Part shown: positions 1 to 30,249 of the stretch, piece by piece
Layout: each line of letters starts with the position of its first letter
How positions within the stretch are numbered: position 1 is the stretch's first letter
DNA from: Dethiosulfatibacter sp.
Lineage (GTDB): Bacteria; Bacillota_A; Clostridia; Tissierellales; Dethiosulfatibacteraceae
Direction: 5' to 3'
Assembly (NCBI GenBank): GCA_019084435.1
Contig: JAHRFV010000319.1
Coordinates: 1-30,249 of the forward strand
Length of the DNA stretch: 30,249 nucleotides
Translations under genes and position numbers: made by a program
Notes under the pieces: model-generated
The model's database searches: none
Seen by the model: only the letters and a program-made list of their open reading frames with translations
What the model was told of the DNA's origin: nothing

Positions 1-2
1 AC

Positions 3-1385
3 TATAGGGAATTGGCTGATGAACTGATACCATATATGAAAGAATTAAGCTATAATTTTTTAGAAATCATGCCGGTTATGGAACACCCCTACGATGGTTC
101 ATGGGGTTACCAAACCACAGGTTATTACTCAATCACCAGCAGGTATGGAACCCCCGACGATCTGATGTATCTCATTGACCGATGTCACTTAAATGATATA
201 GGTGTGATTCTAGACTGGGTACCGGGACATTTTTGCAGAGATGAGCATGGCTTGTTGAGTTTTGATGGTGAGGAGCTCTATGGAGGAATCGACCATCCAA
301 ATTGGGGGACTAAAAAATTCGATTTTGGTAGAAGAGCCGTTAAGAATTTCTTGATTTCCAATGCAAATTTTTACTTTGACTAGTACCATATTGATGGCCT
401 TAGGGTTGATGGTGTCACCTCCATATTGCAGCTTAATTTTGGTATTGATGGAACCCCATTTCGAAATCAATTCGGAGGAACTGATGATCTAAATGGAATT
501 GATTTCCTGAAGGAGCTCAATACTGTCATCTTTGAGCGCTATCCTTTTGCCATGATGGCTGCTGAAGAATCGACAGCCTGGCCTTTAGTGACCTATCCTG
601 TTGACAAAGGCGGGTTGGGATTTAATTTCAAATGGAATATGGGATGGATGAACGATACACTTTCATATATTAGTAAAAACACCTTTGAAAGAAGATATTT
701 TCATGATAAAATTACGTTCTCAATCCATTATGCTTTTAGTGAGAACTTCATTTTGCCTTTTTCTCATGATGAGGTTGTACATGGAAAAAAAACCCTTATT
801 GACAAGGCCTCAGGAACGTATGAAGAAAAATTCCAAAACCTTAAACTGATGGCGATGTATCAGATGACTCATCCCGGTAAAAAGCTTAGCTTTATGGGAA
901 ATGAAATTGCCCAATTCATGGAGTGGCGATACTATGAGGCGATGGAGTGGTTTTTATTGGGATACCCTATACACGAAGCCCATCATAGGTATGTCAAGAA
1001 TCTTAACCACCTTTATATGAAAGAAAAAGCGCTGTGGAAAAAGGATAATACCTGGGAAGGCTTCCAGTGGATAGATGTGGATAATAGCGACCAGAGCATA
1101 TATTCATACATTAGAAAAAGCGGAAAAGATTTATGTGTTGTGGTTCTGAATTTCACCAACCAGCAATATGATCAATATAGGATCGGTGTTCCAGAACCAG
1201 GTAGTTATGAGATTATTTTAAACTCAGACAACAAAGATTTTTATGGAACCGGTAATATAGAGAATAATGATTATGAAGCCGATCCAATAGGACTTCACGG
1301 AATGAAGAACTCAGTTGAAATAAGGCTACCGGGTCTCACTGGTCTTATCATCAAGAAAAAGAAATCAAACAAAAAGAGGAGATAA
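3..1385 (+). pseudogene. glgB: 1,4-alpha-glucan branching enzyme, 5'-partial, with in-frame TAG stop
   Basis: Branching enzyme makes the alpha-1,6 branches of glycogen. The reading frame is open from the window edge and matches the central and C-terminal part of GlgB: a [16 protein letters not shown] segment, [11 protein letters not shown], then a TAG at 381-383, then YHIDGLRVDGV with the catalytic Asp at 408-410, AAEEST with the acid/base Glu, and SHDEVVHGK with the third carboxylate. The same frame continues on both sides of the TAG, so nothing but one codon is wrong. Family members usually have Glu or another polar residue there, so GAG to TAG is a one-base change. As written, translation gives an inactive protein lacking all catalytic residues; TTG at 426 could at best restart after the nucleophile. 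The start and the CBM48 domain lie outside the window. It is the first visible gene of the glg operon and its stop abuts glgP. It may be a real nonsense mutation, readthrough or a sequencing error; the sequence does not decide. Confidence 0.85.
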
Positions 1386-1386
1386 T

Positions 1387-3795
1387 ATCTTTGCTGATAA
1401 AAATGCTTTTAAGGAACAATATCTGGAAAGATTCAAGGAAATCACCGGAGAATCCTTCGAAGAGAGTAATATAGAAGATAAGTATAAAGTCTTGGCGTCA
1501 CTTATTATGAAAAAAGTAGCAATTTATATGGCTGACAGTCACTCGCGTCTTAATGGAGTATTGAACAAAAAGAGAGTCTATTATTTTTCAATGGAGTTTC
1601 TAATCGGTAAATTACTGGATATGAATATGATCAATCTGGGTATTCATGATGTTGTCGAAGAAGGACTTTCAGATCTGGGAATTGATATCAAAGACTTGGA
1701 AAATGTAGAGAAAGATGCTGGTCTTGGTAATGGTGGCTTGGGGAGACTGGCGGCTTGCTTTATGGATTCTCTCTCTTATCTGAATATTCCAGCTATTGGC
1801 ATGGGTTTGAGATATAGGTATGGTCTTTTCGAACAAAAAATTATCGATGGTCATCAGGTCGAACTGCCTGATAAATGGCTAGTTAATGGTAATCAATGGG
1901 AAATAAAGAAATCATCAAAATCAGAAATCATTAAATTCTACGGCAATGTCAAATCAGAGATGATTGACGGCAGGCTCCAATTCATTCATGAAAATTATGA
2001 AGCAATAACTGCTGTACCTTATGATACTCCTGTATTGGACTATGATTCTGAGGATGTGAATTATTTGAGACTATGGAGCGCTGAGACGGTTGATGACTTT
2101 GATTTGGCATCCTTTAATCGAGGAAACTATCTGAATGCCATAAAAAACAAGGCTTCGGCCGAGGCCATTACACATGTGCTTTATCCAAATGATTCAAATT
2201 ATGAGGGTAGATTGCTCAGACTAAAACAGCAATACTTTTTTGTATGTGCAGGACTAAAAAGTATTTTGAGACGATACAAAACCAACAATGATAACTTTAA
2301 TGATATGGCCGATAAGATTCAGATACAGATTAATGATACACATCCCGCCCTAATTATCCCTGAAATGATGAGGATTTTAGTGGATGAAGAGAGTCTGTCT
2401 TGGGATTATGCGTGGGAACAGGTCACCAATATATGTGCTTATACCAACCACACTATTTTACCTGAAGCCTTAGAAAAATGGTCTGTTGATATCGTAAGAG
2501 AATTATTACCAAGAACTTATATGATAATTGAAGAAATAAACAGGCGATTTATAGAAAATGGTGATGATGCAACCCGTGAAATCAGGGAAAGAAACGCTAT
2601 TATAAGATACAATCAGATTCATATGGCCAATCTTGCCATTATCGGATCCAAATCTGTCAATGGTGTTGCAGAACTTCACACCAATATCATCATCAACGAA
2701 ACCTTCAAAGAACTGTATCAGATATACCCATGGAAGTTCAACGCTAAAACCAACGGTGTTTCTCATAGACGATTTTTACTGAAATCTAATCCCAATCTTT
2801 CCAAATTTCTGGATGATAGAATTGGGGATAGGTGGAAATATGATGCTGAAAAACTAAAAGGCTTGTTGGATTACGCTGATGATCAGGCGACAATCGATAG
2901 CCTATATGATATTAAAAGAAAGAATAAGGAACGACTGGCAGCTTACATTAAAAAACATAATAAAATAGAAGTGAATATTGATTCAATATTTGATGTACAC
3001 GTTAAGAGAATACATGAGTACAAAAGACAGTTGATGAATGCTTTGCATATTCTTTACTTGTACAAGAAAATCAAAAATGAAGGAATGAAAATATATCCTA
3101 GAACTTTCATTTTTTCCGGTAAAGCAGCACCAGGCTATTATATGGCGAAGAAAGTCATAAGACTTATAAGCCTGTTATCCGATATTGTCAATAATGATCC
3201 AATTGTCAGTAAATATATAAAGGTTGTTTTTCTAGAAAACTTCAACGTATCTCTCGCTGAAATCATATATCCTGCTGCAGACGTGTCTGAGCAGATTTCA
3301 ACTGCCAGCAAGGAAGCTAGTGGAACAGGAAATATGAAATTCATGATGAATGGTGCATTGACATTAGGTACCTTGGATGGTGCGAATGTTGAGATAGCAG
3401 AGAGGGTTGGCGAAGATAATGTGTTTATTTTCGGGCTCAGATCAGAGGAAGTCATCGGATATTACAATGATGGAAGTTACAATGCATATGAAATCTACCA
3501 ATCAAATGAAGATCTAAAAAAAGTAGTCAATAATCTGGTTGATGGATTTTTTGCAGAAGATATTACTGAGTTCAAGGATATATATGACAGCCTAGTTGCT
3601 CACAATGATACCTATTTCGTTTTAAAAGACTTTTCTGAATATGTGGAAGCTCAAAAGAAGGTTGAAAAGACATACAAAGACAGAAATAAATGGTTCAGAA
3701 TGACACTGAAAAACATTGCTGAGTCTGGATTTTTCTCTAGTGACAGAACCATAATGGATTATAACAGAGATATATGGAAAATCAAAAGGGGGTAA
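1387..3795 (+). CDS. glgP: Glycogen phosphorylase, apparent AUC start
   Basis: Releases glucose-1-phosphate from glycogen ends using pyridoxal phosphate. Family motifs are clear: [25 protein letters not shown], the KRIHEYKRQ segment, and GTGNMKF whose Lys (about residue 651) carries PLP. The first ATG/GTG/TTG in frame is TTG at 1492, which has no ribosome binding site and would remove about 35 conserved residues. The frame is open upstream, and translated from ATC at 1387 it reads [10 protein letters not shown], the usual clostridial GlgP N-terminus (M-F-x-D-K). GAGGAG at 1376-1381 lies at ideal distance from this ATC. I therefore place the start at ATC 1387 (802 aa, normal family length). 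A CTG at 1423 after AAGGA is the alternative. The gene lies one base after the glgB stop, is followed by glgC, and clearly belongs to the operon. Confidence 0.85.
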
Positions 3796-3799
3796 TGAA

Positions 3800-4915
3800 A
3801 TGAGCAACCAAAAATGTATTGCAATGCTTTTGGCAGGAGGTCAGGGTAGCAGGCTCAAGGATTTAACAAACAACAATGCAAAACCGGGTGTCATGTTTGG
3901 TGGGAAATATAGAATTATTGATTTCAGCCTAAGCAACTGTTTTCATTCAAATATCTATACCGTTGGTGTACTGACTCAATACAAACCTCTTTTGTTGAAC
4001 AGATACATCGGGACAGGCAGTTCTTGGGCTTTGGACAAACTAGACCAAGGCGTCTATATCCTGCCGCCATATATGGACAAGGAAGGTGGCAGTTGGTATA
4101 AAAATACAGCTGATGCTGTTTATCAAAATATCGAGTTTATAGACTTATACGACCCGGAGTATGTTTTGATTCTATCCGGAGATCATATCTATAAGATGGA
4201 TTACTCTAAAATGCTGGATTTCACCGAAGAGAAAAGTGCCGACTTGACAGTTTCTGTCATGGAAGTGGAGTGGGAAGAAGCTTTCAGATTTGGAATCACC
4301 AATGTTGACCAGGATATGAGAATTATTGAGTTTGATGAAAAGCCTGAAAAACCAAAGAACAACATGGCATCTATGGGGGTATATATCTTCAGATGGGATG
4401 TTCTCAGGCAGATTTTGGTTAGAGATGCTGGCGATGAATCCTCAGAACATGATTTCGGGAAAAATATTATTCCAACAATGATTGCTGAAGGGAAAGCAAT
4501 CTATTCTTATCTGTTTGATGGTTACTGGAAGGACGTGGGTACCATTGACAGCTACTATAAAGCAAATATGGATCTGCTTAAATCAGATTCTGCTTTGGAT
4601 TTGTCTTCTAAGGCCATGAGAGTATACTCTAACAATAGGAATCGTCAACCCCATTATGTTGGCGTTGACGCAGAAATATCCAATAGCCTGGTGTGTGACG
4701 GATGTCTGATAGAAGGAAAGATCTCAAACTCCATACTGTCCTACGAGGTAACTATAGGCAAAAATGCTGTTGTCAGGGATTCAATATTGTTCAGCAAGGT
4801 TGTTATTGAAGATGGTGCAGTTGTTGAAAAGGCAATCATCGGAGAAAATGTAACGATAGCAAAAGACACTGTCAACGGCAGTATGGACAGCGATGATATT
4901 CTGGTTATAGCTTAA
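3800..4915 (+). CDS. glgC: Glucose-1-phosphate adenylyltransferase, catalytic subunit
   Basis: Makes ADP-glucose from glucose-1-phosphate and ATP, the committed step of glycogen synthesis. The N-terminal nucleotide-binding loop [10 protein letters not shown] (residues about 10-19), the [15 protein letters not shown] segment, the Asp of [10 protein letters not shown] and the [11 protein letters not shown] segment are all present. The C-terminal third has the hexapeptide-like repeats of a left-handed beta helix ([14 protein letters not shown] and following). At 371 aa it is the normal length of Firmicutes GlgC. The GGGGGT binding site overlaps the glgP end, with 4 nt between the genes. It probably forms a mixed tetramer with the GlgD encoded next. 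Confidence 0.96.
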
Positions 4916-4930
4916 GGGGGAGGAAACATT

Positions 4931-6049
4931 ATGAGAAATGTAGTTGGTATTATAATCAATAGTCCCAATCAAAGTGACCTTGGCGAATTGGTCAGTCATA
5001 GAAGTATTCACACCGTACCCATAGGTGGCAAATACAGATTGATAGATTTCGCGCTCTCCAATATGGTCAATTCAGGAATCAACAATATTGGTGTTATTGG
5101 GTCGTATCTTTATAGGTCTCTGGTGGATCACCTTGGATCTGGAGAGGAATGGAATCTGAGTGAGAAAAGCAATGATCTCGCTATCCTTCATGGAGGCAGA
5201 AACGTAAAAATTGGTGAAATAACAAGGATTAATCTCCAAGACTTTATAGATAACGAGGCATTCTTCACAAAGATAAACAAAGAAGTTGAAAATTTTGTCA
5301 TTTGTGGCTGTAATATAGTCTACAATTTTGATCTGACTGAGGCTCTGGATTTTCACAAAAAGAAAGAAGCTGATATAACAATGGTTTTCAAAAGGGATTA
5401 TCAAGGACAGATACTCAACAAAGAAGTCATTCTAAAGACCGATTACGGAATGGTAAAAGAAATCATTTATAGTGCTGACCAGAGAGATACTGATTCAAAT
5501 GTATTTGTTGATACCTTAGTCATCAAAAAAGAAGTACTGTTAGATATTTTACAAAGTGTAAAAATGACGGGCAGTATTGATCTGATTGACATTATCAAAG
5601 ACAATTTGAATGCTCTGAAAGTAGCTGGCTATTATTTGAATGGATATGTCAAAATTATCAATTCAATCAAATCTTATTTTGATTGCTCAATGGACATGCT
5701 CAATATGGAAGTACAGAAAGAGCTTCTGCACAGCGATAGAAAAATATATACCAAAGCAAAAGACAACCACCCGGCGAAATACAACACGCATACACAGGTT
5801 AAAAACTCTCTAGTTGCCAGCGGTACCAACATTCAAGGGCAAGTCGAAAACAGCATTATTTTCCGAGAGGCTATAATTGAAGAGGGTGCGAAGGTAAAAA
5901 ACTGCGTAATCATGCAGCAGTGTGTTATAGGTGAAAACAGCGTAGTTGTCAATGCGGTTTTGGATAAGTATGTTAAAATAGGCAGTAATAAGATATTGGT
6001 GGGGACAGTAAAGGAACCATTGATTATCAAGAAGAATTCAATAATTTAA
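4931..6049 (+). CDS. glgD: GlgD, regulatory subunit of ADP-glucose pyrophosphorylase
   Basis: Paralogue of GlgC encoded directly after it, 372 aa. It keeps the fold signature (PIGGKYRLIDFALSNMVNSG) and the C-terminal beta-helix repeats, but lacks the GGxGxRL nucleotide loop at the N-terminus, which here reads VVGIIINSPNQSDLGEL. It also lacks the catalytic SGDH motif; the corresponding place reads VICGCNIVYNFD. This is the pattern of the known Firmicutes GlgD, which modulates GlgC in a heterotetramer. A GGGGGAGG binding site lies before ATG 4931. A direct catalytic role is unlikely. Confidence 0.93.
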   Translation: MRNVVGIIINSPNQSDLGELVSHRSIHTVPIGGKYRLIDFALSNMVNSGINNIGVIGSYLYRSLVDHLGSGEEWNLSEKSNDLAILHGGRNVKIGEITRINLQDFIDNEAFFTKINKEVENFVICGCNIVYNFDLTEALDFHKKKEADITMVFKRDYQGQILNKEVILKTDYGMVKEIIYSADQRDTDSNVFVDTLVIKKEVLLDILQSVKMTGSIDLIDIIKDNLNALKVAGYYLNGYVKIINSIKSYFDCSMDMLNMEVQKELLHSDRKIYTKAKDNHPAKYNTHTQVKNSLVASGTNIQGQVENSIIFREAIIEEGAKVKNCVIMQQCVIGENSVVVNAVLDKYVKIGSNKILVGTVKEPLIIKKNSII

Positions 6050-6063
6050 AGGAGGATACCCAC

Positions 6064-7488
6064 ATGAAAATATTATACGTTACATCAGAAGCAGCTCCTT
6101 TCGCTAAAAGTGGTGGATTGGGAGATGTTTCCGGGTCACTTCCAAAGGTTTTAAAACAGAAAGGTGTCGATATAAGGGTTATTTTACCCCTGTATCGAAA
6201 TATTCAAGAAAACTATAAAGAAAAACTAGAAGTGATCGGCAGTTATGAGGTTGAAATGAATTGGAGACATCAGAAATGCGAAATCAGCAGACTGACTCTA
6301 GATGACGTTGTTTACTATTTTATAGGAAACAGCTACTATTTCGACAGGGACGGACTGTATGGTTATTTTGACGAGGCGGAAAGATATCTGTTCTTTTCTA
6401 AGGCAGTGCTGGATTTTATACCAAAATTTGATTTCTGGCCAGATATTGTCCACTGCAACGACTGGCAATCAGCCATTATCCCGTTTTTACTCAAGAAACA
6501 ATACAGAGAGCATTACAAGAACCTGAAAACAATACTTTCAATCCATAATATCAAGTATCAAGGTGTTTATGGTGAAGATACTATTATGGACATCCTAGGA
6601 TTAAAAAAGGAAGACCTCACCAATGATATAGAATTCAAAGGCGACACCAATATGATGAAGGCTGGCATCTACAACGCAGATTGGGTGACTACTGTATCCC
6701 CAACCTATGCCAAGGAGTTGGAATATGATTATTACGGAGAAGGTCTTCATGGCGTGATCAAAAACAACAACCACAAAATGACAGGCATATTGAATGGACT
6801 GGACTATGAAACCAATAATCCTCAGACTGATAAAAATCTGTATGTAAACTACTCTAAATCCATTAAAAAGAAAAATGAAAACAAGAGACAATTCATGAGT
6901 GAGCTTGACTTGAAATACGATGAGGACAAGCCTCTGGTTGGAATTGTTTCCAGATTGGATGAGCTAAAAGGCATCGACTTGATAACAGGAGTCATTTATG
7001 AAATTATGAAGCTGGGGATTAACCTAGTTGTGTTAGGTACCGGAGATAAAAAATATGAAGATGTCTTCAAACATATACACAACAGTTTTCCTGACACCGT
7101 ATCGGTCAATATCAAATTTGATTCTGCAATAGCATCAAAGATTTATGCTGCAAGTGATATCATTCTGATGCCATCAAGAGTAGAACCCTGCGGATTGACA
7201 CAGATTATAGCCCTTAAATATGGTGCTGTACCATTAGTTAGGAGAACTGGAGGACTAAATGATACCATCACAAAATACGATATTGTGACAGGTAAGGGCA
7301 ACGGATTTATTTTCAACTCATATAACGCGCATGAGATGTTGTCAGAGCTAAATAGAGCTGTTTGTCTATTTAGGAAAAACCGGGAATCATGGAATAAACT
7401 GGTCGCCAATACCTTCAAGTCAAAATTCGACTGGAGCAAGTCAGCCAATCAGTACATTGAAATATACTACAAACTGATTAAAGGATAA
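6064..7488 (+). CDS. glgA: Glycogen synthase (ADP-glucose, GT5)
   Basis: Extends alpha-1,4-glucan using ADP-glucose. The N-terminus has the GT5 signature KSGGLGDV (Lys at residue 15 binds ADP-glucose) followed by LPKVLKQKGVDIRVILPLY. The first Rossmann domain contains VHCNDWQSAIIPF. The second has VGIVSRLDELKGIDL, MPSRVEPCGLTQIIAL with the catalytic Glu, and the RRTGGLNDTI segment. Length 474 aa is typical. The start is ATG 6064 behind AAAGGAGG. The gene lies 14 nt after glgD and just before the GH13 gene, so it is co-transcribed. Confidence 0.96.
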   Translation: MKILYVTSEAAPFAKSGGLGDVSGSLPKVLKQKGVDIRVILPLYRNIQENYKEKLEVIGSYEVEMNWRHQKCEISRLTLDDVVYYFIGNSYYFDRDGLYGYFDEAERYLFFSKAVLDFIPKFDFWPDIVHCNDWQSAIIPFLLKKQYREHYKNLKTILSIHNIKYQGVYGEDTIMDILGLKKEDLTNDIEFKGDTNMMKAGIYNADWVTTVSPTYAKELEYDYYGEGLHGVIKNNNHKMTGILNGLDYETNNPQTDKNLYVNYSKSIKKKNENKRQFMSELDLKYDEDKPLVGIVSRLDELKGIDLITGVIYEIMKLGINLVVLGTGDKKYEDVFKHIHNSFPDTVSVNIKFDSAIASKIYAASDIILMPSRVEPCGLTQIIALKYGAVPLVRRTGGLNDTITKYDIVTGKGNGFIFNSYNAHEMLSELNRAVCLFRKNRESWNKLVANTFKSKFDWSKSANQYIEIYYKLIKG

Positions 7489-7492
7489 ATGA

Positions 7493-9370
7493 ATGGAACT
7501 AATTTTCAATTCACAGATGTCTGAGCACAAATCACCTTTTGGAGCCGTTGAGACAGGCACATCTATTGAAATTAAAATAAAAACTACTAAGGAAGACCGA
7601 CTAAACTGTAATTTAGTAACCTACTGTGACGAGAAAAGCCATGTTCATCCGATGGCAATAGAGACGGAAATGGATTATTACAATATCCACAAGGTCGTTT
7701 TTGATGCTCCAGTAGAGCCCTGTGTAATGTTTTACCATATTGAAGCTATTAATAGTTGGGGAACTCTCTATGTAGGTAATAATCCGGAAAAATTGGGTGG
7801 GGAAAGCTATGTCTACAGAGAAAATCCCATACCCTTTCAGATTACAGTCCATAAGAAGGATATTCAGGTCCCTGATTGGTACAAAGAAGGAACCATGTAT
7901 CAGATTTTTGTCGACCGTTTCAATAGTGGTGGGGAAGAAGATCTTTACAAAAATCGTTCGGGATTTGTCAAATATACCAACTGGTATGACAAGAATCGTT
8001 ATATTAAAGATCCTAAGGGGCATATTCTTTATTGGGATATATACGGTGGTAATATCAAAGGTATCACAGAAAAAATTGATTATCTGAAAAGACTTAGCGT
8101 ATCTGTCTTATATTTAAATCCCATTTTCGAAGCCAATAGCAATCACAAGTATGATACAGCTGACTATGAGAAGCTTGATCCTGGGTTTGGAAAAGAGGCG
8201 GATTTTGACTACTTCATAAAAGTATGCAAGGACAATGGGATTAGTGTTATTCTGGATGGTGTTTTCAGCCATGTGGGAAGTGACAGCAAATACTTTAACA
8301 GAAGAGGCACTTATCCAACCATTGGTGCGTTTCAGTCCAAGGAGTCATCTTACTATGAATGGTTTGACTTCATCAACTATCCCCTGGACTATGATAGCTG
8401 GTGGAAAAACCTTAGTCTTCCAAATGTTAGAGAGATGCATCCCACCTATCTTGATTATATCGTGACAGGAAAGGATAGCATTATCAAACGATGGATAAAG
8501 AGAGGCATTAAGGGATGGCGGCTGGATGTAGCAGATGAGTTGCCGGATGAATTTATAGAGCTCATTCATAAAGAAAGCAAGACTGTAGACAAAGAAAGCA
8601 TCATACTTGGTGAGGTCTGGGAAGACGCCTCCAACAAGATAAGCTATGGGAAACTACGAAAGTATTTCCTGGGAAATGAACTGGATTCAGTAATGAATTA
8701 TCCTTTTAAGGAAACATTCATAAAGTTTGTTCTAGGAGATATGGACGCGGTTGATGTGTTGAAGAATATGATGTCTCTGTACGAAAACTATCCACGTGAA
8801 TACTTTTATTCTTGCATGAATCTGATAGGCAGTCATGATACAGTTAGAGCATTAACTATACTAGGAGAAGCCCCGGCAGAATATAAGATAAAGGATATTA
8901 ATGCCTTTGAGTACGAGCTGACAGTCGAACAGTATCAGCTTGGCATCAGGAGAATGAAAGTGTTGTCGTTTTTACAGGCAACATTTCCCGGGATTCCATG
9001 TATTTATTATGGTGACGAGGTTGGCGTCCAGGGATTCAGAGATCCATATTGCAGAAAACCTTATCCTTGGGGACGAGAAGATCAAGAACTGCTTGACTGG
9101 TACCGAAAGATATTTGGTCTTAGAGATGGATTGGAAGTCCTAAAAAAAGGAGACTGGAAACCCTACATTTGCAAGGATGGCGTTTTTAGCTTCACTCGGG
9201 AATATGAGAATGAAAAAATATTGTGTGTGGTCAATGCTTCTCAAGGAACTAAAGAAATACAGATTTCGTCAAATCAAGCATACGACATCATCAACGACCA
9301 ATCGATCGGCAATTTACTCAAGGTTGAAGCAATAAGCTGCCATTTGATCAGAATGATAGACAATCGCTAA
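7493..9370 (+). CDS. GH13 family alpha-glucan hydrolase (neopullulanase/alpha-glucosidase type)
   Basis: A 625-aa cytoplasmic (no signal peptide) alpha-amylase-superfamily enzyme. An N-terminal beta domain of about 120 residues resembles CBM34. It is followed by the barrel start GTMYQIFVDRFNSG, DGVFSHVG (region I), GWRLDVADELP with nucleophile Asp 345, ILGEVWEDAS with acid/base Glu 374 and IGSHDTVR with Asp 449. All three catalytic carboxylates are intact. It begins 4 nt after glgA, with AAAGGA inside the glgA end as binding site. As last gene of the glycogen operon it probably trims or degrades glycogen-derived dextrins together with GlgP. The exact bond specificity (1,4 or 1,6; hydrolysis or transfer) cannot be read from the sequence. 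No terminator is visible after it before the next promoter at 9404. Confidence 0.9.
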   Translation: MELIFNSQMSEHKSPFGAVETGTSIEIKIKTTKEDRLNCNLVTYCDEKSHVHPMAIETEMDYYNIHKVVFDAPVEPCVMFYHIEAINSWGTLYVGNNPEKLGGESYVYRENPIPFQITVHKKDIQVPDWYKEGTMYQIFVDRFNSGGEEDLYKNRSGFVKYTNWYDKNRYIKDPKGHILYWDIYGGNIKGITEKIDYLKRLSVSVLYLNPIFEANSNHKYDTADYEKLDPGFGKEADFDYFIKVCKDNGISVILDGVFSHVGSDSKYFNRRGTYPTIGAFQSKESSYYEWFDFINYPLDYDSWWKNLSLPNVREMHPTYLDYIVTGKDSIIKRWIKRGIKGWRLDVADELPDEFIELIHKESKTVDKESIILGEVWEDASNKISYGKLRKYFLGNELDSVMNYPFKETFIKFVLGDMDAVDVLKNMMSLYENYPREYFYSCMNLIGSHDTVRALTILGEAPAEYKIKDINAFEYELTVEQYQLGIRRMKVLSFLQATFPGIPCIYYGDEVGVQGFRDPYCRKPYPWGREDQELLDWYRKIFGLRDGLEVLKKGDWKPYICKDGVFSFTREYENEKILCVVNASQGTKEIQISSNQAYDIINDQSIGNLLKVEAISCHLIRMIDNR

Positions 9371-9403
9371 ATATTACACTAAATACATATTTGCTATTTG
9401 ATA

Positions 9404-9432
9404 TTGACATTGTAATTAGAGTGTATTATTCT
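9404..9432 (+). promoter_or_regulatory. Sigma-A promoter of leader peptide / ABC exporter unit
   Basis: TTGACA at 9404-9409 and TATTCT at 9427-9432 are separated by exactly 17 nt. No other convincing promoter lies between here and the first ABC gene, so this promoter probably drives the leader and, if termination is avoided, the exporter genes. The promoter at 19376 has the same architecture. Confidence 0.8.
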
Positions 9433-9465
9433 GGATATGGAAAAATAATAATGAGGAGGATAAAG

Positions 9466-9579
9466 ATGATTAAAATATTCATGCAAACTATAGGAATTTC
9501 ATATGCAAGAACAGCACAAGGCATCAGTGCGCCTGTTTTTAATCTGTTTACACAGCCTCCGTATGTTGGTATTAAGTAG
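9466..9579 (+). CDS. 37-aa leader peptide with C-terminal FTQPPYVGI motif
   Basis: A short ORF, ATG 9466 behind GAGGAGGA at 9453-9460, ending with TAG. It is basic, without signal peptide or obvious membrane segment. Its end, F-N-L-F-T-Q-P-P-Y-V-G-I-K, matches the end of a second small ORF at 19442 (F-R-T-F-I-Q-P-P-N-V-G-I), while the rest of the two peptides diverges. The DNA coding for F-T-Q-P (9546-9558) is complementary to the 5' arm of the terminator downstream. Position after a promoter and before two terminators and an ABC exporter, without another gene start, points to a regulatory leader peptide rather than a product with its own function. Consecutive prolines are known to slow ribosomes. 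A peptide with a separate activity, such as a signal, cannot be excluded. Confidence 0.8.
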   Translation: MIKIFMQTIGISYARTAQGISAPVFNLFTQPPYVGIK

Positions 9580-9606
9580 AATCAAAGCAATATTTTGATA
9601 ATATTT

Positions 9607-9641
9607 AACCGCAGGCTGTTTAAACAATCCTGCGGTTTTTT
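9607..9641 (+). terminator. Intrinsic terminator T1 (locus 1)
   Basis: AACCGCAGG pairs with CCTGCGGTT around an inner TGT-TTAA-ACA hairpin, followed by six T at 9636-9641. It lies 27 nt after the leader stop and upstream of the exporter start. Confidence 0.88.
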
Positions 9642-9652
9642 CAATTCTATAT

Positions 9653-9675
9653 CGCAGGGTAACCCTGCGGTTTTT
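9653..9675 (+). terminator. Intrinsic terminator T2 (locus 1)
   Basis: CGCAGGG and CCCTGCG form a perfect 7-bp stem with a TAA loop, followed by G and five T. It ends only 33 nt before the TTG start of the first ABC gene, leaving no room for an independent promoter after it. Confidence 0.82.
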
Positions 9676-9707
9676 GTGTTTTGAAAGACAATTATGGAGG
9701 TGAAGAC

Positions 9708-11480
9708 TTGAAAAAACTTAGTAAACTATGGCATTTTATGAAAAACAACAGAGGTAAGTATATTCTATCGATCATATTCATGGGCAAATCTGTAGCTTTT
9801 TCATTAATGGTGCCAGTCATTATACAGATGGTAGTCGATTCATTCATTGGTGAGTTACCATCGGAGTATTTATTTATCCAACGAATCATTCAGATGCCGG
9901 GAGGAAGGGAATATGTCCGTAACAACCTATGGATTGGCGGGATTGCGATTATTATCGTTACTGCGATCTATGGCCTCTTTCTATTCCTGTCAAACAGATT
10001 GTCTGCCGAAGCGTCTGAAGATATTGCCAAGAATATAAGAGATAGGGTTTATGATCATATCCAGCAGATGCCTTTTGACTATCACAAAAGTTCTGACACA
10101 GGGGATTTACTGCAAAGAGCCACCTCAGATGTGGAGACAGTCAGACGTTTTTTGTCCATACAACTCATGGAGGTAGGAAGAGCAGTTTTCATGGTTATTA
10201 TCGCCCTTTATTTCATGCTTCAGATAAGCTGGAAAATGACTGTAGCGGCTATGATACTGACACCCATCATTTTTTTCTTTGGTTACATATTCTTTCTTAA
10301 AGTCCAAAAGGCTTTTAAGATATCTGATGAAGCAGAAGCTGAATTATCGACAGTGATACAGGAAAACCTGCACGGGACAAGAGTGGTTCGAGCTTTTGCC
10401 AGAGAAAAATTCGAGATCGAGAAATTCAAAGAAAAGAACAAATCATATGCAGAAAAAACCTACAGACTCATCAAATACCTGGCTTATTATTGGTCTATTT
10501 CAGATTTTATTTCACTTGCATCCATTGGGCTTGTGCTGGTATCTGGAGTTTATTTCACCTATATGGGAGAGATAACCCTGGGAGCGATCATAGTGTTTAT
10601 TCAATATGAATACCGACTTCTCTGGCCTATCAGGCAACTGGGAAGAATTCTCTCGGATTTGGGAAAGGCTATCGTATCATCTGATAGAATCCAAGAAATA
10701 TTGGATGGTGAGATCGAAACAGACAAAGAAAATGAAACAACGCCAGAAATCAAGGGAGAGATTGTGTTTGATGATGTTTCCTTTGCTTACCCTGACAATT
10801 TCGAACGGAAGGTGCTGGACCATGTTTCTTTTTCAGTAAGAAAAGGAGAAACGGTAGCGGTCATTGGCAGGACAGGGTCAGGAAAATCCTCGCTGATTCA
10901 TTTGCTGGGGCGTCTCTATGATGTGGATGACGGTCGGATCATAATTGATGGCGTAGATATCAAAAACATCCAGAAAAAGTGGCTTAGAAAACATATAGGT
11001 ATTGTCTTGCAGGAACCATTCTTGTTTTCAAAAACCATCAAAGACAATATCAATTTTAGCAGTCAGCAATCAGAAAACGCCGTTTTTGAAGCTGCTAAGA
11101 TTGCCTCAGTACATGATGTTATTAAGGAATTTGACAAGGGTTATGACACCCTTGTTGGCGAAAAGGGTGTCACGTTGTCAGGAGGACAGAAACAAAGGCT
11201 GGCAATAGCTAGAACACTGGTCAATGATTATCCCATCCTTGCATTTGACGACTCTTTGAGTGCGGTGGACACAGAAACGGACATTGCTATCAGAAAAGCT
11301 TTGTCAGAGAGAAAGAAAGACATCACTACATTCATCATCTCCCATAGGGTAGCTTCTGTCTATGACGCCGACAATATATTGGTCGTCGAAGACGGCAAGA
11401 TTATCGAGAGAGGAAACCACGCCGAATTGATGGCTTTAGGCGGTTACTACAAACGGATCTGGGATATCCAGATGGCGTAG
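9708..11480 (+). CDS. Heterodimeric ABC exporter subunit 1, degenerate ATP site (YheI/BmrC-like)
   Basis: Fused exporter: an N-terminal six-helix membrane domain (about residues 1-330) and a C-terminal ATPase. Visible motifs are Walker A GRTGSGKSS (residues 387 on), signature LSGGQKQR (490-497) and Walker B ILAFDDSLSAVD. In the Walker B the catalytic Glu is replaced by Asp 515, the hallmark of the degenerate half of heterodimeric exporters. I chose TTG 9708 because GGAGGTGA at 9697-9704 sits just before it; an upstream TTG at 9681 has no binding site. Length is 590 aa. It pairs with the next gene, 17 nt downstream. The leader and tandem terminators before it resemble the known bmrB-bmrC-bmrD arrangement of B. 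subtilis, in which the pump is induced by ribosome inhibitors. Substrates cannot be read from the sequence. Confidence 0.93.
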   Translation: MKKLSKLWHFMKNNRGKYILSIIFMGKSVAFSLMVPVIIQMVVDSFIGELPSEYLFIQRIIQMPGGREYVRNNLWIGGIAIIIVTAIYGLFLFLSNRLSAEASEDIAKNIRDRVYDHIQQMPFDYHKSSDTGDLLQRATSDVETVRRFLSIQLMEVGRAVFMVIIALYFMLQISWKMTVAAMILTPIIFFFGYIFFLKVQKAFKISDEAEAELSTVIQENLHGTRVVRAFAREKFEIEKFKEKNKSYAEKTYRLIKYLAYYWSISDFISLASIGLVLVSGVYFTYMGEITLGAIIVFIQYEYRLLWPIRQLGRILSDLGKAIVSSDRIQEILDGEIETDKENETTPEIKGEIVFDDVSFAYPDNFERKVLDHVSFSVRKGETVAVIGRTGSGKSSLIHLLGRLYDVDDGRIIIDGVDIKNIQKKWLRKHIGIVLQEPFLFSKTIKDNINFSSQQSENAVFEAAKIASVHDVIKEFDKGYDTLVGEKGVTLSGGQKQRLAIARTLVNDYPILAFDDSLSAVDTETDIAIRKALSERKKDITTFIISHRVASVYDADNILVVEDGKIIERGNHAELMALGGYYKRIWDIQMA

Positions 11481-11497
11481 GTTTAGGAGGAAAAAAC

Positions 11498-13321
11498 ATG
11501 TCCGATTATGAATTTCAAGAACAAGACTATTCAAAAAAAATAGATATGAAAATTTGGAAAAAAATCTTCAAATACCTAATCCGTTACAAGAAACTGGTGG
11601 CAATCCTTATCTTTTTCATGATCAACCTGGCTCTTGCGGATGCAATATTCCCTCAAATGACCCAAAGAGCAATCGATGATTTTATAGTCCCGGGTCAGCT
11701 TGAAGGTCTGGAAAAATTCATACTTCAATTTTGCCTATTAATTGTGTGGCAATCGCTTAATATATTCATTTTCATATCGACAGCTGGAAAAATCGAGATG
11801 AATTTGACCTATGACATCAGAGAAGAGGCATTTGATAAGCTTCAAAAATTATCATTCTCATATTATGACAGGACACCTACAGGCTGGATAATGGCACGGA
11901 TGACATCTGACACTAGGAGACTAGGAGAAATTATTTCCTGGGGAATAGTTGATATTGTGTGGGGATTTTCCCTGATGATTATCATTGCGGGTTTTATGCT
12001 TGCATATAATTTGAAGCTGGCTTTGCTGACCTTATCAGTTGTTCCTGTGCTAGCTATACTAAGCATATACTTTCAAAAGAAAATATTAGAGGCTTATCGT
12101 GTCGTAAGAAAAATCAACTCAAGGATTACAGGCTCATTCAGTGAAGGTATTTCAGGCGCTATTACCACCAAAGTGCTAGTTGGAGAAGAAAAACACCTGA
12201 ATGAGTTCAAAGAGATCACAACAGATATGAAGCGATCGTCAATAAGAGCAGTCATCTTCTCGGCATTGTTTCTGCCTATTGTTTTGACACTTTCAAGTGT
12301 CGCTATAGCCCTAGTAGTATGGTCAGGAGGCAACAGTGTCATCCAGGGTGTGATCACGTATGGTACTCTAGTGCTGTTTATCTCCTACGCCACCCAATAC
12401 TTCGAACCTATCAGAGAGGTTGCCCGAGTCATAGCTGAATTTCAGCAGGCACAGGCTGCGGCAGAGAGGGTCATATCCCTGATTGACGAAGAGATGGACA
12501 TATACGACACCCAGGAAGTCCAGGAAAAATACGGCACTATATTGGAGCCTAAAAAGTCCAATTGGGATGAGCTAAATGGAGACATTGATTTTAAAAACGT
12601 GTCATTCAGGTATAAGAACGGTGAAGAGGTCTTGAAAAGCTTCAACCTGTCAGTCAAGCAAGGCCAGAGCATCGCTCTGGTGGGAGAGACAGGGTCAGGG
12701 AAAAGTACAATTGTAAACTTGATATGCAGATTCTACGAGCCGACAGAGGGATTAATTGAAATAGATGGCGTGGATTACCGAAGCAGGTCAATTGCGTGGC
12801 TTCATGAAAATATCGGCTATGTGTTGCAAGCGCCTCATCTCTTTAGCGGGACTATTGAAGACAATATAAGATACGGAAAACTGGATGCAACACAAGAAGA
12901 GATAATGGAAGCGGCTAAGCTGGTCAATGCCCATGAGTTTATCATGAAGTTTCCAGAGACCTATCAGACACAGGTAGGAGAAGGAGGAGGAAAGCTTTCA
13001 ACCGGAGAGAAACAACTCATATCATTCGCAAGAGCGATTATATCAAATCCTAGAATATTTGTCCTGGATGAAGCCACTTCATCCATTGACACTCAGACAG
13101 AGAGAATGATACAAGACGCAATAGAAAAAGTCCTCCAGGGGAGGACCTCCTTTGTTATTGCCCACAGGCTATCTACCATAGTAAACTCAGATAGAATATT
13201 GGTCATTGAAAAGGGAGAAGTGGTTGAGGAAGGAACTCATGAAGAGTTGATGGGTATAAAAGGACACTATCACAACCTATATACCAATCAGTACAGGGAG
13301 AATGCCTTTAAAGCACTCTAA
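11498..13321 (+). CDS. Heterodimeric ABC exporter subunit 2, canonical Walker B (YheH/BmrD-like)
   Basis: Partner of the previous gene, 607 aa, with a longer hydrophilic N-terminus, six predicted membrane helices and a C-terminal ATPase. It has Walker A GETGSGKST (residues 396 on), the degenerate signature LSTGEKQ (500 on), and Walker B IFVLDEATSSID with the catalytic Glu at 525. A weak signature here and a weak Walker B in the partner together make one dead and one live ATP site, as expected for a heterodimer. TAGGAGG precedes ATG 11498. The stop overlaps the convergent VOC gene by 4 bp, and no terminator is seen between them. Confidence 0.93.
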   Translation: MSDYEFQEQDYSKKIDMKIWKKIFKYLIRYKKLVAILIFFMINLALADAIFPQMTQRAIDDFIVPGQLEGLEKFILQFCLLIVWQSLNIFIFISTAGKIEMNLTYDIREEAFDKLQKLSFSYYDRTPTGWIMARMTSDTRRLGEIISWGIVDIVWGFSLMIIIAGFMLAYNLKLALLTLSVVPVLAILSIYFQKKILEAYRVVRKINSRITGSFSEGISGAITTKVLVGEEKHLNEFKEITTDMKRSSIRAVIFSALFLPIVLTLSSVAIALVVWSGGNSVIQGVITYGTLVLFISYATQYFEPIREVARVIAEFQQAQAAAERVISLIDEEMDIYDTQEVQEKYGTILEPKKSNWDELNGDIDFKNVSFRYKNGEEVLKSFNLSVKQGQSIALVGETGSGKSTIVNLICRFYEPTEGLIEIDGVDYRSRSIAWLHENIGYVLQAPHLFSGTIEDNIRYGKLDATQEEIMEAAKLVNAHEFIMKFPETYQTQVGEGGGKLSTGEKQLISFARAIISNPRIFVLDEATSSIDTQTERMIQDAIEKVLQGRTSFVIAHRLSTIVNSDRILVIEKGEVVEEGTHEELMGIKGHYHNLYTNQYRENAFKAL

Positions 13322-13671
13322 ACCCTAGCCACAAATTCAAACCTCTCATTATCTGGCCCATTAAAAAAAATAATTTGGGCAGTCCCTACAACTCTTGGTT
13401 GAGAATGTTCGATACCAAGAGTTTTTAAAAGCGCTATTTTATCTGTAAGGGAATCCACCTTAAATGCTATATGCTCTATAGGACCCGGGGTTCTTTCCTT
13501 ATTCTCATCCTTAGCGATCAGCTCAATGATTGTTCCACCTACATTTAGAAAGACCAATCTGCTTTCGGGATACTCATAATCCTTTAATATATTAGCAGAT
13601 AACACCTTCTCATAGAATGCCAATGAGCGCTCCATATCTGATACCTTAATACCTATATGTCCAAATTTCAT
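13318..13671 (-). CDS. VOC family (glyoxalase-like) protein
   Basis: A 117-aa single-chain vicinal oxygen chelate protein with two beta-alpha-beta-beta-beta repeats. The N-terminal MKFGHIGIKVSDMERSLAFY and central IEHIAFKVDSL are typical. Likely metal ligands are His 5, the Glu of IIELIAKD, the His of IEHIAF and the Glu of NERFEFVA. This resembles lactoylglutathione lyase or methylmalonyl-CoA epimerase relatives, but the substrate cannot be assigned. The frame is open further upstream, but AGGAGG at the right distance selects the start at 13671. It has its own consensus promoter and is divergent from the GNAT gene. Confidence 0.85.
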   Translation of the reverse strand: MKFGHIGIKVSDMERSLAFYEKVLSANILKDYEYPESRLVFLNVGGTIIELIAKDENKERTPGPIEHIAFKVDSLTDKIALLKTLGIEHSQPRVVGTAQIIFFNGPDNERFEFVARV

Positions 13672-13690
13672 TTTCAGCACCTCCTGACTC

Positions 13691-13719
13691 ATTATATATT
13701 TAGACCTACCAGATGTCAA
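13691..13719 (-). promoter_or_regulatory. Consensus sigma-A promoter of the VOC gene
   Basis: Read on the minus strand: TTGACA (complement of 13714-13719), 17 nt, TATAAT (complement of 13691-13696). Both hexamers are perfect, so strong constitutive expression is expected unless something represses it. Confidence 0.8.
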
Positions 13720-13735
13720 AAGGCAGGTTTTTTGG

Positions 13736-13741
13736 TATAAT
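13736..13741 (+). promoter_or_regulatory. Probable -10 box for the GNAT/ATP-grasp unit
   Basis: A perfect TATAAT lies 39 nt before the GNAT start. The -35 is weak (TGTCAA at 13714-13719, 16 nt away, shared with the divergent VOC promoter). The two promoters therefore overlap back to back. Confidence 0.5.
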
Positions 13742-13779
13742 AATGCTATCACTCAATCTACTTATGAAGGATGGAAAAT

Positions 13780-14232
13780 ATGCCTCTTATAAGAATAAAA
13801 AAAGACAATCTTAGTCTAATAAAACAGCTATGGGAAAAGCTAAGAGTTATCCATTTGGCAGAATCCAGATATTTCGCAGATCGCTATAGGGATATGACCT
13901 TTGAGAAGAGGTGTCAAAAATTCGAATTGATTGATGATAATAACCTGCTTATGGAATTGATCAAAGAGGGAGACACAACAGTTGGTTATTGCATATGTTC
14001 TTTTCAGAAAGGTATCGGTGAAATTGACTCCTTATTTGTAGAAGAGACAAAAAGGAACAAGGGCTACGGGAAAGAATTAGTTTACAGTGCCATCAACTGG
14101 CTGAATCAAAAACAATGCGAGAAAATCATTTTGTCCGTAGCAGATGGTCATGAGTCGGTGTTGCCATTTTATGAAAAGATGGGATTCTATCCAGAATCGA
14201 TCTTGCTGCAGTTAAAAGAACCGAAAATATGA
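13780..14232 (+). CDS. GNAT family N-acetyltransferase
   Basis: A 150-aa acetyl-CoA-dependent acetyltransferase. The GNAT core is visible: IGEIDSLFVEETKRNKGYGKELV contains beta-4 and the acetyl-CoA pyrophosphate loop (R/K-N-K-G-Y-G-K), and VLPFYEKMGFYPES is the C-terminal motif. I prefer ATG 13780 because AAGGATGG lies 5-6 nt before it; ATG 13771 directly touches the AAGG. It is followed after 19 nt by the ATP-grasp gene and they are probably co-transcribed. The acceptor is unknown. Confidence 0.85.
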   Translation: MPLIRIKKDNLSLIKQLWEKLRVIHLAESRYFADRYRDMTFEKRCQKFELIDDNNLLMELIKEGDTTVGYCICSFQKGIGEIDSLFVEETKRNKGYGKELVYSAINWLNQKQCEKIILSVADGHESVLPFYEKMGFYPESILLQLKEPKI

Positions 14233-14251
14233 AGCTCGGGGAGAGATAAAG

Positions 14252-15262
14252 ATGAAAGTAGCTGTCATTTATAACTTTGAGAGTCATGCTGTCATCAATC
14301 ATTTTGGCAGACCATGCCAGGAAAAGTACAGTATGGGGACTATAAATGACATCATGAGTTCTTTGGAAAAAGGTGGTCATCAGGTATTTGAATTCGAGGG
14401 AGATAAGTATATTATCGAAAAACTGGAAAAATTCATGTCGCCTGTCATATCAGGACAGATTTCAGGAATGGTTTTTAATCTGTGCTATGGCATTCAGGGA
14501 AAATGCAGATATATGCATATACCGGGAGTATTGGAAATGATGGGTATTCCTTATGTGGGATCGGGACCGGATACTCATGCTCTGGCTTTGAACAAGATTG
14601 TTACAAAAATAATCATCGAACAAAAGGGATTACCGACACCGAAATTTACAGTTATGGAGAGATCCGACTCAGATATACGTGCTGATATGCAATATCCATT
14701 GATAGTCAAACCAAAGGATGAGACATCTTCACTTGGACTAAGGAAAGTCAACAACGAAGTTGAGTTGCGAAAAGGGGTCAAAGCAATTTTTGATGCTTTC
14801 AGTACACAAGCTCTAGTAGAGGAGTATATTGACGGAAGAGAGATAAATGTAGGACTTCTGGGCAACAACCCTGTGGTGGCGTTACCACCTGTTGAGCTGA
14901 TTTTTAAAGAAGGTCCTAGAATCTATACTTTTGAAGATAAGAAAAAAATCAGCGGAAGAATGGTAGAAAAAATTTGTCCGGCTCTTCTTACTGAAGAAGA
15001 GACTGAAAGAATCCAAAAACTAGCCATTGATACGTACAATGCAGTTGGATGCCTTGATTTCGCAAGGGTCGATATCAGATTGAACGAGAAAGGCACCCCA
15101 TATATATTAGAGATAAACTCAATGCCGGGTCTTAATAGAGACAGTTCTCTTGTAATTGCAGCTAAAAGTATAGGAATTGATTTTACAGCGTTTATCAACA
15201 GACTTGTTGAAATAGCCTATGACAGGTATGTTAATCAAGCAATCCCTTTATCCGATGAATAA
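14252..15262 (+). CDS. D-alanine-D-alanine ligase-like ATP-grasp protein
   Basis: A 336-aa ATP-grasp enzyme. The N-terminal domain has the Ddl-like GVLEMMGIPYVGSGP. The ATP-binding part has YPLIVKPKDETSSLGLRKV (Lys contact and mobile loop) and ALVEEYIDGREINVGLLG. The metal site has LDFARVDIR and YILEINSMPGLNRDSS. Authentic Ddl has GSSVG and EVNT-PG at these places, so this is a relative, not clearly the cell-wall Ddl. The N-terminal NLCYGIQGKCRYMHIPG replaces the usual LHGxxGEDG loop that contacts the first D-Ala. It may ligate another amino acid or dipeptide. GGGGAGA precedes the start. The last 15 nt, including the stop, lie inside structured repeat 1. Confidence 0.85.
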   Translation: MKVAVIYNFESHAVINHFGRPCQEKYSMGTINDIMSSLEKGGHQVFEFEGDKYIIEKLEKFMSPVISGQISGMVFNLCYGIQGKCRYMHIPGVLEMMGIPYVGSGPDTHALALNKIVTKIIIEQKGLPTPKFTVMERSDSDIRADMQYPLIVKPKDETSSLGLRKVNNEVELRKGVKAIFDAFSTQALVEEYIDGREINVGLLGNNPVVALPPVELIFKEGPRIYTFEDKKKISGRMVEKICPALLTEEETERIQKLAIDTYNAVGCLDFARVDIRLNEKGTPYILEINSMPGLNRDSSLVIAAKSIGIDFTAFINRLVEIAYDRYVNQAIPLSDE

Positions 15263-15380
15263 GAGTGCTAAGACTCCCACTTCTTTAAGTGGGAGATAAG
15301 TACTGTAAAGTCCCTGGATAATGGTTTCTAAGTTTCAGATAGCGTTTCAAACGCCACCTGAACCCAAGAACCCTGTTGAT
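15248..15380 (+). repeat. Structured intergenic repeat, copy 1 (133 bp)
   Basis: Aligns without gaps to 15781-15913, with 16 differences by hand count. Foldable elements are an outer stem AGTGCT/AGTACT (15264-15269 with 15299-15304, G-U wobble), an inner perfect stem CTCCCAC/GTGGGAG (15274-15280 with 15289-15295), and a 3' hairpin GCGTT/AACGC nested in TTCAG/CTGAA, closed by GGTT-CT/AGAACC. It begins inside the end of the ATP-grasp gene and follows an ATGA. HEARO-type RNAs are reported to insert after ATGA or GTGA. Assignment to that class is a guess. Confidence 0.8.
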
Positions 15381-15433
15381 AAACACATAGCCGGATGATA
15401 TAGTAATAATAAGAATTTTTAGGAGGGAGTACA

Positions 15434-15772
15434 ATGTCTGAAGATTTATCTAAAGAAAAATGCATTCCTTGTTCAATCGGAACACCACCAATGGAGGGGT
15501 TTGAGCTTAAGAGAATGCTTGCTGACATAGGACCGACATGGAAATTGGTGAAAAAAAAACAAATTGAAAAATCATTCAAATTCAAGGATTTCAAATCAGC
15601 TCTAGCTTTTGTCGTTCAGGTTGCTGAAATTGCCGAAGAAGAGGGACATCATCCAGATATCGAGTTGGGATGGGGTCGTGTGAAAATCACACTCATAACC
15701 CATAAGATTGGAGGTCTTTCCAGAAATGATTTTCTAATGGCGGCTAAAATAAACAAATTGTCAGATCAATAG
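15434..15772 (+). CDS. Pterin-4a-carbinolamine dehydratase family protein
   Basis: A 112-aa protein with the family signature EEGHHPDIELGWGRVKI (active-site His-His) and the C-terminal GGLSRNDFLMAAKIN. The known reaction is dehydration of 4a-hydroxytetrahydrobiopterin during aromatic amino acid hydroxylation. Many bacteria carry such a protein without a hydroxylase, some with a role in molybdopterin or transcription cofactor function. None of these partners is in the window. GGAGGGAG precedes the start. The gene sits alone between the two structured repeats. Confidence 0.9.
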   Translation: MSEDLSKEKCIPCSIGTPPMEGFELKRMLADIGPTWKLVKKKQIEKSFKFKDFKSALAFVVQVAEIAEEEGHHPDIELGWGRVKITLITHKIGGLSRNDFLMAAKINKLSDQ

Positions 15773-15780
15773 CATAGGTA

Positions 15781-15913
15781 TTGTCCGATGACTAACAGTG
15801 CTAAGACTCCCACCTCTATAAGTGGTAGATAAGCACTGTAGAGTCCCTGGATAACGGTTTCTAAGGTTCAGATGGCGTATGAAACGCCAACTGAATCCAA
15901 GAACCCTGTTAAT
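15781..15913 (+). repeat. Structured intergenic repeat, copy 2 (133 bp)
   Basis: Same length and orientation as copy 1. Several differences keep pairing: outer stem AGTGCT/AGCACT (G-C here, G-U in copy 1), 3' hairpin GGCGT/ACGCC, and GGTTCAG/CTGAATC. Conserved single-stranded parts include AAG and ATA facing each other between the two 5' stems, and CCCTGGATAA. It follows ATGA at 15788-15791, like copy 1. It ends 32 nt before the next start. Confidence 0.8.
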
Positions 15914-15944
15914 TTTTCAGGCATCTTGAGGGGGGGTGACAGAA

Positions 15945-16307
15945 TTGTTTATGGAGTTTATCATACTCGGGGGTTTTCTGATAATCATTGCAGTTTTTCT
16001 GGAAAAATATCTGATTAAAAAGTATGACATCGAAAAGAACAAGGGTTTGATTGTCAAATATGCCAACAAGTACCACATGTGGGGAGAGTACATTCTGCTT
16101 GCGACTGGTATTATATTGATTGTCTTTCTGACCAGCAGAGGTAACAGGAGAAGTGACAGCTTGCTAGTATTGATAATTACTGTACATCTATTTCGGTTGA
16201 TTATGCAGTGGTATTATGAAAGAGAGAAAAAAGGCTATATACTGACTGCTATGAGCATCGCTATATTTACGGTACTTCTAATAGGTGCTAACATAATTTT
16301 GTTTTAG
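15945..16307 (+). CDS. Small integral membrane protein, possibly DUF4181-like
   Basis: About 120 aa with four hydrophobic segments (near residues 3-16, 45-60, 70-82 and 98-116) separated by short charged loops containing EKYLIKKYDIEKNKG and QWYYEREKKGY. There is no catalytic motif. The pattern of first helix, L-EK-L-KK and IEK recalls the DUF4181 family, but I am not sure. The start is uncertain: GGGGGGTGA at 15931-15939 fits TTG 15945 best, ATG 15951 is possible, and GTG 15936 overlaps the binding site. No functional partner is evident. Confidence 0.65.
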   Translation: MFMEFIILGGFLIIIAVFLEKYLIKKYDIEKNKGLIVKYANKYHMWGEYILLATGIILIVFLTSRGNRRSDSLLVLIITVHLFRLIMQWYYEREKKGYILTAMSIAIFTVLLIGANIILF

Positions 16308-16326
16308 TGAGATATTTGAGAATCAA

Positions 16327-16358
16327 AAAGGCACAAGAAATTAATTTCATGTGCCTTT
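16327..16358 (-). terminator. Terminator between convergent units, mainly for copA-copZ-csoR
   Basis: AAAGGCACA at 16327-16335 pairs with TGTGCCTTT at 16350-16358 around an inner GAAATTAATTTC hairpin. On the minus strand it is followed by five T (plus-strand A run at 16325-16329), so it serves the copper operon best. It may also stop the plus-strand unit. Confidence 0.75.
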
Positions 16359-16368
16359 AGTACTTTTG

Positions 16369-16383
16369 AAGAACCCTGTTGAT
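16369..16383 (+). repeat. 15-nt remnant of the structured repeat
   Basis: Identical to the last 15 nt of copy 1 (15366-15380, ending CCCTGTTGAT). It lies right after the terminator and touches the csoR stop codon. Only the 3' end of the element is left. Confidence 0.6.
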
Positions 16384-16652
16384 CACATATTATAGTACTT
16401 ATCAAGAATCTTCATGACCTCATCAATCTTCTGTTCGCCCTGTTCTTCATTCGTAAAGGCCGTTTTGATACATCCATCGATATGAGCCTTCAGAATTTCG
16501 TGATTGGCTTTCTTGAGTAGCGACTGGGCTGCCAGCACTTGGTTGGATATATCCACACAATAGCGGTCATCCTCTACCATCTTCATGATGCCTTCAATCT
16601 GGCCCTGAGCAGTCTTTAACAATCGTGTAACTTTTTTCTTATCTGCATGCAT
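16383..16652 (-). CDS. csoR: Copper-sensing transcriptional repressor CsoR
   Basis: An 89-aa all-helical DUF156 protein. The Cu(I) ligands Cys 32, His 57 and Cys 61 are all present (RYCVD and LKAHIDGC), as is the N-terminal TRLLKTAQGQIEGI helix. The family represses copper efflux genes and lets go of DNA when Cu(I) binds. It is the last gene of the minus-strand copper operon, 11 nt after copZ. AGGAGG precedes its ATG. The likely operator is the inverted repeat at 19180-19198, which gives autoregulation. Confidence 0.95.
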   Translation of the reverse strand: MHADKKKVTRLLKTAQGQIEGIMKMVEDDRYCVDISNQVLAAQSLLKKANHEILKAHIDGCIKTAFTNEEQGEQKIDEVMKILDKYYNM

Positions 16653-16663
16653 AGGATAACCTC

Positions 16664-16873
16664 CTATTGGAAACGGACAACTTTGTAACCCGCGTCATCG
16701 ATAAGCTCTGTGATAAGCGCCTCATCCACTTCTTTTTCAAATTCAACAACAGCCTTCTGATCGGCCAGTACCACCTCAGCTGATTTGATACCATCGATTT
16801 CTTTAAGTGTCTTTTCCACTCTCATCTTACAGTGATTGCAAGTCATGCCTTCAATAAATATTTCTTTTTTCAT
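16664..16873 (-). CDS. copZ: Copper chaperone CopZ (HMA domain)
   Basis: A 69-aa single HMA domain with the metal loop GMTCNHC at residues 9-15, predicted ferredoxin-like fold and no signal peptide. It carries Cu(I) in the cytoplasm to the ATPase encoded just upstream. GAGGAG lies before the start; 26 nt separate it from copA. Confidence 0.95.
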   Translation of the reverse strand: MKKEIFIEGMTCNHCKMRVEKTLKEIDGIKSAEVVLADQKAVVEFEKEVDEALITELIDDAGYKVVRFQ

Positions 16874-16899
16874 TTTCGTTTCTCCTCTTATTGGTATTT

Positions 16900-19167
16900 T
16901 TACTCATATTTTTTGGGTTTGAAACCCTTTAATCTCAATGCGTTAGTGACGACTGACACGGAGCTAAGACTCATAGCTGCTGCGGCGAACATAGGACTCA
17001 GCTTCCATCCCAGTATTGAATAGAACACTCCTGCTGCCAATGGGATTCCTGCAGAGTTATAGAAGAATGCCCAGAATAGGTTCTGCTTGATATTTCGAAT
17101 AGTTGCCTTGCTGAGTTGTATCGCTGAAACCACATCCAACAGATCACTTCTCATCAGTACCACATCAGCGGACTCTATAGCCACATCTGTTCCGGCACCT
17201 ATTGCGATGCCTATATCAGCTCTTGCTAAGGCTGGTGCGTCGTTGATTCCGTCTCCAACCATAGCGACCACCTTATTGCCTTCCTGTAGTCTTCTAACCT
17301 CACGCTCCTTGTCAGCAGGCATCACCTCTGCTATGACCGTATCAACACCTACCTGAAGGCCGATTGCTTCTCCCGTCAATTGATTGTCACCCGTCAGCAT
17401 TACAACCTGTATACCCATCTTTTGGAAAGCATGTATGGCTTCCTTGCTAGTTGGTTTTACAACATCAGCCGCTGAGATGATACCGAGTAGCTTGGTATCT
17501 GCTAGATACAGCAGTGTTTTTCCTTCCTTGCTGAGTTTCTCATGAAGCTCAAGATGCTCAGAAACGTCGATGCCTATTTCTGTCATCAGCTTTACATTGC
17601 CGATACTGTAAGAGTTGTTATTAATTTTTGCCCTTATTCCTTTACCGGGAATCGCATCAAAGTCCTCAGGTTGATATAGCGTCAACTCCTTTTCTTCAGC
17701 ATTGTTGATGACCGCTTCAGCCAGTGGATGTTCGGATCCCTTTTCCATAGATGCCGCAATCTTAAGCAGCTCCAGCTCATCCATACCCTCGAAGGTTATA
17801 ATGTCTTTTACCTCAGGTTTTCCAACGGTGATCGTACCTGTTTTATCTAAAACAATTGTCTCTATCTTATGTCCTATCTCCAAGGCTTCTCCTGACTTGA
17901 TGAGAATGCCGTTCTCAGCGCCTTTGCCAGTACCTACCATAATTGCCGTAGGTGTTGCAAGTCCTAAAGCGCAAGGACAGGAGATGACCAAAACTGCGAT
18001 ACCAATAGATAATGCAAACTCAAATGTGTGACCAAGCAGCATCCATACGATAGTAGACAGCAATGCTATTACCAGAACTACAGGTACAAATATACCACTG
18101 ATCTTGTCTGCCATTTTGGCTATAGGTGCTTTGGTAGACTGTGCCTCCTCCACAAGCTTGATAATTTGTGAAAGTGTGGTTTCTTCTCCAACCTTTTCAG
18201 CCGTGAATTTGATGAAGCCTGTTTTGTTGATACTACCGGAGGTCACCTTGCTCCCAGGTTTTTTCTCAACGGGGATGCTCTCGCCGGTGATCATAGATTC
18301 ATCCATTGATGTGTAGCCCTCAGTGACGATACCATCTGCAGGTATCCGTTTTCCAGGCTTGACGATAATGAGGTCTCCCTTAATCAGTTCTTCCACAGGT
18401 ACTTCGCCCTCTATGCCATTTCTCTCGACTAGGGCTGTCTTAGGACTCAAATCCATCAGCTTTTTGATGGCCTCAGAGGTGCTGCCCTTTGCCTTGGCTT
18501 CAAGAAATTTACCCAAGGTGATCAAAGTCAAAATAACACCTGCAGATTCAAAGTATAAATCATGGGCATAGGTTTTAACCAAATCCATATTGTCATGGCC
18601 TAGACCAAAACCGATTCTATAGATTGCAAAGACCCCGTAAACGATTGCTGCACCGGTTCCGATGGCTATCAGAGAGTCCATGTTGGGGGATCCTTTAAAC
18701 AAGGTTTTGAATCCAACCTTGTAGTATTTGCTATTAATGATTGCAACTGGCAGTGTCAAGAGAAACTGCGTGAAAGCAAAGCTCATAACATTCATATGGC
18801 CTGTTATAAACCCAGGCAACGGCCAACCATACATATCTCCCATAGCTAAATAAAATAAGGGAACAGTAAAAATAAGAGACCAGATTAGTCGTTTTTTCAT
18901 TTCCTTGTACTCTTCTTCAGCTGGGTTTTTTTCTTCTTTGGCTTTACTTACTGCTTTTACAGGCGAAGCACCATATCCTGCCTTTTCAACAGCCTTGATG
19001 ATATCGCTTTCGCTGACCTTTGACTCATCAAAGGTAATACTCATATTGTTCTGGAGCAGATTGACAGAAATGTCATCCACACCTTCTATCTTTTTAATGC
19101 TTTTTTCAACAGCCAGTGAACATGCCGAACAAGTCATACCAGATATATTATATTTGTCTTTTTTCAT
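16900..19167 (-). CDS. copA: P1B-type Cu(I)-exporting ATPase CopA
   Basis: 755 aa. One N-terminal HMA domain with GMTCSAC at 10-16, eight membrane helices, the CPC motif at 397-399 in the sixth, phosphorylated Asp 441 in DKTGT, GSEHPLAEA in the nucleotide domain, and VGDGINDAPALARADIG. Helices 7-8 keep the Cu(I) class signature (YNSAGIP and MSLSSVSVVTNALRL). It pumps Cu(I) out across the membrane. It is first in the operon with copZ and csoR. GGGAGGT precedes ATG 19167. Only one HMA domain is present, the extra one being supplied by CopZ. Confidence 0.96.
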   Translation of the reverse strand: MKKDKYNISGMTCSACSLAVEKSIKKIEGVDDISVNLLQNNMSITFDESKVSESDIIKAVEKAGYGASPVKAVSKAKEEKNPAEEEYKEMKKRLIWSLIFTVPLFYLAMGDMYGWPLPGFITGHMNVMSFAFTQFLLTLPVAIINSKYYKVGFKTLFKGSPNMDSLIAIGTGAAIVYGVFAIYRIGFGLGHDNMDLVKTYAHDLYFESAGVILTLITLGKFLEAKAKGSTSEAIKKLMDLSPKTALVERNGIEGEVPVEELIKGDLIIVKPGKRIPADGIVTEGYTSMDESMITGESIPVEKKPGSKVTSGSINKTGFIKFTAEKVGEETTLSQIIKLVEEAQSTKAPIAKMADKISGIFVPVVLVIALLSTIVWMLLGHTFEFALSIGIAVLVISCPCALGLATPTAIMVGTGKGAENGILIKSGEALEIGHKIETIVLDKTGTITVGKPEVKDIITFEGMDELELLKIAASMEKGSEHPLAEAVINNAEEKELTLYQPEDFDAIPGKGIRAKINNNSYSIGNVKLMTEIGIDVSEHLELHEKLSKEGKTLLYLADTKLLGIISAADVVKPTSKEAIHAFQKMGIQVVMLTGDNQLTGEAIGLQVGVDTVIAEVMPADKEREVRRLQEGNKVVAMVGDGINDAPALARADIGIAIGAGTDVAIESADVVLMRSDLLDVVSAIQLSKATIRNIKQNLFWAFFYNSAGIPLAAGVFYSILGWKLSPMFAAAAMSLSSVSVVTNALRLKGFKPKKYE

Positions 19168-19179
19168 AGATACCTCCCG

Positions 19180-19198
19180 TACACCCAGGGGGGGTGTA
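19180..19198 (-). promoter_or_regulatory. CsoR-type operator of the copper operon
   Basis: Perfect 7-bp inverted repeat TACACCC/GGGTGTA with a 5-nt spacer, G/C-rich at the centre, the usual layout of CsoR sites. It lies between the -10 box and the copA start, where binding would block initiation. Confidence 0.8.
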
Positions 19199-19203
19199 TT
19201 AGT

Positions 19204-19232
19204 ATGATATCATTACCTTGTTCGCATGTCAA
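19204..19232 (-). promoter_or_regulatory. Sigma-A promoter of copA-copZ-csoR
   Basis: On the minus strand TTGACA (complement of 19227-19232), 17 nt, TATCAT (complement of 19204-19209). The operator starts 6 nt further downstream. Confidence 0.82.
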
Positions 19233-19375
19233 TGAATTATAATCGAATTAACACAAAATAATTTTATAAAACCTAAAAAAATTCAGAATCAAGGAACCAA
19301 ATTAATAACACTTTCGTCAAATCAACAGTGAATATAGCTCAATAATATATTTTAATAAAAATTTGACATTTAGTA

Positions 19376-19404
19376 TTGACATCAGCATTGAAGTACGCTA
19401 TCCT
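19376..19404 (+). promoter_or_regulatory. Sigma-A promoter of second leader unit
   Basis: TTGACA at 19376-19381, 17 nt, TATCCT at 19399-19404. Another TTGACA lies just upstream at 19362-19367 without a matching -10. Between this and the copA promoter (19232-19376) I see only AT-rich DNA with no gene. Confidence 0.8.
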
Positions 19405-19441
19405 ATTTAAGGATAAAAAATACTATAAAGGAGGAATTGAA

Positions 19442-19564
19442 ATGATCATGATGATATTAGGAACAATCAGAACAGCATCAGATGTAAGTGTCGACAACGG
19501 GATAATTGTATCTAATTTTAGAACGTTTATACAGCCTCCAAATGTGGGAATTATAGGAAAATAA
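19442..19564 (+). CDS. 40-aa leader peptide with C-terminal FIQPPNVGI motif
   Basis: A short ORF behind AAAGGAGGAATTGAA with ATG 19442. Its end, F-R-T-F-I-Q-P-P-N-V-G-I-I-G-K, matches the 37-aa leader at 9466 in spacing and in the residues F, F, QPP and VGI, while the N-terminal halves differ. The DNA around the motif is also conserved (GTTTAYACAGCCTCC in both). It is followed by the same type of tandem terminators. I read it as a paralogous regulatory leader. The genes downstream are microproteins, not an exporter. Confidence 0.78.
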   Translation: MIMMILGTIRTASDVSVDNGIIVSNFRTFIQPPNVGIIGK

Positions 19565-19582
19565 TTTTTCTCTGTAAATATC

Positions 19583-19619
19583 AACCGCAGGCTTGTGTAA
19601 ACACACCCTGCGGTTTTTT
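19583..19619 (+). terminator. Intrinsic terminator T1 (locus 2)
   Basis: AACCGCAGG and CCTGCGGTT enclose an inner GTG-TAAA-CAC hairpin, followed by six T at 19614-19619. It lies 18 nt after the leader stop. Confidence 0.88.
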
Positions 19620-19628
19620 AGTACCTAA

Positions 19629-19654
19629 ACCGCGGGGGAACCTGCGGTTTTTTT
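19629..19654 (+). terminator. Intrinsic terminator T2 (locus 2)
   Basis: CCGCGGG (19630-19636) and CCTGCGG (19641-19647) pair over 7 bp with one G-U and a GGAA loop, followed by seven T. Confidence 0.84.
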
Positions 19655-19743
19655 AATGGAATTTTAATAGATTTAACCATATTGTTTAAGACTTTATGTT
19701 TAAAATAGATTTGATCAACAACTTAACAAAGGAGGTAATTCAA

Positions 19744-19779
19744 ATGACAATCAGAAAGGTGACAAAAACAAGAAGATAA
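19744..19779 (+). CDS. 11-aa ORF (MTIRKVTKTRR)
   Basis: A tiny ORF with a very good ribosome binding site (AAAGGAGGT at 19728-19736). It is very basic: six of eleven residues are Lys or Arg. It is the first reading frame after the tandem terminators and lies 49 nt before the microprotein run. It could be a second leader peptide or simply a site that loads ribosomes. Nothing identifies a function. Confidence 0.45.
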   Translation: MTIRKVTKTRR

Positions 19780-19828
19780 TGGGCTTTATTGACAGCAAAG
19801 TGCTAAGTAGAAATAAGGAGGTAAATAA

Positions 19829-19954
19829 ATGAACAGAAAATCGAATATGATAATAGAGAATCGAAATAATAGCAAAAAATCAAATAGTATTTTTGATAAC
19901 GAAATTATAAAAGAAAATCCTGAATTATGGGGAAAACTGATTTGGAGGATCTGA
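19829..19954 (+). CDS. Microprotein 1 of cluster (41 aa)
   Basis: ATG 19829 behind AAGGAGGT. The product is polar, rich in Asn, Lys and Ser in its first half, ending P-E-L-W-G-K-L-I-W-R-I. It has no membrane segment, no cysteine and no family I recognise. Its stop overlaps the next start (TGATG), so the two are translationally coupled. It does not clearly share the W-x-x-L-x-E-G motif of the three genes that follow. Confidence 0.6.
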   Translation: MNRKSNMIIENRNNSKKSNSIFDNEIIKENPELWGKLIWRI

Positions 19955-20088
19955 TGGAAAACTGGAAATTATTGGAAGACGGAAGAAAATTGTTTATGAG
20001 ATTGGAATATAAAAATAGAGAAAAAATGCCAAAGAGAAATCTTGAATATAGAATAATAGAAAACTTTCACGATTTTAGGCAGAAATAA
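19954..20088 (+). CDS. Microprotein 2 of cluster (44 aa), WxxL-EGR motif
   Basis: ATG 19954 overlaps the previous stop; TTGGAGGAT at 19941-19949 is its binding site. The N-terminus M-E-N-W-K-L-L-E-D-G-R-K-L-F-M-R-L-E-Y-K-N matches that of the next gene at about 12 of 20 positions, and more loosely the third. The C-terminal half is variable and charged. It is soluble and basic. No known family recognised. Confidence 0.65.
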   Translation: MENWKLLEDGRKLFMRLEYKNREKMPKRNLEYRIIENFHDFRQK

Positions 20089-20100
20089 TTGGAGGATATG

Positions 20101-20226
20101 ATGAAAAATTGGAAAATATTAAAAGAAGGCCGAAACCTATATAAAAATATAGAATACAAGAACAACAGGAGCAAGCAAGCCGATGATTATCCATTTGGCG
20201 TGCTGAGAGATCTACCGAGGTTTTAA
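20101..20226 (+). CDS. Microprotein 3 of cluster (41 aa), WxxL-EGR motif
   Basis: ATGATG at 20098-20103 behind TTGGAGGAT; either ATG may start it. The N-terminus M-K-N-W-K-I-L-K-E-G-R-N-L-Y-K-N-I-E-Y-K is clearly paralogous to microprotein 2. The end is different (P-F-G-V-L-R-D-L-P-R-F). The gap to the previous stop is 12 nt. The repetition of gene plus identical binding site suggests tandem duplication under selection for protein sequence. Confidence 0.65.
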   Translation: MKNWKILKEGRNLYKNIEYKNNRSKQADDYPFGVLRDLPRF

Positions 20227-20246
20227 TCGACTGATTGGAGGACATG

Positions 20247-20369
20247 ATGAATAAAAGAACATGGTTAGGGGAGGGAAAGGTAGTTTTTAGAAAAATGGAG
20301 CATGGAAAGCCACCCAGTACCGAAGAAAAATATAATCGGGAAGAAAGCCTATACAGACCACTTGTATAG
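20247..20369 (+). CDS. Microprotein 4 of cluster (40 aa), WL-EG motif
   Basis: ATGATG at 20244-20249 behind TTGGAGGAC. The N-terminus M-N-K-R-T-W-L-G-E-G-K-V-V-F-R-K-M-E-H keeps the W, L, E/D-G-K/R, aromatic and M/I/L-E positions of microproteins 2 and 3, so it is a more distant paralogue. Its last codons and stop lie inside an 8-bp hairpin (20348-20370). Function unknown. Confidence 0.62.
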   Translation: MNKRTWLGEGKVVFRKMEHGKPPSTEEKYNREESLYRPLV

Positions 20370-20398
20370 GATCTAGACTCCTTTAGACCAATATAGTA

Positions 20399-20448
20399 AG
20401 ACAGGATAAACAGCCTATATAAGTATCTGTTTATCCTGTCTTTTTTTT
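20399..20448 (+). terminator. Strong intrinsic terminator of the microprotein unit
   Basis: A perfect 15-bp stem (20399-20413 with 20427-20441), 13-nt loop and eight T (20441-20448). It separates the microprotein cluster from the citrate lyase operon, so the cluster is a transcription unit of its own. Confidence 0.92.
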
Positions 20449-20502
20449 CTGGTATTGCGTGCCAATAAACTGTACAATAAAAGAAAAAAAGGAGGGCTAA
20501 AT

Positions 20503-20766
20503 ATGAAGATCAGCAAAACTGCAAGAGCTGGAACAATGGAATCCAGCGATATTTTCATAATGGTGCAGCCTGGAGACAATCAGGGATTTGATATTCGATT
20601 GAGCAGCGTGGTGTATGCCCAATACGGCAATCATATCAGAAATATAATCACAGAGACACTGAAATCGATGAACATAGAAAACATAGAACTTACAGCAAAT
20701 GATAGGGGTGCACTGGATTACACCATCAGGTCACGGGTTGAAACTGCAGTCAAGAGAGCGCTTTGA
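20503..20766 (+). CDS. citD: Citrate lyase acyl carrier protein (gamma subunit)
   Basis: 87 aa. Ser 14 in AGTMESSD is the attachment site of the phosphoribosyl-dephospho-CoA prosthetic group. The C-terminal ANDRGALDYTIRSRVETAVKRA is typical. The frame is open further upstream, but AAAGGAGG at 20488-20494 selects ATG 20503. It carries the acetyl and citryl thioesters during lyase turnover. It is the first gene of the citDEFC unit. TACAAT at 20473-20478 may be its -10 box, with no convincing -35. Confidence 0.95.
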   Translation: MKISKTARAGTMESSDIFIMVQPGDNQGFDIRLSSVVYAQYGNHIRNIITETLKSMNIENIELTANDRGALDYTIRSRVETAVKRAL

Positions 20767-20779
20767 AGAGGAGGATACG

Positions 20780-21670
20780 ATGCGTATATTAAGAAGAAGT
20801 ATGCTATTTATACCCGGTAACAGCCCGAACATGATTCAGAATGCCGGTATATTGGGAGCTGACAGTATTATTCTGGATGTGGAGGATGCTGTGAGCATCG
20901 ATGAAAAGGATTCAGCCAGAAATCTCATTATGCACGCTCTAAAGGAAGTGGATTTCTACGGCTGCGAGGTTGTGGTGAGAGTAAATGCGCCATCGACAGC
21001 ATTCGGAGAGAAGGATCTGAGGGAGATAACCCCTAATAGACCGGATGCCTTTATGATTCCCATGGCAACCGAGGAAGAAATTAGAATCGCTGATTCAATC
21101 ATCTCAGAAATAGAGAAGAAAGAGGGCATTGAAGCGGGGTCAATAAAAATGGTACCCATAGCGGAGACAGCCTATGCTGTTGAGAGCATTGCAGACATCA
21201 TAAAAGCATCAAAAAGGATTGAAGCTGTGCTTCTTGGCGCTGAAGATTTAACAGCTGATATGGAAATATCCAGAACAAAAGAAGGCGGAGAGATCTATTA
21301 TGCCAGGAACAAGATAGCCAATATATGCAAGGCCTTCAAGATACAGGCAATTGATACGCCTTTCGCCGATGTCAATGACAGTCAAGGTCTGACAGAGGAT
21401 ACGCTGAAAGGCAAGAGCCTTGGAATGACAGGAAAAGCAGCCATAAACCCGCGTCAGGTCGATGCAATCCACCAGGTCTATACACCGACACAGGAAGAGA
21501 TACAGTATGCCCAGAGCGTCATTGAGGCGATGAACGAGGCCAAAAAGCAGGGCAAAGGCGTGTTCTCATTTGAAGGTAAGATGATAGATGCTCCCATTAT
21601 ATTGAGAGCAGAAACGGTTATTAGGAAAGCCATTCTAGCCGGATTGCTGAATGAGGAGGCGATGAAATGA
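20780..21670 (+). CDS. citE: Citrate lyase beta subunit (citryl-ACP lyase)
   Basis: 296 aa, HpcH/HpaI-type TIM barrel. It splits citryl-ACP into acetyl-ACP and oxaloacetate. Motifs seen are RRSMLFIPGNSPNM at the N-terminus, ADSIILDVEDAVSIDEKD (metal-binding acidic residues), VVRVNAP with the conserved Arg, and AVLLGAEDLTADM. GAGGAGGA selects ATG 20780 over the longer open frame. The stop overlaps citF by 4 bp (ATGA), so they are coupled. Confidence 0.95.
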   Translation: MRILRRSMLFIPGNSPNMIQNAGILGADSIILDVEDAVSIDEKDSARNLIMHALKEVDFYGCEVVVRVNAPSTAFGEKDLREITPNRPDAFMIPMATEEEIRIADSIISEIEKKEGIEAGSIKMVPIAETAYAVESIADIIKASKRIEAVLLGAEDLTADMEISRTKEGGEIYYARNKIANICKAFKIQAIDTPFADVNDSQGLTEDTLKGKSLGMTGKAAINPRQVDAIHQVYTPTQEEIQYAQSVIEAMNEAKKQGKGVFSFEGKMIDAPIILRAETVIRKAILAGLLNEEAMK

Positions 21671-23211
21671 AAAATATACTAGGGAGAGAAATACCAGACA
21701 GTCTGACCCTACCAAATAGAGAGATCAAACTTTTTTCTGGTGTTCAGGAAAACCATGAGGATATTGTAAAGAAAAGTGTGAAGACACGGGTTGCCAATCC
21801 GAGAGAAAGCAAGGTAATTCATGATATAAGAAAGGCCATCGAAAAGTCAGGTCTAAAGGATGGTATGACGATATCATTCCACCACCATTTCAGAAACGGA
21901 GATTATGTCATGAATCTAATCATGGCAGAGATAGCCGAAATGGGCATTAAAGATCTGACAGTTGCGGCAAGCTCCATCTTCCCTGTACAGGCACCACTTG
22001 TGAATCATATGGAATCAGGAACAGTCACAGGCATCTATGCAGCCTACATGTCAGGACCGGTTGCCAAAGCCATATCCGAGGGCAAACTGAAAAACCCTGC
22101 TGTCATGACTACCCATGGTGGTAGATCAAGAGCGATAGAATGTGGAGACTTAAAAATCGATGTGGCTTTTATCGGAGCACCGACCTGTGATTCTATGGGA
22201 AATATAAACGGCACAGAGGGCAAATCAGCCTGCGGGTCACTGGGTTATGCCAATTCAGACGCTCTATACGCCGTCAAAGTCATCGCCGTCACAGACAATC
22301 TAGTGCCCTATCCAGCTTGCCCCATTGAGATAACTCAGGAGTATGTGGACTATATTCTTGTGGTTGACAGTATAGGCGATCCAAGAGGAATCGTATCTGG
22401 TACAACACAGATTACAAAGGATCCTGTGGGTCTAAAAATCGCAAAGGACACCATTAGAGTCATAGAGGCCTCAGGTCTTTTAAAGGAAGGCATGTCATTT
22501 CAGACAGGAGCAGGCGGGACTTCTTTGGCAGTCGCTTCCTATCTTAAGGACATCATGAAAGAGAAAAGGATTACAGGTAGTTTTATGTCAGGTGGCATCA
22601 CCGGATATCTGGTGGATATGTTGGATGAGGGGCTGTTCAAGTGCATCATGGATGTTCAATGCTTTGATTTAAGCGCCATCGATTCCCTAAAGAGAAACAA
22701 GAATCACCAAATCATGTCAGCAAGCATGTATGGCAATCCCCACAACAAAGGGGCCTTGGTCAATGTCTTGGACATCGTCATACTAGGAGCGACAGAGATT
22801 GACCTTAATTTCAATGTCAACGTGACAACGGATTCAAATGGCTATATCATGGGAGGATCAGGAGGACATAGCGATACAGCGGCAGGCTCCAAGCTGTCTA
22901 TTGTAGTGTCTCAGTTGTTCAAAGGAAGATTACCAGCTGTGGTGGATGAAGTGACTACTGTCAGCACGCCTGGAGAGACTGTGGATGTTCTGGTAACAGA
23001 GAGGGGAATTGCCGTCAATCCATTGAGACAGGACCTAATTGATAAACTAAGGAAACATAATGTTCCAGTGATGACTATCCAAGAGCTTCAGAAAGCAGCT
23101 GAGAAAATGATTGGCAAACCGGAGAAAATCGAGAGATCAGACAAAATTGTCTCTGTTGTTGAATACAGAGACGGAACCATTATAGATGTGGTGTATCAGG
23201 TAAAGGGTTAA
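21667..23211 (+). CDS. citF: Citrate lyase alpha subunit (citrate:acetyl-ACP transferase)
   Basis: 514 aa, the usual size. It exchanges acetyl for citryl on the carrier protein. The family pattern is visible: SFHHHFRNGDYVMN, TTHGGRSRAIECGDLKIDVAFIGAPTCD, FQTGAGGTSLAVA and MGGSGGHSDTAAGSK with the glycine-rich loop, and VSTPGETVDVLVTERGIAVNP. The start is the ATG that overlaps the citE stop, with GAGGAGG in the end of citE. Confidence 0.96.
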   Translation: MKNILGREIPDSLTLPNREIKLFSGVQENHEDIVKKSVKTRVANPRESKVIHDIRKAIEKSGLKDGMTISFHHHFRNGDYVMNLIMAEIAEMGIKDLTVAASSIFPVQAPLVNHMESGTVTGIYAAYMSGPVAKAISEGKLKNPAVMTTHGGRSRAIECGDLKIDVAFIGAPTCDSMGNINGTEGKSACGSLGYANSDALYAVKVIAVTDNLVPYPACPIEITQEYVDYILVVDSIGDPRGIVSGTTQITKDPVGLKIAKDTIRVIEASGLLKEGMSFQTGAGGTSLAVASYLKDIMKEKRITGSFMSGGITGYLVDMLDEGLFKCIMDVQCFDLSAIDSLKRNKNHQIMSASMYGNPHNKGALVNVLDIVILGATEIDLNFNVNVTTDSNGYIMGGSGGHSDTAAGSKLSIVVSQLFKGRLPAVVDEVTTVSTPGETVDVLVTERGIAVNPLRQDLIDKLRKHNVPVMTIQELQKAAEKMIGKPEKIERSDKIVSVVEYRDGTIIDVVYQVKG

Positions 23212-23215
23212 TTAG

Positions 23216-24253
23216 ATGTATGAAATAGTCGTTCACAAAATAGATATTAAGAGTCATATGAGAGAAAAGGTTGAACTGTTTCTGGCATCCTTTGGGCTTG
23301 CACTGGATGATGATGTGGAGCATACAGTCATAGCTCGATTAGATAATCGGATCATCGGCACCTGCTCATATGCGGGCAAGGTCATCAAATGCTTTGCAGT
23401 AGCAAAGGAATATCAGAGCATAGGAGTATCAGAGAGACTTCTGACTGAAATCACAAACGTTATGTTTGATCAAGGAATTCAGGACTCTTTTATATTTACC
23501 AGACCGGAAAACAAGGTCCTATTTGAGGGCTTTGGGTTCAAGGAAATACACACCGCTGACAACATAGTATTGCTTGAATCAGGTTCCAGGGACATTAAGC
23601 GATATATATCCAAAATGTTTAAGAACTCAAACCTGAACGATGGCCCAAAGGCTGCACTGGTAGTCAATTGCAATCCATTTACCCTAGGTCATCGTTACCT
23701 GATACAAAAGGCATCCGAAGAGAATCGACAAGTGATTGTGTTTGTTGTGGAAGAGGATTTATCTCTATTTCCATTCCATATTAGAATGAAACTAATCAGG
23801 GAAGGACTCAAGAATCTTGAAAATGTAACGGTTTTGCCGGGTGGTGAGTATATTATCTCATCGGGAACCTTTCCCACTTATTTCTTAAGAGAGGACGAGG
23901 AGAAGGATAAGGCATACCAGTCATTGGATGCAGGTATTTTTGGCAAATACATCGCCCCTGTCTTCAATATCAGGAAACGCTATTTGGGGACAGAGCCCTA
24001 TTCCAAGACCACCAATGAGTATAATCAGGCAATGATGAGCATATTGCCAAAATATGGCGTTGAGATTGTGCTGGTCGACAGGCTCGAAATCGACACGAAG
24101 ATAGTCAGCGCATCCACAGTCAGACAGCTGATCAAAGAGGATAGATGGTCTGAAATCAAAGCAATGGTACCAGATTCTACTTACAATTATCTGGTATCGG
24201 ATGATGCTGCACTAGTTTTAGAAAATATTAAGAAAAGCAATTCAAGACACTAA
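23216..24253 (+). CDS. citC: [Citrate (pro-3S)-lyase] ligase
   Basis: 345 aa. It acetylates the carrier thiol with ATP and acetate, which activates the lyase. An N-terminal GNAT-like domain (SIGVSERLLTEITN, FEGFGFKEIH) is followed by a nucleotidyltransferase domain starting VVNCNPFTLGHRYLIQKA (HxGH-type motif as L-G-H) and ending with VSASTVRQLIKE. Both are typical of CitC. It starts 4 nt after citF. In many bacteria citC is first in the operon; here it is last of the four lyase genes. Confidence 0.94.
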   Translation: MYEIVVHKIDIKSHMREKVELFLASFGLALDDDVEHTVIARLDNRIIGTCSYAGKVIKCFAVAKEYQSIGVSERLLTEITNVMFDQGIQDSFIFTRPENKVLFEGFGFKEIHTADNIVLLESGSRDIKRYISKMFKNSNLNDGPKAALVVNCNPFTLGHRYLIQKASEENRQVIVFVVEEDLSLFPFHIRMKLIREGLKNLENVTVLPGGEYIISSGTFPTYFLREDEEKDKAYQSLDAGIFGKYIAPVFNIRKRYLGTEPYSKTTNEYNQAMMSILPKYGVEIVLVDRLEIDTKIVSASTVRQLIKEDRWSEIKAMVPDSTYNYLVSDDAALVLENIKKSNSRH

Positions 24254-24279
24254 GAATACTGCATAGGATAGAGGTTCAA

Positions 24280-25896
24280 ATGCAAAAAATACATGTCAAA
24301 CTCCAAACAAAAATCACAATCCTGGTCATAATAATCGTTTTCTTGTCCATAGCTACCGCGACCCTGTTTACCAGCAGATGGTATCTAAACAATATAAAGT
24401 TGGAAGTGGAGAAAAATGTTTTGAACACAGCCCAGCTTTTGGCCAGAACACCTATCGTTATAGAACGACTTCAAAATCCGACTGGTGTCAATAAGCTGCA
24501 GCCATTTGTCATAGAGGTTCTCAAATCCACCAAAGATATTGACATTATTGTTGTGGCCGATATGAATGGCATAAGGCACGCCCATCCAGTTGAAGAAAGG
24601 TTGGGATTTCGGGTTGTAGGCGGGGACGACAATGATGTCCTTGAGTTTGGCAAGAGCTATACCTCTTATGCCACAGGAACTCTGGGAAGCCAGGTCAGAT
24701 CCTTCACACCGGTCTATGACAGTGACGGCAAACAACTTGGGTATGCCTTGGTTGGTGTTCTCACAACAACCATGGACCTCGCGCAAAGCCAAATCATGCG
24801 AACGGTCTGGCTGGCTGCCTTTTTCGGATTGGTTCTTGGGAGCGCAGGCGCGTTCTTTCTAGCCAGAAGCATAAAAAAAGTTCTTCTTGGACAGGAACCT
24901 GAAGACATCGCCAAGATGTATCTGGAAAAGGAAGGTATCCTAGAGACAATACACGAGGGGATTATCGCCATAGATGAAAACAGGAAAATTACACTCATTA
25001 ACAGTTCCGCATTGGACATGTTGGGGATTGAGAACGCGGACACCTTAGGAAGACAGATTGACGATGTGGTTCCAAACTCCAGACTCAGATATGTCCTCGA
25101 GACGGGCATACCGGAATATGACAAGGAACAGATTGTCAATGGTGCGGTTATCATCACTAATCGAGTTCCAATATATGATGGGGAAAAGCTAGTGGGCGCA
25201 TTAGCAACATTCAAGGATAAGACAGATGTAATCAATCTCGCTGAGGAGCTCACAGGTGTCAGACAGTTGGTTGATGGACTTAGGGCAAACACCCATGAAT
25301 TCATGAATAAACTACATGTCATTTTGGGTCTGATAGAGCTTAACGAATTGCAGGAAGCAAAGAAATATATCGTCAACGTGGACAGCATACAAAGTCAGAT
25401 TATCAACATGATCATCGGCAGGATAAAGGAGCCAAAGGTGGCAGGTTTGCTCATAGGCAAGTTGAGTAGAGCCAAAGAGCTAGGCATAGAAATGATTGTT
25501 GACAACGACACCTATCTTGCAAAAATGAGAGATGAGATTATGAGCAATCGTATGTTGACCATCATTGGTAATCTGTTAGAAAACGCTATGGATGCCCTAA
25601 ACAGCAAAAACAGTGATAATAAAACCATCCATATAATGATAAGAGAAGAAGATGATGAAATAAAGATCACAGTCAGAGACAATGGTCTGGGCATTGATGA
25701 AGGCGACCTCAACAGCATATTCAACAGAGGTTATTCAACTAAGGAAGGCAATAGAGGACTGGGGCTGACACTGATAAAAGAAAATCTGGATACGATTGGC
25801 GGCATGATTAACGTACAATCTGTTAAAGGCAGGTTTACTGAATTTGATGTGACCATACCAAAGGAGGTATTAGATGATAAACCTACTAATAGTTGA
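24280..25896 (+). CDS. Sensor histidine kinase, CitA/DcuS/MalK family
   Basis: 538 aa. First membrane helix at about 11-30, an extracytoplasmic Cache/PAS-like ligand domain to about 165 (containing VADMNGIRHAHP and a YATGTLGSQVRSFTPV segment), second helix at about 173-195, a cytoplasmic PAS domain (ILETIHEGIIAIDENRKITLIN), the SpoOB-type dimerisation helix with phosphorylated His 339 in NTHEFMNKLHVILGL, and an ATPase domain with NLLENAMDAL and DNGLGID. The family senses citrate or C4-dicarboxylates outside the cell. Its place after citC makes citrate the likely ligand. It overlaps the regulator gene by 23 bp. Confidence 0.93.
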   Translation: MQKIHVKLQTKITILVIIIVFLSIATATLFTSRWYLNNIKLEVEKNVLNTAQLLARTPIVIERLQNPTGVNKLQPFVIEVLKSTKDIDIIVVADMNGIRHAHPVEERLGFRVVGGDDNDVLEFGKSYTSYATGTLGSQVRSFTPVYDSDGKQLGYALVGVLTTTMDLAQSQIMRTVWLAAFFGLVLGSAGAFFLARSIKKVLLGQEPEDIAKMYLEKEGILETIHEGIIAIDENRKITLINSSALDMLGIENADTLGRQIDDVVPNSRLRYVLETGIPEYDKEQIVNGAVIITNRVPIYDGEKLVGALATFKDKTDVINLAEELTGVRQLVDGLRANTHEFMNKLHVILGLIELNELQEAKKYIVNVDSIQSQIINMIIGRIKEPKVAGLLIGKLSRAKELGIEMIVDNDTYLAKMRDEIMSNRMLTIIGNLLENAMDALNSKNSDNKTIHIMIREEDDEIKITVRDNGLGIDEGDLNSIFNRGYSTKEGNRGLGLTLIKENLDTIGGMINVQSVKGRFTEFDVTIPKEVLDDKPTNS

Positions 25897-26560
25897 AGAT
25901 GATCCCATGGTTGCAGAGCTTAATAGAAGATACGTTTCCACAATCGATGGCTATCATGTGATTGGAATCGCCAGGAATGGTGAGGAGGCCATGTCCAAAC
26001 TCGAATCCTATAAAATTGACTTGCTACTCCTTGATATGTACATGCCTAAGACAAATGGACTGGAACTGCTTAAAGATATCAGAAGCAAACTGATGATGGT
26101 TGACGTGATCATGGTCACGGCTGCAAAGGAGACAGACAGCATCGATGAATTGTTCAAGCTGGGCGTGGTGGATTATCTAATCAAGCCCTTTGAGTACGAG
26201 AGATTGAAAAATTCGCTGGAAAACTACAAGAACAGATTTATGCTTCTAAACTCAAAAAAAGAGATTACCCAGGAAGATATAGACAGAATCACTTCAAGTC
26301 AGGTTCAGGAATTATCAGCTTCCCTTCAAAAAGGACTTCACAAAAACACCCTTGAAAGAATAAGGGCTTACATGCAATCCAAGCAGAATCAGCAGGTGAC
26401 ATCAAATGAATTGGCTGAGTCCCTACAGGTCTCAGCTGTGACTATAAGACGCTACTTGGAGTACCTTGTTTCTATCGGAGAAGTCAGACTGGAGATCGAG
26501 TATGGATCTATTGGGAGGCCAAGCTATTTGTATCGATATAAAGAATTTAAAGACGAATAG
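25874..26560 (+). CDS. Response regulator, CitB/DcuR family
   Basis: 228 aa. Receiver domain with phosphorylated Asp 54 in LLLLDMYMP, acidic pair in VEDDPMV, Thr in VTAAKE and Lys in LIKPFEYERL. The C-terminal domain has the helix-turn-helix LAESLQVSAVTIRRYLEYLVSIG and ends YGSIGRPSYLYR, which is typical of CitT/CitB/DcuR regulators. It should be phosphorylated by the kinase encoded just before it and activate citrate fermentation genes. AAGGAGGT for it lies within the end of the kinase gene. No terminator is visible before the tRNA gene. Confidence 0.94.
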   Translation: MINLLIVEDDPMVAELNRRYVSTIDGYHVIGIARNGEEAMSKLESYKIDLLLLDMYMPKTNGLELLKDIRSKLMMVDVIMVTAAKETDSIDELFKLGVVDYLIKPFEYERLKNSLENYKNRFMLLNSKKEITQEDIDRITSSQVQELSASLQKGLHKNTLERIRAYMQSKQNQQVTSNELAESLQVSAVTIRRYLEYLVSIGEVRLEIEYGSIGRPSYLYRYKEFKDE

Positions 26561-26592
26561 TATAAATTGTTTCCATATTCTAAGAAGACTGC

Positions 26593-26598
26593 TATAAT
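26593..26598 (+). promoter_or_regulatory. -10 box of the tRNA-Ser gene
   Basis: Perfect TATAAT 13 nt before the mature tRNA 5' end. A -35 is not clear (TTCCAT at 26571-26576 at 16 nt is the best candidate). The tRNA may also be read from the cit unit. Confidence 0.5.
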
Positions 26599-26610
26599 AA
26601 ACAGGAACAC

Positions 26611-26702
26611 GGAGAAGTACCCAAGCGGCTGAAGGGTCCGCACTCGAAATGCGACAGGTCGGCAAAACCGGCGCGAGGGTTCAAATCCCTCCTTCTCCGC
26701 CA
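26611..26702 (+). tRNA. tRNA-Ser (anticodon CGA)
   Basis: Class II tRNA of 92 nt. The acceptor GGAGAAG pairs with CTTCTCC, G is the discriminator, and CCA is encoded. The anticodon loop CTCGAAA gives CGA, reading UCG. A long variable arm GTCGG-CAAAA-CCGGC and T loop TTCAAAT are present. The convergent VWA gene ends 3 nt beyond the CCA. Confidence 0.97.
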
Positions 26703-26705
26703 TCT

Positions 26706-28049
26706 TCATGTTCTCTTAAAAATATCATTTAGTATCTTATTAAGTTGTCCTATTGTATTGCATTCCTCAGCTATATCGCAATAGGGAAGATACCTGTCCA
26801 TCTCCGAATCACTAGTACCCCATAAGAGTTTTTTTTCTGGATTAAGCCATATGAGAGTTTTGCACTTATCTTTTATTTCCTTCAATATCTCGATGTGTGG
26901 ATTGGTATCATTATTTCTAGCATCACCCAATATAATTATTGTGCTCTTTTTATTGATGGATTTACCGCATATTTTCTTAAAATCCTTAAAGGATTCACCA
27001 TAATCCGTATAACCTAACAGGATATCTAAATCTTCACCGGAATAAATCCTATCTAATGCCTCTTCAACTTCGTATTCTTTAAATACATGACTGACTTCCA
27101 CTAAATCTGAACACATGACAAAAGATCGAATTTTTAATAGCGTCTCATTTAAACTATATAGAAATAGAAGCATAAAATGAGATGCATATCTAACCGAATT
27201 GCTAATATCACATATAACAAATATATCCGGCCTATTTATTTTCTTAAATCGCCATTGTATGTCGAAAAGCATACCATCATTGGAACTATTTTTTCGAAGT
27301 GTTTTTTTTATATCGAGAAATCCTTTCTTATAGTTCCTTTTTCTTTTGGAATATCGAGAATATATCTTTTTAACAAATCTGTTGATAATAACCTTCATGG
27401 CTTCCATCTCATGTTCTTTTAGCTCAGCAAAACGGGTATCCTGAAGCCTGTTCTCAAGTGCATTCTTGTTTCTCTTTCCTTCCCGTAACTCATATTGGCT
27501 TTTGACATAGGATTCTGTGAATTCTTGCAAATCTTTTTTCTTTTTTTCCAGTGCGGATACCATTGACTCTGTACCAGGAATTTTTGACTCAGAAAGAAAC
27601 ATTATATCTTCCTCAAGATTTTTGATGCCAATCTGATCCATTATTTTTTGCACATACATTCCTTGCTGTGTTCGATATTGCATTTCATCAAGCCTAGAGA
27701 AATCAATCGCTTTGTTGAATAATTCTAAAAATTGTCGATCATCTTTATTAATAATAGACGCTGTCAAGTCACTCCATTCTTTTTCAAGAGCCTTTGCAAC
27801 ATCGAAGTTTGCATCAGCATAATCCATATCAAATAGCTTGACGTTAAAAAAGCTTTCAAATTGTTTGTCGAATATTAGAATATCTTCCTCTGATTTTACC
27901 AATGCAGTACTCAAAGCATATTTGAAGCTTTCTTTATCACTATATCCGATATGCTTAATTGCTGATATCGCATCTATTGTCTCTAATACCGATATGCGCA
28001 CCCCTGCATTTCTAAGATTATAACAAAAATCAAGTATTATATTATCCAT
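26706..28049 (-). CDS. CoxE-like VWA domain protein
   Basis: 447 aa with no signal peptide. The C-terminal VWA domain has an intact MIDAS: DISNS (in FVICDISNSVRYASHF), the Thr of LLGYTDYGESF and the Asp of IILGDARNND. The N-terminal half is charged and helical (EKKKKDLQEFTESYVKSQYELREG may form a coiled coil). CoxE proteins work with a MoxR-type ATPase encoded beside them, here 4 nt upstream, in metal-cofactor insertion or protein remodelling. The usual carbon monoxide or xanthine dehydrogenase genes are not in the window. It faces the tRNA gene. Confidence 0.85.
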   Translation of the reverse strand: MDNIILDFCYNLRNAGVRISVLETIDAISAIKHIGYSDKESFKYALSTALVKSEEDILIFDKQFESFFNVKLFDMDYADANFDVAKALEKEWSDLTASIINKDDRQFLELFNKAIDFSRLDEMQYRTQQGMYVQKIMDQIGIKNLEEDIMFLSESKIPGTESMVSALEKKKKDLQEFTESYVKSQYELREGKRNKNALENRLQDTRFAELKEHEMEAMKVIINRFVKKIYSRYSKRKRNYKKGFLDIKKTLRKNSSNDGMLFDIQWRFKKINRPDIFVICDISNSVRYASHFMLLFLYSLNETLLKIRSFVMCSDLVEVSHVFKEYEVEEALDRIYSGEDLDILLGYTDYGESFKDFKKICGKSINKKSTIIILGDARNNDTNPHIEILKEIKDKCKTLIWLNPEKKLLWGTSDSEMDRYLPYCDIAEECNTIGQLNKILNDIFKRT

Positions 28050-28053
28050 TGTA

Positions 28054-28992
28054 TCAATCCTTTTGTTTTGCTATCATAGCCATTTTACTAAGCTTAACCT
28101 CGGCCTTCTTTATATCTTCCTCATATTTCAATATTACACTCAATGAATCCTTAATGATGTCATAATCCAGCTCATCCTTACATAAAAGCATTAGAACTTG
28201 AGCCCAATCGATGGTTTCACTGATGGAAGGCAGCTTCTTAATATCCAGATGCCTTATTTGTTGTATAAAAGATACCAATTGTCTATTTAGCTCTTCAGAA
28301 ATGCCAGGCACCTTCACTCTTACGATATCTCTTTCCATTTTGGCTTCTGGAAAAGGAATATATAGATGTAGACATCTTCTTTTCAACGCATCGCTTAGGT
28401 CTCTTGCATTATTGCTGGTTAATATGACAAAGGGTATCTTTTTGGCTGTTATAGTTCCTATTTCTGGTACAGATACTTGATAATCAGAAAGAACTTCCAA
28501 TAAGAAGGCCTCAAATTCCTCATCGGATTTATCAATTTCGTCTATTAAAAGGACTGATCTCTCTTCCGTTTGAAGTGCTTTCAACAAGGGTCTTGGCTCT
28601 AAGAAATTTAGTGAAAAGAATAGATCATCATGTTTGTGCATCTTTACCATCGCATCTGCCAGAGAATCTTTACCGTCAATAATTTTGTTGAGATTATCCT
28701 TTAGAATCTGGGTATATAATAATTGCTTGCCATACTTCCATTCATAAAGAGATTTTGATTCATCCAATCCCTCATAGCATTGCAATCTAATTAAAGGAGA
28801 TTCAAAATATTTGGCACATGTCTTGGCCAATTCTGTTTTGCCCACTCCGGCAGGCCCCTCAACCAGTATTGGTTTATTTAGTTTATAGGCTAAGAAAAGT
28901 GTAGTGGCTATTTTTTTACTGCATATATAGTCCAATTTTCCAAAGCTTTCTTGTAATTCGTCTATAGATATCATTTTTTCTTTTTCGTCCAT
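28054..28992 (-). CDS. MoxR/CoxD-like AAA+ ATPase
   Basis: 312 aa. Walker A GPAGVGKTEL, the conserved LIRLQCYEGLDESKSLYEW segment, Walker B SVLLIDEIDKSDEEFEAF and sensor 1 FVILTSNNARDLSDALKRRCLHLYIPFP with the arginine finger are all present. It belongs to the AAA+ group that pairs with CoxE-like VWA proteins and remodels partner enzymes. AAAGGAG precedes the start on the minus strand. It forms a two-gene operon with the VWA gene. Upstream (28993-29152) I see AT-rich DNA and no strong minus-strand promoter, but an imperfect hairpin at 29121-29150. Confidence 0.88.
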   Translation of the reverse strand: MDEKEKMISIDELQESFGKLDYICSKKIATTLFLAYKLNKPILVEGPAGVGKTELAKTCAKYFESPLIRLQCYEGLDESKSLYEWKYGKQLLYTQILKDNLNKIIDGKDSLADAMVKMHKHDDLFFSLNFLEPRPLLKALQTEERSVLLIDEIDKSDEEFEAFLLEVLSDYQVSVPEIGTITAKKIPFVILTSNNARDLSDALKRRCLHLYIPFPEAKMERDIVRVKVPGISEELNRQLVSFIQQIRHLDIKKLPSISETIDWAQVLMLLCKDELDYDIIKDSLSVILKYEEDIKKAEVKLSKMAMIAKQKD

Positions 28993-29152
28993 TTTAATGG
29001 CTCCTTTCTGTGTTCATTTTTCAACACTTCAGCAATACATAATTCTATCATATATATTAATAGAGTAGAACAGGTGGCGTTTAATTGTTTTCATATTTTT
29101 GAAAAACTACTTCTCCACCCCATATTTTCAATATTTTAAATTGAAAAATGTC

Positions 29153-29181
29153 TTGACAAAATAGAAACAATAAAATATAAT
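29153..29181 (+). promoter_or_regulatory. Perfect sigma-A promoter of the TetR unit
   Basis: TTGACA at 29153-29158, 17 nt, TATAAT at 29176-29181. Both hexamers are consensus. The -10 box lies within the left arm of the 50-bp palindrome. Confidence 0.9.
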
Positions 29182-29220
29182 ACGATATATATCATATGAT
29201 ATATATCGTATTATATTTTA
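29171..29220 (+). repeat. 50-bp perfect palindrome, probable TetR operator
   Basis: Every base from 29171 to 29195 is complementary to 29220 back to 29196; the centre is CATATG. It covers the -10 box and the predicted start of transcription, 24 nt before the TetR start codon. Binding there would block transcription, so autorepression is likely. Because transcription should begin near its centre, the RNA would carry only half, so it acts as DNA and not as an RNA hairpin. Confidence 0.88.
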
Positions 29221-29243
29221 AGTGTTGAATTAGGAGGTTTAAC

Positions 29244-29810
29244 ATGCCACCAAAAAATAAATACACAAAAGAGCAGTTAGTTGACGTTGCATTTCAAATT
29301 GCATGTGAAGAAGGTTTTGACAATATTACCATTCGAAAAGTTGCTGAACATTTAGGGAGCTCCATTGCACCAATATATGTAAATTTTAAGGACGTTGGTG
29401 AGTTGAAACATGAAGTGGTTCTAAAGGCAATTAATATAACCAAAGAAATAATTGCAGAACAGAATTCTGGAGATCCTTTTTTAGATGTTGGAACAGGATC
29501 TGTCATATTTGCTAAGAAGTACCCTTTGCTTTATGAAGAACTAGTCTTGAATAGTAAAGATACCTATAAAGAACAAGTGGAGAATATTGAGTTTGCATTT
29601 AAGAAATTGAAGGAGACCCCGGAGTTGATGCAGTTTGACGACGATGAACTTAGACTTCTACTCATTAAGATGCAAGCATTACAGGCAGGTTTATCTCTGA
29701 TGGCTAGAAAAGAACATTACTCTAAAATACTTTCTGATGAACTTATCGTAAAAATACTAGATGAAACGGGAACAGATGTGCTCAACGGGATGATAAAACG
29801 AAATCAATAA
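29244..29810 (+). CDS. TetR/AcrR family transcriptional regulator
   Basis: 188 aa. The N-terminal TetR helix-turn-helix is clear: QLVDVAFQIACEEGFDNITIRKVAEHLGSSIAPIYVNFKD (in two parts, residues about 10-50). The C-terminal helical ligand domain has no recognised specificity. TAGGAGGT precedes ATG 29244. It probably binds the palindrome over its own promoter. The small membrane protein gene 36 nt downstream is the likely regulated partner. Confidence 0.92.
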   Translation: MPPKNKYTKEQLVDVAFQIACEEGFDNITIRKVAEHLGSSIAPIYVNFKDVGELKHEVVLKAINITKEIIAEQNSGDPFLDVGTGSVIFAKKYPLLYEELVLNSKDTYKEQVENIEFAFKKLKETPELMQFDDDELRLLLIKMQALQAGLSLMARKEHYSKILSDELIVKILDETGTDVLNGMIKRNQ

Positions 29811-29846
29811 AATAATAAGAAAAATCAAAATACAAGGAGAATCAAT

Positions 29847-30131
29847 ATGATATTAGCAGTAAATACTTTTATTATACTCTCAATTGCTATTGCAATACTT
29901 CAATTGGCATTAGCTTTTGGAGCACCTTTAGGCGAGTATACAATGGGAGGTAAATTTTCTGGAAAACTACCGATTAAAATGAGAATGGCGGCATTAGCAC
30001 AAATACTTATTCTACTGGTCTTTGTCTTTATTGTTTTATCAAAATCAGGAGTAGCGTTTCAACAATTTTATAATGTTGGAAGAACTGGCATTTGGTTTAT
30101 TGTCGTTTTTGAATATTCCGGAACAAATTGA
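29847..30131 (+). pseudogene. Small membrane protein, 3' end cut by mobile element
   Basis: The first 88 residues look like a normal small integral membrane protein: helix at about 5-25, the loop GAPLGEYTMGGKFSGKLP, helix at about 47-65, and the start of a third helix (TGIWFIVVF). The frame then runs into E-Y-S-G-T-N and a stop inside short tandem repeats that look like an insertion sequence end, so about one or two helices appear to be missing. It has a good binding site (AAGGAGAA) and follows the tetR gene. No function is known to me; the original protein was probably 120-140 aa. Confidence 0.65.
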
Positions 30132-30249
30132 ACCACCAGTCCGGTCAAATTGAGCCATGATTCCGATTTGGATAGAGCCACCATTCCGATGAGTGAGCCA
30201 TTCAGAAATATCCTTTATAATGTAGACAGATATCATTATGATGTCAATA
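30115..30249. mobile_element. End of an IS21-like insertion sequence (partial)
   Basis: Four consecutive units of about 20-23 nt start at 30115, 30138, 30160 and 30183. Each begins with A-T/G-TCCG and ends with G-A-A/G-CCA. Multiple short repeats near the tip are typical of IS21-family ends, where the IstA transposase binds. The exact boundary is uncertain (about 30110). No transposase is inside the window; it would lie beyond 30249. Confidence 0.5.

Follow-up and report, generated by a model that had tools for sequence, protein, structure and literature searches.

The closest described systems are leaders in which translation of a short ORF decides between termination and read-through. In the bmrB leader of the bmrCD genes of B. 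subtilis, a leader ORF, an antiterminator and a terminator precede a heterodimeric ABC exporter, and abolishing translation of the leader lowers expression and removes induction by lincomycin (PMC4191407). The vmlR leader, also of B. subtilis, follows an anti-antiterminator, antiterminator and terminator logic, in which a ribosome arrested on the uORF frees the antiterminator (PMC9226507), and in Clostridioides difficile cplR is subject to uORF-dependent attenuation of both transcription and translation, with ribosome-targeting drugs as inducers (PMC10201436). In addition, ABC-leaders are predicted attenuators in front of ABC transporter operons, one of which encodes a multidrug exporter in lactobacilli (PMC2965389).

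The locus described here lies in Dethiosulfatibacter sp. (assembly GCA_019084435.1, contig JAHRFV010000319.1), of which positions 1 to 30,249 of the forward strand were analysed; this whole stretch of 30,249 nucleotides is referred to as the window. With a probability of roughly three in four, we consider the element in front of its exporter genes to be a ribosome-controlled transcription attenuator in which the Shine-Dalgarno (SD) sequence of the leader itself forms one arm of an anti-antiterminator.

Results

Leader element and exporter genes in the window

Alpha-glucan genes precede promoter-like boxes, a leader ORF, two terminators and the exporter genes in the window, all features given below being on the plus strand. 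The promoter-like boxes TTGACA-17-TATTCT (9404-9432), identical in the relatives L037 and L038, lie 3' of the upstream amylase gene and 5' of the terminators; since the 13 promoter-type sites counted in 5 kb do not exceed the 13.7 expected, the promoter scan alone is no evidence. The leader ORF of 37 codons (MIKIFMQTIGISYARTAQGISAPVFNLFTQPPYVGIK) spans 9466-9579, has GGAGG at 9455-9459, is homologous to P0002 and to sequences of the L001 and L002 genomes, and ends with a stop codon at 9577-9579 (an alternative in-frame ATG is possible at 9451). The stop codon is followed by the hairpin of terminator 1 (T1, 9608-9636) and then by that of terminator 2 (T2, 9651-9671), each with a U run behind it, although a terminator scan of the window picked up T2 only. 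The promoter, 37-aa leader ORF and tandem terminators named in a preliminary description of this DNA were thus found again.

The first, BmrC-like ABC exporter subunit is encoded at 9708-11480, with a likely TTG start behind GGAGGTG (an earlier in-frame TTG lies at 9681), and the gene of the second subunit (11498-13321) adjoins it. The Walker B letters are LAFDDS in the first subunit and FVLDEA in the second, a contrast of the kind seen in heterodimeric exporters that carry one degenerate site. The solved homologs include YheI and YheH (BmrC and BmrD) for the first subunit and YheH for the second. Two adjacent genes, unlike Walker B motifs and YheI/YheH homologs together identify a heterodimeric BmrCD-like exporter behind the leader.

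The predicted switch is made up of successive segments. Segment S is the leader SD AGGAGGA (9454-9460), of which GGAGG (9455-9459) can pair with CCUCC (9556-9560) in segment A (9546-9560); in the window this amounts to five contiguous pairs plus a few. Positions 9546-9558 of A pair with segment B (9613-9625), which lies in the 5' arm and loop of T1 (B:C), at 12 of 13 positions, exactly as had been proposed. Segment C (9628-9636), the 3' arm of T1, pairs with segment D (9651-9659), the 5' arm of T2 (D:E), through nine pairs of which two are G-U; the pairing itself had been foreseen and coevolves across relatives, but it had been set one base off its register, at 9629-9635 with 9653-9659. The antiterminator A:B and the intrinsic terminator B:C are predicted to be mutually exclusive, and both coevolve across relatives. 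When folding was followed along the growing transcript, A:B reached 12.8 expected pairs at 9632 and T1 took over at 9638, A:B with C:D dominated at 9662, and T1 with T2 prevailed from 9668.

In 300 dinucleotide shuffles of the leader region, S:A of the window gave p=0.037 and A:B p=0.126, the latter within chance. By itself the window therefore makes a modest to weak case for pairings beyond chance, and the test was carried to relatives. In Rfam 15, no family reached its gathering score in the window module, and in 20 loci searched at E<=0.5 the three matches obtained scored far under the gathering values of their families; a known riboswitch or T-box was rejected for lack of an Rfam match.

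Coevolution of the pairings in relatives

The exporter was found in 7 of 8 family genomes at E<=1e-120 and in 86 of 248 order genomes at E<=1e-140 (87 matches). L001 and L002, from the MAGs Eubacteriales bacterium and Clostridiales bacterium 38_11, share 94% exporter identity and keep the arrangement. Upstream DNA was examined for 70 of the 87 matches and for the window, and an SD, an ORF of 12-60 codons and a hairpin could be parsed in 58 of these 71 regions, with leaders of 21-42 codons. L040 has kept the promoter boxes and the terminator with no leader between them, and a second terminator was not detected in L039, L053 and L097. When homologs were sought by peptide, the 37-aa leader matched 2 of 249 order genomes and, apart from the protein cluster to which it belongs, a single further cluster; the family is thus not carried by the leader peptide. 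A strict DNA pattern was found in 7 of 391 genomes against one genome for the reversed control; one of the seven matches, L111, looks like a chance match in GC-rich coding DNA.

Among the 58 parsed loci, shuffling gave p<=0.01 for S:A in 41 and for A:B in 28, and both pairings reached p<=0.05 with an overlapping A in 36. Swapping partners between 56 loci (L087 and L102 dropped) changed the energy from the observed -14.1 to -12.3 kcal/mol (sd 0.21) for S:A and from -13.7 to -11.7 kcal/mol (sd 0.25) for A:B, and 0 of 20000 permutations reached the observed value in either case. The same result (0/20000) was obtained for the observed mean of C:D in 46 loci, from which L087, L102, seven mis-picked loci and the three loci with no second hairpin had been dropped; some second hairpins in this analysis, e.g., in L049, L054 and L060, appear to have been wrongly chosen. 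Twelve representatives picked for unlike S again gave 0/20000, and the 12 loci devoid of the motif GGUCGU gave 1/20000 for S:A.

In two MAFFT alignments that were not fitted to structure (A1, 50 rows; A2, 46 rows), 91.4% and 93.3% of the S:A and T1 cells were paired compared to 29-47% for slid partners, and 87.4% and 88.2% of the A:B cells compared to 21-55%; in A2 taken alone, the slid partners gave 29-46% and 23-48%, respectively. For S:A and T1 in A2, both sides had changed in 11 of 17 pairs against 6.1 in shuffles. For A:B, neither the double-change pairs (375/500 in A1 and 81/500 in A2) nor the pair types (486/500 and 488/500) exceeded shuffles. Since common descent of the sequences inflates swap and alignment measures, changes between unlike S and A types weigh most.

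GGUCGU stands before the leader start in 44 of 56 loci, and 36 of 56 carry its complement with or without wobble, ACG(A/G)CCU, within the leader region. Typically AAGGAGGUCGUG is matched by CACGACCUAUG, the latter being complementary also to CCAUAGG-UGUG in the 5' half of T1. In the window's clade, S:A is formed by GGAGG with CCUCC. Elsewhere A follows the flank of the SD: GGAGGC/GCCUCU (L039), GGAGGUU/AACCUCC (L041), GGAGGA/UCCUCC (L034), AGGCCAU/AUGGCCU (L088), GGUUGCGA/UCGCAACC (L096), GGGUAA/UUACCC (L097), GGUAGGAA/UUCCUGCC (L183, L197) and GGCAAAAA/UUUUUGCC (L198). Where T1 has CGCAGG for CAUAGG, A has CCUGCG for CCUAUG (L146, L152-L154). The leader peptides vary among loci and the pairings persist. 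By these comparisons, the predicted pairings S:A, A:B, B:C and C:D coevolve in the relatives and go beyond chance across them, which supports the proposal that A:B with C:D, as opposed to B:C with D:E, would couple attenuation of the exporter to translation.

Predicted effect of ribosome position

Folding with a masked footprint, assumed to reach from -15 to +15 around the P-site, and stop-codon positions were evaluated in 47 loci (L087, L102 and nine loci with mis-picked or odd hairpins dropped). The leader stop codon lies 0-24 nt (median 11) past the 3' end of S:A in 47 of 47 loci, which would place a ribosome at the end of the leader on top of A or right next to it. The mean expected pairs of S:A, A:B and T1 were 6.4, 8.0 and 9.5 with no ribosome; 0.1, 11.6 and 7.6 with a ribosome on the start codon; 5.4, 7.9 and 9.6 with a ribosome in mid-leader; 2.5, 3.7 and 9.8 with a ribosome on A; and 3.6, 3.8 and 9.4 with a ribosome at the last sense codon. 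The footprint on the start codon raised A:B in 35 of the 47 loci and lowered it in none, and lowered T1 in 29 and raised it in one, whereas the footprint on A lowered A:B in 40 and raised it in six. Compared to the start codon, a mid-leader ribosome left A:B lower in 37 loci and higher in three; as it no longer favours A:B, stalling at this position would call for a second ribosome waiting behind the first. Even when the start codon is occupied, T1 remains the prevailing structure at equilibrium in many loci (a mean of 7.6 expected pairs compared to 9.5 with no ribosome), and read-through therefore needs A:B to persist kinetically.

For the window, the expected pairs of T1 were 9.2 with no ribosome, 1.4 and 2.1 with a ribosome on codons 1 and 3, and 9.7 with a ribosome on codon 35. 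With the transcript ending at 9680, the minimum fold was A:B with C:D when a ribosome was placed on the AUG, whereas T1 with T2 was lower with no ribosome (-60.0 vs -56.5 kcal/mol) and was also the fold with a ribosome on codon 35. The modelled footprints agree in direction with S:A acting as an anti-antiterminator.

Distribution of the module and downstream genes

At E<=0.01, a covariance model of S:A and T1 built from 50 leaders (R1), of which A:B is not a part, matched 72 of 248 order genomes, and as many as 49 of the matched genomes had supplied rows. Outside its own alignment, 22 matches were taken up, of which 19 were parsed (L150, L157 and L160 could not be) and 15 had A:B at p<=0.05; L144 was parsed but not convincing (p=0.154 and 0.253). 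Among 20 stretches taken from matches away from the exporter, modules precede MFS transporters (L142 twice, L145, L158), RsgA (L155, gene 107 nt downstream), GNAT proteins (L143, L149) and in some cases arrays of tiny ORFs. An RlmB-like methyltransferase, scoring just under the curated cut-off, lies 682-683 nt downstream in L153, behind tiny ORFs, and in L156. The R1 match L160 stands before an ABC-F gene, its SD-A-B layout being seen by eye only and left out of the counts.

A second module of this kind is present in the window itself (R1 match at 19426-19619, 51.4 bits, E 1.2e-7). Behind promoter-like boxes seen by eye (TTGACA-17-TATCCT, 19376-19404), it comprises an SD GGAGG (19430-19434), a leader ORF of 40 aa (19442-19564), a terminator 1 (19583-19615) and a terminator 2 (19629-19648). 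Four tiny ORFs of 40-44 aa follow (19829-20369), three of them with the motif G-x3-[YF]-x2-[LIM]-E, and then a hairpin (20400-20440) and a gene cluster with citrate-lyase subunits; the same gene order is found in G002 (L151). The motif occurs in 26 of the 38 tiny ORFs listed and in 12 of 14 loci, compared to a mean of 0.1 in shuffled residues, a count that is a description and not a test because the motif was drawn from the same tiny ORFs. Pfam scans of three tiny proteins from the window and of one from L166 gave no match.

A wider model (R2, 46 rows, E<=0.001) matched 34 of 391 class genomes, including three row suppliers. In the phylum it matched 14 of 398 genomes, three shared with the class matches and one a row supplier. 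At 44 class places, the 1500 nt downstream resembled the exporter in 21, Schlafen/AlbA_2 (the reference protein being named by Pfam) in eight, EamA in four, GNAT in two, M16 peptidase in one and none of the seven reference proteins in eight. The 15 further phylum places comprised nine exporters (two of them weak, 24-26% identity), four GNAT and two resembling none of the references, with Schlafen/AlbA_2, EamA and M16 peptidase each at zero. Of the 44 class places, 40 entered the pairing test, one training locus (L162) among them; 38 were parsed, with S:A at p<=0.05 in 33 and A:B, which is not part of R2, in 26. The R2 matches L202 and L203 could not be parsed, and no R2 match was found before the exporters of Subdoligranulum (L205) and Acetoanaerobium (L206). 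The automatic choice of start codon was wrong in the second module of the window and in L148, L149, L151, L159, L177, L178, L182 and L204, where the pairings were still scored.

Discussion

We propose that S, A, B and C would compete in the order in which they are transcribed, with S:A as anti-antiterminator, A:B as antiterminator and B:C as terminator. A second terminator, D:E, usually follows, and because A:B would free C to pair with D, one decision could open both terminators. With no ribosome on the leader, S:A would hold A and transcription would end at T1 or T2; a ribosome that has advanced as far as A or the stop codon would mask A, so that T1 forms and transcription again terminates. 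A ribosome arrested at initiation or on the first codons would cover S and leave A free, whereupon A:B and then C:D would form and the polymerase would read into the exporter genes. The predicted inducer is thus a ribosome arrested on the leader start, and not the absence of ribosomes. Termination both in the absence of translation and after full translation, with read-through on arrest at the start, is what the footprint folds and the position of the stop codon lead us to expect. The SD, the leader ORF and the stop position are conserved among loci, and the sequence comparisons show the pairings, their coevolution and the stop position. We further infer that the leader is translated, that events follow the order given, what the inducer is and that the pump exports ribosome-targeting drugs. 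Judged from the switch logic and the genes controlled, the signal is likely impaired translation, as from ribosome-targeting drugs.

The preliminary description had reached the same attenuation architecture and had overlooked segment S. In its model, which we now regard as improbable, a ribosome pausing on Pro-Pro covers A and lets T1 form, and a block of initiation exposes A and gives read-through. A:B and C:D are indeed real, and Pro-Pro codons occur in the window and in L037 and L038, as well as in the second module. However, these codons are not conserved: their place is taken by Pro-Leu in L039, by Thr-Ser in L041 and by Ser-Ser in L033 and L034, and many of the more distant relatives have Arg-Pro. 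The nucleotides that pair are kept throughout these changes, and S:A, to which that model gives no role, coevolves (0/20000 swaps). That a block of initiation would by itself expose A is probably wrong, as S can pair with A when no ribosome is present and folding then favours T1; moreover, bmrB expression drops when leader translation is lost (PMC4191407).

We find it very unlikely that drug-specific arrest by the nascent peptide, as in Erm leaders, is the sensor and the RNA segments only its read-out: an SD plus ORF in 58 of the 71 regions would suit such arrest, but peptides as dissimilar as these, of 21 to 42 codons, stand under one RNA architecture. An attenuator of the trp or his type responding to amino-acid starvation would share the layout of leader ORF plus attenuator, yet it is hardly credible given that the leaders, read by eye, contain no run of one regulatory codon and that the identified downstream genes encode transporters, acetyltransferases and tiny proteins, and not biosynthetic enzymes. 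Equally implausible is the reading that T1 and T2 are simply tandem terminators serving the amylase gene and that the leader ORF is spurious, which would fit the position of T1 and T2 behind that gene and the leaderless L040 but not the promoter boxes between gene and terminators, the coevolution of S:A, A:B and C:D, or the recurrence of the module before unrelated genes.

The presence of related switches before other clostridial genes suggests a common means by which stalled protein synthesis is sensed. Tentatively, and with the balance leaning slightly against it, one cis-element may define a translation-stress regulon across Clostridia, in which the SD-anti-antiterminator module precedes efflux pumps, ribosome-related proteins, acetyltransferases and arrays of unrecognised tiny proteins carrying G-x3-[YF]-x2-[LIM]-E that may act in the response. 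If the switch model is right, the module would provide a compact sensor for ribosome arrest at the leader start that works independently of the peptide, and owing to this independence one module could answer drugs of several classes. That it recurs before pumps and genes of unknown role would offer a route to list the clostridial translation-stress regulon from sequence, and points to tiny proteins that have no Pfam matches.

Both bmrB and vmlR are in line with the proposed mechanism: in bmrB, expression falls and induction by lincomycin disappears once the leader is no longer translated, and in vmlR, formation of the anti-antiterminator is prevented by an arrested ribosome on the uORF (PMC9226507). 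In bmrB, however, the terminator is located within the leader coding sequence and an anti-antiterminator is predicted within nt 60-162 (PMC4191407), whereas in the window T1 follows the stop codon, the leader's own SD would serve as anti-antiterminator arm, and a second terminator could be opened by C:D. The uORF of the vmlR leader has 3 codons, its SD lies unpaired ahead of the hairpin, and the leader controls an ABC-F protein, in contrast to the 37 codons, the SD as pairing arm and the exporter of the window (PMC9226507). In cplR, the uORF likewise has 3 codons, compared to 37 in the window leader, and the terminator hairpin also hides the cplR SD (PMC10201436). ABC-leaders, for which the text examined describes no leader-SD pairing, are set apart by description and not by sequence (PMC2965389). 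Within the parts of the open-access PMC literature that were examined, the sources on bmrB, vmlR, cplR and TopAI-YjhQ (PMC12121999) give no leader SD as anti-antiterminator arm. On sequence grounds, the use of the leader's own SD as this arm would thus appear to be new within ribosome-mediated transcription attenuation, in an element that would otherwise work like the bmrB, vmlR and cplR attenuators.

Tiny proteins downstream of the modules

In the window, the second module and the tiny ORFs arrayed behind it, each 40-44 aa long, occupy 19426-20440, upstream of citrate-lyase genes, and this order is syntenic in locus L151 of genome G002. The motif G-x3-[YF]-x2-[LIM]-E is common to tiny proteins (about 29-70 aa) encoded downstream of the module, both in the window (19954-20369) and in other genomes at loci L146, L147, L148, L152, L153, L154, L166, L167, L179, L185, and L186. 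Four of these tiny proteins were scanned against Pfam, three from the window and one encoded at L166, and none of them matched. Small ORFs of 59-60 aa lie downstream of the module at L109/L163 (genome G453), where no larger gene was present on the same strand in the 1500 nt examined.

Variation in leader architecture

The exporter ortholog at L040 (genome G006) lacks the leader ORF as well as segments S and A, and its terminator directly follows the promoter boxes. At L038 the promoter stretch is tandemly duplicated, giving two copies. Inspection by eye revealed three consecutive hairpins with similar, CGCAG-type stems after the leader at L152, L153, and L156, and an additional Shine-Dalgarno (SD) sequence with a very short ORF between T2 and the exporter at L048, L049, L053, L062, L064, L065, and L073; this extra SD and ORF 3' of T2 possibly constitute a further layer of control. 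Locus L160 carries an ABC-F ribosomal-protection-like gene, which may have a divergent leader; the candidate parts, identified by eye, are an SD (AGGAGGTAC), GTACCCC further on, and a T1 containing CCATGGGTA.
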